64,000 nucleotides of DNA, taken from NCBI RefSeq assembly GCF_030815145.1, contig NZ_JAUSWJ010000001.1:2418001-2482000 (forward strand), given 5' to 3'. Made by a program: the position numbers and the translations under genes. The notes below the pieces were generated by a model that saw only the letters and a list, made by a program, of their open reading frames with translations, was not told where the DNA came from and ran no database searches. Of this stretch, positions 1 to 64,000 are shown one piece after another. Positions within the stretch are counted from its first letter, which is position 1. The number at the start of each line of letters is the position of its first letter. The stretch is from Kaistia geumhonensis. GTDB taxonomy: Bacteria > Pseudomonadota > Alphaproteobacteria > Rhizobiales > Kaistiaceae.

Positions 1-153
1 GACGAGGCGACCTGCGGCGTCCGCCGGCTGTTCGCCGGCCCCTACGCCGCGCAGCTTCTCCTCTTCGACGCGACGACGCTCGCGGACGCGCTGCGCGAGG
101 AGTCCGGCCTCCTCGACGAACCGGACCCGGTTTCGGCCGAGGCTGGATTCTAG
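1..153 (+). CDS. C-terminal end of an unidentified protein (partial)
   Basis: The first frame is open from the window edge to a TAG at 151-153 and encodes the last 50 residues of a protein that begins outside the window. The tail is Leu/Ala-rich and ends in an acidic stretch. I recognise no domain. It ends about 100 bp before the sulfate-binding protein gene, and a plausible promoter lies between them, so it is probably not part of the sulfate operon. Codon use and GC bias at third positions match the neighbours, which supports real coding. Confidence 0.55.
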   Translation, partial: DEATCGVRRLFAGPYAAQLLLFDATTLADALREESGLLDEPDPVSAEAGF

Positions 154-192
154 GAACGATTTTCCATTCCGCGGGTCGGCCAGGCGGCTCCG

Positions 193-221
193 TTGGTTTG
201 AATTTGTCGAGTTCCTATGTC
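193..221 (+). promoter_or_regulatory. Candidate sigma-70-type promoter of the sulfate operon
   Basis: A TTGGTT box at 193-198 and a TATGTC box at 216-221 are separated by 17 bp, about 35 bp upstream of the sbp start codon. A ribosome binding site (GAGGGAGA) follows near 241. I see no clear operator for a sulfur regulator. The call rests on box match and spacing only. Confidence 0.4.
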
Positions 222-255
222 GAGATAAGCCATCATCTCTCGAGGGAGACTTCGC

Positions 256-1308
256 ATGGTGCCTTTCCAGACCTTCCGGTCCCGACCGATCGGCCGTCTC
301 GCCGCGGGCGCTCTGTTCGCCGCGATGGCCTCCCTGCCGCTCGCCGCGGTCCCGGCCTTCGCGGATACCACACTGCTCAATGTCAGCTACGATCCGACCC
401 GCGAACTCTACAAGGCCTATGACGAGGCCTTCTCCGCCTACTGGAAGGAGAAGACCGGCGAGACCGTCACGGTCGAGCAGTCGCATGGTGGCTCGGGCGC
501 CCAGGCCCGCGCGGTGATCGACGGCCTCGACGCCGATGTCGTGACGCTGGCGCTCGCCGCCGACATCGACGCCATCGCCGCCAGGACGGACAAGATCCCG
601 AAGAACTGGGCCACGCTGCTGCCCGACAACTCGACGCCCTACACGTCGACGATCGTCTTCCTGGTACGCAAGGGCAATCCGAAGGGCATCAAGGACTGGG
701 ACGACCTCGTGAAGGACGGCGTCCAGGTGATCACGCCCAACCCGAAGACATCGGGCGGCGCGCGCTGGAACTATCTCGCCGCCTGGGCCTATGCCAACGA
801 CAAGTTCGGCGGCGACGACGCCAAGATCCGCGACTTCGTCGGCAAGCTCTACAGGAACGTCCCGGTGCTCGATTCCGGCGCTCGCGGCTCGACGACGACC
901 TTCGCCCAGCGCGGCATCGGCGACGTCTTGCTCGCCTGGGAGAACGAGGCCTTCCTGGCTCTCAACGAGCTCGGTCCCGACCAGTTCGAGATCGTGACGC
1001 CGTCGATCTCGGTAAAGGCCGAGCCGCCGGTGGCGCTCGTCAAAGGCAATGCCGACGCCAAAGGTACGACGGCCGTGGCGCAGGCCTATCTCGACTATCT
1101 CTACAGCGACGCGGCGCAGAAGATCATCGCGCACAACTACTATCGCCCGGTGAAGCCTGCTGCCGCCGATCCCGAGGACCTGAAGCGTTTCGCCGCGCTG
1201 AAGCTCGTCACCGTCGACGACCCGCAGTTCGGCGGCTGGGCCAAGGTGCAGCCGGCCCACTTCGCCGACGGCGGCATCTTCGACCAGATCTACAAGCCGG
1301 GCCAATAA
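256..1308 (+). CDS. sbp: Sulfate ABC transporter, periplasmic sulfate-binding protein
   Basis: This 350-residue protein binds sulfate (or thiosulfate) in the periplasm and delivers it to the CysTWA importer. Residues 1-36 are a Sec signal peptide with a basic start and a hydrophobic core ending in AVPAFA. The mature protein begins with the family signature around SYDPTRELY and carries the second sulfate-binding signature [12 protein letters not shown] in the middle. Length is normal for the Sbp/CysP family. The start is set by GAGGGAGA seven bases upstream of the ATG. It is the first gene of a four-gene operon, with 7 bp before cysT. Sbp versus CysP specificity cannot be settled from sequence alone. 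Confidence 0.95.
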
Positions 1309-1315
1309 GGCCGCG

Positions 1316-2155
1316 ATGGCAGAGCCGCTCGCCCTCGGCCGCCGGCCGGGCGTCATTCCGGGCTTCGGGATGACGCTCGGCTTCACGCTGGCCTATCTGT
1401 CGCTGATCGTCCTCATCCCGCTCGCCGGTCTCGTCGTGCGCGCCGCGAGCCTCGGCTGGGCGGACTTCATGGCGATCGCGCTCGACCCGCGCACGCTGGC
1501 GGCGCTGCGGCTCTCGTTCGGCGTCTCGGCGATCGCGGCGCTCGTCAATGCCGTGTTCGGCCTCGTCGTCGCCTGGGTGCTGGTGCGCTACGACTTCCCC
1601 GGCAAGCGCATCATCGACGCCGTGGTCGACCTGCCCTTCGCACTGCCGACCGCAGTCGCCGGCATCGCCCTCACCGCCCTCTACGCGCCCAACGGCTGGA
1701 TCGGGCAATATGCGGCGATGTTCGGCGTCAAGATCGCCTATACGCCGATCGGCATCTTCATCGCGCTGGTGTTCATCGGCATCCCCTTCATCGTCCGCAC
1801 GGTCGAGCCGGTACTGGCCGATCTCGACCGCGAGATCGAGGAGATGGCCGCGACGCTCGGCGCCCGGCGCTGGACGACGGTGCGGCGGGTCGTGCTGCCG
1901 ACGCTGGTGCCCGCGCTCCTCACCGGCTTCGCGCTCGCCTTTGCCCGCGCGGTCGGCGAATACGGCTCGGTGATCTTCATCGCCGGCAACATCCCCTATG
2001 TCTCGGAGATCGCGCCGCTCCTGATCGTCATCCGCCTCACCGAATTCAACTATGCGGCGGCGACGGGCGTCGCGACGATCATGCTGATCATCTCCTTCAT
2101 CCTGCTCTTCGCCATCAACCTCATCCAGGCCTGGAGCCGCCGGAGGCTCGGATGA
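1316..2155 (+). CDS. cysT: Sulfate ABC transporter permease CysT (CysU)
   Basis: This is a 279-residue inner-membrane permease with about six hydrophobic segments and the cytoplasmic EAA coupling loop near residues 171-190 (EIEEMAATLGA...), which contacts the CysA ATPase. It pairs with CysW to form the sulfate channel. Length and the short hydrophilic N-terminus are typical. It starts 7 bp after sbp and its stop overlaps the cysW start by 4 bp (ATGA), indicating translational coupling. Confidence 0.94.
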   Translation: MAEPLALGRRPGVIPGFGMTLGFTLAYLSLIVLIPLAGLVVRAASLGWADFMAIALDPRTLAALRLSFGVSAIAALVNAVFGLVVAWVLVRYDFPGKRIIDAVVDLPFALPTAVAGIALTALYAPNGWIGQYAAMFGVKIAYTPIGIFIALVFIGIPFIVRTVEPVLADLDREIEEMAATLGARRWTTVRRVVLPTLVPALLTGFALAFARAVGEYGSVIFIAGNIPYVSEIAPLLIVIRLTEFNYAAATGVATIMLIISFILLFAINLIQAWSRRRLG

Positions 2156-3033
2156 CCGACATCGCCGCTCCCGCGCCGCGCCATGCAGCCCGCTTCCGCC
2201 CGGCCGCGACGGAAACGCCGCTCGTGCGCGTGTTGCTCACGATCGTCGCGCTCGCCTTTCTCGGGATCTTCCTGGTGCTGCCGCTGGTCAGCGTCTTCTA
2301 CGAGGCGCTGAGCGCCGGCATCGGAGCCTTCATCAAGTCGCTCGGCGGCCGCGAGACGGCGAGTGCCGTCCGCCTCACGCTTCTCGTCGCCGCGATCTCG
2401 GTGCCGGCCAATCTCGTCTTCGGTCTCGCCGCGTCCTGGGCGATCGCCAAGTTCGAATTCCGCGGCAAGAGCCTGCTCATCACGCTGATCGACCTGCCCT
2501 TCTCCGTCTCCCCGGTCACCTCCGGCCTCATCTATGTGCTGATGTTCGGCGCGCAGGGCTATCTCGGGCCGCTGCTCGCCGAACACGGCATCAAGGTCAT
2601 CTTCGCGGTGCCGGGAATCGTGCTGGCGACGATCTTCGTCACCTTTCCCTTCGTCGCCCGCGAGCTGATCCCGATCATGCAGGCGCAAGGGACGCAGGAC
2701 GAGGAGGCGGCGCTGTCGCTCGGCGCCGGCGGCTGGCAGACCTTCTTCCGCGTGACGCTGCCCAACGTCAAATGGGCGCTGCTCTACGGCGTGCTGCTCT
2801 GCAACGCCCGTGCGATGGGCGAGTTCGGCGCGGTATCGGTCGTTTCCGGCCATATCCGCGGCCAGACCAACACCATGCCGCTGCAGGTCGAGATCCTGTA
2901 CAATGAATACATGTACCGCGCGGCCTTCGCGGTTGCCTCGCTGCTGGCGCTGCTCGCGCTCGTGACCCTCATCGTCAAGTCGATCCTGGAATGGCGCTAT
3001 GCCGACGAGATCGCCGCCACCCGCCGCCACTGA
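2152..3033 (+). CDS. cysW: Sulfate ABC transporter permease CysW
   Basis: The second permease subunit has 293 residues and about six membrane segments, with the EAA loop near residue 182 ([13 protein letters not shown]...). Homology to CysT and the operon position between cysT and cysA identify it as CysW. The ATGA overlap with cysT ensures coupled synthesis of the two halves of the channel. It has a longer cytoplasmic N-terminus than CysT, which is usual for the family. Confidence 0.94.
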
Positions 3034-3043
3034 GGTGACACCC

Positions 3044-4135
3044 ATGAACGCGCTCACCCAGCTCGAAGCGGAGACGTCGATCGCCCTCGGCGCGCCTGTG
3101 GACGTCACCATCGATGCCGTCGCCAAGGATTTCGGCGATTCGCCGGCCCTGTTCGGCGTGTCGCTCGACGTGCGCGCCGGCGAGCTGGTGGCGCTGCTCG
3201 GCCCGTCCGGCTCGGGCAAGACGACGCTGCTGCGCATCCTCGCCGGACTCGAGGCGCCGTCCTCCGGCCGCGTGCTCTTCGGCGGGGAGGATGCGCTCGG
3301 GCTACCCGTGCAGGACCGCAATATCGGGTTCGTCTTCCAGCACTACGCGCTCTTCCGCCACATGACGGTGTTCGACAACATCGCCTTCGGCCTCACCGTG
3401 CGGCCGCGCGGCTCCCGGCCGCCCAAGTCGGAAATCCGCCGCCGCGTGCTGCATCTCCTCGATCTCGTCCAGCTCACGGGGCTCGAGAAGCGCTATCCGA
3501 CGCAGCTCTCTGGCGGCCAGCGGCAGCGCGTGGCGCTCGCCCGCGCGCTCGCCATCGAACCGCGGCTGCTGCTGCTCGACGAACCCTTCGGCGCGCTCGA
3601 CGCGCAGGTGCGCAAGGATCTGCGCCGCTGGCTGCGCGAGATCCACGACCGCACCGGCCACACGACCTTCTTCGTGACCCACGACCAGGAAGAGGCGCTG
3701 GAACTCGCCGACCGTGTCGTCGTCATGTCGAAGGGCCGGATCGAGCAGGTCGGCTCCGCCGACGACATCTATGACCGGCCGGCCAGCCCCTTCGTCTTTT
3801 CCTTCATCGGCGAATCAACGCTGCTGCCGGTGGTGATCGAGGACGGCGCGGTGACGTTCAGCGGCGATCCGACCGGGCTCGCCGTGAACGAGGCGGAGCG
3901 GCGCGAGGCGGTGCTCGGCTTCCGGCCGCATGACGTGACGCTGGTCGAGGACGGCGCCCCTGCGATCCGCGGCCGGATCGTCGCGACGCGGCGCCATGGC
4001 GGCCGGCGTCGGCTGGAGCTGCAGGTCGGGCCGGATCACCTCAGGGCCGAGATCGATGTCGAGGTCGGCGACGAGCGGCCGCTCGGCACGCTGATCGGCT
4101 TCAGGCCGGAGCGTTGGCGGATCTTCCCGGCCTAG
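3044..4135 (+). CDS. cysA: Sulfate/thiosulfate import ATP-binding protein CysA
   Basis: This 363-residue ATPase powers the sulfate importer. Walker A (GPSGSGKT) lies at residues 53-60, the Q-loop at FVFQHYALF, the ABC signature LSGGQRQR and Walker [13 protein letters not shown] follow, and the H-loop is in [12 protein letters not shown]. The C-terminal third is a TOBE-type regulatory domain. I chose the ATG at 3044, ten bases after the cysW stop and preceded by GAGGTGA, rather than an in-frame ATG inside cysW. Its TAG stop interlocks with the stop of the convergent gene at 4132. Confidence 0.95.
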
Positions 4136-4902
4136 GGCGGGCCGGCGCCGACCGCATGCAGGCCGGCGCCGTGGCGCGCAAGCCAGGCCTTGGCGGCGTC
4201 CATGCCGGGGCAGAGCGCGCGGACGAGCTTCCAGAAGCGCGGCGAATGGTTCATCTCGCGCAGATGCGCGACTTCATGCGCGACGAGATAGTCGAGCACC
4301 GAAGGCGGCGCCATGACCACGCGCCAGGAATAGGAAATCGTGCCGCTGGTCGAGCAGGAGCCCCAGCGGCTCGCCGGGTCGCCGAGCCTGATGGCCTTGA
4401 CGCGCACGCCGAGCGCCGCGGCATGGCGCGCCGTCGCCGCCTCGAAATCGGCGCGCGCCTCGCGCTTCAGGAAGTCGATCACGCGGCGCTGGAGATGACC
4501 GGCGTCGCCCGGCACGAGGAGCGTCGCCCCATTATCGCCTCCCTCGCCCTCGACATGGACGAGACCGCGGCCACCGACATGGCGGATCGCGTGCGGAACG
4601 CCGCGCAGCGGCACGCTGCCGCCATCGGCGAGCGGCTTCGCCTCGGGCAGCGCGTCGAGCCGCGCCTTGAGCCAGCCGCTATGCCGCTCGAGGAAGCGCT
4701 TCGCCTCGGCGAGGCTGCCCCGCGCGGGAATGGTCATCACCGGCTCGCGGACCGAACCGGCGACGCGCAGCGTGTAGCGGCTCGCGCGCGCGCTCCAGTT
4801 CAGCACCACGCGGACCGCGGCGCCGTCGATGGTTACCTGGCAGTGGTCGGGACGCGCGGCGCCGGCGGCGAGCCGCGGCGGCTGGCGCGAGAAGAATCCC
4901 AT
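4132..4902 (-). CDS. YgjP-family (DUF45, WLM-like) zinc metallopeptidase-type hydrolase
   Basis: This is a 256-residue protein of the YgjP/DUF45 family, related to SprT and wss1-like metalloproteases. The zinc site is visible near residues 207-222 as [16 protein letters not shown], an HExxH with a third histidine five residues on. Family members have been proposed as metal-dependent hydrolases, but the physiological substrate is unclear. An upstream ATG at 4977 exists, but AAGGAG four bases before the ATG at 4902 fixes the start. It is transcribed toward cysA, and the two stop codons lie inside the same CTAG tetranucleotide. Confidence 0.85.
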
Positions 4903-4947
4903 GCTGCTCCTTCGTGTCCGCCGATTCGCCGATGTTATCCTCGCATG

Positions 4948-4974
4948 AAAAAGGCCGGGCATCGCTGCCCGGCC
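4948..4974 (-). terminator. Rho-independent terminator of the DUF2852 gene
   Basis: On the minus strand a perfect 9-bp GC-rich stem (GGCCGGGCA / TGCCCGGCC) with a 4-base loop is followed directly by TTTTT. It lies 25 bp beyond the stop of the DUF2852 gene and just ahead of the YgjP gene, separating the two transcripts. Confidence 0.85.
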
Positions 4975-4998
4975 CACATCATCGCCGTCGGTTCCGGT

Positions 4999-5451
4999 TC
5001 AGAGATCGATCACCGGGCCGTCATTGCCGCCACCCTGGCCGGTCTGCGGCTTGCGGGCGCGGTCGCGATCGGACTTGAAACGATCGAACTCCTCCTGGTC
5101 GCGGGCGCGGCGCAGGTTCTGCACGAAGGTCTCGAACTCCGCGCGCTCCTCGTCGAGGCGGCGGCGCTCTTCCTCGAGACGCTTCAGCTCGGCGTCACGA
5201 TAGGCGTCGAAGGCCGAGTTGCCGCTCTGCCAGCCGCGCTGCTCGTACCGGCGCGACCCGCAGCCGCCGAACGAGCGGCGGAAGTCGTCGCGTACGCCCG
5301 CCGCACTGCGGCGAAACTCCGGAATCCGGTCGCCCCAGATGATGTAGGCGAGCATGGCGAGACCGAGCGGCCAGAACACGACGAAGCCGAGGACCATCAG
5401 CGCGATGGTGAGCGGCGTCCAGCCCGGACGCAGGGCCTGAGTGTTGGTCAT
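4999..5451 (-). CDS. DUF2852 family membrane protein
   Basis: This is a 150-residue protein of the DUF2852 family, which is essentially restricted to alphaproteobacteria. Residues about 12-40 form one long hydrophobic segment containing FWPLGLAMLAYIIWGDRI, a hallmark of the family. Residues about 80-130 are a charged, Glu/Arg-rich predicted coiled coil, and the tail is polar. The function of the family is not known. The ATG at 5451 is preceded by GGAAGGA; an upstream extension to 5517 would run through the preceding terminator region. It is monocistronic, bounded by terminators on both sides. Confidence 0.85.
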   Translation of the reverse strand: MTNTQALRPGWTPLTIALMVLGFVVFWPLGLAMLAYIIWGDRIPEFRRSAAGVRDDFRRSFGGCGSRRYEQRGWQSGNSAFDAYRDAELKRLEEERRRLDEERAEFETFVQNLRRARDQEEFDRFKSDRDRARKPQTGQGGGNDGPVIDL

Positions 5452-5515
5452 GGATCCTTCCTTCCGTAATCCCCAACGCAAACGGAAGTGGGAAGGGGAT
5501 GCCCCCCGTTCAAGC

Positions 5516-5551
5516 AAAATCGGACGGCCGCCACCCCAGGGCCGTCCGATT
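5516..5551 (-). terminator. Rho-independent terminator of the MFS exporter gene
   Basis: The minus strand carries a 12-bp perfect stem (arms at 5540-5551 and 5518-5529, AATCGGACGGCC / GGCCGTCCGATT) with a 10-base loop, followed by a short TTTTG run. It sits 28 bp past the stop of the MFS gene. The near-symmetric AATCGG/CCGATT ends may let it act weakly in the other direction too. Confidence 0.7.
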
Positions 5552-5579
5552 CCGTTTCAGCCGCCGCGCGCGGCTCTCC

Positions 5580-7112
5580 TCACGCCTCGATCTCCAGCAT
5601 CCGGCGGCCGCGGCGTCGGCGGCGCACGGGTCGCGGCACCAGGGCGACGAAGGTCACGACCGCCGCCGCGAAGGTGATGCCGCCCGCAATCAGCATGGTG
5701 AGGCGGAAGGCAGTGCCATAGGCGGCGGCGAAGGCCGGCGCCGGGAGGTGCGGCGCCATGCGGGCCGCCTCTTCGAAGGAACCGCTCGCGACGGCGAGCG
5801 CGAGCTCGTCCATCGTCCCGATTCCCGCCGCCGGCAGCGCGCCCGCCACGAAGGCGGCGAGCACGGCGCCGACGACCGCGACCGCGACCGTCTCGCCGGC
5901 GACGCGCATTGTGCCGAAGATGCCGGTCGCCATGCCGGCGCGCTCCTTGGGAACGACGGAGATGGCGAGATCGTCCATCAGGCCCCAGGGAATGCCGGCG
6001 CCGATGCCGGCCAGTGCCAGCGGTGCCATGAAGGCGAGCGGCGCGGCACCTGGCGGGATGGCCGCCAGCCAGACGATGCCCGCCGCCGAGACGAGCAGGC
6101 CCCCCGAGGCCAGCAGGCCGGCCGGGATGCGGCGGGCGAGATGGGCCGCGAGGAAGGGCACGATCGCGATCGGCGCCGACAGCGGCAGGAGCATCAGCCC
6201 GGCCTGCAACTCGCTCATTCCCTCGACCCGCACGAAGCGGATCGGCAGCAGGAAGAGCGGCACGACGAAGGAATAGGCGACCGCAACCGGCAGCGCCTGG
6301 ATTCCGACGAAGCGGGCATAGGTGAAGAGCGACAGGTCCAGCATCGGCCGCGCGACGAGACGCTCGATGGTGATGAAGGCGACGAAGAGGAGGCCCGCGG
6401 CCGCGAAGAGGCCGATCACCAGCGGGTGGCCCCAGCCGAAGGACGGCCCTTCGCTGATGGCGAAGATCAGCGACACCAGCATCGCGGTGAAGCTCGCGGC
6501 GCCGAGCGCGTCGATCCGCGTCGCGTCCGGATCGCGCGTTTCGGACAGGCGTGGCGCTCCGACCGCGAGGATGAACACGCCGGCCGCCGCGGTGGCGAAG
6601 AAGATGGCGCGCCAGCCGAGCGTCGCGATGAGCCCGCCGGCGATGATCGGCCCGAAGGCGATGCCGATGCCGAAGCCGGAGCCGATCAGCCCGAGCGCCC
6701 GCGTGCGCGCCGGTCCCTCGAACTCCTGCGCCAGCGCCGCGAAGCCGGCCGACAGCGCGATGGCACCAGAGACGCCCTGCACGCCGCGCAGGAGATCGAG
6801 CACGAGCACGCTCGGCGCGAAGCCGATGGCCAGCGAGGCGATCGTGAAGCCAGCCATGCCGATCTTGAACATGCGCTTGCGGCCAAACTGGTCGGCGAGC
6901 GCCCCGCCCAGCATGACGCTGGAGCCGACGGCGAGCATGAAGCCCGAGACGATCCAGGTCAGCGCGGCGACGCTGCCGCCGAGATCGGCGCCGATCGCGG
7001 GGATCGCCACCGCCGGGCCGGTGAAGGAGATGGGAATGGTGACGGCGACGAGGAAGATGGCCGCGAGAACGAGCGACTTCTTCCGCGCCGCATCGGGAGA
7101 TGCGTCGGTCAT
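5580..7112 (-). CDS. MFS multidrug exporter, DHA2 (EmrB/QacA) type
   Basis: This 510-residue inner-membrane protein is a proton-coupled drug exporter by family. About 14 hydrophobic segments are visible, with the MFS motif GGALADQFGRKRMF after segment 2 and repeated glycine-rich helices after that. Segment count and length fit the DHA2 14-TM family. The start at 7112 follows GGAAAGA; a further 38 upstream codons are Arg/Pro-rich and unlikely to be translated. It is divergent from a TetR regulator, with matched operators flanking its promoter, so substrate-induced derepression is likely. The drug cannot be named. Confidence 0.88.
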   Translation of the reverse strand: MTDASPDAARKKSLVLAAIFLVAVTIPISFTGPAVAIPAIGADLGGSVAALTWIVSGFMLAVGSSVMLGGALADQFGRKRMFKIGMAGFTIASLAIGFAPSVLVLDLLRGVQGVSGAIALSAGFAALAQEFEGPARTRALGLIGSGFGIGIAFGPIIAGGLIATLGWRAIFFATAAAGVFILAVGAPRLSETRDPDATRIDALGAASFTAMLVSLIFAISEGPSFGWGHPLVIGLFAAAGLLFVAFITIERLVARPMLDLSLFTYARFVGIQALPVAVAYSFVVPLFLLPIRFVRVEGMSELQAGLMLLPLSAPIAIVPFLAAHLARRIPAGLLASGGLLVSAAGIVWLAAIPPGAAPLAFMAPLALAGIGAGIPWGLMDDLAISVVPKERAGMATGIFGTMRVAGETVAVAVVGAVLAAFVAGALPAAGIGTMDELALAVASGSFEEAARMAPHLPAPAFAAAYGTAFRLTMLIAGGITFAAAVVTFVALVPRPVRRRRRGRRMLEIEA

Positions 7113-7237
7113 GGCTTGTCTTTCCGAACTGTCTGAGCCCGCCGCTCGGCGCGGGGGGGGCGATCGAGGGCGCGAAGCGTGCGGCGGGAGAGGGCGCCGC
7201 ACGCTTCGACGGCGGCCGGCCGCCACCGCCGATCCCG

Positions 7238-7254
7238 TTCTGTAGGGATCGCTA
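7238..7254 (-). promoter_or_regulatory. Candidate TetR operator 1, over the MFS transcription start
   Basis: The plus strand reads TTCTGTAGGGATCGCTA. It matches operator 2 (7298-7314, read on the other strand) at 14 of 17 positions, and contains the partial palindrome GTAG...CTAC. It lies just downstream of the -10 box of the MFS promoter, where a bound repressor would block initiation. Confidence 0.6.
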
Positions 7255-7259
7255 CGGAA

Positions 7260-7287
7260 ATAATAGGTCCTTGATTCCGACCGTCAA
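7260..7287 (-). promoter_or_regulatory. Strong sigma-70-type promoter of the MFS exporter
   Basis: On the minus strand TTGACG (complement of 7282-7287) and TATTAT (complement of 7260-7265) are separated by 16 bp, a near-consensus promoter. Transcription would begin near 7253, inside operator 1, giving a leader of about 140 bases before the MFS start codon. Confidence 0.65.
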
Positions 7288-7297
7288 GCGTTTAATT

Positions 7298-7314
7298 TAG
7301 TGATCGATACAGAA
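7298..7314 (+). promoter_or_regulatory. Candidate TetR operator 2, upstream of the MFS -35 box
   Basis: On the minus strand this reads TTCTGTATCGATCACTA, the partner of operator 1 in inverted orientation. It lies between the MFS promoter and the tetR start, so it could also control tetR itself. Confidence 0.55.
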
Positions 7315-7348
7315 ATATCGGCGCGGCTCGACCGGACCGATAGCGAGG

Positions 7349-7969
7349 ATGGCAGCCATGGGTGCGCGCGGCAGGCCGCGCGGTTTCGACCGCGCAGCGG
7401 CGCTGGAAAAGGCGATGGAGGTGTTCTGGGCGCGCGGCTATGCCGGGGCGTCGATGGCGGAGCTGACCGAGGCGATGGGCATCAACCCGCCGAGTCTCTA
7501 TGCCGCCTTCGGATCCAAGGAAGAGCTGTTCAAGGAGGCCGTCGGCCTCTACGCCGCGACGGACGACGGCTGCACGCTCACCATGCTGGAAGGCGATCTG
7601 TCGACCCGCGACTCGATCGCGGCGATGCTAATGGCCAGCGCCCGCTCCTGCATGCGGCCCGACAAGCCGTCCGGCTGCTTCCTGATGCTCGGCGCCACCA
7701 ATGGCGGACCGGACACGGATGCGGCGCAGGCCTATCTCTGCGACCGCCGCCGCGACATGGCCGTCCGCATCCGGGCTCGCCTCGCGCGCGGCATCGCCGA
7801 TGGCGAACTGCCGCCCGGCCTCGACCTCGACCGCGTCACCGCCTATTTCGCGACCGTCATCAAGGGCATGTCGATCGAGGCGCGCGACGGCGCCGACATG
7901 GAGACCCTGGCCGGCGTGGCGCGAAGCGCCATGCTCGGCTGGGACGCGATCACATCGACGCAGGCCTGA
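7349..7969 (+). CDS. TetR/AcrR family repressor of the divergent MFS exporter
   Basis: This is a 206-residue TetR-type regulator. Residues about 10-58 form the HTH domain (...FWARGYAGASMAELTEAMGINPPSLYAAFGSKEELF). The rest is the all-helical ligand-binding domain, including the CxRPDKPSGCFLML region seen in AefR/RutR-like subgroups. It is divergent from the MFS exporter, and two matching candidate operators lie in the intergenic region, so I infer that it represses the exporter and probably itself. The start may be the ATG at 7349 or at 7358. The inducer is unknown. Confidence 0.88.
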   Translation: MAAMGARGRPRGFDRAAALEKAMEVFWARGYAGASMAELTEAMGINPPSLYAAFGSKEELFKEAVGLYAATDDGCTLTMLEGDLSTRDSIAAMLMASARSCMRPDKPSGCFLMLGATNGGPDTDAAQAYLCDRRRDMAVRIRARLARGIADGELPPGLDLDRVTAYFATVIKGMSIEARDGADMETLAGVARSAMLGWDAITSTQA

Positions 7970-7976
7970 CGCCGCT

Positions 7977-9524
7977 TCAGGACGCGGCATTCTCCTTCGC
8001 GAGCTCGGCCGCCTGCTCGACCCAGCGGTCGCGCGCGATGCGGCCCTTGAAGGCGAGCCTTCCGTCGAGCTCCTCGGCTTGCGCCGCCGTCAGCCCGGCC
8101 AGTTGCCAGAAATGGAAAATGCCGATCGCATTCAGCGTCTGCTCCAGCTTCGGCCCGACGCCGGTGATCGCCTTGAGATCGTCGGCCGCTCCCTTCGGCG
8201 CCGAAAGGACGATCGCCGCCAGCGTGTCCGCGGCCCGCTCGGCGGCCGCCTTCGGAGCCTTGACCGCCGCCGGAGCCGCGTGGCGCGGACGGTTGTGCGT
8301 CAGGATGAAGTCGCCGATGCGCGGAGCGATCTCGGCGCGGAAGCGGGAGCCGTTGAAGACGCCGTAATGGCCGACCTTCGGCTGCACGTAATGGGCGCGC
8401 ATATCGTCCGGGATGTTGGAGCAGAGCCGCTGCGCCGCCTCGGTCTGTCCGACGCCGGAGATGTCGTCGTTCTCGCCCTCGACCGTCAGCAGCGCGACAG
8501 TGCGGATCGCGGACGGATCGACCGGAACGTCGCGATGCATCATGGTGCCGTTCGGCAGCGCATGGCGGATGAACACCGTGTCCACGGTCTGGAGATAGAA
8601 CTCCGCCGTCAGATCCATCACGGCGAGATACTCGTCGTAGAAGTCGCGATGCTTGGTCTGGCTGTCGCCGTCTCCGGCGACGAGATGGCCGAAGAATTCC
8701 TTGTGCGCCGTGAGGTGGCGGTCGAGATTCATCGACATGAAGCCGGAGAGCTGCAGGAAGCCCGGATAGACGTCACGCATGAAGCCGGGATGCGGGAAAG
8801 GCACCTTCATCACGACATTGTCGCGGAACCAGTCGATGTCCTTGCCTTCGGCCAGCTTGTTGACCGCCGTCGGGTTGATGCGGGTGTCGATCGGGCCGCC
8901 CATCAGCGTCATGGTGCGCGGCGCATAGGGATCGCCCTTTGCCTCCATGACCGAGACCGCGGCGAGCACGGGCACCGCCGGCTGGCAGACGGCGACGACA
9001 TGCGTCTCGCCGCCCAGCGCATGCAGCATCGAGATCAGGTAGTCGATATAGTCGTCGAGATCGAAACGCCCCTCCGACAGCGGCACCGCGCGGGCGTCGA
9101 TCCAGTCGGTGATGTAGACCTCGTGCTTCGGCAACATGGCCTCGACCGTGCCGCGCAGCAGCGTCGCGTAATGGCCGGACATCGGCGCGACGATCAGCAG
9201 TTTCGGATCGTTGCGGGGCCGGTCCAGCGCCCGCTCGAAATGGATGAGATTGCAGAACGGCCGCTTCCAGACCACGCGCTCGGTGACCGGAACGCGCGTG
9301 CCGCCAACCAGCGTCGTCGGCAGGCCGAAGGCCGGCTTGCCGTAGCGGCGCGTCACGCGCTCGAAGAGTTCGAGGCCGGCCGACCAGTTCTTGCCGAGCG
9401 CCGTCTGGCCGAACGGGTTGAGCGGGTTGGAAAGCGCCAGCTTCATGGCGTCGGCCGCCGCGCGCAGCGGCGCCACCGCGGCATGATGGAACTCGTAGAG
9501 CTGGTAATAGGAAAAGGGCGTCAT
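7977..9524 (-). CDS. phaZ: Intracellular polyhydroxyalkanoate depolymerase with C-terminal helix-hairpin-helix module
   Basis: The 515-residue product has two parts. Residues 1 to about 420 are an intracellular PHA (PHB) depolymerase of the alpha/beta-hydrolase type. Its presumed nucleophile is Cys180 in VAVCQPAVPV, as in PhaC and PhaZ families, and the late histidine lies in KVGHYGVF. An Ala/Pro/Lys linker leads to residues about 447-515, a helix-hairpin-helix module (DDLKAITGVGPKLEQTL, GIFHFWQLAGLT). Typical PhaZ ends near 420 residues, so this is an extension that could bind DNA or a protein partner; I infer neither. The start ATG at 9524 opens the family-typical MTPFSYYQLYEF. It is divergent from regB. 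Confidence 0.88.
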   Translation of the reverse strand: MTPFSYYQLYEFHHAAVAPLRAAADAMKLALSNPLNPFGQTALGKNWSAGLELFERVTRRYGKPAFGLPTTLVGGTRVPVTERVVWKRPFCNLIHFERALDRPRNDPKLLIVAPMSGHYATLLRGTVEAMLPKHEVYITDWIDARAVPLSEGRFDLDDYIDYLISMLHALGGETHVVAVCQPAVPVLAAVSVMEAKGDPYAPRTMTLMGGPIDTRINPTAVNKLAEGKDIDWFRDNVVMKVPFPHPGFMRDVYPGFLQLSGFMSMNLDRHLTAHKEFFGHLVAGDGDSQTKHRDFYDEYLAVMDLTAEFYLQTVDTVFIRHALPNGTMMHRDVPVDPSAIRTVALLTVEGENDDISGVGQTEAAQRLCSNIPDDMRAHYVQPKVGHYGVFNGSRFRAEIAPRIGDFILTHNRPRHAAPAAVKAPKAAAERAADTLAAIVLSAPKGAADDLKAITGVGPKLEQTLNAIGIFHFWQLAGLTAAQAEELDGRLAFKGRIARDRWVEQAAELAKENAAS

Positions 9525-9708
9525 ACGGCCGTCCGTCTGCCGCTCGGCGGAAGCTGGAAGTCGGCCATGGGAACCGTCGGGCAGAGGGCGGGGCCGGCTG
9601 TTTGCACCGCAATATGTAAGGACGATTTTGTTCGCCGCGCAAGCCGCCGCTGGAACCGCCATGCTATGATCGGCCCCGGATCGGGAGGGAAACGCCGAAG
9701 GAGTCATC

Positions 9709-11079
9709 ATGGCGGAAGAGAGCCGGCCGTCGCGAAACGCCAACCGACCGCGGCTGAAGCTCGATACGCTGGTGCGTCTGCGCTGGCTGGCCGTGGCGGG
9801 GCAGACGGCCACCGTCGTGGTGGTGCATTACTGGCTGGGCTTTCCGATGCCGCTCGGCCTCTGCCTCGGCGCGATCGCGCTTTCGGCCTGGCTCAACCTC
9901 TTCCTGAAGATCCGCTATCCCTCCAGCCTTCGCCTTCGGGGCAGCACGGCGGCGCTCCTGCTCGGCTATGATGTGCTGCAGCTCTCGGCGCTGCTCTACC
10001 TGACCGGCGGGCTTCAGAACCCGTTCTCGATCCTGCTCATCGTGCCGGTCATGGTCTCGGCGACGACGCTCGATCCGCGCCTCACCACGGCGCTCGGGGC
10101 GCTGGTGCTGGTCGCCGTCAGTGTGCTGGCCATCCATCACCTGCCGCTGCCCTGGGCCGGCGAGCCGATCAGCCTGCCGCTCACCTATGTCGCCGGCGTC
10201 TGGGTGGCGCTCGTCTCCGGCGTCTTCTTCATGGGCAACTACGCCTTCCGCGTCGCGCTCGAATCGCGCCAGCTTGCCGAGGCCTTGACCGCGACCGAGC
10301 TGGTGCTCGCGCGCGAGCAGCATCTCTCGGCGCTCGACGGGCTGGCCGCGGCCGCCGCGCACGAGCTCGGCACGCCACTCGCCACCATCACCCTCGTGAC
10401 GAAGGAACTGCAGCGCGAACTGCCGGAGGGCAGCCCCTATGCCGAGGACGTGGCGCTCCTGCGCAGTCAGGCGGAGCGTTGCCGCGACATTCTCGGCAAA
10501 CTGACCTCGCTCTCGACCCAGACCGACCAGCATCTCGACCGCCTGCCGATCAGCCATCTCATCGCCGAGGTCGTCGAGCCGCATCAGGGAACCGGCGTCG
10601 AGATCGACGTGAAGCTCAACGGTCGGGGCGGGCCGGAGCCGGTCGGGCGGCGCAATCCCGCCGTCATGTATGGCGTCGGCAACCTGCTCGAAAACGCGGT
10701 CGACTTCGCCGAGACCAGGGTCGAGATCACCGCGGTGTGGACCGAGGAAAGCGTCTCGCTGGTCATCGCCGATGACGGGCCGGGATTCGCCGCCGACGTG
10801 ATCGACCATATCGGCGAGCCCTATGTGACGACGCGCGCACCGGCCGACGGCGCCGCCGACGAAAGCGCCGGCGGTCTCGGGCTCGGCTTCTTCATCGCGA
10901 AAACGCTGCTCGAACGTTCGCAGGCCCGCGTCGAGCTTTCCAACCGGCTGTCGCCGGCGCATGGCGCGATCGTGCGCATCGACTGGCCGCGCGACGCCAT
11001 GGACCGCGAGCCGCCGCGCCGCGACGAGGCCGCGAAGGCGCTCGGAGGGCGCGGCGGCCGCGCCGTGGCGGCGGAGTGA
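9709..11079 (+). CDS. regB: Redox sensor histidine kinase RegB (PrrB/ActS)
   Basis: This is a 456-residue inner-membrane kinase. Five to six hydrophobic segments fill residues 20-185. The ubiquinone-sensing motif GGLQNPF lies at residues 100-106. The phosphoacceptor is His218 in AAAAHELGTPLATI, and the redox-active cysteine of RegB family members is present as Cys258 in QAERCRDIL. The ATP-binding domain has N (NLLENAVDFA), G1 (DDGPGF) and G2 (GLGLGFF) boxes. Family members sense quinone pool and thiol redox state and control energy, carbon and nitrogen metabolism. It is followed by its response regulator. The close divergent phaZ hints at redox control of PHA breakdown. Confidence 0.92.
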   Translation: MAEESRPSRNANRPRLKLDTLVRLRWLAVAGQTATVVVVHYWLGFPMPLGLCLGAIALSAWLNLFLKIRYPSSLRLRGSTAALLLGYDVLQLSALLYLTGGLQNPFSILLIVPVMVSATTLDPRLTTALGALVLVAVSVLAIHHLPLPWAGEPISLPLTYVAGVWVALVSGVFFMGNYAFRVALESRQLAEALTATELVLAREQHLSALDGLAAAAAHELGTPLATITLVTKELQRELPEGSPYAEDVALLRSQAERCRDILGKLTSLSTQTDQHLDRLPISHLIAEVVEPHQGTGVEIDVKLNGRGGPEPVGRRNPAVMYGVGNLLENAVDFAETRVEITAVWTEESVSLVIADDGPGFAADVIDHIGEPYVTTRAPADGAADESAGGLGLGFFIAKTLLERSQARVELSNRLSPAHGAIVRIDWPRDAMDREPPRRDEAAKALGGRGGRAVAAE

Positions 11080-11191
11080 CCTTCGCCACCTATGCTACGA
11101 AAACCGTGCTGCTCTTGGCGGATGGTGCCGCGCTTCCTATAACCGGCGTCAAGAGGAACAACGAAAGACTGGGGGGCCGAGGCAGGATCCG

Positions 11192-11749
11192 ATGACGGAC
11201 ATCGACAGCGCCGGGCTGGCCGGCACAGACACCACTCTCATCATCGTCGACGACGACAAGGCGTTCCTGCAGCGCCTCGCGCGGGCGATGGAGACGCGCG
11301 GCTTCCAGGTCGAGACCGCCGATAGCGTCGCCGAAGGCATGCGCAAGGTGGACCAGAAGCCGCCGGCCTATGCGGTCGTCGACATGCGCCTCGAGGACGG
11401 CAACGGGCTCGACGTCATCGAGCTGATCCGCAAGCGGCGGCCGGAATCGCGGATGGTGGTGCTGACGGGCTACGGCAACATCGCGACCGCCGTCACCGCG
11501 GTGAAGCTTGGCGCGGTCGATTACCTCGCCAAGCCCGCCGATGCCGACGAGGTGTTCCAGGCGCTGACCCGCGACCCGACCGAGAAGGCGGTGCCGCCGG
11601 ACAATCCGATGTCGGCGGACCGCGTCCGCTGGGAGCATATCCAGCGCGTCTACGAGCTGTGCGAGCGCAACGTCTCCGAGACGGCCCGCCGCCTCAACAT
11701 GCACCGCCGCACGTTGCAGCGCATCCTCGCCAAGCGCGCCCCGCGCTGA
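11192..11749 (+). CDS. regA: Response regulator RegA (PrrA/ActR)
   Basis: This 185-residue protein has a receiver domain (about 18-135) with acidic pocket IIVDDDK, phosphoacceptor Asp64 in VVDMRLEDGNGLD, the switch threonine in VLTGYGN and the conserved Lys in LAKPAD. A short linker leads to a Fis-type HTH at the C-terminus (NVSETARRLNMHRRTLQRILAKR), which is nearly invariant among RegA homologues. It is the cognate partner of RegB 112 bp upstream. The ATG at 11192 follows GAGGCAGGA. The HTH codons overlap a GC-rich hairpin at the gene end. Confidence 0.93.
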   Translation: MTDIDSAGLAGTDTTLIIVDDDKAFLQRLARAMETRGFQVETADSVAEGMRKVDQKPPAYAVVDMRLEDGNGLDVIELIRKRRPESRMVVLTGYGNIATAVTAVKLGAVDYLAKPADADEVFQALTRDPTEKAVPPDNPMSADRVRWEHIQRVYELCERNVSETARRLNMHRRTLQRILAKRAPR

Positions 11750-11759
11750 GGCGGGGCGC
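11736..11759. terminator. Possible bidirectional terminator hairpin after regA
   Basis: A perfect 9-bp GC stem (GCGCCCCGC / GCGGGGCGC) encloses a 6-base loop containing the regA stop codon. It lies between convergent regA and the SDR gene. There is no T-run on either strand, so intrinsic termination is uncertain. Confidence 0.4.
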
Positions 11760-11764
11760 TCGCC

Positions 11765-12541
11765 TCAGAGCTGCATGCCGCCCGAGACCTCGATGCGCTG
11801 GCCGTTCACCCAGCGATTGGCCTCCGAGGTGAGCGCGGCGATCATCGGTCCGATGTCCTCGGGAAGCCCGACGCGTCCGAGCGCGGTGGCGCTCGCCACC
11901 ATGCGGTTCACCTCGGGATTGTCGCGCACCATGCCGCCGCTGAAGTCCGTCGCGATGGCGCCGGGCGCCACCGTGTTCGCCGTGATCCCGCGCGCGCCGA
12001 GTTCCGCGGCGAGATAGCGCGTCAGAACCTCGACGGCGCCCTTCATGGCGGCATAGGACGCGCTGCCGGGATAGGAGAAGCGGGTCAAGCCGGAGGAGAC
12101 GTTGACGATGCGGCCGCCGTCGCGAAGAAGCGGCAGCAGCGCCTGCGTCAGGAAGAAGACGCCCTTCAGATGCACGCCGTAGAGCGCGTCGAACTCGGCT
12201 TCCGTCGTCTCCGCGATGGGCCGGTGATGCGCGGTGCCCGCATTGTTGACGAGAATGTCGAAGCGATCGCTGCCGAGGCTGGCCAGCGCCTCCCGCACCG
12301 CGGCGACGAAGGCCGGGAAGGACCTGATGTCGCCCGCGTCGAGCGGAAGAGCGACGGCGCGTGCCCCTTTCTGCTCCACCGCCGCGACGGTCGCCTCGGC
12401 CTCGTCGCGGGCAGCGCGATAGGTGAAGATCGTGGAGACGCCGCGTTCGGCAAGCGCGATGACGGCGCTGCGGCCGAGGCCCCGGCTGCCGCCGGTGACG
12501 ATGGCGATCGTGGGGGTGTGGTTCGTCGATTGCTCGGTCAT
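11765..12541 (-). CDS. SDR family NAD(P)-dependent oxidoreductase
   Basis: This is a 258-residue classical short-chain dehydrogenase. The Rossmann motif is TGGSRGLG near residues 16-23, the NNAG motif and the catalytic S...YxxxK set (VSSGL, SYAAMKG) follow, and the end GQRIEVSGGMQL is typical of FabG-like SDRs. The substrate is unknown. It starts at 12541 behind GAAAGG and is divergent from an AraC regulator, with a perfect 14-bp direct repeat between them, so I infer AraC-activated expression. Confidence 0.88.
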   Translation of the reverse strand: MTEQSTNHTPTIAIVTGGSRGLGRSAVIALAERGVSTIFTYRAARDEAEATVAAVEQKGARAVALPLDAGDIRSFPAFVAAVREALASLGSDRFDILVNNAGTAHHRPIAETTEAEFDALYGVHLKGVFFLTQALLPLLRDGGRIVNVSSGLTRFSYPGSASYAAMKGAVEVLTRYLAAELGARGITANTVAPGAIATDFSGGMVRDNPEVNRMVASATALGRVGLPEDIGPMIAALTSEANRWVNGQRIEVSGGMQL

Positions 12542-12621
12542 GATGACTGCCTTTCGGGGTGGAAGGAATGGCAGGACCATAGGCGGCGCCACTCGGGGGC
12601 TTAATGCCGGAACTCCCCTCG

Positions 12622-12652
12622 TTCTTGCCCGATCCTGCTTCTTGCCCGATCC
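12622..12652. promoter_or_regulatory. Tandem 14-bp direct repeat, candidate AraC-type operator
   Basis: TTCTTGCCCGATCC occurs exactly twice, at 12622-12635 and 12639-12652, with a 17-bp period. It lies in the 124-bp region between the divergent SDR and AraC genes. AraC-type activators bind direct repeats, so this is a strong candidate control site. Confidence 0.6.
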
Positions 12653-12665
12653 CCCGCGCCTTCCT

Positions 12666-13589
12666 ATGTCTGGCGCTCGACAGGAGGCGAGGCGGATCGT
12701 GGTTTCGAGCGCGCTGGTGGAGGCCGTGAGCCGCTTTGCGGCACATAGGCCGGGCGAAGGACCGTTCCTGACCGGCATCGACGGTCTGTTCGTGCTTCGG
12801 AACGACACGACGAAGCCGCCCTCGCATGTCATTCACCGCCCGGCGCTCTGTGTCGTCGTTCAGGGCGCGAAATGGAGCGAAGCCGGCGATGTGCGGCTTC
12901 ACTACGCCGCCGGTCATGCGCTGCTCGTCAGCCTCGATATCCCCGCGACCGGCTGCGTGGTCGAGGCGAGCCCCGAGAAGCCTTTTCTGGGCGTGGTGCT
13001 CGAACTCGACCTCGCCATCCTGCGCGAGGTGATCGAGCAGATGGAGACGCCGCCCGCCGTCGCCGAAGCGAGCCTCGGCCTCGCGGTGATCGATATCGAC
13101 GAACCGTTGTCGGACTGCATGCTGCGCGCCATGCGCCTCACGGCGACGCCGGAGGCCGCCGCGCTGCTCCTGCCGCCGCTGATGCGCGAGATCTGCTACT
13201 GGCTGCTGGCCGGGCCGCAGGGCGGCGCGGTCGCCCGCCTCGCCGCGGCCGGCAGCCGTCCGGGCCGCCTCATCGAGGCGCTGCATATGCTGCGCGGACG
13301 CTTTCGCGAGACGGTGCGGATCGCCGAGCTGGCCGAGGTCGCGCAGCTCAGCGCTTCGGCCTTCCATCGCCAGTTCAAGGCGCTCACCGGCATGACGCCG
13401 CTGCAGTATCAGAAGCGGCTGCGGCTGATCGAGGCGCGGCGGCTGATCATCGGCACGGCCGCGCGCGCCGAATCCGCAGCCTATGCGGTCGGCTACGAAA
13501 GCCCGTCGCAGTTCAGCCGCGACTATGTGCGGATGTTCGGCATGCCGCCGGCCCGCGACGGAACACGGCTGCGCCGTCAGGCCGCGTGA
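12666..13589 (+). CDS. AraC family transcriptional regulator
   Basis: This is a 307-residue regulator with an N-terminal AraC_N/cupin-like effector domain (about 15-195, with the HRPALCVVVQGAK stretch seen in this subgroup) and a C-terminal double HTH domain (about 205-300, including QLSASAFHRQFKALTGMTPLQYQKRLRL and SAAYAVGYESPSQFSRDYVRMFG). Proteins of this subgroup often stand beside the SDR or aldo-keto reductase they control. It is divergent from the SDR gene. The ATG at 12666 has only a weak ribosome site, and a GTG further in is an alternative. Confidence 0.88.
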   Translation: MSGARQEARRIVVSSALVEAVSRFAAHRPGEGPFLTGIDGLFVLRNDTTKPPSHVIHRPALCVVVQGAKWSEAGDVRLHYAAGHALLVSLDIPATGCVVEASPEKPFLGVVLELDLAILREVIEQMETPPAVAEASLGLAVIDIDEPLSDCMLRAMRLTATPEAAALLLPPLMREICYWLLAGPQGGAVARLAAAGSRPGRLIEALHMLRGRFRETVRIAELAEVAQLSASAFHRQFKALTGMTPLQYQKRLRLIEARRLIIGTAARAESAAYAVGYESPSQFSRDYVRMFGMPPARDGTRLRRQAA

Positions 13590-13596
13590 GCGAGGC

Positions 13597-14820
13597 TCAG
13601 TCCTCGCTGTCCGCCATCATCGCCTCGAGCGCGAGGCGCTCGCGGGCGCGCATGCGCTCGCTCTCGCTCTTCAGCTGCCCGCAGGCAGCGAGGATGTCGC
13701 GGCCGCGCGGTGTGCGGATCGGCGAGGCATAGCCGGCGCGATTGACGATGTCCGAGAAGGCCTCGATCGTCTCCCAGTCCGAACACTGGTAGTTGACGCC
13801 CGGCCAGGGATTGAACGGGATCAGGTTGATCTTGGCCGGGATGCCGCGCAGCAGGCGGACGAGTTCGCGCGCATCGGCCGCGCTGTCGTTGATGTCCTTC
13901 AGCATCACATATTCGAAGGTGATGCGGCGGGCGTTGGAAAGGCCCGGATAGGCGCGGCAGGCGTCGAGCAGTTCGGCGATCGGGTATTTCTTGTTGAGCG
14001 GCACGAGGATGTCGCGCAGGTCGTCGCGCACCGCATGCAGCGAGATCGCCAGCATCGAGCCGATCTCCTCGCCGGCGCGCGGGATCATCGGCACGACGCC
14101 GGAGGTCGAGAGCGTGATGCGCCGCTTGGAGAGCGACAGGCCCTCGCCGTCGGAGGCGATGAGCAGCGCCTCCTTCACATTGTCGAAATTGTAGAGCGGC
14201 TCGCCCATGCCCATCATGACGATGTTGGAGACGAGGCGGCCCTCCGAGGGGACCGCGGCGCCGACCGGCGTCGACTTGTCCGGAAAATCGCCGAGGCGGT
14301 CGCGCGCGACGAGGATCTGGCCGACGATCTCCTCGGCGGTCAGGTTCCGCACCAGCTTCTGCGTGCCGGTATGGCAGAAGGAACAGGTGAGCGTGCAGCC
14401 GACCTGGCTGGAGACGCAGAGCGTGCCACGGCCGATTTCGGGGATATAGACCGTCTCGATCTCGACCGGACGGCCGGCACCGCGCGGGGGGAAGCGCATC
14501 AGCCACTTGCGCGTGCCGTCCTCGGACACCTGCTCGGCGACGATCTCCGGCCGCGCCAGCGTGAACGCGTCGGCAAGCGTCGCGCGCATATCCTTGGAAA
14601 CATTCAGCATGTCGCCGAAATCGGTGACGCCCCGCGCATAGATCCAGTTCCAGATCTGGGCCGTGCGCATGCGGATCTGCTTCGGCTCGACGCCGATCGC
14701 GGCGAGTTCGGCGCCGATGCCGGCGCGCGAGAGGCCCACCAGCGAGGGCTTCTCGCCCGCGCCGCGCGGCGGCTTCTGAATGGCTTCGGCCGCCGGAGCG
14801 GCGGCGAGGGGAGCGGTCAT
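13597..14820 (-). CDS. rlmN: Dual-specificity RNA methyltransferase RlmN (23S A2503 / tRNA A37)
   Basis: This 407-residue radical-SAM enzyme methylates C2 of A2503 in 23S rRNA and A37 in some tRNAs. The 4Fe-4S motif CTLTCSFC is at residues 142-149. GMGEPLYN binds SAM, and the catalytic resolving cysteine is in [10 protein letters not shown] near the C-terminus. Length matches alphaproteobacterial RlmN, which has a longer N-terminus than the E. coli protein. It is transcribed alone, convergent with the AraC gene 7 bp away. Confidence 0.95.
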
Positions 14821-14979
14821 GCGAGGATTCCGTTCTCTTCCGATCCGGGCGCCTCGGGCGGCCTCGTTTGATCGGCGTCATTCGCGTTGGCCGGCTCATA
14901 GCACAGGATGCGGCGAAAATCATGCCGCCTTTGCGCGGCCCTCTTCAGCGGGCCTTAACGCCGTGGCAGCATGGTGCAA

Positions 14980-15006
14980 CGGGACGCAAAGTCCCGATCG
15001 GGGAGG
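14980..15006 (+). promoter_or_regulatory. Mutually exclusive hairpins at the ribosome binding site of the amide hydrolase gene
   Basis: CGGGAC-GCAAA-GTCCCG at 14980-14996 forms a 6-bp hairpin. The same CCC (14993-14995) can instead pair with GGG at 15000-15002 across a GATC loop, which would cover part of the Shine-Dalgarno GGGGAGG. The two structures exclude each other. The loop region spells GACGCAAAG, the core also found in cyclic-di-GMP-I riboswitches, but the rest of that riboswitch is not recognisable here. Confidence 0.35.
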
Positions 15007-15013
15007 AACGACC

Positions 15014-16108
15014 ATGCTTCGTCTGCTCGCTGCCGCGCTTTCGCTCACCGCCATGAGCCATGCCGCACTCGCCTGCACCGCCGTCGACATCGTGGCCACG
15101 GACAAGTCCGTCATTGCTGGCCGCACCATGGAATGGGCGTTCGACATGCAGTGGACGCTCGCCAGCATCCCGAAGGGCACGAGCCTGACGCTGCCCGCCC
15201 CGAAAGGCGCCAGCCCCCGCACCGTCACCACGAGCTATTCCGTGGTCGGCATCGGCGCCGGGATCATCCCGGGCATGCCGCTGGTCGAGGGACAGAACGA
15301 GGCGGGCCTCGCGCTCAGCGCGAATTTCCTGCCGGGCTTCACGCAGTACCAGACCGTGGACGCGGCCGACGCCGCCAACGCCGTCGAGATTCTATCCTTC
15401 GCCAAATGGCTGCTCGGCAGCTTCAAGGACGTGGCGAGCGTCAAGGCGGCGCTGCCGACCGTTAAGGTCTGGTCTGATCCTGCTCTGCCGACCGGCCCGA
15501 CAGTGCCGGCCATGCATTTCAAGCTCGACGACCGTTCGGGCGCCGGGCTGATCGTCGAATATGTCGGCGGCGAGCTGAAGATCTATGACGACGCGGCGCA
15601 TGTGCTGACCAACGCGCCGACCTATGACTGGCACCTCACCAATCTGAGGAACTATGTGAACCTCTCCTCGATCGGCGCCAACAGCCGGCAATACGGCGAT
15701 GTCGATGTGACGGCGCTCGGCCAGGGCGGCGGCACCATGGGCCTGCCGGGCGACTATACGCCGCCCTCGCGCTTCGTCCGCGCCGCCTTCATGCGCCATT
15801 TCGTGCCACAGCCGAAGGACGGCGGCGAAGCGACGCAGACCATCACGCATATCCTCAACACTGTCGACATCCCGATCGGCGTCGCGCAGTCGAAGGACGG
15901 CGACACGGTCGTCTCCGACTACACGCAGTGGGTCTCGATCAAGGACCTGACGCAAAACCGCCTGATCATCGCGGACTACGACCACCGCACCAGCTATCTC
16001 ACCATCGACCTCGCGCCGCTCTTCGCGAGCGACAAGCCGATGTCGAAGCCGGTCGGCGCCCTGCCCTATCCGAACGCGGTCATCGGCGCAGAGGCGCTGG
16101 CGCCCTAA
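15014..16108 (+). CDS. Exported linear amide C-N hydrolase (choloylglycine hydrolase/penicillin V acylase family)
   Basis: This 364-residue Ntn-hydrolase-family protein cleaves non-peptide amide bonds. The signal peptide occupies residues 1-20 (MLRLLAAALSLTAMSHAALA), and removal exposes Cys21 in CTAVDI, the expected N-terminal nucleophile. Family residues include GRTMEW and EGQNEAGLALSANFL. The substrate could be an acyl-homoserine lactone, a penicillin-type amide or a conjugated amino acid; the sequence does not decide. GGGGAGG precedes the ATG and lies in a foldable leader. Its TAA stop interlocks with the stop of convergent prmB. Confidence 0.88.
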   Translation: MLRLLAAALSLTAMSHAALACTAVDIVATDKSVIAGRTMEWAFDMQWTLASIPKGTSLTLPAPKGASPRTVTTSYSVVGIGAGIIPGMPLVEGQNEAGLALSANFLPGFTQYQTVDAADAANAVEILSFAKWLLGSFKDVASVKAALPTVKVWSDPALPTGPTVPAMHFKLDDRSGAGLIVEYVGGELKIYDDAAHVLTNAPTYDWHLTNLRNYVNLSSIGANSRQYGDVDVTALGQGGGTMGLPGDYTPPSRFVRAAFMRHFVPQPKDGGEATQTITHILNTVDIPIGVAQSKDGDTVVSDYTQWVSIKDLTQNRLIIADYDHRTSYLTIDLAPLFASDKPMSKPVGALPYPNAVIGAEALAP

Positions 16109-17058
16109 TCCTGCTCGACGGCGCCGATGGTGCTCGACGCGGTGGCGCCGAGCGCCTCGGCAGCCAGCCAGAACACCTCGCCCTCGCTCTCCTCGGTGTC
16201 GAGCCAGAGGAAGGGAAGATCCGGATATTCGGCCTCGATGATCTCGCGGCCGGCGCCGATCTCGCAGAGGAGGCCGCCGCCGGGGTTCAGATGCGCGCCG
16301 GCCTCGGCGAGGATGCGGCGGACGATGTCGAGCCCGTCGAGCCCGGAACCCAGCGCCATGGCCGGCTCGTGGCGGTATTCCTCGGGGAGTTCCTCCATCG
16401 CCACCTCGTCCACATAGGGCGGGTTGGTGAGGATGAGGTCGTAGGTCCTGCCCTCGAGCGGCGCGAAGAGATCGCCCTCGATCAGCGACAGCCGGCCTTC
16501 GAGCCCGTGCTCGGCGACGTTGATCTTCGCCACCTCGAGCGCGTCCGGCGAGAGATCGACGGCGTCGATATCGGCATTCTCGAACACCTCGGCGGCGAGG
16601 ATGGCGATCGCACCGGAGCCGGTGCAGAGGTCGAGCACCGTCTCGACCGAGCCAGTGTCCTCGATGATGGTGAAGTCGTCGCCGCCGACGATGTCGGAGA
16701 CCAGCAGCTCGCAGATGAACGAGCGCGGCACTATCACCCGCTCGTCGACATAGAGCGGAATGCCCTGCACATAGGCGCGCTTCAGGAGGTAGGCGGCGGG
16801 CTTGCGCGTCGTCACACGCGCCTCGATCAACTCCGCGAGCCGCGCGCGCTCATCGGGCAGCAGCCGCGCGTCGAGAAAGGGCTCGAGCGTGTCGATCGGC
16901 AGCTTCAGGCCTTCCAGCACCATGAACGCCGCCTCGTCGAAGGCATCGCTCGCGCCGTGCCCGAAGGCGAGCCCGGCCGAGCGGAAGCGGCTGACGGCAT
17001 GGCGCAGGAAATCGCGCACGGTGAGAAGATGTTCGGCGGCGGGAAGGGCATCGGTCAC
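16105..17058 (-). CDS. prmB: Ribosomal protein L3 glutamine N5-methyltransferase PrmB (HemK family)
   Basis: This is a 317-residue SAM-dependent enzyme that methylates the glutamine side chain of ribosomal protein L3. The SAM site is VLDLCTGSGAIAI, and the catalytic NPPY is in LILTNPPYVDEVAM. The N-terminal helical domain and the sequence VIVPRSFICELL fit PrmB better than PrmC. I placed the start at GTG 17058; the nearest upstream ATG (17208) would overlap the neighbouring hydrolase gene by 82 bp. Its stop overlaps that of the amide hydrolase in a shared CTAA. Confidence 0.87.
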   Translation of the reverse strand: MTDALPAAEHLLTVRDFLRHAVSRFRSAGLAFGHGASDAFDEAAFMVLEGLKLPIDTLEPFLDARLLPDERARLAELIEARVTTRKPAAYLLKRAYVQGIPLYVDERVIVPRSFICELLVSDIVGGDDFTIIEDTGSVETVLDLCTGSGAIAILAAEVFENADIDAVDLSPDALEVAKINVAEHGLEGRLSLIEGDLFAPLEGRTYDLILTNPPYVDEVAMEELPEEYRHEPAMALGSGLDGLDIVRRILAEAGAHLNPGGGLLCEIGAGREIIEAEYPDLPFLWLDTEESEGEVFWLAAEALGATASSTIGAVEQD

Positions 17059-17126
17059 GGCTGGAACTCGCGCGTCATGTGAGGTCGCGCCTCCTTTAGA
17101 GCCTTTCCCGGCCGGATGGAAATGCC

Positions 17127-18347
17127 CTAGCCGAAACGTCCGGCGAAGACATCGTCGAGCCAGTCGAAGGTGCGGCGGTTGAGAAGCGCCCGGTTCGCCA
17201 TCTCGCAATGGTCGCCGGCGCCTTCTGCGGCGGTGAAGCGGATCATGAGCTTCGGGCAGGTGAGCCTTTCGAAAGCGGCGGGCGCCCCGGCGGCGAGGCT
17301 GTCGTTCTCGCCGACCGTGACGAGGGTCGGGCAGCGGATTGCTTCGAGCCTCTCCCAGAGCGTGTAGCGCTCGGCGTCCGCGAGATAGCCGGCGAGGCTG
17401 TCGACGCCGTGGACCCAGAAGCCGCGCTTCACGATCTTCCAGTCGAGCGAGGGATTGCCCCGCACGACGCTATCCATGGCTGCGACGAATTCGGGGGCAA
17501 GGGTGCGGAGGTCAGCCGCCTGGTCGCGGCTGGCACCGAATTTCATCGCCATGGCGCGGACGCCGTCGGCAAGGCCCGGCAGCAGCGGGTCGGCGATGAG
17601 CGCGGCGATGCGCGGCTCGGCCGAGGCGGCCCGCGGCGCGAGATATCCGCCGAAGCTCCAGCCCGACAGCGCGATGCGCGCCGGATCGACGCCCGGCAGC
17701 GTCACGGCAACGTCGATCACCGCCGAAACGACGGTCTCCCAGTCCGGCCGCATGACGACGCCTTGCTCGTAGAGCATGCCGCCTTGGCCCGGACCGTCGA
17801 AGATGAGGCTGCCATAGCCGCGCCGGTGGGCGGCGGCGGCCGAGGCGAAATACATGTCCGTCACCGTGCCGTCATAGCCGTTGGTGAAGACCACGAGCGG
17901 CGCCGCGCCGCCTGCCTCCTTTGGCGGCGGCAGATACCAGGCCTGGATGGTCGCCCCCTCGAAGGGAATGGCGAGAGGAACGGGCCGCGGCTCCATGAGC
18001 GCGAAAGCGCGCTCCATCGCCGCCATCTGCCGCCTGAAGGCGGCGACGAGCCGCGGATCGGTCGGCGCGCCATAGAGCGGATGATAGGAGGTGTCGAAGA
18101 TCGCGCTGGCGCGGAGATAGTTCTCGCGCGCCGCCTGGCGATGACCGGACCGCTCCGCCGCCTCGGCCTCGGCGAAGGCCCGCTCGCCGGCCGCGACGAA
18201 GGCGCTGTGATAGGCCTCGTCGCCACCCTCGCCGACCGCTTCTGCGAGCGCGGCGATCTCGCCGAATTCCGGCCCGCCGGTGGCGATATAGCCATAGAGC
18301 CAGCAGCCGAACTCGTCATGCATCTCGTCGTGGAACAGGCGCGGCAT
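17127..18347 (-). CDS. Alpha/beta hydrolase (FrsA/DUF1100-like, two-domain)
   Basis: This is a 406-residue cytoplasmic hydrolase. Residues 1 to about 130 form a helical cap or N-domain. The core follows, with the nucleophile serine near residue 229 in SGWSFGGYLAPRAA, an acidic residue around VTVGENDSL and the late histidine in GAGDHCEMANR. The layout resembles 2,6-dihydropseudooxynicotine hydrolase and FrsA-type esterases; cleavage of a C-C or ester bond is possible. No signal peptide is seen. It stands 68 bp upstream of prmB on the same strand and may be co-transcribed with it. The substrate is unknown. Confidence 0.82.
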   Translation of the reverse strand: MPRLFHDEMHDEFGCWLYGYIATGGPEFGEIAALAEAVGEGGDEAYHSAFVAAGERAFAEAEAAERSGHRQAARENYLRASAIFDTSYHPLYGAPTDPRLVAAFRRQMAAMERAFALMEPRPVPLAIPFEGATIQAWYLPPPKEAGGAAPLVVFTNGYDGTVTDMYFASAAAAHRRGYGSLIFDGPGQGGMLYEQGVVMRPDWETVVSAVIDVAVTLPGVDPARIALSGWSFGGYLAPRAASAEPRIAALIADPLLPGLADGVRAMAMKFGASRDQAADLRTLAPEFVAAMDSVVRGNPSLDWKIVKRGFWVHGVDSLAGYLADAERYTLWERLEAIRCPTLVTVGENDSLAAGAPAAFERLTCPKLMIRFTAAEGAGDHCEMANRALLNRRTFDWLDDVFAGRFG

Positions 18348-18428
18348 CGAGGGGCTCCCCTGGCAACGGAGCGCCGAGCATAGAACGCGGCGCCCCGCTC
18401 GCGGAAGATGCGGAGCGCCGCGCTTCGG

Positions 18429-18836
18429 TCAGTTCTTCTGCGGCGCGCCCTTGTCGCCGTTCTTGGCCAGCCACGCCTTCATGAAGGCGATCTCGGTCTC
18501 CTGCGCGGCGATGATGTCGGCGGCGAGCTTCCGCAGTTCCGGGTCCTTGCCATATTGGAGCTCGACCCGGGCCATCGCGACCGCTCCTTCGTGATGCGGA
18601 ATCATCGCCCGGACGAAATCGACATCGGCATTGCCGGAATAGTCGATCGCCATCCCCTTCATCATCGCCGCATCGGCTTCCTTGAAGGCTCTGGTCGAGG
18701 CCGAGTCCTCGGGCCTTACGGCATCCGACATGCCCTTCATGTCGTGCATGTCGTGCGACATCTCCTCGGCCGTGGCGGCGAGCGGCAGGGCGAAGGACGA
18801 TGCGAGGGCGATGGCGAGCGTTGCTGCTTTCAGCAT
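18429..18836 (-). CDS. DUF305 family exported protein, probably copper-related
   Basis: This is a 135-residue secreted protein. Residues 1-23 form a signal peptide ending in ATAEE. A Met/His-rich stretch ([11 protein letters not shown]) follows, then a ferritin-like DUF305 domain with the hallmark [19 protein letters not shown]305 proteins are frequently linked to copper or silver resistance loci, and the Met/His patch fits Cu(I) binding, but this is inference. AGGAGA precedes the ATG at 18836. A second His/Met/Cys-rich exported protein is encoded immediately upstream. Confidence 0.85.
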
Positions 18837-18913
18837 GGTGGTCTCCTGATCGATGGGCAGCATGACGGGCGCCGTCCGCGGGTTGCGGAGCGGCGCGGCT
18901 GTTCCGGCTTCGG

Positions 18914-19300
18914 TCAGGCGCGGGGCGGCGGCAGTTCCGGTCCGGGCGCGGCGGCGCGCGGCAGCGCATCGGAGGCGGGCAGTGACCGCCCGGCCGCAAG
19001 GCGGAGCGGCGGCGGCGCGGCGAGTTCGGCCGCAAGGCATGGGCCGGCCCCCGCGCAGCAGAGCATCGGCGCCTGCGCCTTGCCCTGCGAGACGGGGCCG
19101 GTCGTCTCCGCGTGCGAGCCGTGGTCCCCTATCGCCATCATCGGATGCGGGCAATCCGCCATCGCCCCGGTCATCCCTTCGGCCATCGCAGATCCCGGCA
19201 GCATATGCGCGGGCATCGTGGCCGAGGCGGTTAAGCCGGCGGCGAGCGCCAGGATCAACACGAACGCGGCGAGCCGGTCGAGGATGCGGGAAAGCCTCAT
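18914..19300 (-). CDS. Small exported His/Met/Cys-rich hypothetical protein
   Basis: The 128-residue product starts with [22 protein letters not shown], a signal anchor or signal peptide. A segment rich in Met, His and Cys follows ([39 protein letters not shown]) and a Pro-rich tail ends in PPPRA. No family is certain; it resembles the DUF2946 type of small copper-locus proteins. The start ATG at 19300 opens the hydrophobic segment. It lies 77 bp upstream of the DUF305 gene on the same strand, so both likely serve metal handling in the periplasm. Confidence 0.6.
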
Positions 19301-19332
19301 GGCCCGCAGGCTGGGCCCTTGCCGGCGCAGCG

Positions 19333-19845
19333 TCAAGCGGCGGGCGATGACGTTGCGGTGAGCCGCCGCTCCATGAGCACGAGATCCAGGAACCGGCCGA
19401 ACTTGAAGCCGACCTCGCCGAGACGGCCCGTCTCGACGAAGCCCTGCCGCGCATGCAGCCGTACGGAGGCCTCATTCCCGGCGGTGATGGCGGCGATCAT
19501 GACATGCTTGCCGGTGGCGGCGGCGTGGTCGACCAGGGCCGCGAGCAACGCGGCGCCGGCGCCCTTGCCACGCGCCTCGGCCGCCACATAGACCGAGTTC
19601 TCGACAGTGAAGCGATAGCCCTGGAACGGCCGGAAATCGCCATAGGAGCCATAGCCAAGCACACGCCCGGCTTCTTCCGCGACTAGAACCGGATAGCCCT
19701 GCGCCTTGCGGGCAGCGAACCAGGCGCGGCGATTGTCGAGATCGACGACGTCGTCGTTCCAGATCGCGGTCGTGTTGACGACGGCATCGTTATAGATGGC
19801 GAGGATCGCGGGGAGATCGCCTTCGCCCGCCGGCCGGATCAGCAT
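19333..19845 (-). CDS. GNAT N-acetyltransferase, phosphinothricin acetyltransferase (Pat/Bar)-like
   Basis: This is a 170-residue acetyltransferase. [22 protein letters not shown], the [20 protein letters not shown] acetyl-CoA loop and the [18 protein letters not shown] segment are typical of the Pat/YncA subfamily that acetylates phosphinothricin, methionine sulfone/sulfoximine or similar small amines. The natural substrate here is unknown. It follows a second GNAT gene by only 3 bp, so the two form an operon. Confidence 0.86.
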
Positions 19846-19848
19846 GGC

Positions 19849-20391
19849 TCAATCGTTCCCGATGCGCTTGTAGAAGATCGTCGCCCCGCTCGGCTCCCCG
19901 GTCGTGGAGAGGGCGAAACCCGGAATGGTGCCGACCTCGATCCAGCCGCAGGCGGCATAGAGGCGATGGCCGGCACTGTCGGTCTCGGTATCGAGCACCA
20001 GGAGCGTTCGCCCGCTTGCCAGAGCCTCCGCTTCAGCGGCCGCCAACAGGCGCCGTCCGAGCCCCCGGCGACGCATGGAGGAATGAACCAGCATCTTGCC
20101 GACATCGGCGCGGTGAGGCTGGTTCGGCTGATGCGCATGGGTGACGACCACCGTTCCGACCACCCGTCCCCCCGTTTCGGCGACGATGAGGGCGCGCTTG
20201 CCCTCGGCGATCGCCTGAAGCTGGCCGCGCCAGAAGGCGACCGCCTCGTCATGGCGGAAGCCGGCGAGGAAATTCACCGACGCGCCATGCTCCACGGCAT
20301 CGACCAGCACTTCGGCGAGCCCGTCCAGCGCCGCCTCGGCCTCGGCATGGGAGAGGCTGCGCAAGGTCGCGTCCGGGCGGGTCTCGGTCAT
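19849..20391 (-). CDS. GNAT family N-acetyltransferase
   Basis: This is a 180-residue single-domain GNAT protein. The acetyl-CoA binding loop is HSSMRRRGLGRRLLAAAE, followed by TLLVLDTETDSAGHRLYAACGWIEVG, the family's typical motif B. The N-terminal extension in longer reading is poorly conserved in style, so I take the ATG at 20391 (MTETRPDATLRSL). It is the first gene of a two-gene acetyltransferase operon and is divergent from a LysR gene. The substrate is unknown. Confidence 0.83.
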   Translation of the reverse strand: MTETRPDATLRSLSHAEAEAALDGLAEVLVDAVEHGASVNFLAGFRHDEAVAFWRGQLQAIAEGKRALIVAETGGRVVGTVVVTHAHQPNQPHRADVGKMLVHSSMRRRGLGRRLLAAAEAEALASGRTLLVLDTETDSAGHRLYAACGWIEVGTIPGFALSTTGEPSGATIFYKRIGND

Positions 20392-20523
20392 GGCGTTACG
20401 GCTCGGCTTGGCGGGTGCCGCTTGCAGCTGCGGATGAGACGAGCTATCGCGCTGTTCGATTGCTCCTGTCAATCCGACGCGCCGATCCATCAGGAATCCT
20501 CACGAGCCGTATAAGGTTTCTCT

Positions 20524-21480
20524 ATGGATATCGATCAGCTGCGCAGTTTCGACCGCATCGTGCGCGACGGCTCCTTCACCAAGGCCGCCGCCCGGCTCAA
20601 CGTGACCCAGGCGACGATCTCGATGCGCATGCGCACGCTGGAGCAGCATGTCGGCGGCCCGCTTTTCGTGCGCGGCCGCAAGGTGGAGCTGACCGAGCGC
20701 GGCACCGCCTTCCTGCCCTATGCCCGCCGCGTGCTCTCGACGCTCATCGAGAGCGAGGAGGCGATGCGGGTGATGGATCGCGGCCGCGTCGCGATCGGCA
20801 CGCTGCGCAGCCTGGTGGCGCCGCTCGTCACGACGCCGGTGGCCGAGTTCCTCGCCGAGCACCCGCATGTCGAGCTCGACATCGAGGAGGGCCGGCACCG
20901 CGAGATCGCGGAATGGCTGCATGACCGGCGCATCGATCTCGGCGTCATCGCCTGGCCCAATCTCGATCCGCTGCTCGATCCGCTGGAGCCGCTCGCCCTC
21001 TTTCGCGAGCGCGCCCATCTCGTCGCGGCGCCCGAGCTCGCCCGCGCCATCGGCCCGTCGCCGACGCTGCAGCGCATCTTCGAGATCGCGCCGCGCTTCG
21101 TGACGCATCTGTGGTGGCAGGTGACGCCGGAGCCGATCCTCGCGATGCAGAAGATGGCGCGCGGCACCTCGCTGATGACGCTGGAGCCGAGCCGGGCGCT
21201 GATCGAGCGCGGCCTCGCCATCGGCCATCTGCTGGCGCCGCAGATCGCCGCGGACCGCGAATTCGGCCGCCTCGTCGTCATCGACCCCGTCGATGCGCCG
21301 CCGATCGACCGCCGCTCGGCGCTGGTCGCGGGACGGCCCGGGGAGCCGCCGCGGCCGCTCGCCGCCGATCTCGCCGCCCGCCTCGTCGCCCGCGCGCGGA
21401 CGCTCGGCATTCTCGACACGGCCCGCGAGGACGCGCGCGAGGCGGATGAGGACGGAGCCGGCGAGGATGCCAGCGCCTGA
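20524..21480 (+). CDS. LysR family transcriptional regulator
   Basis: This is a 318-residue LysR-type regulator with an N-terminal winged HTH (MDIDQLRSFDRIVRDGSFTKAAARLNVTQATISMRMRTLE) and a C-terminal substrate-binding-like effector domain from about residue 88 (RVAIGTLRSLVAPLVTTPVAEFL). A TATAAG box lies only 9-14 bp before the ATG, so the message may be leaderless or nearly so. It is divergent from the two-gene acetyltransferase operon, a candidate target. The C-terminus has a Glu/Asp-rich tail of about 20 residues beyond the usual end. Confidence 0.87.
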   Translation: MDIDQLRSFDRIVRDGSFTKAAARLNVTQATISMRMRTLEQHVGGPLFVRGRKVELTERGTAFLPYARRVLSTLIESEEAMRVMDRGRVAIGTLRSLVAPLVTTPVAEFLAEHPHVELDIEEGRHREIAEWLHDRRIDLGVIAWPNLDPLLDPLEPLALFRERAHLVAAPELARAIGPSPTLQRIFEIAPRFVTHLWWQVTPEPILAMQKMARGTSLMTLEPSRALIERGLAIGHLLAPQIAADREFGRLVVIDPVDAPPIDRRSALVAGRPGEPPRPLAADLAARLVARARTLGILDTAREDAREADEDGAGEDASA

Positions 21481-21558
21481 GCCTGGCCGGCGCATGGCCT
21501 CCAAAAGCCGCGCTTTCTGCGCTTTGCCGCTTCTGGCGATGATGCTATGCAGCGCGCC

Positions 21559-23364
21559 ATGAGCACCGAGCCCTTCGCCAATATCCGCAATTTCTCGATC
21601 GTCGCGCATATCGACCATGGCAAGTCGACGCTCGCCGATCGCCTGATCCAGCTCACCGGCGCCCTCAGCGACCGCGAGATGACCAATCAGGTGCTCGATT
21701 CCATGGAGATCGAGCGCGAGCGCGGCATCACGATCAAGGCGCAGACCGTCCGGCTCGACTACAAGGCGAAGGACGGCAAGTCCTATATCCTGAACCTCAT
21801 GGACACCCCCGGCCATGTGGACTTCGCCTATGAGGTCTCGCGCTCGCTGGCAGCTTGCGAGGGCGCGCTGCTCGTCGTCGACGCCTCGCAGGGCGTCGAG
21901 GCGCAGACGCTCGCCAATGTCTATCAGGCGATCGACAACAATCTCGAGATCGTCACCGTCCTCAACAAGGTCGACCTGCCCGCCGCCGAGCCGGAGCGCA
22001 TCCGCGCCCAGGTCGAGGAGGTGATCGGCATCGATGCCTCGCGCGCCGTGCTCATCTCGGCGAAGACCGGCCTCGGCGTCGAGAACGTGCTGGAAGCGAT
22101 CGTCACCGACCTGCCGGCGCCGAAGGGCGACGCCGGCGCGCCGCTGAAGGCGCTGCTCGTGGATAGCTGGTACGACACCTATCTCGGCGTCGTCGTGCTG
22201 GTGCGCGTCATCGACGGCCGCCTCTCCAAGGGCCAGCGCATCCGCATGATGCGCGCCGGCGCCGCCTACGACATCGAGCGCGTCGGCTTCTTCACGCCGA
22301 AGATGGTCATGGTCGACAGCCTTGGCCCGGGCGAGATCGGCTTCTTCACCGGCTCGATCAAGGAAGTCGCCGATACCCGCGTTGGCGACACCATCACCGA
22401 CGACAAGAAGCCGACTGCCGAGCCGCTGCCGGGCTTCCGTCCAGCGCAGCCGGTCGTGTTCTGCGGCCTCTTCCCGACCGACGCCGCCGATTTCGAGGAA
22501 CTGCGCGCCGCAATGGGCAAGCTGCGCCTCAACGACGCGTCGTTCTCGTTTGAAATGGAGACCTCGGCCGCGCTCGGCTTCGGCTTCCGCTGCGGCTTCC
22601 TGGGCCTGCTGCATCTCGAGATCATCCAGGAGCGGCTGGAGCGCGAGTTCAATCTCGACCTGATCGCGACCGCCCCATCGGTGGTCTACAAGATCACACT
22701 CACCGACGGCACCGAGATGGAGCTGCACAATCCGGCCGACATGCCGGATGTCGTGAAGATCGACACGATCGCCGAGCCGTGGATCCGCGCCACCATCCTG
22801 ACGCCCGACGAATATCTCGGCGCGATCCTGAAGCTCTGCCAGGAGCGCCGCGGCGTGCAGGTCGACCTTTCCTATGTCGGCGCGCGCGCGATGGTGACCT
22901 ACGACCTGCCGCTCAACGAGGTCGTGTTCGACTTCTACGATCGCCTGAAATCGGTCTCGAAGGGCTATGCCTCGTTCGACTACCAGCTGACCGACTACAA
23001 GGAAGGCGACCTCGTCAAGCTGCAGATCCTCGTCAATGCCGAACCGGTCGACGCGCTGTCGATGCTCGTGCACCGATCGCAGTCGGAGCGGCGGGGCCGC
23101 GCCATGTGCGAGAAGCTGAAGGACCTCATCCCGCAGCATCTCTTCGTCATCCCGATCCAGGCGGCGATCGGCGGCAAGATCATCGCCCGCGAGACGGTGC
23201 GCGCACTGCGCAAGGACGTGACGGCCAAGTGCTATGGCGGCGATATCACCCGCAAGCGCAAGCTCCTCGACAAGCAGAAGGAGGGCAAGCGCAAGATGCG
23301 CCAGTTCGGCAAGGTCGACATCCCGCAGGAAGCCTTCATCGCCGCGCTCAAGATGGACGAGTGA
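21559..23364 (+). CDS. lepA: Elongation factor 4 (LepA), back-translocating ribosomal GTPase
   Basis: This is a 601-residue translational GTPase. The G1 motif [10 protein letters not shown]2 [10 protein letters not shown]3 DTPGHVDF and G4 NKVD occur in the first 130 residues, followed by domain II, EF-G-like domains III and V and the LepA-specific C-terminal domain ([23 protein letters not shown] pattern, here [16 protein letters not shown]). Length and sequence are highly typical. The start could be the ATG at 21547 (four residues longer); I chose [15 protein letters not shown], the usual N-terminus. It is monocistronic. Confidence 0.97.
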
Positions 23365-23370
23365 GGCGCA

Positions 23371-23859
23371 TCAGCCCGGAGCCGACGGCCGCTGCCGGGC
23401 CAGCCATTCCGAATAGGGCCTGACTCCGAATTCCGGATTGGGGTCATCGTCGAGGATCGCGATGAACTCGATCGAATGGCCGTCCGGGTCGGCGAAAAAC
23501 TGCGAGAGCGCCGGCATCCAGCCGATCACCTCGGGCTCTGCCGCTCTCTGGCCGGCAAAGTTGAGCGGCTCGACGCCCTGCGCCGCGAGCGCGGCATGCG
23601 AGGCAAGCACGCCCTCCCGTGTCATGGAGAAGGCGATGTGCAGCCGCATTCGGAGCGGCCCGCCGCCGGTTTCCCATAGGCCCAGCATCCCGGTCCTGCG
23701 ATCGTCGACCCAGAAGAAGGCGATCCGTCTTTCCGCGAAAATCCGCGCGAGTTCGAGCCCGACGACGTCGCAATAGAATGCGATCGAGCGCGTGAGGTCG
23801 GCGACGGTCAAATGGGTTTCATAAAGTCCCACAACGGGCGGCATGCGCTTTTCGACCAT
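23371..23859 (-). CDS. VOC (glyoxalase/bleomycin resistance/dioxygenase) family protein
   Basis: This is a 162-residue VOC-fold protein with paired beta-alpha-beta-beta-beta modules: the first at GLYETHLTVADLTRSIAFYCDVVGLEL, the second ending in FFADPDGHSIEFIAIL, whose His and Glu would be metal ligands. The reaction is unknown; lactoylglutathione lyase, dioxygenase and antibiotic-binding functions all use this fold. The ATG at 23859 sits at the edge of a perfect 14-bp hairpin that also contains its ribosome binding site. Alternative starts are the ATG just before it and the ATG at 23844. Confidence 0.83.
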   Translation of the reverse strand: MVEKRMPPVVGLYETHLTVADLTRSIAFYCDVVGLELARIFAERRIAFFWVDDRRTGMLGLWETGGGPLRMRLHIAFSMTREGVLASHAALAAQGVEPLNFAGQRAAEPEVIGWMPALSQFFADPDGHSIEFIAILDDDPNPEFGVRPYSEWLARQRPSAPG

Positions 23860-23892
23860 CATCCTGCCTCTTGGAAAAGAGGCAGGATGATG
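23857..23892 (-). promoter_or_regulatory. Perfect 14-bp hairpin burying the ribosome site and start of the VOC gene
   Basis: Read on the minus strand, CATCATCCTGCCTC, an 8-base loop and GAGGCAGGATGATG form a perfect 14-bp stem. The 3' arm holds the Shine-Dalgarno GAGG and two ATG codons, including the likely start at 23859. No T-run follows, so it is not an intrinsic terminator. It could act as a translational switch in RNA or as a dyad operator in DNA. Confidence 0.6.
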
Positions 23893-23972
23893 CGACCGCA
23901 AGCAATGTTGCCGTCAAGAGCCGATTGCGTGTTCAGCCTCGGCAAGGTGTCGGGACACCCGCCGCCTTGCCC

Positions 23973-24458
23973 TCAATACTGAACCTTGTCGGCCTTCTGC
24001 TGGTAGAGCTTCCAGACTTCGACGGCCTCGGGGCGCATGATCTGCTTGATCTCGATCGAGCGGTCCTCGACCGGCTTGCGCAGCTCCGAATAGATGAAGC
24101 TGTCGTCGAAATTGCCGTATTCGAGGGCGTCCTCGATCTGCGCCGCGTAGAACACGCGCTTGATGCCGGCCCAGTAGGTCGCGGCCATGCACATCGGGCA
24201 GGGCTCGGCGCTGGTATAGAGCGTCGCGCCTTCCAGCTTGAAGCTGCCCTCGGCCTTGCAGGCCTTGCGGATCGCCTCGATCTCGCCGTGCCAGGTCGGA
24301 TCGTTCTCGGCCACGACGCGGTTGGCGCCCTCGCCGATGATCTTGCCGTCCTTGACGATGACGCAGCCGAAGGCGCCGCCGGCGCTGTCTTCAAGCGAGG
24401 TCTTGCGGGAGAGCTCGATCGCCCTCGCCATGTACTTGTTGTCGTCGGTCGCGGTCAC
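23973..24458 (-). CDS. Nucleoside deaminase (guanine/tRNA-adenosine deaminase-like CDA fold)
   Basis: This is a 161-residue zinc deaminase. The catalytic motif is HGEIEAI with the zinc-binding PCPMC (SAEPCPMCMAATYW), as in guanine deaminases of the cytidine deaminase superfamily. The C-terminal FIYSELRKP and YQQKADKVQY endings also match the GuaD subgroup, which releases ammonia from guanine. I chose the GTG at 24458, preceded by AGAGGGA seven bases away; an internal ATG nine codons on lacks a ribosome site. It is a stand-alone gene, 50 bp downstream of the ABM-domain gene on the same strand. Confidence 0.86.
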   Translation of the reverse strand: MTATDDNKYMARAIELSRKTSLEDSAGGAFGCVIVKDGKIIGEGANRVVAENDPTWHGEIEAIRKACKAEGSFKLEGATLYTSAEPCPMCMAATYWAGIKRVFYAAQIEDALEYGNFDDSFIYSELRKPVEDRSIEIKQIMRPEAVEVWKLYQQKADKVQY

Positions 24459-24508
24459 GGTGTTCCCTCTTTCTTTGGAGCGTTCTGGGGAGAATGGCTG
24501 TCCCACGC

Positions 24509-25450
24509 TCAGGGGAGCAGCATGAAGATCGCGATCTCGATCGCGTAAAGGAGAAGGACGGTGGCGAGGCCGAGCGCCTCGCTCCGCCCGCGCTGGTCCG
24601 CAGGCGGCGATAGCCACCAGCCGAGCCCGGCGATCGCGAACCGCATCAGGGGCCAGGAGACCAGCGCGACGCTGATCGCATTGCCGATGAAGGTCGCGAC
24701 CGGCCCCGGCAATGCGGCGGTGAGCGGGCTCAGGAAGCGGATTTCCAGCATGACGACGGGAAAGAGGACCAGCAGCACCAGCATGGTCTGCTTCCATGCG
24801 GCCGGCGGCGGCCTGTCCGGCTCGGCCGGGAACCAGCCCGAGAACGGGCTCAGGCGCCGGCTCTTCCATGTCGAGACTTCCGGATCCGAGCGCTCGAGCA
24901 GCGCCTTGCGCTCGGGCGAGCCCAGCCACCGTTCGAGCTCCTCCTGGGTCGAATAGCGGACCAGCGTCGTCCAGTAGGGCAGCGCCGACGAGACGGGGGC
25001 CTGGACCAGCGTGCCCATATAGCCGGGGAAGAGAGACTGCTTCGCCTGCACGTCGGCGGCCCAGGCCTGGAAGTCCGCCTCGTGGCTCGGCTTGACCTCG
25101 CTCGCGATCACTTCGGTGACGCAAGACAGCGAATGGAAATCCGGCGCCAGCTCGTCGCCGTCGCCCGCTTCGCCATGGACCCGCAGCGCATCCAGCTCGG
25201 CGATGCGCGCGGCGCGATCCGGCGAGCGCTGCCATGCCTCGAGAGAGGCGGCGTCGCGGAAGCGCTGGATGATGCGCCACTCCGCCGATCCGGCGAATTC
25301 GGGCAGGATCTCGATGCTGGCGAAGCCGTCGGCCGTCGCCGCCTCGCGGGTGAAAGCGGCCTGCCAGAGTGCAAAGGCCGACTCGCAGCCCTCCACCAAC
25401 GTGATCTTGGTCATGATCGACGTCGCATGGGTCGAGTTATGCGGCTGCAC
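24509..25450 (-). CDS. Antibiotic biosynthesis monooxygenase (ABM)-domain membrane protein
   Basis: The 313-residue product appears to have two dimeric alpha-beta barrel (ABM-type) repeats in residues about 14-200: RIIQRFRDAASLEAWQRSPDRAARI in the first and TTLVRYSTQEELERWLGSPERKALL in the second. Three hydrophobic segments then fill the last 100 residues (TMLVLLVLFPVVMLEIRFL onward). ABM proteins fused to membrane tails occur in proteobacteria, with no defined role. The start is either GTG 25450, nine bases after GAGGA, or ATG 25414, which has no ribosome site. Confidence 0.7.
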   Translation of the reverse strand: MQPHNSTHATSIMTKITLVEGCESAFALWQAAFTREAATADGFASIEILPEFAGSAEWRIIQRFRDAASLEAWQRSPDRAARIAELDALRVHGEAGDGDELAPDFHSLSCVTEVIASEVKPSHEADFQAWAADVQAKQSLFPGYMGTLVQAPVSSALPYWTTLVRYSTQEELERWLGSPERKALLERSDPEVSTWKSRRLSPFSGWFPAEPDRPPPAAWKQTMLVLLVLFPVVMLEIRFLSPLTAALPGPVATFIGNAISVALVSWPLMRFAIAGLGWWLSPPADQRGRSEALGLATVLLLYAIEIAIFMLLP

Positions 25451-25719
25451 TATCGATTATCCTCGAAATACGGTCCGGAGCGCGAATAAATTCGTCAATA
25501 TGGAGCGGATGGGCAAATCGCAGAAATACGCTCTTCTTGACGCATCTAGCCACAAGCGGAGAAGGATTGATAGCGTCATCGCGGCCGGACCGAGAGCCAT
25601 CGCGCGCCAGCGACATTTCTGCATGGCGAGGCGTCGGATCATGGGCGCTCCGTCCGTCCTCGGGAGGCGGCCGGATCGCATCCGGATCGCTCGGAGAGCT
25701 TGTGGAGAGGAGACGGACG

Positions 25720-26199
25720 ATGGCGGCGGCCAAGAACACGATCTGCATCTGGTACGATAAGGAAGCCGAGGCGGCGGCGAATTTCTACGCGGGCCTCTTT
25801 CCGGACAGCGTTGTGACCGGCGTCCATCGCGCCCCGAGCGACTATCCAATGGGCAAGGCCGGCGACGTGCTCACCGTCGAATTCACCGTCGCGGGCATTC
25901 CCTGCATCGGCCTCAATGGCGGGCCGGCCTTCACGCATAGCGAGGCCTTCTCCTTCCAGATCGCCACCGACGACCAGGCGGAGACCGACCGCTACTGGAA
26001 CGCGATCGTGGAGAACGGGGGCAAGGAGAGCGCCTGCGGCTGGTGCAAGGATCGCTGGGGCATCAACTGGCAGATCACGCCCCGCGCCCTCACCGACGCC
26101 CTCGCTGCCGGCGGCGCCGAGGCGAAGCGTGCCTTCGAGGCGATGATGACGATGTCGAAGATCGACATCGCCGCGATCGAGGCCGCAAGGCGAGGCTGA
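25720..26199 (+). CDS. VOC family protein, PhnB/3-demethylubiquinone methyltransferase-like
   Basis: This is a 159-residue VOC protein of the PhnB-like type, with KNTICIWYDKEAEAAANFYAGLFPDSVV at the start and DRYWNAIVENGGKESACGWCKDRWGINWQITPRAL near the end. Such proteins are often labelled 3-demethylubiquinone-9 3-methyltransferase, but they have no SAM-binding fold, so I do not accept that function. A strong ribosome site (GGAGAGGAG) precedes the ATG at 25720. It is monocistronic, convergent with an alpha/beta hydrolase gene. Confidence 0.85.
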   Translation: MAAAKNTICIWYDKEAEAAANFYAGLFPDSVVTGVHRAPSDYPMGKAGDVLTVEFTVAGIPCIGLNGGPAFTHSEAFSFQIATDDQAETDRYWNAIVENGGKESACGWCKDRWGINWQITPRALTDALAAGGAEAKRAFEAMMTMSKIDIAAIEAARRG

Positions 26200-26270
26200 G
26201 CCGCGGCGGTCCGGCGAAGGCCGGGAGGCCCGGCCCGCCGCCCCGGCCGGCGCAAGGAGGCGGGCGGGAT

Positions 26271-26291
26271 AGCCGGCAAAGGACGCCGGCT
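26271..26291. terminator. Possible shared terminator hairpin between convergent genes
   Basis: AGCCGGC and GCCGGCT at 26271-26277 and 26285-26291 form a 7-bp stem with a 7-base loop just beyond the stop of the alpha/beta hydrolase gene and 70 bp after the VOC gene. No T-run follows on either strand, so this is a weak call. Confidence 0.3.
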
Positions 26292-26295
26292 CTCC

Positions 26296-27159
26296 CTACG
26301 CCCTGGCCGAGGCCGCCTCAGAAGGGCGGACCGACGGTTGCGGCAGTCGCGCCTCGATCCAGTCGAGGATGTCGGCCATGACCTCCTCCTTGCCGAGATC
26401 GTTCAGGAGGTCGTGATAGTGCCCCTCATAGAGCTTGAGGGTCTTGTCGGCCGAGCCCGCATGGGCGTGGAAATACTCGCTGCCGCGGCAGACCGTGGCC
26501 CGGTCCTCGGTGCCGTGCATGATGAGAACCGGAAGCGTGATCGTCTCGAACGAGTCGTGCAGCCGCTCGTCGGCGCGCACCAGCGCGGCCACCGTCGCAG
26601 CCGGCTGCGATTCGCCCTTGGTCAGCGGATCGGCCTCCAGCGCCGCCAGCGCGACCGGATCGCGGGTGAAATCCTTCATCGGCAGCGTGAGCACGCCGAG
26701 CTTCGGCGCGAGATGGCTGAGCCCCTTGATCGCCGTGAGCACGAAGCCCGGCGCCGGCACCTGGAAGGCGAAGCTCTCGCAGACGAGGCCGTCGATCTCG
26801 TTCTGATAGTCGAGCGCATAGGTGCATGACACGACGCCACCGGCGCTGTGTCCGAGCAGATAGACCGGCAGTCCGGGCAGCCGCGTCTTGGCGATGGCGA
26901 TCGTCGCCGCGAGATCGGAGACATAGTCCGCGATGTCATGGACGAGATAGCGCTCGCCGTCGGAAAGGCCGCGTCCGCGCAGGTCGAGCGCGAAGGCCGC
27001 GAAGCCCGCGGCGACGAACTGCGCGGCCGTCCAGGCGTGCTGGCCGCCATGGGAATTGACGCCGTGGCAGATCACCACCACAGCGCGTGGCGCGGCGTCC
27101 GGCATCCAGGAACGGAGATGGATCCTGACACCGCCATTGCTGAAATCCTCTTCGAGCAT
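26296..27159 (-). CDS. Alpha/beta hydrolase, monoacylglycerol lipase-like
   Basis: This is a 287-residue serine hydrolase of the Hydrolase_4 type. Early HGVNSHGGQHAW gives the oxyanion region, the nucleophile is the Ser of LLGHSAGGVVSC, the acid is in IMHGTEDRATV and the histidine in YEGHYHDLLND. This arrangement matches monoglyceride lipases and lysophospholipases. The ATG at 27159 lies nine bases after AGGGGA. It is divergent from a GlxA-type regulator whose tandem palindromic sites lie in between, so it is a likely target. No signal peptide is seen. Confidence 0.87.
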   Translation of the reverse strand: MLEEDFSNGGVRIHLRSWMPDAAPRAVVVICHGVNSHGGQHAWTAAQFVAAGFAAFALDLRGRGLSDGERYLVHDIADYVSDLAATIAIAKTRLPGLPVYLLGHSAGGVVSCTYALDYQNEIDGLVCESFAFQVPAPGFVLTAIKGLSHLAPKLGVLTLPMKDFTRDPVALAALEADPLTKGESQPAATVAALVRADERLHDSFETITLPVLIMHGTEDRATVCRGSEYFHAHAGSADKTLKLYEGHYHDLLNDLGKEEVMADILDWIEARLPQPSVRPSEAASARA

Positions 27160-27243
27160 GATCACAATTCCCCTGTTGCCGGCCTTTCGCCGCGCCGGGC
27201 GGCGGACGGAGACGAGTGTGGCCGGCAGGCGCCACCTCTGGTA

Positions 27244-27258
27244 TGACCGGAAGGGTCA
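27244..27258. promoter_or_regulatory. Candidate operator palindrome 1 upstream of the GlxA-type regulator
   Basis: TGACC-GGAAG-GGTCA is a perfect 5-bp-arm palindrome. Its centre lies 21 bp (two helical turns) from the centre of a second palindrome with the same GGAAG core, which fits cooperative binding by one regulator. Confidence 0.55.
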
Positions 27259-27263
27259 AAGTC

Positions 27264-27280
27264 TTGTCCGGAAGGGACAA
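27264..27280. promoter_or_regulatory. Candidate operator palindrome 2, overlapping the regulator's ribosome site
   Basis: TTGTCC-GGAAG-GGACAA is a perfect 6-bp-arm palindrome ending one base before the ATG at 27282. Its 3' arm contains the GAAGGGA that serves as ribosome site, so protein binding here or folding of the mRNA could limit regulator synthesis. Confidence 0.55.
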
Positions 27281-27281
27281 A

Positions 27282-28280
27282 ATGACGGCTTCGGCACGTC
27301 ACCCCGAGATCGGCATCCTCGTCTATCCCGGCGTGCAGCTGGCGGCTGTCCACGGCCTCACCGACCTCCTCACCATCGCCGCCAATCTCGACGCCGCGTC
27401 GGGGACCGGCCGCGGGCTCAGCATCACCCATTGGTCGGCGGGTCCCGCCGGCGTCGCCCCGGATCGCGGCGAACGCGACGATCGCGCCCGGCCCATCGCG
27501 CTCGTCGTGCCGCCGACGCTTTCCGACCTGCCCGAGCCGCAGACGATCGACGCGATCGGCCGGTTCCTTCGCGCCGAGCATGGCCGCGGCGTCGAGCTGG
27601 TGTCGGTCTGCTCGGGCGTGTTTCTGGTCGCGGCCAGCGGCCTTCTCGAAGGACGGATCGTCTCGACGCATCCGGGCTGCGCGCGGGAGCTCGCCAGGAC
27701 CTTCCCGACGATCCTGGTCGATACCGACGCGCGGATGATCGCCCATCCCGGCATTCTCACCGCCGGCGGCTTCATGGCCTGGGTCGATGTCGGGTTGCTT
27801 CTGATCGGACGGCTGCTCGGCGAGGCGGTCGAAGCGGAGACCGCCCGCTTCGCGCTCGCGGGCCGGACCGCCGAGGCGCCGCCTCCGCCGAGTGCCGATC
27901 TCGAACTGCTACGCGCCGATCTCGAGCCGCTGCGCGCGCATGGCGACGCGGCGATCCGCAAGGCGCAGGAGCATGTTCACCTGCGCGACGGCCGCGACGT
28001 GACGCTCGCGGCGATGGCGTCGGCGGCCGGACTGGAGCGACGCACCTTCCTGCGGCGGTTCCAGAGCGCCACCGGCCTGACGCCGATCGAATATTGCCGC
28101 GCCGTGCGCATCGCCCGCGCGCGCGAATTCGTCGAGGACGGCCACCTGCCGCTGAAGCGGATCGCCGAGAAGCTCGGCTATGCCGATGTCAGCGCCTTCG
28201 CAAAGGCCTTTCGCCGTGCCTATGGCACGCCTCCCGGCCTCTATCGGAAGGAACGGTCCGCGGAGGCATCGGCGCGGTGA
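27282..28280 (+). CDS. GlxA family (DJ-1/PfpI-domain) AraC-type regulator
   Basis: This is a 332-residue regulator. The N-terminal DJ-1/PfpI-like amidase domain (about 8-195) has the nucleophile-elbow-like VSVCSGVFLVAASGLL, where the cysteine is retained. The C-terminal AraC HTH pair covers about 225-325 (RDVTLAAMASAAGLERRTFLRRFQSATGLTPIEYC, KRIAEKLGYADVSAFAKAFRRAYG). Relatives include GlxA, GbdR and ArgR of Pseudomonas, which sense small metabolites. It is divergent from the monoacylglycerol lipase-like gene, and two palindromes directly ahead of its start suggest autoregulation. Confidence 0.88.
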   Translation: MTASARHPEIGILVYPGVQLAAVHGLTDLLTIAANLDAASGTGRGLSITHWSAGPAGVAPDRGERDDRARPIALVVPPTLSDLPEPQTIDAIGRFLRAEHGRGVELVSVCSGVFLVAASGLLEGRIVSTHPGCARELARTFPTILVDTDARMIAHPGILTAGGFMAWVDVGLLLIGRLLGEAVEAETARFALAGRTAEAPPPPSADLELLRADLEPLRAHGDAAIRKAQEHVHLRDGRDVTLAAMASAAGLERRTFLRRFQSATGLTPIEYCRAVRIARAREFVEDGHLPLKRIAEKLGYADVSAFAKAFRRAYGTPPGLYRKERSAEASAR

Positions 28281-28284
28281 CGGC

Positions 28285-29229
28285 TCACTCGGCCGCGAGC
28301 GGCGGCGCCGTCATGTCTTCGCCCCGGCCATAGCGGCGCGGCGCCGCGCCCATCACGCGCCGGAAGGCGGTCGAGAAGGCGCTTTCCGACTCGTATCCGA
28401 GCGAGAGAGCGATGACGCCGACCCCCTCGCGCCCCTCGGCCAGCCGGTCGGCCGCGAGCGCCATGCGCCAGCGGGCGAGATAGTCCATCGGAGGCAGGCC
28501 GACGATGGCACGGAAGCGCTCGGCGAAGGAGGAGCGCGACATGCCCGCTTCGGCGGCGAGCGCCACCAGCGTCCAGCGGCGCCCCGGATCGGCATGGACG
28601 GCGCGGAGCGCGGCGCCGATCCTGGCGTCGCCCAGCGCCGCCATCCAGCCGGTTCCGCCCGGCGGGCTCGACGCCAGATGCGCCCGCAGCGCCTCGACCA
28701 GCACGAGATGCGCGAGATGGCGGATCACCAGCACGCTGCCCGGCCGCTGCCCGGCGAACTCGGCCACCATGCGCTCGATCGAAAAGCGCAGCATCTCCTG
28801 CCCTGGCCCGCTCTCGACGTGAATGAGCGGCGGCATCAGGCTGCCGATGAGCGCCGCATGGCCGCCGGCGAGGGCGAAGCGGCTCGACGCCATGAACACC
28901 TCGCCTCCGCCATTGACGGTGACCACCCCGCCATGGCGCGCCGGCGGGAAGAGCGCCTTTGCCGGGACGGGCGGAAGATCGGGCTCGCTCGCCATCGCGA
29001 AGGCCCGGCCGGTCGGGAGCACGAAGCAGTCGCCCGCCTCGAGCATGACCGGCGGCCCGGCGCCCTCGACGGCGAGCTGGCAGCGGCCGCGAACCAGCGC
29101 GCCACATTTGATCTTGCCGCCCTGGTCGGGAAAGGCGACCGACCAGTCGCCCGCGGCGTCGAAGCCGGCGGAGAGATAGCTGACCGGCTTCAGCAGCAGC
29201 AGGATGTCGGAAAGGGGGTCGCTGGTCAT
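28285..29229 (-). CDS. AraC family regulator with cupin-type sensor
   Basis: This is a 314-residue regulator with an N-terminal cupin_6 domain (about 5-185, MLEAGDCFVLPTGRAF) and an AraC HTH pair in about 205-305 (WTLVALAAEAGMSRSSFAERFRAIVGLPPMDYLARWRM, GVIALSLGYESESAFSTAFRRVMG). The group commonly regulates a neighbouring oxidoreductase or epimerase. It is divergent from an NAD-dependent epimerase-like gene 130 bp away, its probable target. It is convergent with the GlxA-type gene, 4 bp away. Confidence 0.87.
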   Translation of the reverse strand: MTSDPLSDILLLLKPVSYLSAGFDAAGDWSVAFPDQGGKIKCGALVRGRCQLAVEGAGPPVMLEAGDCFVLPTGRAFAMASEPDLPPVPAKALFPPARHGGVVTVNGGGEVFMASSRFALAGGHAALIGSLMPPLIHVESGPGQEMLRFSIERMVAEFAGQRPGSVLVIRHLAHLVLVEALRAHLASSPPGGTGWMAALGDARIGAALRAVHADPGRRWTLVALAAEAGMSRSSFAERFRAIVGLPPMDYLARWRMALAADRLAEGREGVGVIALSLGYESESAFSTAFRRVMGAAPRRYGRGEDMTAPPLAAE

Positions 29230-29359
29230 CGTCCGGACGATCTCGAAGAAATGACGGATAGACGAGCATAGAGCGTCCGAAGGGCGCGGACTAGGCTTTC
29301 CTCGGTAGGGCCATCACCCGCTGCGCGCAGGGCGCGGCGCTCATCCGAGAGAATATTCC

Positions 29360-30253
29360 ATGCATGTCTTCGTCACTGGCGCCACGGGCTTTGTCGGCTC
29401 GGCCGTGGTGCGCAATCTCCTCGCCGCCGGCCACGCCGTCACCGGGCTCGCCCGCTCCGACGGCGGCGCCGCCGCACTCGCGACGATGGGCGCGCGCGTC
29501 CATCGCGGCGATCTCGCCGAGCCGGAGGGCTTCGCCGCCGTCGCGGTGTCGGCGGACGGCGTCGTCCATTGCGGCTTCACGCATGACTTCACCCGATTCC
29601 GCGAGAACTGCGAGCAGGACCGGCGCGTCATCGGCGCGCTCGGGGCGGCCATGGCCGGCACGGAGAAGCTGCTCGTCGTCACCTCGGGTACGGCGCTGGT
29701 TTCGGGCGACGGTCTCGCCACCGAGGAGAGAACCGTCCGCGTGGCGCCCGAAATCGTCCCGCGCGCCATGACCGAGCGCGCGGCCGAAGAAGCCGCGGCG
29801 CAAGGCACCAAGGTCGCGATCGTCCGGCTGGCGCCCTCCGTACATGGTGCGGGCGACCACGGCTTCGTGCCGCTCCTCATCGACCTCGCGCGCCGGAACG
29901 GGCGCTCGGCCTATATCGGCGACGGCGCCAATGTCTGGCCCGGCGTAAACCGGCTGGACGCGGCGGAGCTCTATCGTCTGGCGATCGAGAAAGGCGAGCC
30001 CGGCCGCTACCACGCCGCCGACGAAACGGGCATACCGGTCCGCGAGATCGCGACCGTCATCGGCCGCCGCCTCGGCCTGGCGGTCGAGAGTGCTACGGGC
30101 GAAGCCGCCCAGGACTATTTCGGGTGGTTCTCGCATTTCGCGGCGATCGACAACCCGACCTCGAGCGCGGCGACCCGGACCGCCCTCGGCTGGGAGCCGA
30201 GGCATCCGGGGCTCCTCGCCGAGCTCGACAGCGCGGTCTATTTCCCCGCCTGA
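29360..30253 (+). CDS. NAD(P)-dependent epimerase/dehydratase-like SDR (extended, atypical)
   Basis: This is a 297-residue protein with an N-terminal Rossmann motif VTGATGFVGSAVV and further SDR-like features (HRGDLAEPEGF, VTSGTALVSGDG, VRLAPSVHGAGDHGFVP). The canonical YxxxK is not evident, and GRYHAADETGIPVREIA is typical of the 3-beta-HSD/NmrA-like NAD-binding branch often annotated as a nucleotide-sugar epimerase. The substrate is unknown; a reductase for ketones or aldehydes is possible. It is divergent from the cupin-AraC regulator. Confidence 0.82.
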   Translation: MHVFVTGATGFVGSAVVRNLLAAGHAVTGLARSDGGAAALATMGARVHRGDLAEPEGFAAVAVSADGVVHCGFTHDFTRFRENCEQDRRVIGALGAAMAGTEKLLVVTSGTALVSGDGLATEERTVRVAPEIVPRAMTERAAEEAAAQGTKVAIVRLAPSVHGAGDHGFVPLLIDLARRNGRSAYIGDGANVWPGVNRLDAAELYRLAIEKGEPGRYHAADETGIPVREIATVIGRRLGLAVESATGEAAQDYFGWFSHFAAIDNPTSSAATRTALGWEPRHPGLLAELDSAVYFPA

Positions 30254-30388
30254 CGGGGTGGCCGATCGGCAACAGGCGCGTCGCGACCGCGAGCCGGCAC
30301 GTTTCCGCGGCTTGCGGCGGCGCGCCGCCGCGCTCATCCTTCCATGGCCGTGACGAGCCTCCGCCCGTCCGGCCCATTGCCGGAGGAA

Positions 30389-30496
30389 ATGATGAAAGCG
30401 TCCCAGTCCCGCACGAAAGGAGCCCTCCCTCAGCAGGACCTGACGCCTCATGCCTTCCGCGAAACGCCCGGCCAGCGAAAGCCGCGCACGACCTGA
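30389..30496 (+). CDS. Possible short leader peptide ahead of the ABC exporter
   Basis: A strong Shine-Dalgarno (CGGAGGAAATG) starts a 35-codon frame with tandem ATGs at 30389 and 30392 that ends with TGA at 30494-30496. It overlaps the start of the ABC exporter gene (30450) in another frame. The peptide is basic and polar (KASQSRTKGALPQQ...). It may be a translated leader controlling the exporter, whose own ribosome site is weak. It may also reflect a frameshift in the true exporter N-terminus, so confidence is low. Confidence 0.3.
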   Translation: MMKASQSRTKGALPQQDLTPHAFRETPGQRKPRTT

Positions 30497-32294
30497 CCTC
30501 TCCGCCCGTCTCCGCTCCGTCCTCGATCTCGTCCGAAGACCCGCTCGCGGCGGCGGCTATCGGCTGCTTGGACGGCTGATCTCCTATTACCGGCCCCACT
30601 GGCCGCTGCTTCTCGCCGATCTCGGCGCGGCCATCCTCGTCGCCGGTACGGCGCTGGCGCTGCCGCTCATCGCCCACCGCGTCACGGCGAGGCTGGCCGA
30701 TGTCGGCGCGGACGGCGCGGCCCTTCCCGATATCCTCGCTGCCGGGGCGCTGATGCTCGCGCTCCTCGCGGTGCAGGTGGGCGCCACCTTCTTCGTCGAC
30801 TATTTCGGCCATGTCATGGGCGCCAAGATCGAGTGCCAGGTGCGCCAGCAACTGTTTGACCACTGCCAGCGGCTCTCCTTTTCCTTCCATGACCGGACGC
30901 GCACCGGCGAGTTGATGAGCCGGATCACCAACGACTCGCTCTGGCTCGGCGAACTCTTCCATCACGGTCCCGAGGACACGGCGATCGGGCTGATGAAGTT
31001 CTGCGGCGCGCTCGCCATCATCGCCTGGCTGGATCCGGTCCTGTCGCTCGTCGTCTTCGCGCTGACGCCCTTCGCGATCCTCTATGCGCTGCATTTCAAC
31101 GCCCGCATGGCCCGGGCGCTCGAAGCCAGCAAGGAGCGGATCGCCGGCGTCAACGAGGCGGCGGAGGATGCGCTGTCGGGCATCCGCGTGGTGCAGTCCT
31201 TCGGTGCGGAAGCGGCGGAATCGCGCCGCTTCGCCGCCGAGAACGCCCGCTTCCTCTGGAGCCGCAGCGAGGGCTACCGCGCCGAGGCGTGGTTCTCGGT
31301 CGGCACGGCCACGTTCGCACAGCTCGTCACGGTGCTGGTCATCGTGCTCGGCGCGGCGCGGGTCGCGGCGGGCGCGCTCGACGTCGCCGGGCTCCTCACC
31401 TTCCTGCTCGTCATCGCCGTGCTCGTCGATCCGATCGACCGGCTGGCGAATTTCGTCCGCCTCTGGCAGGAGGGCTACACCGGCTTTCGCCGCGCCATGG
31501 CGCTGCTCGACATCGCGCCGGCGATCACCGATGCGCCGGGGGCGGTCGCCCTGCCCCGTCCGAAGGGATCGATCCGCTTCGACCGCGTCACCTTCGGCTA
31601 TGGCGAAGCGGCGCGGCCGGTGCTTCGCGACTTCTCGCTCGCCATCGCGCCGGGCGAATTCGTCGCGCTGGTCGGCCCCTCGGGTGTCGGCAAGAGCACG
31701 ATCGCGGCGCTCGTTCCCCGCTTCTACGAGCCGCAGCACGGGCGCGTCCTCATCGACGGCACGGACATCGCCTCGGTGACGCTGGCCTCGCTGCGCGCCG
31801 CGATCGGCATCGTGCAGCAGGACGTCTATCTCTTCGGCGGCACGGTTGCGGACAATCTCCGCTATGGCCGGCCGGAGGCGAGCGACGCCGAGATCGTCGC
31901 GGCGGCGAAGGCCGCGCAGGCGCATGACTTCATCATGGCCCTGCCCGACGGCTATGACAGCCTGATCGGCCAGCGCGGCGTGCGCCTATCGGGCGGACAG
32001 AAGCAGCGGCTCACCATCGCCCGTGCCTTCCTCAAGGATCCGCCCGTCCTGATCTTCGACGAGGCGACGAGCGCGCTGGACACGGAAAGCGAGCGGGCCG
32101 TGCAGCAGGCGATGGTCACGCTCTCGCGCGGCCGCACGACGCTCGTCATCGCCCACCGACTCTCCACCATCCGCCATGCCGACCGCATCGTCGTGCTGAC
32201 CGAGGACGGCATCGCCGAAGAAGGCACGCATGACGCGCTGCTGGCGAAAGGCGGCGTCTATGCCGCGCTCAACGAGAGGCAGGGGCGGGTGTGA
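30450..32294 (+). CDS. ABC exporter half-transporter (MsbA/multidrug type, fused permease-ATPase)
   Basis: This is a 614-residue half-transporter that should work as a dimer. Six transmembrane helices occupy about 45-335, with the coupling motif SFHDRTRTGELMSRITND. The ATPase domain has Walker A GPSGVGKS, Q-loop IVQQDVYLFGGTV, signature RLSGGQKQR, Walker B PVLIFDEATSALD and H-loop VIAHRLSTI. The first 35 residues are basic and polar. The substrate could be lipid or drug. The ribosome site before ATG 30450 is poor (AGGA, 11 bases away), while a better site 68 bp upstream starts a short frame. Confidence 0.88.
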   Translation: MPSAKRPASESRARPDLSARLRSVLDLVRRPARGGGYRLLGRLISYYRPHWPLLLADLGAAILVAGTALALPLIAHRVTARLADVGADGAALPDILAAGALMLALLAVQVGATFFVDYFGHVMGAKIECQVRQQLFDHCQRLSFSFHDRTRTGELMSRITNDSLWLGELFHHGPEDTAIGLMKFCGALAIIAWLDPVLSLVVFALTPFAILYALHFNARMARALEASKERIAGVNEAAEDALSGIRVVQSFGAEAAESRRFAAENARFLWSRSEGYRAEAWFSVGTATFAQLVTVLVIVLGAARVAAGALDVAGLLTFLLVIAVLVDPIDRLANFVRLWQEGYTGFRRAMALLDIAPAITDAPGAVALPRPKGSIRFDRVTFGYGEAARPVLRDFSLAIAPGEFVALVGPSGVGKSTIAALVPRFYEPQHGRVLIDGTDIASVTLASLRAAIGIVQQDVYLFGGTVADNLRYGRPEASDAEIVAAAKAAQAHDFIMALPDGYDSLIGQRGVRLSGGQKQRLTIARAFLKDPPVLIFDEATSALDTESERAVQQAMVTLSRGRTTLVIAHRLSTIRHADRIVVLTEDGIAEEGTHDALLAKGGVYAALNERQGRV

Positions 32295-32328
32295 ACGAAG
32301 AAGGGGCGGCGCTCGGCGTGGCGCCCCG

Positions 32329-32820
32329 TCAATCGCGGAGCCTGATCGCGACGGTCGTCTCAAGCTTCGCAGGGTTCGGCTCGGTATCCGGGCCATTGTG
32401 GTAGATCTCAACGCGGCCGGCGAAACGATCGCCGGCCGGCTCCTTCTGCATGTCGAGATCGAGGCCGCAGTGCTTGCACCAGCCGATCAGCACGGCATTG
32501 GCTTCGATCAGGTCGTCATAGGGGCCGATCCAGGTGATCTCTGCATAGCGGCCGGCCGGAAGGACCCCGGCGACCAGCGGTCCGCCACCGGCCTCGGGCC
32601 TGGCCACTGGAACGGCGAAGTCCATCTCGATCCACGGCATGTCGATGACGTTATGCTTGAAGATGAGCGGACCGGCCGGTGCAATGCCACGCTCTTCCAT
32701 CGCGCCGAAAAGGCGTCCCAGAATTGCGGGAATCCGGTCGTCAAAGGGCAGGGTCACCTCTTCCCGCACGGCCAGATAGGCCATCTCCGGCCGATCGACG
32801 ATCTTCGGCAATGTCAGCAT
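32329..32820 (-). CDS. GyrI-like (AraC effector-binding) domain protein
   Basis: This is a 163-residue single-domain protein of the GyrI-like/AraC_E_bind (SHV) superfamily, with PEMAYLAVREEVTLP at the start, VLPAGRYAEITWIGPYDDL in the middle and GRVEIYHNGPDTEPNPAKLETTVAIRLRD at the end. Such domains bind small organic ligands, and several are stand-alone hydrolases or toxin-binding proteins. No HTH is attached. It is convergent with the ABC exporter, 34 bp away. The ligand is unknown. Confidence 0.84.
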   Translation of the reverse strand: MLTLPKIVDRPEMAYLAVREEVTLPFDDRIPAILGRLFGAMEERGIAPAGPLIFKHNVIDMPWIEMDFAVPVARPEAGGGPLVAGVLPAGRYAEITWIGPYDDLIEANAVLIGWCKHCGLDLDMQKEPAGDRFAGRVEIYHNGPDTEPNPAKLETTVAIRLRD

Positions 32821-32946
32821 GGCGGTAGTTCTCCTCGATCAGCGAGGAGACATGGGTCGCCTCGATCCCGGCAAGGACGAACCAGCCCGCCTTCAAGCCG
32901 ACAGCGTTCCGCGGATTTTCGGTCGCGACCCGCGTGCGTCGAGACG

Positions 32947-32973
32947 AAAACGGCCGCGCTTCTGGCGCGGCCG
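32947..32973 (-). terminator. Rho-independent terminator of the peroxiredoxin gene
   Basis: On the minus strand a perfect 9-bp stem (CGGCCGCGC / GCGCGGCCG) with a 5-base loop is followed by TTTT. It lies 28 bp beyond the peroxiredoxin stop and well before the GyrI-like gene. Confidence 0.8.
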
Positions 32974-33001
32974 CATTTGGATCCGTTTGAGCCTTCGGCC
33001 G

Positions 33002-33649
33002 TCAGCTCGGCTTGCCGGCGGTCGGCTGCGCGACGTAGCGGAGATAGGGCTTCACCGCGTTCCAGCCGGCCGGGAACTTCTCCTTCGCCGCCTCGTCGGA
33101 GACGGAGGGGACGATGATCACCTCGTCGCCGTTCTTCCAGTCCGCCGGTGTCGCGACCGAGAACTTGGCCGTGAGCTGGAGGCTGTCGATCACGCGCAGG
33201 ATCTCGTCGAAGTTGCGGCCCGTCGAGGCCGGATAGGTCAGCGAGAGCTTGAGCTTCTTGTCCGGTCCGATCACGAACACCGAGCGCACCGTGGTGGTGT
33301 CGGAGGCGTTCGGATGGATCATGCCGTAGAGATTGGCGACGGTCTTGTCGTGGTCGGCGATCAGCGGGAAGTTGAGCGTCGCGCCGGTCGCGTCCTTGAT
33401 ATCGCCGACCCACTTGTCGTGATTGGCGAGCGCGTCGACCGAGAGGCCGAGCAGCTTGACGTTGCGCTTGTCGAATTCCGGCTTCAGCTTGGCCGCGGCG
33501 CCGAGTTCGGTGGTGCAGACCGGGGTGAAGTTCTTCGGATGCGAGAACAGCACGCCCCAGCTGTCGCCGAGCCACTTGTGGAACGAGATGCGGCCTTCGG
33601 TGGTGTCCGCCTCGAAATCCGGAACCACGTCGCCGAGATTGAGTGCCAT
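33002..33649 (-). CDS. Peroxiredoxin, 1-Cys Prx6 type
   Basis: This is a 215-residue thiol peroxidase that reduces hydrogen peroxide and organic hydroperoxides. The peroxidatic Cys45 is in FTPVCTTELG, with the Thr and later Arg (TVRSVFVI) of the active site. The long C-terminal domain (NGDEVIIVPSVSDEAAKEKFPAGW) marks the 1-Cys Prx6 (AhpC2-like) subfamily, which needs an external reductant. It has its own promoter at 33708-33735 and a terminator, so it is monocistronic. No OxyR gene is adjacent. Confidence 0.92.
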   Translation of the reverse strand: MALNLGDVVPDFEADTTEGRISFHKWLGDSWGVLFSHPKNFTPVCTTELGAAAKLKPEFDKRNVKLLGLSVDALANHDKWVGDIKDATGATLNFPLIADHDKTVANLYGMIHPNASDTTTVRSVFVIGPDKKLKLSLTYPASTGRNFDEILRVIDSLQLTAKFSVATPADWKNGDEVIIVPSVSDEAAKEKFPAGWNAVKPYLRYVAQPTAGKPS

Positions 33650-33975
33650 TTTCCGTTGCTCCTTGCGTGCCCGGCGGCGAGACCCGCCCCGGCGATCCTT
33701 GGCGCCGATTATCGCGCCGCCATCGGCCCGGTCAATCGCGGTTTATCGGCCCGGTCGAGCATGTCTTGCTCGCGTTTGGGATGTTTCGAGCATGGAATCG
33801 CTGCCTGCGACTCGGATCGCCGCCGCTGATGGAATATTCGTCCGCGGAGCCGCCCTTTGCGTCCGCATGGCGAGGCCACACCGCGCCCTGCCCGCGGCCG
33901 GCCGCAATTGGCTGACAAATCCTTAACGAAGGCGAGTCAGAATGCTCGCGACTGGATGAACGAGGAGGCGCCAGG
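33650..33975. other. Divergent intergenic region, peroxiredoxin/mepA
   Basis: These 326 bases hold no convincing gene. They contain the peroxiredoxin promoter, a 12-bp direct repeat (ATCGGCCCGGTC at 33722 and 33745), and the mepA leader with GAGGAGG. No clear promoter for mepA was found. Confidence 0.5.
33708..33735 (-). promoter_or_regulatory. Sigma-70-type promoter of the peroxiredoxin gene
   Basis: On the minus strand TTGACC (complement of 33730-33735) and GATAAT (complement of 33708-33713) are 16 bp apart, near consensus. The -35 box lies next to one copy of the direct repeat ATCGGCCCGGTC. Transcription would start near 33701, giving a leader of about 50 bases. Confidence 0.6.
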
Positions 33976-35052
33976 ATGGCTGCCGGATCGCCCGCTTCGC
34001 CACGCGTCGCGCCCACCCCTGCGGACCGCTTCCGCCGGCTCGCCGCAACGCTTCTCGCCGCGGCGCTGCTGCCGCTCCCGGCCGGGGTCGCACGCGCCGC
34101 CGACGGTCTCGACACCACGCCGGCCAAGGTCCTGTTCAGCCGCATGAACACGCCTCTTCCCATGGAGGCGCGCTCGATCGGCTCCTATGCCAAGGGCTGC
34201 CTCGCCGGCGCGGTGGCGCTGCCGGTGAACGGGCCGGACTGGCAGGCGATGCGCCTGTCGCGCAACCGCAACTGGGGCACGCCCGAGCTGGTGAGCTTCA
34301 CCGAGCGGCTCGCGTCGGATTCGAAGCGGCTCGACGGCTGGCCGGGGCTTCTCGTCGGCGACATGGGCCAGCCGCGCGGCGGTCCCGCCCTCACCGGTCA
34401 TGCCAGCCACCAGATCGGCCTCGATGTCGACATCTGGCTGACGCCGATGCCGAAGAAGACGCTTTCCTATGACGAGCGCGAGACCATGGTCCCCAAGGAG
34501 ATGGTCAACCAGAAGGCGCGCGTCATCAACGCCGCCAACTGGACCAGCGGCCAGTTCAAGCTGATCCGCCGCGCCGCGCTCGATCCGTCGGTGGCGCGCA
34601 TCTTCGTCAACGCCGCGATCAAGAAGCAGCTCTGCGTCAGCGCGGGCGCGGATCGCGGCTGGCTCGGCAAGGTGCGTCCCTGGTGGGGCCACACCTTCCA
34701 TTTCCATGTGCGCCTCGACTGCCCCGCCGACATGGCGAGCTGCATTCCGCAGAAGGCGCCGCCGCCCGGCGACGGTTGCGGCCCCGAGCTCGACGCCTGG
34801 CTGCAACCGCCGAAGCCCGTCAAGCCGTCGAAGCCGGTGAAGCCGGCGCCGCCGCCGAAGCCGATCATGCTCTCGGACCTGCCGGCGGCCTGCCGCGAGG
34901 TCCTGCTCGGTGCCCCGCCCGGCGAACGGCCCGACGCCGTGCTGGCGGCGAGCCGGCCGGCCAGCGTGCCGGTTCCACAGGCGGCCGTCGGCGGCCAGGC
35001 GGACGAGATCGAGAACCCGTCCGACCAGATGCCGACCGGCCTCCTGCAATAG
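33976..35052 (+). CDS. mepA: Penicillin-insensitive murein endopeptidase MepA
   Basis: This is a 358-residue periplasmic zinc endopeptidase that cleaves D-Ala-mDAP cross-links in peptidoglycan. Residues 1-42 form a signal peptide with a long basic start and the end ARAADGLDT. Zinc and catalytic residues are H142/H145 and D150/D152 in GHASHQIGLDVDIW, and a second cluster GHTFHFHVRL. A Lys/Pro repeat (KPVKPSKPVKPAPPPKP) near residue 280 leads to an extra C-terminal segment absent from E. coli MepA, perhaps for wall or protein contact. GAGGAGG precedes the start. Confidence 0.9.
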   Translation: MAAGSPASPRVAPTPADRFRRLAATLLAAALLPLPAGVARAADGLDTTPAKVLFSRMNTPLPMEARSIGSYAKGCLAGAVALPVNGPDWQAMRLSRNRNWGTPELVSFTERLASDSKRLDGWPGLLVGDMGQPRGGPALTGHASHQIGLDVDIWLTPMPKKTLSYDERETMVPKEMVNQKARVINAANWTSGQFKLIRRAALDPSVARIFVNAAIKKQLCVSAGADRGWLGKVRPWWGHTFHFHVRLDCPADMASCIPQKAPPPGDGCGPELDAWLQPPKPVKPSKPVKPAPPPKPIMLSDLPAACREVLLGAPPGERPDAVLAASRPASVPVPQAAVGGQADEIENPSDQMPTGLLQ

Positions 35053-35055
35053 CGC

Positions 35056-36186
35056 CTACGCGGCGCTCTTCGCGGGATCGGCAACCCTCGCCGCCGCCCA
35101 GTGGCGCATGGTCGGCAGGCTGCGGTCATATTGCGGCACCAGCTTCAGGCTGGCGCCGAGTTCGGCCGCCGCGCGCCAGGGCCAGCGCGGATCGGCGAGG
35201 ATCGCCCGGCCGAGCGCCACCATGTCGGCCCGGCCCCCGGCGACGATCGCCTCAGCCTCGGCCGGCGTGGTGATGAGACCGACGGCGCGCGTCGGGATGC
35301 CGGCGCCGTGCTGGATCGCCTCGGCGAGATGCGTCTGGTAGAGCGGCCCGGCCGGAATGCGGGCATTGTGCACATTGCCGCCGGACGAGGCGCAGATATA
35401 GACGACGCCCGCCGCCTTCAGCGCGCGCGCCACCTCGACCGCCTCGTCGATGCCGAAGCCGCCCTCGACCCATTCCGTCGCCGAGAGCCGCGCGCCGACG
35501 AAGACATGATCTGGCAGCGCCGCGCGCACCGCCTTGGCGATGGTCACGATCAGCCGCATGCGATTCTCCAGCGAGCCGCCCCAGCGGTCGGTGCGCTTGT
35601 TGGAGAGCGGCGACAGGAACTGGTGCAGCAGATAGCCATGCGCGCCATGCAGCTCGACGAAGTCGAAGCCGGCGCGGGCGGCGCGCTGCGCGGCCTGGAC
35701 GAAGGCTCCGATGGTTCGCTCGATCCCGGCCTCGTCGAGCGCCTCGGGCACCGGATACCCGTCTGCGAAGGCGATCGCCGAGGGTCCGACGACATGCCAG
35801 GGATCGTCGCCCGGCCTCAACGGGCCGCCGCCCTCGAAGGGACGCTCGGTCGAGGCCTTGCGGCCGGCATGGCCGAGCTGGATGCCGAACAGCGTCGTCT
35901 CCGGCGCGAAGCGCCGCGCCGCCGTCAGCGCGCGCTCGGCCGCCGCCTCGTTGGCGTCGGAATAGAGGCCGAGGCAGCCATGCGAGATGCGGCCGCGCCG
36001 CTCGACGCCGGTGGCCTCGATCGTGACCATGGCGGCGCCGGAAATGCCGAGCGAGGTCCAGTGATGGAGATGCCAGTCGGTCGCCGAGCCGTCATCGGCG
36101 GAATACATGCACATCGGCGCGACGGCGATGCGGTTGGCGAGCGTGTGGGATCCGAGCGCAAGGGGCGTGAACAGCGCGGGCGCCAT
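35056..36186 (-). CDS. NADH:flavin oxidoreductase, YqjM-type old yellow enzyme
   Basis: This is a 376-residue FMN-dependent ene-reductase. The TIM barrel begins PLALGSHTLANRIAVAPMCMYS, where the Cys of APMCMY is the thermophilic-like OYE redox-tuning cysteine. HGAHGYLLHQFLSPLSNKRTDRWGGSLENR carries the substrate-binding His pair and FMN ligands. The C-terminus is VALGRAILADPRWPWRAA. It probably reduces activated C=C bonds of electrophiles. The ATG at 36186 has GAAAGG upstream. It ends 4 bp from the mepA stop. Confidence 0.92.
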   Translation of the reverse strand: MAPALFTPLALGSHTLANRIAVAPMCMYSADDGSATDWHLHHWTSLGISGAAMVTIEATGVERRGRISHGCLGLYSDANEAAAERALTAARRFAPETTLFGIQLGHAGRKASTERPFEGGGPLRPGDDPWHVVGPSAIAFADGYPVPEALDEAGIERTIGAFVQAAQRAARAGFDFVELHGAHGYLLHQFLSPLSNKRTDRWGGSLENRMRLIVTIAKAVRAALPDHVFVGARLSATEWVEGGFGIDEAVEVARALKAAGVVYICASSGGNVHNARIPAGPLYQTHLAEAIQHGAGIPTRAVGLITTPAEAEAIVAGGRADMVALGRAILADPRWPWRAAAELGASLKLVPQYDRSLPTMRHWAAARVADPAKSAA

Positions 36187-36284
36187 GGAATGACCTTTCG
36201 GAGGGAAGGTGGGAGGACTGGCCGGTGGCGGGCAGATAGGCAGCGCGGGCGCGTTCGGGAAGCCCCGCGGACCGCGCCTATCGA

Positions 36285-36935
36285 TCACGCCCCGTTGATG
36301 CGCCACCAGCCCGCAATGGCGTGACGCGGCCTGTGCGCGGGCAGGACCTCGTGCGGGATTTCCTCCGACAGCATCAGCACCACGCGCCCCGCCTTCGGCA
36401 GCACGGTCGCGGCCGGCTCGCCCTGGTCGTCGGGCGAACGCCAGAGCCGCAGCGCGCCGCCGTCCGCCTCGCCCCAGTCGGCATCGAGATAGGTGACGAA
36501 GGAAACGACGCGGTTTTTCGCGCCGTGCAGGCGGTCGAGATGGCGACCATAGAAGCCGCCGACCGGGTAGGCGATGGTGTTGCACTCGAAATCGAACAGG
36601 CCGAGGAAGAGGCGGCGATTGATGAGGAGGCGAAGCTCCTCGGCGAGCACCAGCAACCGCTGTTCGGCCTCGGTGCCACCGTCCATCCAGCGGATCGCGG
36701 CGCGGCGAATCTCTCCGTCGCGCCGGAAGGCCTCGTCGCGGCCGACGCCGGCGACCGCGAGGCGGCCGGCCGCGATATGGCCCTCGAGCTCGGCGGCAAG
36801 GGCGGACACGAGCTCCGCCGGAACGATGTCGTCGGCCATGGCGAAGCCCTCGTCTGCGAGGCGCTCGACCAGCGCCTCGAGGGCGGGGCGGCTATCGACC
36901 GCCGCCGCTTCGCCGGAAGCCGACGGCGCGCTCAC
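36285..36935 (-). CDS. 2-oxoglutarate/Fe(II)-dependent oxygenase (prolyl 4-hydroxylase-like)
   Basis: This is a 216-residue dioxygenase. The iron site is the HxD in [13 protein letters not shown] together with the distal histidine in [24 protein letters not shown], whose Arg would bind 2-oxoglutarate. The fold matches the 2OG-FeII_Oxy_3/SM-20 group, which hydroxylates protein side chains. The best start is GTG 36935, which overlaps the msrA stop (GTGA), so the two are translationally coupled. This association suggests a protein-damage role. Confidence 0.82.
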
Positions 36936-37597
36936 GCCGCGGCCACGCCGGTGCCGACCGGGCAGGCGACGCCCGTCCCGCCGAGGCCGCAATAGCCGCC
37001 CGGATTCTTGGCGAGATACTGCTGGTGGTAATCCTCGGCGAAATAGAACGGGCCGCGCTCGGCGATCTCCGTCGTGATCGCGCCATAGCCCTTCCTGGCG
37101 AGTTCGGGCGCGTAGGCGTCGCGCACCCGCTCCGCCACCGCCCGCTCGGCCTCGTCGGCGACATAGATGCCGGAGCGATACTGCGTGCCGACATCGTTGC
37201 CCTGACGCATGCCCTGCGTCGGGTCGTGGCTCTCGAAGAAGAGCTTCACCAGCGCTTCGTAGGAGATCACCGCGGGGTCATAGGCGACGAGCACGACCTC
37301 GTTGTGGCCGGTGCGGCCGCTGCACACTTCCTCATAGGTCGGGTTCGGCGTTTCGCCGGCCGCATAGCCGACGGCCGTGGCAAAGACGCCGGGCGCCTTC
37401 CAGAACGCCCGCTCGGCGCCCCAGAAGCAGCCGAGGCCGAACACCGCCGTGCGGATGCCCTCCGGATAGGGGCCGGCGATCGGCCGGCCGTTGACGAAAT
37501 GGCGGCCGGGCGTGGTGATCGGCTCGGCGCGGCCGGGAAGGGCCGTTCCGGGCGCGGGCATCGAGGCCTTGCGGGCGAAGAGGTCGAGGAGATTCAT
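36932..37597 (-). CDS. msrA: Peptide methionine sulfoxide reductase MsrA
   Basis: This is a 221-residue enzyme that reduces methionine-S-sulfoxide in proteins. The catalytic Cys57 is in [17 protein letters not shown]. The recycling cysteines are in the C-terminal [16 protein letters not shown], and [21 protein letters not shown] is also conserved. An N-terminal extension of about 45 residues is typical of the alphaproteobacterial type. It is upstream of and coupled by a 4-bp overlap to the 2OG-Fe oxygenase gene. Confidence 0.94.
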
Positions 37598-37630
37598 GGC
37601 AGTCTCCCTTGCTGGAGGCGGAGTGAACCG

Positions 37631-37930
37631 TCAAGCCACGGCGCGGAGGCGCGCGGGCCGGGCGGCGAGGATGAGCAGCGCGCCGAGCGCGCCGAAGACG
37701 AGCCATGCCGGCAGCGCCAACACGGCGAGGAAGGGCGAAGTCAGCATCGAGCCGCCGAGCGCGGTCTCGACAGCGGAAAGGCTGGCAGCATCGGCACCGC
37801 GCCAGGCTTCGGCGAGCGGCGTCGTCACCGGCGCCGAGGCGGCGATCGATCGCGTCCCGTCGATGACGAGCGCGATCACCGCGCCGGCGAGCGCGAAGAG
37901 GCCTGCGAGACGGACGAGGAAGCGGACCAT
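37631..37930 (-). CDS. Small two-TM membrane protein of unknown function
   Basis: This is a 99-residue protein with a first membrane helix (MVRFLVRLAGLFALAGAVIALVIDGTRSIAAS), a polar middle containing TTPLAEAW, and a second helix (MLTSPFLAVLALPAWLVFGALGALLILAARP). No enzymatic motif is visible. Proteins of this pattern are widespread in Hyphomicrobiales as unnamed integral membrane proteins. The ATG at 37930 opens the first helix. It lies 33 bp upstream of msrA on the same strand, so co-transcription is possible. Confidence 0.65.
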   Translation of the reverse strand: MVRFLVRLAGLFALAGAVIALVIDGTRSIAASAPVTTPLAEAWRGADAASLSAVETALGGSMLTSPFLAVLALPAWLVFGALGALLILAARPARLRAVA

Positions 37931-38248
37931 GGCGGATGCTCGCGTCGGGAACGGCTCGATCATGACCCGAACCGCCGCGCCGGCCAAGCGGCCGGCCCGG
38001 CCCGCGGGCGAGGATGATCGACGATTGGAGAACCGCGAGCCGCACGGTTCACGTGCGGCCGCCGGAATGACGCAGATATGGTGATCCGCCCTTCGCCGGG
38101 CAAGTCGTGAGCTGCAGCGCGGCAGGCCCGCTACGACGGCCGCCGACCGCTACGCAGCCTGTTGCTGGCTCGTCGCGAGTCCGTGCTTCAAGCGCCGCAG
38201 TCCGCGTCGGTGATGTGCCCAGTCCGTCGCCCCTTGCCCGATGGCCGG
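37931..38248. other. Intergenic region without recognised gene
   Basis: These 318 bases separate the small membrane protein gene from the cyclophilin-like gene. All reading frames here are short or unlike the neighbours in codon use. I see no hairpin with a T-run and no clear promoter. Confidence 0.4.
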
Positions 38249-38755
38249 TTACTGGCGCGGAGAATGTCCATGCGAATTCTCCTTCTGTTCGGCGCGTTCG
38301 ATGCGCAGCTTGTGCTCCCCCCGGATAAGCAGGGGCCGCAGATCGCCGTCGAAATGGCCGAGCCGCACGAGATCGCGGGTGCTCTGATAGCCACCGTGGA
38401 AGAGCGCGAGGTTGCCCCATGGCACGTAGTAGCAGAGGTCTCCGGCCCGCGGCTCGGGGAACGGCCCGCGCGTCAGCTCCCGCAGCTTGCGCGGCAGATG
38501 GGCGATCTTCTCGTTGCCCCCAAAGTCGCTCGCCGTCAGGTCGAGCGGCAGCATGGCGAAGAACTCCCGCGCCGAGGGATTGTCCTCGAGCGTCGCCGTC
38601 ATCGCCGCGCCGGCGAAGGAAAGGCGGATCCTCATTCCGCCCGGCTCCCCAGCGGCACCATCGGTCTCCTGTCTGCCGAAGGCGAGCGTCGGGATCGCAG
38701 CGGCGGCGCAGGCGGCCACCAGCAAGCCGCGGCGGCGAGGATCGATCTGGCTCAT
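38249..38755 (-). CDS. Tat-exported cyclophilin-like protein
   Basis: This is a 168-residue protein. Residues 1-27 form a twin-arginine signal (SQIDPRRRGLLVAACAAAAIPTLAFG). The mature part (MRIRLSFAGAAMTATLEDNPSAREFFAMLPLDLTASDFGGNEKIAHLP, later GDLCYYVPWGNLALFHGG) matches the cyclophilin-like fold family PF18050, described with a cyclophilin-like beta-barrel but no proven prolyl isomerase activity. The start overlaps the stop of the MFS gene by 4 bp (ATGA), so the two are coupled. The last 15 residues are polar and may be a non-conserved tail. Confidence 0.8.
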   Translation of the reverse strand: MSQIDPRRRGLLVAACAAAAIPTLAFGRQETDGAAGEPGGMRIRLSFAGAAMTATLEDNPSAREFFAMLPLDLTASDFGGNEKIAHLPRKLRELTRGPFPEPRAGDLCYYVPWGNLALFHGGYQSTRDLVRLGHFDGDLRPLLIRGEHKLRIERAEQKENSHGHSPRQ

Positions 38756-39945
38756 CGTGAGACTTCCTCCGGAATTGTCGAGGCCGCGGAAGCCGCGAGC
38801 GGAATGGAGGCCAGCAAAAGCACTGCGCCGAAGGCGAAGGTGCTCCACCAGCCAGCCGTGTCGAACAGCAACCCGCCCCCGAAAGCGCCGACGGTAATGG
38901 CGAACTGGATCAGCGCGACCTGCAGCCCGCCGCCAGCCTCCAGGTCGTTCGGGATCGCCCGCGTCATCCATGTGCCCCAGACGACGGGGATCGGCGTCGT
39001 GAAGAGGCCCCAGCCGATCAGCAGGAGGACGGTCGGAACGGGCGCCGAGCCGAGGACGATCAGCAGAACCGCAATCACCGACAGCAGGGCTGGCAAGCCG
39101 ACCATGATGACACCGAGATGCCGTCGCAGGAGGCAGCCGACCAGCGAGGTTCCGGCGAGACCGGCAAGGCCGAGCCCGAACAGCGTCAACGAGAGAGCGT
39201 TCACCCCGAGCCCGGTCACGTCCTGCAGGAAGGGGCGAAGATAGGTGAAAAGCGCGAACTGGCCCATGAAGGCGAGAGTCGTCGCGGCCATGCCGATCGC
39301 AAAGGAACGGCGACTCAGCAGCCGCACCATGCGACGGACCGAGCTCGTCGCCTCGGCCGGCATTCTCGGCAGGACAAGGAATTGCCAGACCATCGCCGCA
39401 AGGCCGATCGGCACCACCATGAAGAACGCGCCGCGCCAGCCGATCAGGCCGCCGAGAAAACTGCCGAGCGGCGCCGCGACGACCGAGGCCAGCGCAGTCC
39501 CGCCCTGCAGCGCCGCCAGGGCTTTCGGCAGGTCGGCGCCCGTGACGAGCCGGGCAAGGATGGCCGTCGACAGCGACCAGAATCCGCCGATCGACACGCC
39601 GATCAGCGCGCGTCCAGACACGAAGACGAGGAAGTTCGGCGCGAATGTGATGGCGAGGCCCGAGATCACCAGCACGCCCGTGTAAAGCAGCACCACCGTT
39701 CGACGTTCGGTCCGGGCGAAGAGCGCATTGCCGAACAGGCTGGTCAGTACCGCGAACAGGCCTGACACTGCGATCGCCTGTCCGGCCTGCCCTTCCGTGA
39801 TGCCGAGATCGCGGGCGATCGGCGTCAGCAGGCTGACCGGCATGAACTCCGATGCGATCAGGACGAATGTGAGCAGCGACAGGCAGGCGACCGCGCTCCA
39901 GGCGGAGGCCACGGATCCGGGGCGCTGTTCGAATGCAAGTGTCAT
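38752..39945 (-). CDS. MFS transporter, sugar efflux/AraJ (DHA1) type
   Basis: This is a 397-residue membrane protein with about 12 hydrophobic segments. LTFVLIASEFMPVSLLTPIARDLGITEGQAGQAIAVSG at the start and SLFGNALFARTERRTVVL after segment 2 are typical of the AraJ/SotB/NepI branch of DHA1 efflux proteins. The ATG at 39945 (MTLAFEQRPG) precedes the first hydrophobic segment; a 31-residue upstream extension lacks a ribosome site. It is coupled to the Tat cyclophilin-like gene downstream and divergent from a LysR gene that probably controls it. The substrate is unknown. Confidence 0.87.
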   Translation of the reverse strand: MTLAFEQRPGSVASAWSAVACLSLLTFVLIASEFMPVSLLTPIARDLGITEGQAGQAIAVSGLFAVLTSLFGNALFARTERRTVVLLYTGVLVISGLAITFAPNFLVFVSGRALIGVSIGGFWSLSTAILARLVTGADLPKALAALQGGTALASVVAAPLGSFLGGLIGWRGAFFMVVPIGLAAMVWQFLVLPRMPAEATSSVRRMVRLLSRRSFAIGMAATTLAFMGQFALFTYLRPFLQDVTGLGVNALSLTLFGLGLAGLAGTSLVGCLLRRHLGVIMVGLPALLSVIAVLLIVLGSAPVPTVLLLIGWGLFTTPIPVVWGTWMTRAIPNDLEAGGGLQVALIQFAITVGAFGGGLLFDTAGWWSTFAFGAVLLLASIPLAASAASTIPEEVSR

Positions 39946-40044
39946 GGATCGACCAGCCGCCACCTTCGCTACGCCCGCTCCCAAGAGCTCCACGGCGCCG
40001 ATGCGCCCTTGGTGCGCATCGATATAGACCGGGGCCATTGTCCT

Positions 40045-40058
40045 GATTAGACGTGTAA
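40045..40058. promoter_or_regulatory. Candidate LysR dyad between MFS and lysR
   Basis: ATTA-GACGTG-TAAT is a short perfect dyad in the 159-bp region between divergent MFS and lysR genes, in the position expected for a LysR site. The arms are only 4 bp, so chance is possible. Confidence 0.3.
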
Positions 40059-40104
40059 TTCACATGCGCTTATCGTCAGCGGATATGAATGAGGGGGGTG
40101 ACGG

Positions 40105-41013
40105 GTGAGGCGCGAGGATCTGACCGACCTGATATGGTTCCTCGCGGTCGCCGAGGAGCGGAGCTTCACACGGGCGGCGGCACGACTCCGGACGTCGCAA
40201 TCGACGCTGAGCCACACGATCAAGCAACTCGAGGCGCGGCTCGGCCTCCGCCTTTTGACGCGGACCACGCGCAGCGTCGCCCCGACCGAAGCCGGAGAGC
40301 GGCTGTTGGCCAGCCTCGGCCCCCATCTCGCCGGCATCGAGGAAGACCTCGCCAGCCTGATGGCGCTGCGGGATCGGCCGTCCGGCACGGTCCGGATCAG
40401 TGTCTCCGACCATGCGTTCGAGACCGTGCTGTGGCCGCGGCTGCAGCCCGTCCTCGCGAGCTATCCCGATATCCGCCTGGAATTCAGCATCGACAATGCG
40501 CTGCGCAACATCGTCGAGGAGCGCTTCGATGCAGGCGTCCGGCTGGGCGAGAGCCTCGACAAGGACATGATCGCGGTCCGCGCCTCCCAGGACTGGCGGC
40601 TCGTCGCTGTCGCGGCGCCAGCCTATTTCGCGACGCGCCCTCGCCCACGGGTGCCGCAGGACCTCGTCCAGCACAACTGCATCAACCACCGCCAAGGCCG
40701 CAGCGGCGGCCTCTATGCCTGGGAGTTCGAGAAGGACGGACGCGAGCTGCGGGTCCGGGTCGAGGGGCAGTTGGTCCTCAGTTCGTCCCTGCCGATGGTC
40801 GATGCCGCCCTCGCCGGCTTCGGCATCGCCTATGTCCCCGAAGACCTCGTCGCCGGCCATGTCGCGGCAGGTCGGCTGGTTCAGGTTCTCGATGACTGGT
40901 CACCTGTCTTCCCGGGCTACTTCCTTTACTATCCGAGCCGCCGCCAGCTCTCGCCGGCGATGACCATCGTCGTCGATGCCCTGCGCGTGAAAGCCGGCTC
41001 ACAGGCACCGTGA
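40105..41013 (+). CDS. LysR family transcriptional regulator
   Basis: This is a 302-residue LysR protein of the CrgA/DsdC-like group. Its HTH is MRREDLTDLIWFLAVAEERSFTRAAARLRTSQSTLSHTIKQLE and its effector domain starts near residue 92 (GTVRISVSDHAFETVLWPRL). The start is GTG at 40105, preceded by GAGGGGGG. It is divergent from the MFS/cyclophilin-like pair. Members of this subgroup often control a neighbouring efflux or oxidoreductase gene. Confidence 0.88.
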   Translation: MRREDLTDLIWFLAVAEERSFTRAAARLRTSQSTLSHTIKQLEARLGLRLLTRTTRSVAPTEAGERLLASLGPHLAGIEEDLASLMALRDRPSGTVRISVSDHAFETVLWPRLQPVLASYPDIRLEFSIDNALRNIVEERFDAGVRLGESLDKDMIAVRASQDWRLVAVAAPAYFATRPRPRVPQDLVQHNCINHRQGRSGGLYAWEFEKDGRELRVRVEGQLVLSSSLPMVDAALAGFGIAYVPEDLVAGHVAAGRLVQVLDDWSPVFPGYFLYYPSRRQLSPAMTIVVDALRVKAGSQAP

Positions 41014-41109
41014 TGGATCGCAGGCGCAAGGCCAGCCGCATGCCCGGGTTGTTCCGCCATGAACAGGTCGCCGGCCGGGGCGAAGACAGTCTCTCCCGGC
41101 GAAACGATC

Positions 41110-42659
41110 TCACGGTCGCCGATGCAGCACCACCCGATCGCGGCCCTCCTCCTTGGCGCGGTAGAGGGCTGCATCGGCGGTCGCGAGCAAGGCGGCGACC
41201 GAGCCCGCCGATCGACCCCGTGTCGCGGCGATTCCGCCGCTCAGCGTGACCGAGGGCAGCCCTTCATTCAGCGCAAGCGATGCCTCCCGCAGCGCGGCGC
41301 GCACGCTCTCGGCCACGCAGTGCGCGCCTTCCCCGTCGGTGTCGGCCAGAAGCATGGCGAACTCCTCGCCGCCGATGCGAGCCGGAAGATCGCCCGGGCG
41401 CCGCGCACAGCCTTCGAGGACGCCTGCGATCAACTTGAGCACCTCGTCGCCGACGCCATGGCCGTGCCGGTCGTTGAGCTGCTTGAAGTGATCGGCATCG
41501 AACAGGACCAGGGAGAGATCGGTGCCGGTCCGTGTCACTCGCCGCCATTCCCGTTCGAGGCTCTGCTCGAACTGCCGTCGGTTCGCCAGCCCGGTCAGGA
41601 AGTCCGTCCTCGCCTGCCTTTCGAGTTCGTCCTGAGCGGCGGCACGAAGACGCGATTCGCGGGCGAGCAGGAGAGCGGCGATGACGAGGGCCGCGCTGAT
41701 GACGAGGGCCAGGCCACCGATGAGAAAGGATTGCCGTCGCCAGTTCGCATAGAGCGGCTCGGTCGCGAGGCCGGATGACACCACGAGCTTGGTTCCCGCG
41801 ACGCGATCGAAGGTGAAAAGCCGTTCGACGCCGTCGATCCCGGATCGCGAGACGAAGCTCCCCGACCCCATCAGCTGCATGCGCTGGAAGTTTGCGTTCC
41901 GCGAGAGGTCGGGACGGCGTTGGTGTCGTCGGGCAAGGCCGGCTTCCGGGCAATGACCTTGCCGCTCCCGGAAAGGACGATGATCGAGTCCCACGGACCG
42001 ATGGGGATCGACCCAAGCAGTCCGCGAACCGTGCCGAGGTCGACCACGATCGCCGCGACGCCTCCGAACTTGCCGTCGCTGGCGACCATCCGTCGGCTCA
42101 GCACGATGGTCTGGTGACCGTCGCTGCCGACCACCGGATCGCTGATCAGGAGCCCTAGGCCGGCGCTCGCCCGATGCGCCTTGAAGAAGGGCAGATCGGC
42201 ATGGTCGATATCGGGGGTCATGCCCTGCCCGGCCATGACGCGGCCGGCGGTGCCGAGGATGGTGATGGAGCTGATGCCCGGGTCGCTGCGCTGGATGTTG
42301 CTCAGGAGGAGACGCCAGACATCGTCGTCCAGCATTCGCAATGTGGGATCGGCGAAGTTCGCGATGACCAGTCGCAGCGCCGCGTCGTAGCTCTCGAACC
42401 GGGCGCGCAACAGGCCCTCGACGCTGGCAACCGTCGCGCGGCCGATCAGAAGCGCACGGGCCTCGACCTCTTGCCGATACTGCCAGAGAGAAACCCCGAT
42501 GGCCGCGACGACCATGAAGGCGGTAACGGTGCTCGCGACGACCAATGCCGCACCCGAGAGGCGCCGGACATCATGGCGTCCCGCACCCGGGTTCGGGACC
42601 CCCTTTCGGGAGCCTGGGCGCCATGGCTTGATGTGGGCGAACATCGCAACATCCGGCAC
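41110..42659 (-). pseudogene. Diguanylate cyclase (dCache-like sensor + GGDEF), broken by one frameshift
   Basis: Two overlapping minus-strand frames together form one protein. The first (42659 to about 41912) encodes a membrane helix (ALVVASTVTAFMVVAAIGVSLW) and a periplasmic sensor domain ending in KPALPDDTNAV. The second resumes with DLSRNANFQRMQLMGSGSFV, a second membrane helix (SFLIGGLALVISAALVIAALLLA) and a GGDEF domain with GGEEF and an RxxD inhibitory site five residues before it. The break lies at the GGG of 41911-41913; one missing base in a C-run would explain it. As written the first frame ends in TGA soon after. It is a genuine pseudogene or a sequencing error. Starts at GTG 42659 or ATG 42644. 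Confidence 0.75.
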
Positions 42660-42824
42660 AACTCGAAGAACCCCGAGCGCCCATTCTCGTCATCATGTCG
42701 AACAAGTTCAACCCGCTGCCGCGCCGGGATAGCCCAACGCTATCGGCCTGCGGGGTCGATCCGCCTATCCCGGCGGTGTCGCTCGAGCCGACTGCGACGG
42801 CTCGAGCGCGAGAGCCCATTCAAG

Positions 42825-43673
42825 TCAGGCGAGAGCGGCGCGGAGGTTTTCGAGGGCGACGCGGTGGCCTTTGCGGCGGGCTTCGAGATCGCCTTTCGGC
42901 CAGCCAAAGGCCCGGTCCTCATGCTCGATCGAAACGACTCCGTCGAAGCCGTCCGCCTTCGCCGCCGCGAGGAAGCTCTTCCAGTCGACGCGCCCGCGTC
43001 CGGGCAGGACATAGGTCCACCAGCCCTCTGAGAAGTAGCCGGCCCCTGACAGCTTATCCTCGTCGATGGCCGTGTCCTTGCCGTGCAGGATGGCGATGCG
43101 GCTGGCGAATTCCCGACGCGCTGCGACCGGGTCGATGCCCTGCCAGATCAGATGCGAGGGATCGAACTCCAGGCTGAGACGCGGGTCCGGGACGAGAGCG
43201 AACAACTTCCGCCAGCCGGCCGGCGTGACGGCGATGAAGGCCTTGTGCGGTCCCGGCCAGTTCTCCATCGCGATGCGGATCGGCGAACCGCTCGTGGCGG
43301 CGAGCAGATCCTTGGCGAAGGCGGCGAAATCGGCATAGTTCTGGTCGTCGCTGGCCGCCGGGTTGTGGCCCGGGAAGAGGACGAACACCGGCACGTCCGC
43401 ATCGGCAGCGGCGCGCACGAAGGCCTCGGTCTTCGCGTGCAGCGCGGTCCGCGCCGCCGGGTCCGGCTCGAGCTGGTTGCCGAACAGCGTCAGCGACGAG
43501 ACGAAAAGTCCCCTCGCACGCGCCTTCTCGACAATCGGCGCGACATCGGCCGGCGTCGGGATATGGCTGCCGACATCGATCTCGATGGCGTCGAAGCCCT
43601 CGCTGGCCGCGAAATCGATCACCTCGTCGATCGGGCGATCGCCGAGGGTCGAGGTATAGAATCCGATCTTCAT
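42825..43673 (-). CDS. Sugar phosphate isomerase/epimerase (xylose isomerase-like TIM barrel)
   Basis: This is a 282-residue AP endonuclease family 2/xylose isomerase-like barrel. The first strand is MKIGFYTSTLGDRPIDEVIDFAASEGFDAIEIDVG. Metal ligands likely include the Glu of IAMENWPGP, the Asp and His of LEFDPSHLIW, the His in AILHGKDT and the Glu in VSIEHED. It would isomerise or epimerise a keto-sugar. It is the last gene of the lacI-headed sugar operon. The ATG at 43673 opens the first strand. Confidence 0.85.
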   Translation of the reverse strand: MKIGFYTSTLGDRPIDEVIDFAASEGFDAIEIDVGSHIPTPADVAPIVEKARARGLFVSSLTLFGNQLEPDPAARTALHAKTEAFVRAAADADVPVFVLFPGHNPAASDDQNYADFAAFAKDLLAATSGSPIRIAMENWPGPHKAFIAVTPAGWRKLFALVPDPRLSLEFDPSHLIWQGIDPVAARREFASRIAILHGKDTAIDEDKLSGAGYFSEGWWTYVLPGRGRVDWKSFLAAAKADGFDGVVSIEHEDRAFGWPKGDLEARRKGHRVALENLRAALA

Positions 43674-43699
43674 TGGCTGTTCCACCCTGCCGTCTTCAT

Positions 43700-44509
43700 T
43701 CAGCTCTCGAGCCAGGCGTCGAGCGCCTGTTTCGTCTCGCGGACGACCTGCTCGACGGGCTGCGCCCAATAGTCTTCGCGGAAGATCTCGACCGAGAGAT
43801 AGCCGTCATATCCGATCTGCTTCCACAGCTGCATGTCATGGGCGAGCGGCAGGATGCCGTGGCCGACATGCAGCCGGTGACCGTCGCGCAGGTCCTCGAC
43901 AGGACGGTCCTCGCTGTCGTTGACATGCACGATCAGGAGCTTGTCCCTCGGGATGGCGAGGATGTCGGCATCGGAGATGCCGCCGCGATAGTAATGGAAG
44001 GTGTCCATCATCACGCCGACATTCGCCTTGCCGGCCCTGCGCATGATGGTGAGCGCCTCCGAGGGCCCGCCCATCAGTGCCGTGCGACCGATCGGCTCCA
44101 GCGTGACGGCAACCGGAGCAATGGCATCGGCGAGCTTTGCCGTGCGGGCCGCCGCCGCATCGAGTGCCTGTTCCTTGGTCATGCCGTCGGGGATCGCCTC
44201 GGCGCAATAGGTGAGCAGCATCGGCGCGCCGATCGCCTTCGCCACCTCGCCGCCGCGGCGGTAGCGGTCGAAAGCCTCGGTGCCGGTCTCGAAGGGCGCG
44301 AGATTGAAGGCCATCACCGAGACGGGCGCGAGATGGTGCCTGGCGAGCAAGGCCTTCAGCCCGTCCAGTCCGCCGATGCGGGGAAGCGCGGGCTCGATAT
44401 GGCGCAGGTCGAGTTCGACGCCGTCGAAGCCGGCGTCTCCGCAGGCGGCGAGGATGTCTTCCAGCCGCCGGTCGAGCCCGGCGGTGATCGTGTTGAAGCA
44501 GGTCTTCAT
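43700..44509 (-). CDS. Sugar phosphate isomerase/epimerase (TIM barrel)
   Basis: This is a 269-residue protein of the same barrel superfamily as its downstream neighbour. Visible features are MKTCFNTITAGLDRRLEDILAACGDAGFDGVELDLRH, VTLEPIGRTAL, GVMMDTFHYYRGG (an Asp/His pair), LIVHVNDSED and YLSVEIFREDYW, which supply the expected Glu, Asp, His and Glu metal ligands. It resembles inosose isomerase/2-keto-myo-inositol dehydratase-like proteins. Together with the Gfo/Idh enzyme upstream this suggests oxidation of an inositol-like or cyclic polyol substrate, but that is inference. Confidence 0.85.
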   Translation of the reverse strand: MKTCFNTITAGLDRRLEDILAACGDAGFDGVELDLRHIEPALPRIGGLDGLKALLARHHLAPVSVMAFNLAPFETGTEAFDRYRRGGEVAKAIGAPMLLTYCAEAIPDGMTKEQALDAAAARTAKLADAIAPVAVTLEPIGRTALMGGPSEALTIMRRAGKANVGVMMDTFHYYRGGISDADILAIPRDKLLIVHVNDSEDRPVEDLRDGHRLHVGHGILPLAHDMQLWKQIGYDGYLSVEIFREDYWAQPVEQVVRETKQALDAWLES

Positions 44510-44545
44510 GGGGCAGTTCCGGTCCGGGGGTGGGGCCGCGAGCGC

Positions 44546-45658
44546 TCAGGCGGCGACATGGCGGCGATAGATGTCCTCGAGCAGCTTCGCATCGTTGAAG
44601 GCGATGCTGCCGGGCGAGCCGAAGGGCGCACGGGAGCGCACGGCCTCGAGGAAGTGGCGGGCTTCCTCGCGGAAATGCCAGGCGGCGATCGGCTGCGGGA
44701 TCGGGTAGCGGTAGGAGGCGTTCTCGCCGCCCTCGTAGATCTCGATGCGCGGATTGCCGGGATTGGCGAACAGCGTCGGCGACCAGGCATGCACCCAGCC
44801 GCCCTCGAAATAGACCTGGGTATGTTCTTCCCAGGCGTGGAACTTCGTCTGCGCGCTCTCGACCGTGACGCGCGTTCCGCCGAGTTCCAGCACGACGACG
44901 CCCGTCATGCCGTCCTCGTCCAGCTCGACCGCCTTCACAACCATCTCGGCCGGATCGGTGACATCGAGCACGAACATCGCGAGATTGATGTTGTGGGTAT
45001 ATTGCTGGAGATAGCCAATATATTTGCCGGCAAAGGACTCCGGCACCCAGTCCGGCAGCAGGCCCTCGCGCGGTACAGGCGGCATCGGCTCGTCGCTGGA
45101 GAGGATCGTGGTCCGGTCGCGGCCGGCCGTCCAGTTGCCGCAGAAGCCGTGCGCGCGAAGATAGAGGAGTCGGCCCTTGTCGCCGCTTTCGCGCCAGCCG
45201 CGCACGGTCTCGCGCATCAGCAGGTTGGCCGGATCGAAGCGCTTCATGTAGCCGACCATCAGCCGGCCGCCGCCCTCGGCTTCCGCGGCGAGGATCGTCT
45301 CGGCCTGCTTCACGGAGACCGCCATCGGCTTCTCCATGAAGACATCCTTGCCGGCGCGCAGCAGGTCGGCGGCGATGGCACCCTGGAGGGCATAGTCCGC
45401 GGAGACGGCGACGGCCTCGATTTCGGGATCGGCGGCCAGCTCCATGTGCGAGGCGTAGACGCGGGGGATGCGATAGTGGTCCGCCACCGCCTTGCCGAGC
45501 TTCGGCCGTACCTCGGCGAGCGCGACGAAATCGCATTCCGGAAGCGAGGCGAAATTGGGCAGGTGGATGTGCTGGGCGATAAAGCCGCAGCCGACATAGC
45601 CGAGCTTCACCGGCTTTTCCCGCGCGGGGGAAGCGCCGCCTTCGATGGGCATGATCAT
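44546..45658 (-). CDS. Gfo/Idh/MocA family NAD(P)-dependent oxidoreductase
   Basis: This is a 370-residue enzyme with an N-terminal Rossmann fold (KLGYVGCGFIAQHIHLPNFA) and the family's EKPMAVS motif near residue 94, whose lysine is catalytic. The C-terminal alpha/beta domain (YTHNINLAMFVLDVTDP) carries the histidine expected in the active site. It would oxidise a sugar or inositol hydroxyl. Its ATG overlaps the permease stop by 4 bp, placing it in the operon. Confidence 0.88.
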   Translation of the reverse strand: MIMPIEGGASPAREKPVKLGYVGCGFIAQHIHLPNFASLPECDFVALAEVRPKLGKAVADHYRIPRVYASHMELAADPEIEAVAVSADYALQGAIAADLLRAGKDVFMEKPMAVSVKQAETILAAEAEGGGRLMVGYMKRFDPANLLMRETVRGWRESGDKGRLLYLRAHGFCGNWTAGRDRTTILSSDEPMPPVPREGLLPDWVPESFAGKYIGYLQQYTHNINLAMFVLDVTDPAEMVVKAVELDEDGMTGVVVLELGGTRVTVESAQTKFHAWEEHTQVYFEGGWVHAWSPTLFANPGNPRIEIYEGGENASYRYPIPQPIAAWHFREEARHFLEAVRSRAPFGSPGSIAFNDAKLLEDIYRRHVAA

Positions 45659-46575
45659 CCTTTCAAGGCTCCGCCGGCCAGTCCCGAAATGAACTGCCGT
45701 TGCATCAGGAGGTAGACGACGATCATCGGCGCCATGCCGATCGAGATCGCCGAGAAGAGAAGGGGGTAGTTGGTCTGGTATTCGCTGATGGCGAAGACCT
45801 GCATGCCGAGCGGCAGCGTCTGGATCGCCTTGTTCTGAAGGAAGACGAGGGCGAGGAAGAACTCGTTCCAGGCGCTGACGAACGTGAAGATCGCGACGGC
45901 GCCGATCGCCGGCCGCGACAGCGGCATGATGATGCGCCAGTAGATGCCGAAGCGGCTGCAGCCATCGAGACGCGCCGCCTCCGAGAGCGCCGCCGGTAGC
46001 TCGAGGAAGTAGTTGCGGAAAAGGACCAGCGCCAGTGGCATGGCCGCCGCGGTATAGGGCAGGATCACGCCGAGCCGCGTGTTGACGATCTGCAGGTTGA
46101 TGGCGATCACGTAGAGCGGGATGATGTAGATCTGCACCGGGATCGTCAGCATCACCAGGACGCTGAGCAGGATCACGTTGCGGCCGCGGAAGCGGTAGGT
46201 GACGAGGCCGTAGGCCATCATCGAGGTGAGGGCGATGGTGAGCGCGACCGTGACCAGCGAGACGACCAGCGAGTTCAGAATGAGCACGCTCATGTTCGCC
46301 ATCTGCCAGGCCTCGACATAGTTGCCGAAGGCGAAGCTCCGCGGCCAGCCGAGCGGATTGGCGAGGAAATCGCCGTCGGTCTTCAGCGAGTTGCCGAGGA
46401 AGACGAGGATCGGGAAGATCACCCCGGCCGCCGCCATCACCAGGATGATGAAGCGTACGAGATTGAGGTGCCAGGGCAGGACGCCACGCTTCTGGTAGCC
46501 GCGCGGCCGGCGGCGCGCTGTGGCGGGGGCGCTGCCTGCGGCTACGGCCGCCTGGCCATTTTCGGCGAGGGTCAT
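45655..46575 (-). CDS. Carbohydrate ABC transporter permease, MalG type
   Basis: This is a 306-residue inner-membrane permease with about six membrane segments and a late EAA loop (SEAARLDGCSRFGIYWRIIMPLSRPAIG). Its first 30 residues are polar and Arg-rich. It pairs with the upstream MalF-type permease; the start overlaps that gene's stop by 4 bp and its own stop overlaps the oxidoreductase start. No ATPase is encoded in this operon. Confidence 0.9.
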   Translation of the reverse strand: MTLAENGQAAVAAGSAPATARRRPRGYQKRGVLPWHLNLVRFIILVMAAAGVIFPILVFLGNSLKTDGDFLANPLGWPRSFAFGNYVEAWQMANMSVLILNSLVVSLVTVALTIALTSMMAYGLVTYRFRGRNVILLSVLVMLTIPVQIYIIPLYVIAINLQIVNTRLGVILPYTAAAMPLALVLFRNYFLELPAALSEAARLDGCSRFGIYWRIIMPLSRPAIGAVAIFTFVSAWNEFFLALVFLQNKAIQTLPLGMQVFAISEYQTNYPLLFSAISIGMAPMIVVYLLMQRQFISGLAGGALKG

Positions 46576-47519
46576 CGCGCGCCGTCCTCGTCTTCGGGGC
46601 GTCTCGAAAAGCGCATCACGAGGATCGAGACGATGGCGATGATGGCGAGCAGCACCGTCGCCTGCGTCGAGGCGTAGCCGAGGCGATGGAACTGGAAGGC
46701 CTGCAGATAGACCTGCATCATCGCCACCTGGGTCGAGCCGAACGGGCCGCCCTGCGTCATCACATAGATGAGGTCGAAGACGCTGAAGGCACCGAGGGTC
46801 GCGATGACGACATTGGTGGCGGTGTACCGCGAAAGCAGTGGCAGCGTGATGTGGAAGAGCCGCTGCGTGGCCGAGGCGCCGTCGACGGAGGCGGCCTCCT
46901 GCAGTTCGCGCGGCAGCGCCTGCAGCCCCGCGAGGTAGATGACCATGTGGAAGCCGGTCCACTTCCAGATGTCGACGACGACGATCGACCACAGCGCGAA
47001 GCGCGGATCGCCAAGCCAGTCCCGCACCAGGAAGGTGAGGCCGAGCCGGGTCAGCAGCTGGTTGATGGCGCCGTAGTCATACTGGAACATGAAGCCCCAG
47101 ATGACGCCGATGGCCACGAAGGAGAGGATGACCGGCAGGAAGAAGATCGTGCGAAAGATGTTCTGCCCGACAAAGGCGCTGTTGAGCGCCAGCGCCAGTG
47201 CGAGCGACAGCACCAGCTTGCCGATAACCGTCGCAACCGCGAACCAGACATTGTTGACGATCGAGGCCCAGTAGTCGGCATCGGCGATGAGGGTGCGGAA
47301 ATTGGCGAGACCGATGAATTTCAGTCCCTCGCCGCTGCCCGGCGCCCCCGCCGTGAAGCTCATGGCGAGCTGGAGGATGATGGGCAGATGAACGAAGACG
47401 AAGAAGACGAGGAGGCCCGGGCCGATCCAGAGAAGCGGCGCGCCCTTTTCGAGGAGGAGGGAGGTCGGCGGGAACGCGGCGGCGGATGCCGCGACGCGCC
47501 CTTGATCGGCCCGGGCCAT
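46572..47519 (-). CDS. Sugar ABC transporter permease, MalF type
   Basis: This is a 315-residue permease with about six membrane segments. APLLWIGPGLLVFFVFVHLPIILQLAMSF forms the first helix, and the EAA loop is at QEAASVDGASATQRLFHITLPLLSRYTATN. It forms the sugar channel with the MalG-type partner. It follows the binding-protein gene after 24 bp, an order typical of CUT1 importers. Confidence 0.9.
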   Translation of the reverse strand: MARADQGRVAASAAAFPPTSLLLEKGAPLLWIGPGLLVFFVFVHLPIILQLAMSFTAGAPGSGEGLKFIGLANFRTLIADADYWASIVNNVWFAVATVIGKLVLSLALALALNSAFVGQNIFRTIFFLPVILSFVAIGVIWGFMFQYDYGAINQLLTRLGLTFLVRDWLGDPRFALWSIVVVDIWKWTGFHMVIYLAGLQALPRELQEAASVDGASATQRLFHITLPLLSRYTATNVVIATLGAFSVFDLIYVMTQGGPFGSTQVAMMQVYLQAFQFHRLGYASTQATVLLAIIAIVSILVMRFSRRPEDEDGAR

Positions 47520-47543
47520 CGGTGTGTTCCTGATGTAGGGGGC

Positions 47544-48851
47544 TTACTTGAACGCGTAGCCTTCGCCGACCAGACGATCGAGCGTCGCCTGCGCCTTCTC
47601 GGCCACCTGCGCGCCGGTCTGCTGTCCCGCGACGCCGGCCTGGATGCCTTCCTGGAACACGCGCGTGATTTCCGGCGGCCAGTTCCAGTCGAGATAGGTG
47701 ACGAGCCCGTCCGAAAGCTGGATCAGCTTGGCGACGACTGGCGTGTCGCTGCCCTTCACGGCAGTATTGACCGGCACCGTGCCGCTATTGACCTTGACGA
47801 CCTCGGCATTCGCCTCGTTGCTGGTCAGCGCATTCACGAGCGCCAGCGCCGCGGCCCTGCGGTCTCCCTCGACCTTGGCCGGAACGCCAAGCACCGCCGC
47901 CGGTCCGCCGGGGAACTGCGAGCGGACATCGCCGCCGACGAGGTTCGGCATCAGCATCACGTCGAGATCGACGCCTTCCGGCTTCGCCGAGAGAATCTGC
48001 TGGATCAGCCCGTCATGCTGCAGGAAGAAGGCGGCCTTGCCCGAGGCGAATTCCGCGACGGCATTCGGCGTATCCAGCGAGAACACCGAGCGGGTCACGA
48101 GCTCGTCCTTGCCGAAGCGGAAGACGAGGTCGAGGCCGTCCACGACGTCCTGGTCGGTGAACTTGCCCTTGCCGGTGAGGATCTCGATCGTCCGCTCGAT
48201 CGAGCGGTTCTTCGAGGTCTGGGCGAAGGTCGTGAAGAACCAGACCGGCCACAGATAGATGTTCTTGCCGGGATGGGTAAAGGTCTTGATGCCCTCCGCC
48301 TTCAGCTTGTCGCGGATGGCGAGGAAATCGTCGTAGCTCTTCGGTTCGGAGAGCCCGTTCTTCTCGAGCAAAGCACGGTTGTAGAAGATCGGGAACCCGC
48401 CATACCAGCCATAGGGGACGCCGAACTGCTTTCCGTCCACCACGCCGGTGGCGAGCGCGGCGGGCGCGAAGCGGGCGGTGTCGCCGACGAGGCCGTCGAG
48501 CGGTCCAAGCGTCCCGTCGACCGCATAGCGGCGCAGGTCCTGGCCGTTCAGCATCAGCATGTCGACCGGCTCGCCGGCGGCGAGCGAGGCCGTCAGCAGC
48601 GCGACGAAGCGCTCCGACGGATATTCCGTGGTCTTGATGGTGATGCCGGGATTGGCGGCTTCGAAGGCGGCGAGAATCGCTCTGTAGGCCTGGTCGGGCG
48701 GCGTGCGCTGCAGGCTGACGATGTTGAGATCACCCTTATAGGCGAGCGGCTCTGCGGCGCCGGCCTGGCGGGCGAGGAACGGAGACAAGGCAGCGCCGGC
48801 GAGTGCCGCACTGCCGACGAGATAGCTACGGCGGGTTATCCTCAAGGTCAC
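47544..48851 (-). CDS. Sugar ABC transporter substrate-binding protein (CUT1, family 1)
   Basis: This is a 435-residue exported binding protein. The N-terminus MTLRITRRSYLVGSAALAGAALSPFLARQAGA is a twin-arginine-like signal (TRRSYLVG). The mature protein has the extracellular solute-binding family 1 features (ANPGITIKTTEYPSERFVALLTASLAAGEPVDMLMLNGQDL, later GKAAFFLQHDGLIQQILSAKPEGVDLDVMLMPNL). The sugar is not identifiable. Its ATG lies inside the 3' end of lacI (26-bp overlap). Confidence 0.9.
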   Translation of the reverse strand: MTLRITRRSYLVGSAALAGAALSPFLARQAGAAEPLAYKGDLNIVSLQRTPPDQAYRAILAAFEAANPGITIKTTEYPSERFVALLTASLAAGEPVDMLMLNGQDLRRYAVDGTLGPLDGLVGDTARFAPAALATGVVDGKQFGVPYGWYGGFPIFYNRALLEKNGLSEPKSYDDFLAIRDKLKAEGIKTFTHPGKNIYLWPVWFFTTFAQTSKNRSIERTIEILTGKGKFTDQDVVDGLDLVFRFGKDELVTRSVFSLDTPNAVAEFASGKAAFFLQHDGLIQQILSAKPEGVDLDVMLMPNLVGGDVRSQFPGGPAAVLGVPAKVEGDRRAAALALVNALTSNEANAEVVKVNSGTVPVNTAVKGSDTPVVAKLIQLSDGLVTYLDWNWPPEITRVFQEGIQAGVAGQQTGAQVAEKAQATLDRLVGEGYAFK

Positions 48852-49995
48852 GGGTTTCCTCCCTTGGCGTTTCTGGCATTTCCTCGATGCGAGCGGTTTT
48901 CCGCTTCTTTCCCGGGCGCTGCCCGGTCTCGGCCGGCTGCTGCCGGCAAGGTCCTGTCGACTGGCGGGCCATCAGCGTCGCCGCCAGCCAGACATTGCGA
49001 TCGGAAGCCGGCTCCGATGGTCCGGCTGCCAGCTGCTCGATCAGGGCGGTCATCGCGGCGGCGCCCATGTCGTAAAGCGGCTGCGAGACCGTGGTGATCG
49101 ACGGCTGGAATACGCGCGCGAACGGGATGTCGTCGTAGCCGACGACCGACACGTCGTCCGGGACGCGGCGGCCGTTGCCCTGCAGCCAGGCGATGGCGCC
49201 CATGGCCGCGAGATCGTTGGCGGCGATGATCGCCGTCGGCGCGTCGTCCATCGCCATCAATTGCTCGGCACCCCTGCTGCCGCATTCCATGTCGAAGCCC
49301 CCCGGCACGATCAGCGCCGGATCAAGGGGGCGGCCCAGCGTCGCGAAAGCGGTCTGGAAATCGCTGATGCGCTCGCGGCTGACGATCATGCCCTCGGGCG
49401 GCGCGATGATGCCGATGCGCCGGTGGCCGAGATCGAGAAGATGCTGCGCGGTGGCAAGCACGGCGGCACGGGCATCGACCATGATCGAGGTGACGGGCAT
49501 GCCCTGGCGATGCTCGCCGAACAGGACGATCGGCACGTTGCGGCGCGCCAGCGCCAGAATCTGGCGTTCGATCTCGGGGCTCGATTCCATGATGCCCGGC
49601 GCGGCGATCAGGCCGGAGGCATGGTTGGCGCGGATGAAGCCGAGATAGTCGAGCGCCTTCTGCTCTTCATAATCGTCGTTGCAGAGAAAGAGGCCATGAC
49701 CGGAGCGCCGCGCGACATCCTCGACGCCCCGTACCAGTTCGGGAAAGAACGGGTTGGTGATCGAAGGGATGATCACGCCGATCATCGGATTGCGATAGCC
49801 GCGCAGCGTGCGCGCATGCTGGTTTGGCTGATAGTCGAGCTCCTGCATCACGGCCCGCACGCGGCGCCGGGTCTCGTCCGAAATGCCGGCCCGATCGTTC
49901 ACCACCGCAGATACGGTCTGGATCGACACGCCGCAAGCGCGGGCGATGTCGGCCATGGTGGAACTGACGGGCTGCTTCGGCATGGAGACCTGCAT
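48826..49995 (-). CDS. LacI family repressor of the sugar operon
   Basis: This is a 389-residue LacI-type regulator. The HTH (STMADIARACGVSIQTVSAVVNDRAGISDETRRRV) is followed by the hinge and a periplasmic-binding-protein-like sensor (MIGVIIPSITNPFFPELVRGVEDVARR). About 45 extra charged residues at the C-terminus (RPGKKRKTARIEEMPETPREETR) overlap the start of the binding-protein gene; normal LacI proteins end near 340. It is the first gene of its own operon. Two ATGAACGTTCAT palindromes cover its start, so autorepression released by the sugar is likely. Confidence 0.9.
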   Translation of the reverse strand: MQVSMPKQPVSSTMADIARACGVSIQTVSAVVNDRAGISDETRRRVRAVMQELDYQPNQHARTLRGYRNPMIGVIIPSITNPFFPELVRGVEDVARRSGHGLFLCNDDYEEQKALDYLGFIRANHASGLIAAPGIMESSPEIERQILALARRNVPIVLFGEHRQGMPVTSIMVDARAAVLATAQHLLDLGHRRIGIIAPPEGMIVSRERISDFQTAFATLGRPLDPALIVPGGFDMECGSRGAEQLMAMDDAPTAIIAANDLAAMGAIAWLQGNGRRVPDDVSVVGYDDIPFARVFQPSITTVSQPLYDMGAAAMTALIEQLAAGPSEPASDRNVWLAATLMARQSTGPCRQQPAETGQRPGKKRKTARIEEMPETPREETRDLEDNPP

Positions 49996-50005
49996 GAACG
50001 TTCAT
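49994..50005. promoter_or_regulatory. LacI operator O1 over the lacI start
   Basis: ATGAACGTTCAT is a perfect 12-bp palindrome with the central CG typical of LacI-family operators. It overlaps the ATG of lacI on the minus strand. Confidence 0.75.
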
Positions 50006-50017
50006 ATGATGCTTCAC

Positions 50018-50029
50018 ATGAACGTTCAT
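50018..50029. promoter_or_regulatory. LacI operator O2 in the operon promoter
   Basis: A second exact copy of ATGAACGTTCAT extends to a 14-bp palindrome, CATGAACGTTCATG. Its centre is 24 bp from that of O1. A good minus-strand -35 box, TTGACT, lies at 50033-50038, so O2 falls within the promoter spacer, ideal for repression. Confidence 0.75.
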
Positions 50030-50366
50030 GCGAGTCAACGGGGTTGTTTCCGTTGCTGCGCATTCAGCCGACTGCGCATCGAACGCGGGAGTTTCCTTCT
50101 CCCCCTCGCCTGGCTTCGGGCGCTGCGCGAGGCGATTGCCGATCGGCAGCGACATCGACATCGATGAGGAAGCGAGATTGGCCGCCTGGCCCAGGATCCG
50201 TTCAGCGAACAACTGCTGCCCGGCTCCACACTCGATCGCTTGTCCGAGACGGACCCGCATCACTGCCGCGGTCGACCGCGAGGATTTCTCAGATCGAAGG
50301 TGCCGGGACCGGCTGTTCGTCCACCCGGTTCCGGCCTGACGGCGACCGCGAGCAGGCCTTGGACCG
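50030..50366. other. Intergenic region upstream of lacI without recognised gene
   Basis: These 337 bases lie between the lacI start and the stop of the GreA-like gene. They hold the -35 element of the sugar operon (TTGACT, minus strand, 50033-50038). A minus-strand open frame runs through but has no family resemblance I can name. It may include remnants of a lost gene. Confidence 0.35.
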
Positions 50367-50849
50367 TCAGGAGATCGAGAGAATCTCGAGTTCGTCCTTG
50401 CCGAGCTGGACAACGTCGCCGACGCGTTTCCCGAGCAGGGCGAGGGCTACGGGCGAACCATGCGATATCGAGCCATGGGACGGGTCGGCCTCGTCCTCGC
50501 CGACGATCTTGAAGGTCTGCTTGCGGCCATCGTCACGCTCGAAGGTGACGGTGTGACCGAAGGCGATCACGTCATTCGAAATCGGAGGAGGCGACACCTG
50601 CGCCGTGCGAACCCGTTCGGCATAGTAGCGCATGTCGCGAACGGGAAGCGCCGACTGCCGCCGCCTCTCATTGACGTCCTCCAGCGCGTCGGCCGCCTCG
50701 AAAGCCTGTCGCGCCCGCGCCAGTTCATCCTGCAGCAGACGGAGGCCGGCCTCTGTGACGAGGTTGATGCGATCGGAGATCGGACGCGCGGGCAGGATCG
50801 TTTCCGACGCGGCCTCGGCGCTTTCCTCTTTGACAAACGCGACGCTCAC
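50367..50849 (-). CDS. GreA/GreB-type transcription elongation factor-like protein
   Basis: This is a 160-residue protein. The N-terminal half is a helical coiled-coil (LVTEAGLRLLQDELARARQAFEAADALEDVNERRRQSALPVRDMRYYAERVRTAQV). The C-terminal FKBP-like domain (VIAFGHTVTFERDDGRKQTFKIVGEDEADPSHGSISHGSPVALALLGKRVGDVV) is the GreA/GreB C-domain. It may rescue stalled RNA polymerase or act as a Gre-like competitor such as Rnk. The acidic DxxE tip that drives cleavage is not clear. The start is GTG at 50849 after AGGAGA. Confidence 0.85.
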   Translation of the reverse strand: MSVAFVKEESAEAASETILPARPISDRINLVTEAGLRLLQDELARARQAFEAADALEDVNERRRQSALPVRDMRYYAERVRTAQVSPPPISNDVIAFGHTVTFERDDGRKQTFKIVGEDEADPSHGSISHGSPVALALLGKRVGDVVQLGKDELEILSIS

Positions 50850-50881
50850 GGGATCGATCTCCTGTCCGGGGCCTTGGGGAC

Positions 50882-50893
50882 TCGATTAATCGA
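50882..50893. promoter_or_regulatory. 12-bp palindrome upstream of the GreA-like gene
   Basis: TCGATTAATCGA is a perfect palindrome 33 bp before the GTG of the GreA-like gene. It could be an operator or overlap its promoter. No matching second copy was found nearby. Confidence 0.3.
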
Positions 50894-50992
50894 TAGTCCG
50901 GGATAAGGCTGCACGAAAATCGGTGGCTTCGGCACATGCCCGGTGTCCGGCCTTGTCCGCGAGCGGAGGGCCGCTCACGGAGCGCGATCCGG

Positions 50993-51895
50993 CTAGGCAT
51001 GGGGCCGCGGGAAGTCCGGCGGCGTCACGCTGCCGAACAGCCGGTGAAGCTCGGCGACGGCCTCGATCATGGCTCTGGCTATCCGGGCCTCGTTGTCCCT
51101 CATGACCGCCAGCGTCCCGACGCAGTCACAAATATAGGCGATCGTGCCGGTCGCATCGAAGACCGGCATGGCGATCGCCATCACGCCCTCGGTGAACTCC
51201 TCCAGACTACGGGCATAGCCGCGCCGGCGCGTGGCGACCAGCTCGGCCCGCGCCGCCGAGGGCTCGACGATCGTATGCTGTGTGTATCGCTTGATCGTCT
51301 CGCGGCGGAACCAGTCGTCGATCTCGTGTTCGGTTCGCCAGGCGAGGTTGGCGCGCATATGGGCCGTTGCGTCCGGCGGCAGGCGGTAGCCCATCGGGTA
51401 GGATATCTCGACGTTCCGCGAGGCGCTGACGCTGTCCATGATGAGAAAGCTGCCATCGGGTAGCGGGCGCGACAGCACGCTGGCGATACCCGCAATGCCC
51501 GACAGCCGCACGAGGACAGGGCGCATCGCCTCCACGGAAAGCTGGGTCTTCAGCGCGCTGGAGAGATCGCGCATCACGCCCGCATGCAGTCGGTAGCGCT
51601 TGCTGATGCCGTCGAAGATCAGCCAGTCGTGGCGACACAGAGTCTTCAGGATGCCGTGGCAGTGGCTCTTGGTCGTCTCCGTGTCGCGCGCGATCTCGGC
51701 AAGGCTGAGCCCTCCCTCGACGCGGTTGAGGAGGGTCATGATCCGGATGGCCTTGTCCACGGCGGGCACGACGGGCCCCGGCTCCCGCTGCCCGCCGGCG
51801 TCCGGCAGCGCCTCCAATACCCAGTGATCGTCGATGGGCTTCAGACGCTCATAGAGCTGGTCTGATGGCCCGACGTCTCCGCTCTTGCTCTTCAT
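50993..51895 (-). CDS. IclR family transcriptional regulator
   Basis: This is a 300-residue IclR protein. The N-terminal winged HTH (VVPAVDKAIRIMTLLNRVEGGLSLAEIARDTETTKSHCHGILKTL) is followed by the IclR effector domain with SGIAGIASVLSRPLPDGSFLIMDSV and a C-terminal TRRRGYARSLEEFTEGVMAIAMPVFD. The start ATG at 51895 has GGAG eight bases upstream; two in-frame ATGs lie further upstream. It is divergent from the NitT/TauT-type importer operon, with AT-rich dyads in between, and is its probable regulator. Confidence 0.88.
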   Translation of the reverse strand: MKSKSGDVGPSDQLYERLKPIDDHWVLEALPDAGGQREPGPVVPAVDKAIRIMTLLNRVEGGLSLAEIARDTETTKSHCHGILKTLCRHDWLIFDGISKRYRLHAGVMRDLSSALKTQLSVEAMRPVLVRLSGIAGIASVLSRPLPDGSFLIMDSVSASRNVEISYPMGYRLPPDATAHMRANLAWRTEHEIDDWFRRETIKRYTQHTIVEPSAARAELVATRRRGYARSLEEFTEGVMAIAMPVFDATGTIAYICDCVGTLAVMRDNEARIARAMIEAVAELHRLFGSVTPPDFPRPHA

Positions 51896-51916
51896 CACAA
51901 CGGCTCCAATTCGCCG

Positions 51917-51933
51917 CTTCATTCTATATGAAG
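51917..51933. promoter_or_regulatory. Candidate IclR dyad near the iclR start
   Basis: CTTCAT-TCTAT-ATGAAG is a perfect 6-bp-arm dyad 22 bp upstream of the iclR start codon (minus strand). It may mediate autoregulation. Confidence 0.4.
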
Positions 51934-52096
51934 AACGATCGGAAGCGCAACGGACGGCAGGCCCTTCGTCGTACACGCTAGTCCGACCGCGAAGCATCCA
52001 ATTTTTGGGCCCATTTTCCGCCGTTTGCTCAAAATTTCACCGCCATCAACGGCTTGCATTCAAAAGAGACATCATTCATCATCCAGAACATAATTC

Positions 52097-52107
52097 TTCT
52101 AATAGAA
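52097..52107. promoter_or_regulatory. Candidate dyad before the importer operon
   Basis: TTCTAATAGAA is a perfect 5-bp-arm dyad 13 bp before the binding-protein start codon, in an AT-rich stretch unlike the rest of the window. It could bind the divergent IclR regulator. Confidence 0.35.
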
Positions 52108-52119
52108 CGCAGGGGCAAC

Positions 52120-53175
52120 ATGGACCATTTCGCTGCCAACCGCCGCTCCTTCCTCGCCGGGCTCGGGATTTCGGCTGCCGGGCTCGCCTTCGGCGGCGCG
52201 CTTCTGCCGCGTCGCGGCTTCGCCGCCGAGGGCGGCAAGCCGGAGGTCACCTCGCTCGAGATCATCAGCGTTCGCGATCCGCAGCATTCGGCGCAGCTCG
52301 CCCTCGCCAAGGAGCTGGGCTACTTCAGCGACGAAGGCCTCGACGTCACGCTGAACTACACCGTCAACGGCCCGGACCTGCCGAGCCTCGCCGCCAGCGG
52401 CAAGGTCCAGGTGCTCTCCTCGGCATTGGAGCAGGTCGCCGCGCTGCGCGAAAAGGGCCTCGACTTCAAGTGGGTCATGAAGCTCTCGGACATCTCGAAC
52501 ACGCAGGGCGTGGTGATCGGAAACAATTCCGGCATCGAGAAGCCGGCCGACTTCGCCGGAAAGCGCATCGGCATGTACAAGGGCGCCGCCGTCGAGCTCG
52601 CCATCCTCAACATGACCAAGGCCTACGGGATCGACTTCGGCAGCCTCCAGTTCATCAACATGGAGCCGCCGGAGCAGGCGCTCGCGCTGATGCGGGGCGA
52701 CATCGACGTCATGGCGTGCTGGGAGCCTTATGTCAGCAACGCGGCCAAGATGGGCGGCCGCCCCTACTTCACCGGCAGCCGTTCCTATGTCGACGGCGCC
52801 GATGATCCGAAGGCGGTTAACTGGCTGAACCTCGCCACCGGCCTGACGACGACGGGCGACTTCATCAAATCCTCGCCGAACACGCTCGCGGCGCTGATGC
52901 GGGCGGTGCTCAAGGCCAACGACCTCCTCGCGACGGATGTCAACGCGGCGGTCGACCCGATCGCCCGCAATCTCGGCATCCCGAAGGACGGGCTCGCCGA
53001 CATCCTCAGCAAGAACGAATATGACACGGTCATCGATGCGCGGCTGATGGACGGCTACCCGGTCTACCAGGACTGGGCGATCTCGCGTGGCTATCTCACC
53101 ACCGGCGCTCCGATGAGCGAACTGCTCGATCTGTCCCTCCTGAGGCAGGTCAAGCCCGACGCGGTCAAGATCTGA
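52120..53175 (+). CDS. NitT/TauT-type ABC transporter substrate-binding protein
   Basis: This is a 351-residue exported binding protein of the SsuA/ThiY/NMT1 type. The N-terminus NRRSFLAGLGISAAGLAFGGALLP is a twin-arginine signal. The mature protein has QLALAKELGYFSDEGLDVTLNYTVNGPDLPSLAASGKVQVL and later MEPPEQALALMRGDIDVMACWEPY, the family's typical pattern. Relatives bind sulfonates, nitrate, pyrimidine precursors or phthalate; the ligand here is unknown. AGGGG precedes the ATG. It is the first gene of the operon divergent from iclR. Confidence 0.9.
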   Translation: MDHFAANRRSFLAGLGISAAGLAFGGALLPRRGFAAEGGKPEVTSLEIISVRDPQHSAQLALAKELGYFSDEGLDVTLNYTVNGPDLPSLAASGKVQVLSSALEQVAALREKGLDFKWVMKLSDISNTQGVVIGNNSGIEKPADFAGKRIGMYKGAAVELAILNMTKAYGIDFGSLQFINMEPPEQALALMRGDIDVMACWEPYVSNAAKMGGRPYFTGSRSYVDGADDPKAVNWLNLATGLTTTGDFIKSSPNTLAALMRAVLKANDLLATDVNAAVDPIARNLGIPKDGLADILSKNEYDTVIDARLMDGYPVYQDWAISRGYLTTGAPMSELLDLSLLRQVKPDAVKI

Positions 53176-53213
53176 CGCGAAACGCACGCGCGCTGGCCAA
53201 CAGCCGGAATCAC

Positions 53214-53999
53214 ATGTCGAAGAGTGTCAGCTTTCAGAACGTCTCCAAGACGTTTCCGCCTCGCCGCGGCGCGCCCGCCAACACGGTTCTCGCCGGCTTC
53301 ACCCATGAGGTGGCGTCCGGCGAGTTCCTCTGCCTGCTCGGCCCGAGCGGTTGCGGGAAATCGACGGCCCTCAATCTCGTCGCGGGGTTCGCGGCCCCGA
53401 CGGAAGGTCGCGTGCTCGTCGGCGGCGAACCGGTGCGCGGCCCCGGCCCGGATCGCGGGATCGTATTCCAGCAATATGCGCTGTTCCCCTGGTACACGGT
53501 CCGCCGCAATGTCGAACTCGGCCTCGAGGCGAAAGGCGCGGACCGCGCGACCCGCGATTCCGTGACCGAGCGCATGCTGCGTGCGGTCGGCCTCTGGCAG
53601 CATCGCGACAAGTTCCCGAAGGAGCTGTCGGGCGGGATGAAGCAGCGCGCCGCCATCGCCCGCACGCTGGCCGCCGACCCCCAGGTCATCCTGATGGACG
53701 AGCCCTTCGCCGCGCTCGATGCCCAGACGCGCGAGCATCTGCAGCAGGAGTTGCTGACGATCTGGGAGGGCCTGCGGAAGACGGTGATCTTCGTCACCCA
53801 CTCCGTTCAGGAGGCCGTGCTGCTCGCCGACCGGATCGTCGTCCTGGGCCGCGATCACGGCAACATCGTCGCCGACCTCGCAAGCCCGCTCGGCCGCCCG
53901 CGCGACCGGCTGAGCGACGCCGTCGTTGCCTTCGAGCGCGACGTCTATGGTTGGCTCAAGCATGCGGAGACGCAATCCGGCGAGAGGGCTGCGTCATGA
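53214..53999 (+). CDS. NitT/TauT-type ABC transporter ATP-binding protein
   Basis: This is a 261-residue ATPase with Walker A GPSGCGKST, Q-loop VFQQYALFPWYTV, signature LSGGMKQR, Walker B VILMDEPFAALDAQT and H-loop FVTHSVQEAV. Sequence pattern and length match SsuB/TauB/NrtD-type subunits. It sits between the binding protein and the permease. Its TGA overlaps the permease ATG by 4 bp (ATGA), so it is translationally coupled. Confidence 0.92.
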   Translation: MSKSVSFQNVSKTFPPRRGAPANTVLAGFTHEVASGEFLCLLGPSGCGKSTALNLVAGFAAPTEGRVLVGGEPVRGPGPDRGIVFQQYALFPWYTVRRNVELGLEAKGADRATRDSVTERMLRAVGLWQHRDKFPKELSGGMKQRAAIARTLAADPQVILMDEPFAALDAQTREHLQQELLTIWEGLRKTVIFVTHSVQEAVLLADRIVVLGRDHGNIVADLASPLGRPRDRLSDAVVAFERDVYGWLKHAETQSGERAAS

Positions 54000-54877
54000 C
54001 CGACACAGCGAGCTCCGGGCCCTTGCGAGGAGATGTCATGCCGAGACCAGCCGAGAACGGAGCGGGCCGGTCCGATCTGGGCGGGCGGGGGCTGCTGCGC
54101 CTCCGCCGCATTGCCTCGGTCGTTCCGCGCAAGGTCGTCACCCTCGTCGTCCTCGTGCTGCTCTGGCAACTCGCGGCCAGTCTCAACGACCATTTCCGCC
54201 TCTATAACGCGATCCTGGTCCCCTCCCCGCTCCGCATCGCCGCGGCCGGGTGGGACCTCGTCGCCTCGGGCGAGTTGCTCGTGCATGTCTTTGCCTCTCT
54301 GGCACGCGTGGCGGGCGGCATGGGCGTCGCCATCCCGCTCGGCGTCGTCTGTGCCTTCCTCGTGACCAGCAGTCGCGCGGCCGACACGGTGCTCGATCCG
54401 GTGATCGAGGCGCTGCGGCCCGTGCCCAGCCTCGCCCTCCTGCCGATCTTCATCGTCTGGTTCGGCATCGGCGAGACGACCAAGGTCGTCTTCATCGCCT
54501 ACAGCGCCTTCTTCATCATCTTCGTCTCGACCGCCGAAGGCATCCGCAACATCGACCCCATCCTCTTCCAGGCGGCGGGCAGCCTCGGCATGAGCCGCTG
54601 GCAGACCTATCGGCATGTCACCTTCAGGGCCGCGCTGCCGCAGATCATGGTCGGCATCCGAATCGCGCTCGCCACCGCCTGGTTCCTGATCGTCGGCGCG
54701 GAATTCCTCGCCGCCAACGAGGGTCTCGGCTTCCTGATCAACTTCTCGCGCGTCTGGTTCCAGATCGACCGCATGCTGTTCGCGGCGGCCGTCATCGGGC
54801 TGCTCGGTCTTGCCAGCAACTATCTGCTCCTTGCCCTCGAGGCGCGGATGTTCGCCTGGCAGGAACGGCGCGGCTAG
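53996..54877 (+). CDS. NitT/TauT-type ABC transporter permease
   Basis: This is a 293-residue inner-membrane permease with about six helices, beginning with VVTLVVLVLLWQLAASLN. Family motifs include VIEALRPVPSLALLPIFIVWFGIGETTKV and the EAA-like coupling loop AAGSLGMSRWQTYRHVTFRAALPQIMVGIR. It pairs with the ATPase and binding protein upstream. The first 35 residues are polar. The next gene begins 39 bp later. Confidence 0.92.
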   Translation: MTDTASSGPLRGDVMPRPAENGAGRSDLGGRGLLRLRRIASVVPRKVVTLVVLVLLWQLAASLNDHFRLYNAILVPSPLRIAAAGWDLVASGELLVHVFASLARVAGGMGVAIPLGVVCAFLVTSSRAADTVLDPVIEALRPVPSLALLPIFIVWFGIGETTKVVFIAYSAFFIIFVSTAEGIRNIDPILFQAAGSLGMSRWQTYRHVTFRAALPQIMVGIRIALATAWFLIVGAEFLAANEGLGFLINFSRVWFQIDRMLFAAAVIGLLGLASNYLLLALEARMFAWQERRG

Positions 54878-54916
54878 ACGCCTGCCGCCTCATTCCCAAT
54901 CGAAAGGCAATCCGTC

Positions 54917-55894
54917 ATGACCGCCAATCCGCGGCTGTTCGATTTCGGCGATGTTCCCGGCCCCGGGCCGCGTCGCAACCTTGTCGGCTATGGCCGCAAG
55001 GGCTTGAAGGTGCGGTGGCCCAACGGAGCGAAGGCGGCGCTCGCCATCGTGCTCAACTACGAGTCCGGCGCCGAGGCGTCGTGGCCATCGGGCGATCGGC
55101 GCAACGACCGCATCTTCGAATTTCCCTATTCCCTCGATCCACGCTTTCGCGATCTCGCGCAGGAATCGGTGGCCGAATTCGGAAGCCGGGCCGGCGTCTG
55201 GCGCCTCGCCCGCATGCTCGACGAGCTCGGCGTGCGCTGCACCTTCTCGGGCTGCGCGGTCGCCTATGCCCGCAATCCCGAGGTAGGCGCCTATATCCGC
55301 GAGGCGGGACACGAAGGCGCGTCGCACGGCTATCGCTGGGAAGAGGTCTGGAACCTCTCGCGGCAGGAGGAAAAGGAAAGGATCGCCGCGGCCGTCGAGA
55401 TCATCCGCGAGAGTTGCGGCGAACGCCCGATCGGCTGGCAGACCCGCCACAGCGGTTCGCTCGCGACCCGCGAGCTTCTCGTCGAGGAGGGCGGCTTCCT
55501 CTACGACTGCGACTCGACCGCCGACGACCTCCCCTACTACGTCGAGGTGCTCGGCAAGCGGCACCTGATCGTGCCCTACAGCAGCACCTACAACGACCAC
55601 CGGTTCATCATCGCGCAGGGCTATTCGAAGCCGCAGGACTTCTTCGACTATTGCCGCGACGGCATCGACTATCTGCGCCGCGAGGGCGAAACGCGGCCGA
55701 AGATGATGACCATCGGCATCCATGCCCACTGGATGGGCCAGGCCGCACGCACCGCCGCCCTGCACCGGTTCATCGAGTATGTCCTCTCGCTCGGCGACGT
55801 CTGGATCGCGCGCCGACGCGACATCGCCGAATGGTTCACGGCCAATCACGACAGCTTCGTCCAGGAGACCGAGCGCGAGGCGGGCCAAGCGTGA
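54917..55894 (+). CDS. Polysaccharide deacetylase-fold hydrolase, PuuE allantoinase/cyclic imide hydrolase-like
   Basis: This is a 325-residue protein of the NodB fold in its PuuE branch. Instead of the TFDDG metal site of chitin deacetylases it has AIVLNYESGAEASW, as in metal-poor PuuE allantoinases and cyclic imide hydrolases. The EGASHGYRWEEVWNL histidine motif, IGWQTRHSG and MTIGIHAHWMGQAAR are conserved. I infer hydrolytic opening of a cyclic amide, ureide or imide. It follows the importer permease and its stop overlaps the start of the epimerase gene, so it probably acts on the imported compound. Confidence 0.85.
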   Translation: MTANPRLFDFGDVPGPGPRRNLVGYGRKGLKVRWPNGAKAALAIVLNYESGAEASWPSGDRRNDRIFEFPYSLDPRFRDLAQESVAEFGSRAGVWRLARMLDELGVRCTFSGCAVAYARNPEVGAYIREAGHEGASHGYRWEEVWNLSRQEEKERIAAAVEIIRESCGERPIGWQTRHSGSLATRELLVEEGGFLYDCDSTADDLPYYVEVLGKRHLIVPYSSTYNDHRFIIAQGYSKPQDFFDYCRDGIDYLRREGETRPKMMTIGIHAHWMGQAARTAALHRFIEYVLSLGDVWIARRRDIAEWFTANHDSFVQETEREAGQA

Positions 55895-56787
55895 GCGGCC
55901 AGGTTCTGCGGGATGGAACTCATCCCTTGAGAGTTCTCGTTACCGGCCATAGCGGATTCGTCGGCCGAAGGGCGGTCGCCGCGCTTCGCGCCGCCGGCCA
56001 CGATGTGCGCGGCCTCGAGACGGAGGCGGGCGAGCCGGTCGATCTCATCGACGCGGAGGCCGTGCGCGCGGCCTTCGCCCGAACTCGTCCCGAGCGTGTC
56101 CTCCATCTCGGTGCGGTGTCGGGTCCGATGCTTCTTGCGGATCGGCCGGACCTCGTGCTTCGCATCAATGGCGAGGGAACGGCGACGGTGCTGGAGGCCG
56201 CGCGGGCGGTCGGCGCGGCGCGCGTCGTCTTCGCCTCCTCCGTCGCGGCGCATGCCGCGCCTTCCGGCGATGATCCGGATCCCTTGACGCTCTACGGGGC
56301 CACGAAGCGCTTCGGCGAGATGCTGGCCCGTCTCGCCGAAAGGAACGGCAATCTCGAGGTTCCCATCGTCAGGATCGGCTCTGTCTTCGGCAGTGGCCGG
56401 CAGACCGACAACCCCATTCACGCCATGGTCCACATGGCGCTGCGCGACCGCGTCGTCCGGTACGCGGAGAGGGTCATGGAGCCGTTTATAGAGGCTGGCG
56501 ACTGCGCTGCGGCACTTGCCGGCATCACGGTCGCCGACGGGACGCGCCCCGCCTATGACGCGATCGCCTACCGCGCGAGCGAGAGCGAGGTCGCCGCGCT
56601 CGTCGCACGCGCGACCGGCGCGCGGCTCGAGAGAGTCGCTTCAAGCGATCCCGCGCCGATCTACAGCCGCCGGTTCGATGCGTCGGGCCTGCTCGAAGAC
56701 GCTGCGCTGCCGGGCTTTCTGCCGATGGATGTCGCGATCAACAACCTCGTCGCCGCCATCCGGCGCGACGCCAACATCCTCGTGTAG
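55891..56787 (+). CDS. NAD-dependent epimerase/dehydratase family protein
   Basis: This is a 298-residue extended SDR. GTG 55891 overlaps the previous stop (GTGA), showing coupling. The Rossmann motif VTGHSGFVGRRAVAALRAAGHDV and the catalytic YxxxK as LYGATKRFGEM (Tyr and Lys) are intact, with VVFASSVAAH before it. The IRIGSVFG region and DCAAALAG fit sugar-nucleotide or uronate dehydrogenase-like enzymes. The function is probably oxidation or epimerisation of an intermediate of this locus. Confidence 0.85.
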   Translation: MSGQVLRDGTHPLRVLVTGHSGFVGRRAVAALRAAGHDVRGLETEAGEPVDLIDAEAVRAAFARTRPERVLHLGAVSGPMLLADRPDLVLRINGEGTATVLEAARAVGAARVVFASSVAAHAAPSGDDPDPLTLYGATKRFGEMLARLAERNGNLEVPIVRIGSVFGSGRQTDNPIHAMVHMALRDRVVRYAERVMEPFIEAGDCAAALAGITVADGTRPAYDAIAYRASESEVAALVARATGARLERVASSDPAPIYSRRFDASGLLEDAALPGFLPMDVAINNLVAAIRRDANILV

Positions 56788-56797
56788 GGAGCGTTCG

Positions 56798-57547
56798 ATG
56801 GGTCAGCTCGACGGAAAGGTTGCACTGATCACCGGAGGCGGCGGCGGCATCGGCGGCGCGATTGCCAGACTGTTCGCAAGCGAGGGAGCGCGTCTCTGCC
56901 TCGCCGATCGGAAGGCCGACGCGCTGCATGCCGTGACCGCCACGCTTGGTCTTGCCGATGACAGGCTCCTCACCGCCGCATGCGACGTCGCCGACGAGGC
57001 CGAGATGGCGCGCCTCGTCGCGGGCTGCGAGGCCCGGTTCGGCGGGATCGACATCCTCGTCAACAGCAGCGGCGCCATTACGGAGCGCGCGCTGGCCGAT
57101 ATGCCGCTGCCCGAATGGAACGCGATCCTCGCCGCCAATCTGACGGCGGTGTTCGTCGCGTGCCGGTCGGTGCTGCCGATGATGGAGCGCCGGGGTGGCG
57201 GCCGCATCATCAACATCGCCAGCCAGATCGGCCAGAAGGGGGCGCCCCGCTTCAGCCACTACGCAGCCGCCAAGGCTGGGGTCATCGCGCTGACCAAATC
57301 GCTCGCGAAGGAAGTCGCCCGCAGCAACATCCTCGTGAACGCCATCGCGCCGGGGCCCGTCCTGACTGCATTCAACGCCGGCCTCGCCCCGGAAACGCTT
57401 GCCGCCACGGCGGCGCTGCTGCCGCTCGGCCGAGCGGCCGAGCCGTTCGAGATCGCTCCGACCGCGCTGCTCCTTGCGAGTTCTCCGGGCGGCGATGTCT
57501 ATGTCGGCCAGACCCTCGGTCCCAACTCGGGCGACGTCATGCTGTAG
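56798..57547 (+). CDS. SDR family oxidoreductase (FabG-like)
   Basis: This is a 249-residue classical SDR with TGGGGGIGGAIA at the N-terminus, NSSGAI in place of NNAG, ASQIGQKGAPRFSHYAAAKAG carrying the catalytic Ser, Tyr and Lys, and the C-terminal VGQTLGPNSGDVML. The unusual ending differs from FabG's usual VDGG, suggesting another substrate. It starts 10 bp after the epimerase gene and is the last gene of the tightly packed part of the operon. Confidence 0.88.
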   Translation: MGQLDGKVALITGGGGGIGGAIARLFASEGARLCLADRKADALHAVTATLGLADDRLLTAACDVADEAEMARLVAGCEARFGGIDILVNSSGAITERALADMPLPEWNAILAANLTAVFVACRSVLPMMERRGGGRIINIASQIGQKGAPRFSHYAAAKAGVIALTKSLAKEVARSNILVNAIAPGPVLTAFNAGLAPETLAATAALLPLGRAAEPFEIAPTALLLASSPGGDVYVGQTLGPNSGDVML

Positions 57548-57800
57548 CAGCGGTCGCCGAACCTTCGGTCAGGATCCAAGCCCGAGGCGACGCGGGGCGC
57601 CTGGCATGGGGTGCAAATACCCTCGGCCGGGATGTGGCAGGTCGCCCGCAGTATCGCATGAAACTGGCTCTTCCAGTCGTTTCTGTCCCTCAATTCGACC
57701 CGGTGGACTCATATACCGGACTTGCGCTCGATCCTGCAGTCCGGGCCCTCCCGTCAGGCGGTACTCTCGAAAGACGCCTGCCGGCGAGGAGGAAACAACA

Positions 57801-59081
57801 ATGCCCGCATACCACATCAAGAACGTCACCATCTTCGACGCCATCGACGATCGCCCCTATCAGGGCGAAGTGCTTGTGGATGGCAACCGGATCACGAAGG
57901 TGGCGCGGCAGGATGCCATCACTGCCGAGGACGGCGCCGAGGTGATCGACGGAGGGGGCAGGTTCCTCATGCCGGGCATGGTCGAGGGCCACTGCCATCT
58001 TTCCTTCGTCGGGCCGGCGCGCAACCAGGACCTCGGCGAGATTCCGCCGGAAGAGCATCTGCTGCGCACCATGCGCAATGCGACCTTCATTCTCGATCAC
58101 GGCTTCACCTCCTGCTATTCCGCGGCGAGCGCCAAATTGAGAATCGACGTGGTCGTCCGCCAGGAGATCGAGGACGGCTATCTGAAAGGCCCTCGCTACA
58201 AGGCGGCCGGTCCGGAGATAACCGTCACCGGCGGGCTGGGCGACGAGCGCAAGCAGCATTCAAGCTTCGAGAGCTTCGGCATGATTGCCGACGGCGTCGA
58301 CGAGATCTCCCGGGCGGTACGGATCTGCTGCCGCGAAGGCGTCGACAACGTGAAGTTCAACGTGTCGGGCGACGAATTCGTCGGCCATGCCCGCGCCGAA
58401 ATCATCTCGATGACACAGGAAGAACTGAGCCAGGGCGTGCGCATCGCGCATGATTGGGGCAAGCGCGTCGCCTGCCACAGCCGCGCGGCCGAGTCGGTGA
58501 AGCGCGCCGTCCGGGCCGGGGTGGACTGCATCTATCATTGCGACTTCGCCGATGAGGAGGCGCTCGACATGCTCGAGGCCGCCAAGGACCGCGTCATCGT
58601 CGGTCCGGCCTTCGGCCTGGTGCACAACTCGGTCTTCGAGGGCGATGTCGTCGGGCTGACGCGCGAGGTCGCCGAGCGGATGGGACTGCCGCGCAAGCTC
58701 GAGCACACGATTGCGACCTATCACGAGATGCGCCGGCGCGGCATGCGCGTCGTCGTCGGCGGCGACTACGGCTTCACGATCACGCCGATGGGCCAGAACG
58801 CGCGGGATATCGGACATTTCGTCAAGTTCTTCGGCTATTCGCCTGCGGAAGCCCTGAAATGCGCCACTGCGGTGGGGGGTGACTTGATGGGTCACAGGGG
58901 TGAACTCGGCGTCATCCGGCCCGGCGCGCTCGCTGACCTCCTGCTGGTTGATGGCGATCCGCTTGCCGACCAGTCCGTTCTCGTCGGTCCCGCGCACTTC
59001 ACCATGATCATGAAGGACGGGGAAATGCATCGCGATCCGCGCAGCCAGCCCGCGAGGCAGCACCGCTTCACCGCGGCATAG
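57801..59081 (+). CDS. Metal-dependent amidohydrolase (imidazolonepropionase/prolidase-like)
   Basis: This is a 426-residue amidohydrolase superfamily enzyme. The HxH pair is H64/H66 in MVEGHCHLSF, the carboxylated-lysine candidate is in VDNVKFNVSGD, further ligands are the histidines of RVACHSRAAE and CIYHCDF, and the Asp of VVVGGDYGF closes the site. It resembles imidazolonepropionase- and Xaa-Pro dipeptidase-like members that open cyclic amides or cleave peptide-like bonds. A strong GAGGAGG precedes its ATG, 253 bp after the SDR gene. It may have its own promoter but completes the catabolic set. Confidence 0.85.
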   Translation: MPAYHIKNVTIFDAIDDRPYQGEVLVDGNRITKVARQDAITAEDGAEVIDGGGRFLMPGMVEGHCHLSFVGPARNQDLGEIPPEEHLLRTMRNATFILDHGFTSCYSAASAKLRIDVVVRQEIEDGYLKGPRYKAAGPEITVTGGLGDERKQHSSFESFGMIADGVDEISRAVRICCREGVDNVKFNVSGDEFVGHARAEIISMTQEELSQGVRIAHDWGKRVACHSRAAESVKRAVRAGVDCIYHCDFADEEALDMLEAAKDRVIVGPAFGLVHNSVFEGDVVGLTREVAERMGLPRKLEHTIATYHEMRRRGMRVVVGGDYGFTITPMGQNARDIGHFVKFFGYSPAEALKCATAVGGDLMGHRGELGVIRPGALADLLLVDGDPLADQSVLVGPAHFTMIMKDGEMHRDPRSQPARQHRFTAA

Positions 59082-59110
59082 CGGAAGATCGGGCGGCCGA
59101 GCCCGCCATG

Positions 59111-59698
59111 TCAGGAAGGCTGCACGGCGTCCATCAGCGCCTCGCCGAGTCGTGCCGCCACCTTTCTGGCCAGCGCCAGCGTCTCCTCGACCGCGCGGTC
59201 GTCGAGCTGACGGCCTGTCAGCAGCCGCAGTCGCGCGACTTCTTGCCCGCCTGGCGCCGCGACGGACACCAGCAAGGTCGACAGGCCCGGCAGGTCGCGG
59301 CGAAACCAGGGCGCCGACCAGGTCTGCAGGTTGGTATAGGTTGCGCCGTCGCTCGCCTCCAGCACCACGGTGGCGTCGGCTTCGTCCCGCAGCCAGGAGA
59401 GCAGGGCCTGCGCCGTCTCGTAAAGAGGGCCGAGGCCGAACGCGGCATAGCCGAATGCGCCGGCGGTGGGGCCGAGCGCATAGCGTCCATCGGTGGTTCG
59501 CGTGACGAAGCCGCGTGCCTCCATGCGTCGGACCACGTCGAAGCCGGTCGAGCGCCGGAGCTGGCAGACAGCGATGAGTTCATTGATGCTCATCGACTGG
59601 CCCTCGCCAAGCTCTGCCAGAATACGGCTGAAAGCGGCCAGACCCGCAGCCTCGGCAACGCTCACCGGCGGCCTCCGCGGCGCGTCATGCGCCCACAT
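59111..59698 (-). CDS. IclR-type HTH regulator, short form
   Basis: This is a 195-residue regulator. Residues about 18-78 form an IclR/MarR-like winged HTH (LAAFSRILAELGEGQSMSINELIAVCQLRRSTGFDVVRRMEARGFVTRTTDGRYALG). The rest (ETAQALLSWLRDEADATVVLEASDGATYTNLQTW) is a truncated IclR-like effector domain of about 100 residues, short compared with the usual 180. Its start overlaps the end of the upstream regulator by 14 bp, so the two are co-expressed and may work together. It is convergent with the amidohydrolase. Confidence 0.75.
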   Translation of the reverse strand: MWAHDAPRRPPVSVAEAAGLAAFSRILAELGEGQSMSINELIAVCQLRRSTGFDVVRRMEARGFVTRTTDGRYALGPTAGAFGYAAFGLGPLYETAQALLSWLRDEADATVVLEASDGATYTNLQTWSAPWFRRDLPGLSTLLVSVAAPGGQEVARLRLLTGRQLDDRAVEETLALARKVAARLGEALMDAVQPS

Positions 59699-61052
59699 CC
59701 TGCCGCGATGCGGCCGAGCGATTTCTAAGGTTGCCGGGATAGTTCACGCGGAACGCCTCTGGGGTGTAGGTCGGCCCGAGCCCTGTCCCGAAGACCAGAT
59801 CGTCGGGCATGTCCCAGCGCACACGCTGGTCGGCCCAGACGACGTGTCCATCCGGTACGTTGCCTCCCCGTGTCGCGACCAGTCGGGACCACACATCGAG
59901 ATAGGCCGGCACCGCGGCGCCACGCAGCGCCGCCATGAGCACGGAAAAGGCGCGGATGCCCATGGCCGGCGGATAGTCCACCGATGCGAGCGGCACGCGC
60001 GAGCCGACGGCCAGCTTGTAGGAGAGGTTGATGTCGCCTCCCGTATGGGGCGGGATGCGGCCGACGTCGAACTTGGCGTCAAGGAATGCGGCAATGGAGC
60101 CGACGCTGTTGAGGCCGCTGTCGCACCAGACGCCGGCGATGCCGGAGCCGAAGCGCTCGATGGCAGCGGCGGTCGCCACATAGGCGGCATCACGATCGAA
60201 ATTGGTCGCATCCGTCGTGACGACCTGGATATCGGGATAGGACGACAGGACCCTCCGGGCGGCGGCGTCGCGGCTCTGGCTGGCTTCCGCGTCGACATGC
60301 CCCCACAGCATCAGCACACGGCCGCGGCCTTTGATGCGGTGGGCCAGCCATTCCGCCGTGACCTGCCCGATCGCGCAGTTGTTGGAGGTGACGAAGCTGG
60401 TGCAGGCCATGTCGGGCACGCCGCCGCGATCAACCAGCACCACCGGCTTCCCCGCAGCGATCAGCTCTTCGGTGAGCGGTGCCAGCCGGCGCGGCGAGAC
60501 AGCGCTGACCAGAACGCCGTCGGCGCCGTCGGCGACCATCTGGCGAATCTGCTCTTCCTGAAGCCGCGCGTCGTCATTGGCGTGCATCACCGTCACGGCA
60601 TCGAGATCCTCGAAGTGGCGCGATGCCGCGAATTCGATGCTGTGCACCAGCGCAACCTGCCAGGCATTGGTGAGGCCGCGATTGGCGAAGCCGATGCGGA
60701 AGCGCCTGCGGCGCTTGATGCGGGCTGGACGCGCGAGCGGCGGAGGTTCGGCCGGCAAGGCGCCGGGCAGCGCAGGCGCATGCTCGCCGAAAAGAGCACG
60801 CTGGCGCTTCTCTTCGTTCTCCTGCGCGACCTTGTGGGCCTTCAGCATGGTCCGGGCCAGCGTGCCGGGCGCGATGCCATCCCGCCCGCACCGCACGATG
60901 CCGTAGCGCTCCATCAGCCGCGTGAGGCGATAGAAGCTCGCACGGGGAACGCCCAGCTGCGCCGCGAGCTCGACACCCGAGCCGCGACCATGCTTCACCA
61001 ATGCCGCCATCAGATCCATGGCGGCGTCAACACCGTTGCGCTGACTGCTCAT
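59685..61052 (-). CDS. Chimeric regulator: IclR-like HTH fused to a type-1 periplasmic-binding-protein sensor
   Basis: This is a 455-residue protein without a signal peptide. Residues about 8-75 are a winged HTH of IclR/MarR style (DLMAALVKHGRGSGVELAAQLGVPRASFYRLTRLMERYGIVR). Residues about 130-420 resemble ribose-type binding proteins (FRIGFANRGLTNAWQVALVHSIEFAASR, DGVLVSAVSPRRLAPLTEELIAAGKPVVLVDRGG, GVWCDSGLNSVGSIAAF). LacI proteins have this sensor with a different HTH. I infer a cytoplasmic sugar sensor controlling the sugar ABC genes just upstream. GGGAGGAG precedes the ATG at 61052. Confidence 0.82.
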   Translation of the reverse strand: MSSQRNGVDAAMDLMAALVKHGRGSGVELAAQLGVPRASFYRLTRLMERYGIVRCGRDGIAPGTLARTMLKAHKVAQENEEKRQRALFGEHAPALPGALPAEPPPLARPARIKRRRRFRIGFANRGLTNAWQVALVHSIEFAASRHFEDLDAVTVMHANDDARLQEEQIRQMVADGADGVLVSAVSPRRLAPLTEELIAAGKPVVLVDRGGVPDMACTSFVTSNNCAIGQVTAEWLAHRIKGRGRVLMLWGHVDAEASQSRDAAARRVLSSYPDIQVVTTDATNFDRDAAYVATAAAIERFGSGIAGVWCDSGLNSVGSIAAFLDAKFDVGRIPPHTGGDINLSYKLAVGSRVPLASVDYPPAMGIRAFSVLMAALRGAAVPAYLDVWSRLVATRGGNVPDGHVVWADQRVRWDMPDDLVFGTGLGPTYTPEAFRVNYPGNLRNRSAASRQDVGA

Positions 61053-61137
61053 CCGCTCCTCCCAGAACCGTGAGCAACTGGACTTCAGGCCGCCTGACAC
61101 CGCATGTCAATGCGCGCGGCCGCGTTTCGCACAATGA

Positions 61138-62202
61138 TCAGGAAGGGACCGGCACCGTCTGACCACCCGTGTCGAACAGGTGCAGCCTCGCAGGATCGAA
61201 GGCGAGGCCGACGGGCTGGTCGATGGCGATGCCGGTGTCGTTGCCAACGATCCGCACGGTGAGCACGCCGACATCCGGCACGGCGACATAGGCGAAGGTG
61301 TCGGAACCGAGCCGTTCGACCACGTCGACCCGGCCCTCGATATCGCCCTGGCCGGGCGGTGTAACGGCGATGCTCTCCGGCCGCGCGCCGAGATGGGCCA
61401 GCCTCGCCGGAGGCGGCGCGGCGAGGCGGACCTTGCCGCCGGGAACGCTGATCGCGCTGCCATCGGCCGAGGCGGGCATCACGTTCATCTTCGGCGAGCC
61501 GATGAACTGCGCAACGAACAGGTTGGCGGGCCGCTCATAGAGCTCCATCGGCGAACCCACCTGCTGGATGACGCCACCGTCGAGCACGACGATCTTGTCG
61601 GCGAGCGTCATCGCCTCGACCTGGTCATGCGTGACATAGATCATCGTCGCGGCAAGCCGACGATGCAGCTTTGCGATCTCGACGCGCATGTCGACCCTGA
61701 GCGCCGCATCGAGATTGCTGAGCGGCTCGTCGAACAGGAAGGCGACTGGCTCGCGCACGATGGCACGCCCGATGGCGACGCGCTGACGCTGGCCGCCGGA
61801 GAGCGCGCGCGGCTTGCGCGCCATATAGGGCTCGAGCTTCAGAATGGCGGCGGCAGCATCGACCCGGCGATCGATCTCGTCCCTTGGCAGCCGCGCCACC
61901 TCCAGGCCGAAGCTCATGTTCTGGCGCACCGTCTTGGTCGGATAGAGCGCGTAGGACTGGAACACCATCGAAAGCGCGCGCTCGGCCGGGCCGCGATCCG
62001 TGACGTCGATCCCGTCGATCAGGATCTGTCCGCCCGTGGTCTCCTCCAGGCCCGCGATGAGGCGCAGCAGGGTCGACTTGCCACTGCCGGATGGGCCGAC
62101 AAAGATGACGAACTCCCCGTCGCCGATGGTCAGATCGACGCCTTTGATGATCGAGACCGACCCGAAGGATTTGGTGACGCCGGTAAGCGTGATGACAGCC
62201 AT
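61138..62202 (-). CDS. Sugar ABC transporter ATP-binding protein, UgpC/MsmK/MalK type
   Basis: This is a 354-residue ATPase with Walker [10 protein letters not shown], signature ALSGGQRQR, Walker [17 protein letters not shown] and H-loop [14 protein letters not shown]. The C-terminal regulatory MalK-like domain holds [10 protein letters not shown] and GARPESIAV. It serves the two permeases upstream on the same strand. MsmK/UgpC-type ATPases can energise several CUT1 importers, so it could also serve the sugar operon at 42825-49995, which lacks one. Confidence 0.92.
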
Positions 62203-62212
62203 GGAAAACCCC

Positions 62213-63094
62213 TCACGCCTTGACCGAGCCGGCGCTGAGACCGCCCTGCCAGAAGCGCTGCATGATCAGGAATGCGAGAATGACCGGCAGGATCGAGACC
62301 AGTGACCCGGCCATCACGACGGTAAAGAGCAGATTGCCGCCGCTGCCGGTCGTCGCCGAGGCGTACCAGATGGCGAGGCCCACCGTGACCGGGAAGTGAT
62401 CCGAGGTCGACATGACCACCAGCGGCAGGAAGTAATTGTTCCAGGCAGCGACGAAGGCGAGAATGAAGACGGTCGCGAATCCCGGCATCAGCAGCTTGAA
62501 GGTCAGTCCCGAGAGAATATGAAGCTCGCCCGCGCCGTCGACGCGGCCGGCATCGATGATCTCGTCCGAGACGGCCTCCTCCACATAGACGCGCATCAGG
62601 AACACGCCGGGCGGGAACACGAGGGAAGGCAGAATGAATGCGAGCGGCGTATTCAGGAGCCCCACCTTCGAGAACAGCAGATAGAGCGGAATGACGAGCG
62701 CCGTCTGCGGGATCATGACGGCGCCGAGCACCAGCGCGAACAGCAGCCGCTTGCCCGCAAAATTGTATTTGGCGAAGGCATAGCCGGCGAGCAGCGCAAA
62801 GAAGGCAGCCCCCACCGCAGAGGTCAGGGAGTAGAAGAACGTATTTCCAAGCCAGCGCAGGAAGATTCCGTCCTGGATACTGAAAAGGTCGACGAGGTTC
62901 TCCCGGAGATGGAAATCATCCGAAAACCAGAGACCGAAGGTCCCGAACAGATCGGCATTGGTCTTGGTTGAGGCGGTGACGACATAGAAGATCGGGATCA
63001 GCGTGTAGACGAGGTAGATGCAGAGGATGGCGGTGAGCACCCATCGACTGCGCCGGAATCTCGCGGACCGGACGGTGTTGCCCACGATGCCCAT
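62213..63094 (-). CDS. Carbohydrate ABC transporter permease, MalG type
   Basis: This is a 293-residue permease with about six membrane segments, starting [26 protein letters not shown]. The EAA-type coupling loop is [30 protein letters not shown], longer than usual. It starts one base inside the upstream permease stop (TGATG) and ends 10 bp before the ATPase gene. It is a CUT1-type sugar importer subunit. Confidence 0.9.
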
Positions 63095-63996
63095 CAGCGC
63101 GCCCCGCGATTGCTGGCGAGCATGAAGGCATAGGAGAACACGGCAACGACAGCGCCGAGCATGAAGGATATCGCCGCCGAATAATTGTATTGCTGAGCCG
63201 TGAAAGCGAGCGTGTACGCATAGTAATTCGGCGTGAAGTGGCTGTTTATGACGCTCCGAGCGAGATTGGTGATGAGATAAGGCTCGCTGAATAGCTGAAG
63301 CGTCCCGATGATCGAGAATATGACGGTGACGACGATCATAGGGACGATCATTGGCAGCTTGATGCGCACCGCATAGGTGAACGCATTGGCGCCGTCCATC
63401 TTCGAGGCCTCCTCGAGATCGGTCGGGATCGCCTGCAGCGCCGCGAAATAGATGATCATGTTGTAGCCGGTGTATTCCCAGATCGTGATATTGGCGATCG
63501 AGCCCAGAATCGAACCTTCCGAGAAGAAGTCCGGCTTCGGCAGCGACAGGAAGGTGGCGATCTGGGAGAGCGGGCCGTAGGCGGGGCCGTAGAGATAGCC
63601 CCACATCAGCGTCGCGATGACGGCCGGCACGGCGTAGGGCAGGAAGAACGCCACGCGGAAGAGCCCCCGTGCATAGACGAGGCCGCTGTCGAGGATCAGC
63701 GCAAAGGCGAGCGCCAGCGACAGCATGATCGGCATCTGGATGAAGCCGAAGCGCACCAGCAGCCAGACCCCCGACCAGAACTTCGGATCGACGAAGGCGC
63801 GGGCGTAGTTGTCGAAACCGACAAAGCGCGTGCCGCCGACCATCGCCGTCTTGTAGAGGCTGAGATTGAAGGCATAGATCATCGGCACGATCAGGAAGGC
63901 GACGAACACCAGCATGAACGGCAGAAGCAGGACATAAGGCGCCATCTTCTTGCCGATGATGACCCGCGGCCGATGCCCGGCGAGGGAACGTGTCAC
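63094..63996 (-). CDS. Sugar ABC transporter permease, MalF type (start near window edge)
   Basis: This is a 300-residue CUT1 permease with about six membrane segments: MAPYVLLLPFMLVFVAFLIVPMIYAFNLSLY first, and the EAA loop EEASKMDGANAFTYAVRIKLPMIVPMIVV. The apparent start is GTG at 63996 with AAGAG before it, but the frame remains open to the window edge, so the true start could lie outside. The binding-protein gene expected upstream is also outside the window. Confidence 0.85.
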   Translation of the reverse strand: MTRSLAGHRPRVIIGKKMAPYVLLLPFMLVFVAFLIVPMIYAFNLSLYKTAMVGGTRFVGFDNYARAFVDPKFWSGVWLLVRFGFIQMPIMLSLALAFALILDSGLVYARGLFRVAFFLPYAVPAVIATLMWGYLYGPAYGPLSQIATFLSLPKPDFFSEGSILGSIANITIWEYTGYNMIIYFAALQAIPTDLEEASKMDGANAFTYAVRIKLPMIVPMIVVTVIFSIIGTLQLFSEPYLITNLARSVINSHFTPNYYAYTLAFTAQQYNYSAAISFMLGAVVAVFSYAFMLASNRGAR

Positions 63997-64000
63997 TCTT

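Follow-up and report, generated by a model that had tools for sequence, protein, structure and literature searches.

The VOC locus and its neighbours

The window analysed here is a stretch of 64,000 nucleotides from Kaistia geumhonensis, a genome that groups in the genus of Kaistia dalseonensis. On its minus strand lies a gene of the VOC family (glyoxalase fold; Pfam PF00903, E 2.8e-10) at 23371-23862, with 163 codons counted from the first ATG. When starts are compared, the second ATG (23859) aligns with the starts of the Kaistia orthologues. The protein is 72, 70 and 67% identical to three orthologues. The gene is flanked by lepA, which is convergent with it, and by a co-directional deaminase-like gene upstream (23973-24458, minus strand), for which the best NCBIfam match is TadA at 75 bits, under the model cut-off of 150. 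The stop of the deaminase-like gene is 55 nt from the promoter-like box described below, and this gene is a possible source of RNA reading through into the VOC gene.

Of the 14 genomes of the genus that were searched, a close orthologue of the VOC gene was found in three, one of them the window's own. One genome (G013) is 95% identical to the window in the end of lepA and in the deaminase gene, and 85% over a longer stretch of 2.9 kb. It has no VOC gene at the matching locus, where 42 nt separate the stops of lepA and the deaminase gene; this convergent spacer (L158:2092-2133) holds a GC-rich hairpin. In another genome (G007) the VOC gene is near lepA with another gene between them, and an inverted pair, ATCCCGGCGAAGGCCGGGAT / ACCCCGGCCTTCGCCGGGGT, resembling a repetitive palindromic element, lies upstream of the VOC gene (L159, roughly 3580-3700). 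A search of genome contigs gave 58 VOC orthologue loci, mostly from Rhizobiaceae.

A perfect inverted repeat at the start of the VOC gene

The start of the VOC gene lies in a perfect inverted repeat at 23857-23892, with arms (23857-23872 and 23877-23892) that are 16 bp long and 100% complementary, and a loop of 4 nt (23873-23876). The original prediction had described a perfect 14-bp hairpin with an 8-nt loop; the hairpin is real and beyond chance, but its size was underestimated because the two innermost pairs were missed. As had also been stated, the 3' arm, which reads AAGAGGCAGGATGATG on the minus strand, contains the Shine-Dalgarno (SD) sequence (AAGAGGCAGG) and both ATGs of the VOC gene. 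The 5' arm runs from a predicted -10 hexamer to just past a predicted transcription start.

The repeat is unique in the genome. In 1 Mb of simulated first-order Markov sequence with the same dinucleotide make-up, no perfect repeat with a loop of 3-10 nt exceeded 13 bp. A 400-kb sample of the window's genome contains three perfect repeats of at least 14 bp (14, 15 and 17 bp), all terminator-like with A/T-rich stem ends. Across the 4.59-Mb genome the exact 14-mer of the arm is confined to this repeat, and no second site for the 24-base core was found there at up to three mismatches. At the same threshold a single weak match turns up in each of two of the 13 other genomes of the genus, a yield not above that of a reversed control pattern. 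Compared with shuffled sequences, the fold of the window leader has a z of -7.35. An intrinsic terminator was rejected, as a T run after the stem is absent on both strands, and no terminator-like site was found in 23300-24600. A repeat family or mobile element was also rejected, since the arm is unique in the genome and the leader spacing is near that of relatives.

Other palindromes occur elsewhere in the window. Another perfect inverted repeat, of 14 bp around an 8-nt loop, at 7173-7208 overlaps the first codons of an ORF that by eye looks like an MFS transporter (5580-7226, minus strand) and precedes one that looks like a TetR regulator (7349-7969, plus strand). Two copies of the palindrome ATGAACGTTCAT, with starts 24 bp apart (49994-50029) and perhaps forming a tandem operator, lie at the start of an ORF that by eye resembles a LacI-type regulator (48826-49995, minus strand).

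The presence of the ribosome binding site (RBS) and start codon within a stem would suit an RNA thermometer or a ligand-gated switch, and melting by temperature was among the mechanisms first suggested. The RNA hairpin has a computed energy of -27.4 kcal/mol at 37 C and is computed to be fully paired even at 85 C, with no melting in the physiological range; on this computed stability an RNA thermometer was ruled out. In 23300-24600 six Rfam matches have E values of 1 or less, none of them scoring anywhere near its gathering threshold, and the short leader probably leaves little room for an aptamer. We therefore regard a thermosensing or ligand-gated switch as extremely unlikely.

The dyad was also proposed to be a DNA operator; it might serve a dimeric regulator overlapping the start site. 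Repressor sites are commonly near the transcription start, and the centre of the dyad is near the predicted one. However, operators usually have less symmetry than 16 perfect pairs, the genome offers no second site within the mismatch limit given above, and both arm sequence and loop length differ among orthologue leaders. Because these vary between lineages, a sequence-specific operator seems very unlikely.

A degenerate SoxR-type promoter box

Directly upstream of the VOC gene is a degenerate SoxR-type (MerR-type) box, TTGACGGCAACATTGCTTGCGGT (23895-23917, minus strand), which has three mismatches at 17 fixed positions and includes a -35-like TTGACG (23917-23912). A predicted -10 hexamer, CATCAT (23887-23892), follows this after 19 bp, in the same place as in the orthologue boxes, so that the 19-bp spacer of SoxR-type promoter geometry (TTGACG-19-CATCAT, counted on the sequence) is present. 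CATCAT also forms the first six bases of the hairpin 5' arm. Because it serves as the -10 of the box, the predicted transcription start, which promoter geometry places about 7 nt further on at 23878-23882, falls inside the repeat.

When scored with a 34-wide matrix built from the orthologue boxes, the window box ranks first of 127,932 window positions at 20.6 bits, the next scoring -3.7, and in 400 kb of the window's genome one of 799,932 positions equals or beats it. It retains the TTGAC, the dyad and the 19-bp spacing, and two of the three changes mirror each other across the half-sites. In relatives the dyad of the SoxR-type box (CCTCAA-N6-TTGAGG), between -35 and -10, is intact or nearly so. 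A genome-wide search with the altered half-sites, TTGACNGCAA-N6-TTGCNGT, found the window site as the only match without mismatch, and matches with two mismatches were at control level. A single SoxR match in the window's genome (4395338-4395754) exceeds the TIGR01950 cut-off, and a box follows closely on its 3' end. We infer that the window copy may be under activator control; given the three mismatches, SoxR may not act there.

Boxes with at most three mismatches of 17 lie upstream of 40 of the 58 orthologues. The other 18 loci include 15 of the Rhizobium tropici/rhizogenes kind or from Rhizobiales near them; at the three of these that were inspected (L036, L053 and L061) the VOC start seems, by eye, to overlap the end of the upstream frame. 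A larger set comprised 73 orthologue loci and the window. From this 21 loci were left out: 20 without a box within three mismatches in the 220 nt before the match (150 nt searched at L088) and L038, which has a box but for which an in-frame start was not found. This left 52 of the 73 orthologue loci with a box and usable start; with the window added, the distinct leaders number 48, as certain loci come from one genome present in two collections (for example, L200 and L203). L194 and L199, from genomes already in the set, and one of seven plasmid matches (H6) were excluded, and the leader of L033 was cut at an upstream ATG.

Pairing between the start segment and the ribosome binding site

Comparison of orthologous leaders, which had been suggested as a check, gave a mixed outcome: the repeat as a sequence is absent, while pairing of the same two places recurs with different letters. 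The perfect repeat of the window is found in none of the 58 orthologue leaders. Perfect repeats in the 90 nt that precede the match are at most 9 bp long at these loci, and those of 9 bp are the box itself. On folding, many orthologue leaders nevertheless form a stem that covers the SD sequence (nine of 39 with p below 0.05 when compared with shuffled sequences; the mean z is -0.91). In 16 lineage groups, the window not among them, pairing of the -10/start segment with the RBS of the same lineage has an energy of -11.0 kcal/mol, compared to -8.0 kcal/mol when partners are swapped. This advantage was reached by no permutation in 25 draws of 2,000 or 20 draws of 5,000. The lineage groups were set by eye by the analyst, and the pairing pattern had been noticed before it was tested.

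Control segments mostly lacked this advantage. The median p was 0.74 for a segment upstream of the box, 0.99 for a coding segment, 0.87 for the 5' segment with coding sequence and 0.18 for the reversed 5' segment. Three shuffles of the 5' segment kept 0.4, 0.9 and 0.7 kcal of the 3.0 kcal (median p 0.28, 0.04 and 0.11), and this is the share due to composition. In a position scan the advantage peaks at box+24 to +45 (|t| 2.7-3.6, 11-12 of the 16 groups) and is absent upstream of this. With three strong groups removed the median p was 0.0014, and for the six long-leader groups alone it was 0.06. The advantage is little or nil in L073, L075, L195, L202 and Devosia A. In a comparison of the three Kaistia leaders, that of K. 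dalseonensis has a 5' segment that pairs better with the RBS of the window (-14.3 kcal/mol) than with its own (-11.8 kcal/mol). Covariation within clades was not significant (Agrobacterium p 0.11, Rhizobium p 0.21); since significance is lacking inside these two large clades, the evidence for pairing is evidence between lineages.

Absolute pairing energies are common in random genes. The control consisted of the 125 of 377 ORFs with an SD sequence in a single GC-rich genome, that of the window, and at three spacings 37-62% of these genes reached -11 kcal/mol with no own-pair advantage. The signal is therefore the difference between own and swapped partners, not the absolute energy. In the window itself the pairing is -28.9 kcal/mol, and the random-gene minimum at the same spacing was -22.3 kcal/mol. 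The window repeat seems to be the most extreme instance of this recurring pairing.

Other genes with SoxR-type boxes show the tendency less strongly. In 14 families of non-VOC box genes, own pairs had -12.8 and swapped pairs -11.2 kcal/mol (median p 0.02, worst draw 0.29), after four of 40 rows with doubtful starts were dropped. Tested singly, a family of about 483 codons gave p 0.017, and three other families gave p 0.12, 0.79 and 0.59. The about-483-codon gene is found in the genus at L109, L111, L112, L118, L121 and L126, and its start-site segment pairs with the RBS or start codon (for example, TGTCGGC with GCCGACA). In G002, G005 and G011 a soxR-like ORF lies just upstream of it on the same strand and the pairing reaches -16.8 to -19.5 kcal/mol; at L111, L118 and L126 the soxR-like ORF upstream is on the same strand. 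A lock on read-through RNA would make sense at a gene in such a position. Nearly the arms of the window recur at L225 (G309) in another gene with a SoxR-type box, with CATCATCCTGCTTC near the -10 and AAGCAGGAGGAGATGATC at the start codon; its N-terminus is unlike that of the VOC gene.

Accessibility of the ribosome binding site

The hairpin was originally described as burying the RBS, and this holds for RNA with both arms, in which the computed cost of opening the window RBS is about 26-31 kcal/mol. It does not hold for the gene's own mRNA if the predicted start is right, because the promoter-like box places the start inside the 5' arm and this mRNA would lack most of the hairpin. The computed cost in the window falls from 26.3 kcal/mol for RNA starting at box-10 to 6.9 kcal/mol for RNA starting at box+37, the predicted site (about 7-8.5 kcal/mol overall). 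The mean of the 16 groups falls from 8.5 to 4.3 kcal/mol between the same starts, and the cost drops in all 16. In 90 random genes of the window's genome the change was from 9.0 to 8.3 kcal/mol at a spacing of 58 and from 9.1 to 8.1 kcal/mol at a spacing of 72, and none of the 90 had a drop of at least 15. These controls are the first 90 SD-bearing starts of one GC-rich genome, in which shortening the RNA also lowers the cost somewhat.

The pairing might instead serve to damp expression: an anti-SD stretch at the 5' end of the mRNA made from the gene's own promoter would form a hairpin that lowers the translation of every transcript. The Agrobacterium group, L196 and L071 retain much of the RBS cost with starts up to box+35, and in the Agrobacterium group the 5' arm, at about +4 to +11 after the -10, may be partly in the mRNA. 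There is also a precedent in the account of Bacillus subtilis sigG, where a 5-bp hairpin (-6.2 kcal/mol) cuts translation 2-4-fold (PMC5942855). However, the arm is largely before the predicted start in the window, Rhizobium, K. dalseonensis, Pelagimonas (L076) and Neorhizobium (L201) groups, in all five of which the cost has fallen by box+35 to +37, and if the mRNA of the gene itself carried all 16 bp of the stem, silencing would be the expected result. This suggests that damping is an unlikely function for the repeat.

Rough ORF tiling places a divergent soxR-like ORF just upstream in K. dalseonensis, in two Devosia and in some members of the Agrobacterium group, so read-through there would need another source. 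Judged by eye, no clear relation was found between lock strength and the orientation of the neighbour, in a tiling rough enough to have picked a false ORF for the window itself.

Origin of the perfect repeat

The leader of K. dalseonensis contains a quasi-palindrome, GTCTTGCGTT-TCC-AACGAAAGAC, with nine of ten pairs, seen by eye and also on folding. Its TTTCCAA centre is the same as in the window and lies at a nearly equal distance from the box. From box to ATG the window has a spacing of 55 or 58, close to the 59-60 of four relatives (two Kaistia, two Devosia), which fits a quasi-palindrome converted in place better than an inserted repeat. The perfect 16-bp form probably arose, or at least may have arisen, by template switching from an existing quasi-palindrome, on the evidence of one genome.

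Template switching also offers a reading in which the repeat has no function, the left arm being an inverted copy of the RBS region left by replication, with damage to the promoter. The perfect identity, the 4-nt loop and the uniqueness of the repeat in the genome are all consistent with this, as are the degenerate box and a spacing that indicates substitution. The absence of the VOC gene from this place in G013, so similar in the flanking genes, points the same way. Against this, other lineages show pairing at the corresponding two places although their sequences differ, and the VOC protein is well conserved; we consider a functionless by-product improbable.

A proposed translation lock

Our preferred reading, in which we place about even confidence, is that the repeat acts as a lock on translation which the promoter divides in two: RNA begun upstream would be blocked, and RNA begun at the gene's own promoter freed. 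The SoxR-type promoter, with its box, -10 and predicted start site, lies immediately ahead of the VOC gene. Of the two arms, the 5' one would span the -10 and the start of transcription, and the 3' one the SD sequence and start codon. RNA arriving from upstream, either by read-through from the deaminase-like gene or from leaky starts, would contain both arms and fold, and in the cell ribosomes would be blocked. RNA from the gene's own promoter would be without most of the 5' arm and so translatable.

We also speculate, with considerable doubt, that SoxR-type promoters in Hyphomicrobiales and Rhodobacterales often bear an anti-RBS arm split by the start site, such that only activator-initiated mRNAs are translatable. 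It is equally tentative that this leak-proofing is kept by pairing, not by sequence, and that it extends beyond the VOC gene. If true, there would be a class of redox-responsive promoters with protection from read-through built into the promoter itself, in which the DNA that places RNA polymerase would at the same time code for an antidote to transcripts that are not wanted. Estimates of expression based on transcript counts alone would then be misleading for such genes. The pairing rule would be testable across genomes, and the arrangement could provide a compact, leak-proof switch for circuit design.

Comparison with known systems

In IS10, the transposase is protected from outside transcription: its RBS is masked by sequences at the end of the element when the RNA comes in from outside, and only then. 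The VOC locus resembles this in that the RBS would be hidden in outside-started RNA; it differs in being a chromosomal gene, with no transposon features evidently part of the locus. On the promoter side, mfsA of Stenotrophomonas maltophilia has TTGACC, a 19-bp spacer and a -10 of CATGCT, with a SoxR box between -35 and -10, and its authors describe the role of the 5' UTR as unknown and the RBS as poor (PMC4411124). The 19-bp spacing and a -10 starting with C are shared with the window (CATCAT); the differences are that the sections of the mfsA report drawn on here describe no RBS hairpin, and that the window box is degenerate. Read-through transcription in Vibrio is the subject of PMC10971746. 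Among the papers listed in the literature searches, the titles and openings of abstracts mention no RBS-hiding arm at SoxR or MerR promoters, the nearest case being that of sigG (PMC5942855).

In the account of sigG, read-through RNA from an upstream operon is proposed to be kept from translation by a large hairpin of 20 or more pairs; RNA begun at the sigG promoter itself cannot form this hairpin and has a second, small RBS hairpin (PMC5942855). The likeness is in a lock on read-through RNA that is released in own-promoter RNA. The difference is in the setting, a sigma-factor gene with a sigma F/G promoter in a Firmicute as opposed to a VOC gene with a SoxR-type promoter in Alphaproteobacteria. 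On our preferred reading, the repeat at the VOC start would resemble the read-through locks proposed for sigG and IS10, here on a SoxR-type promoter.
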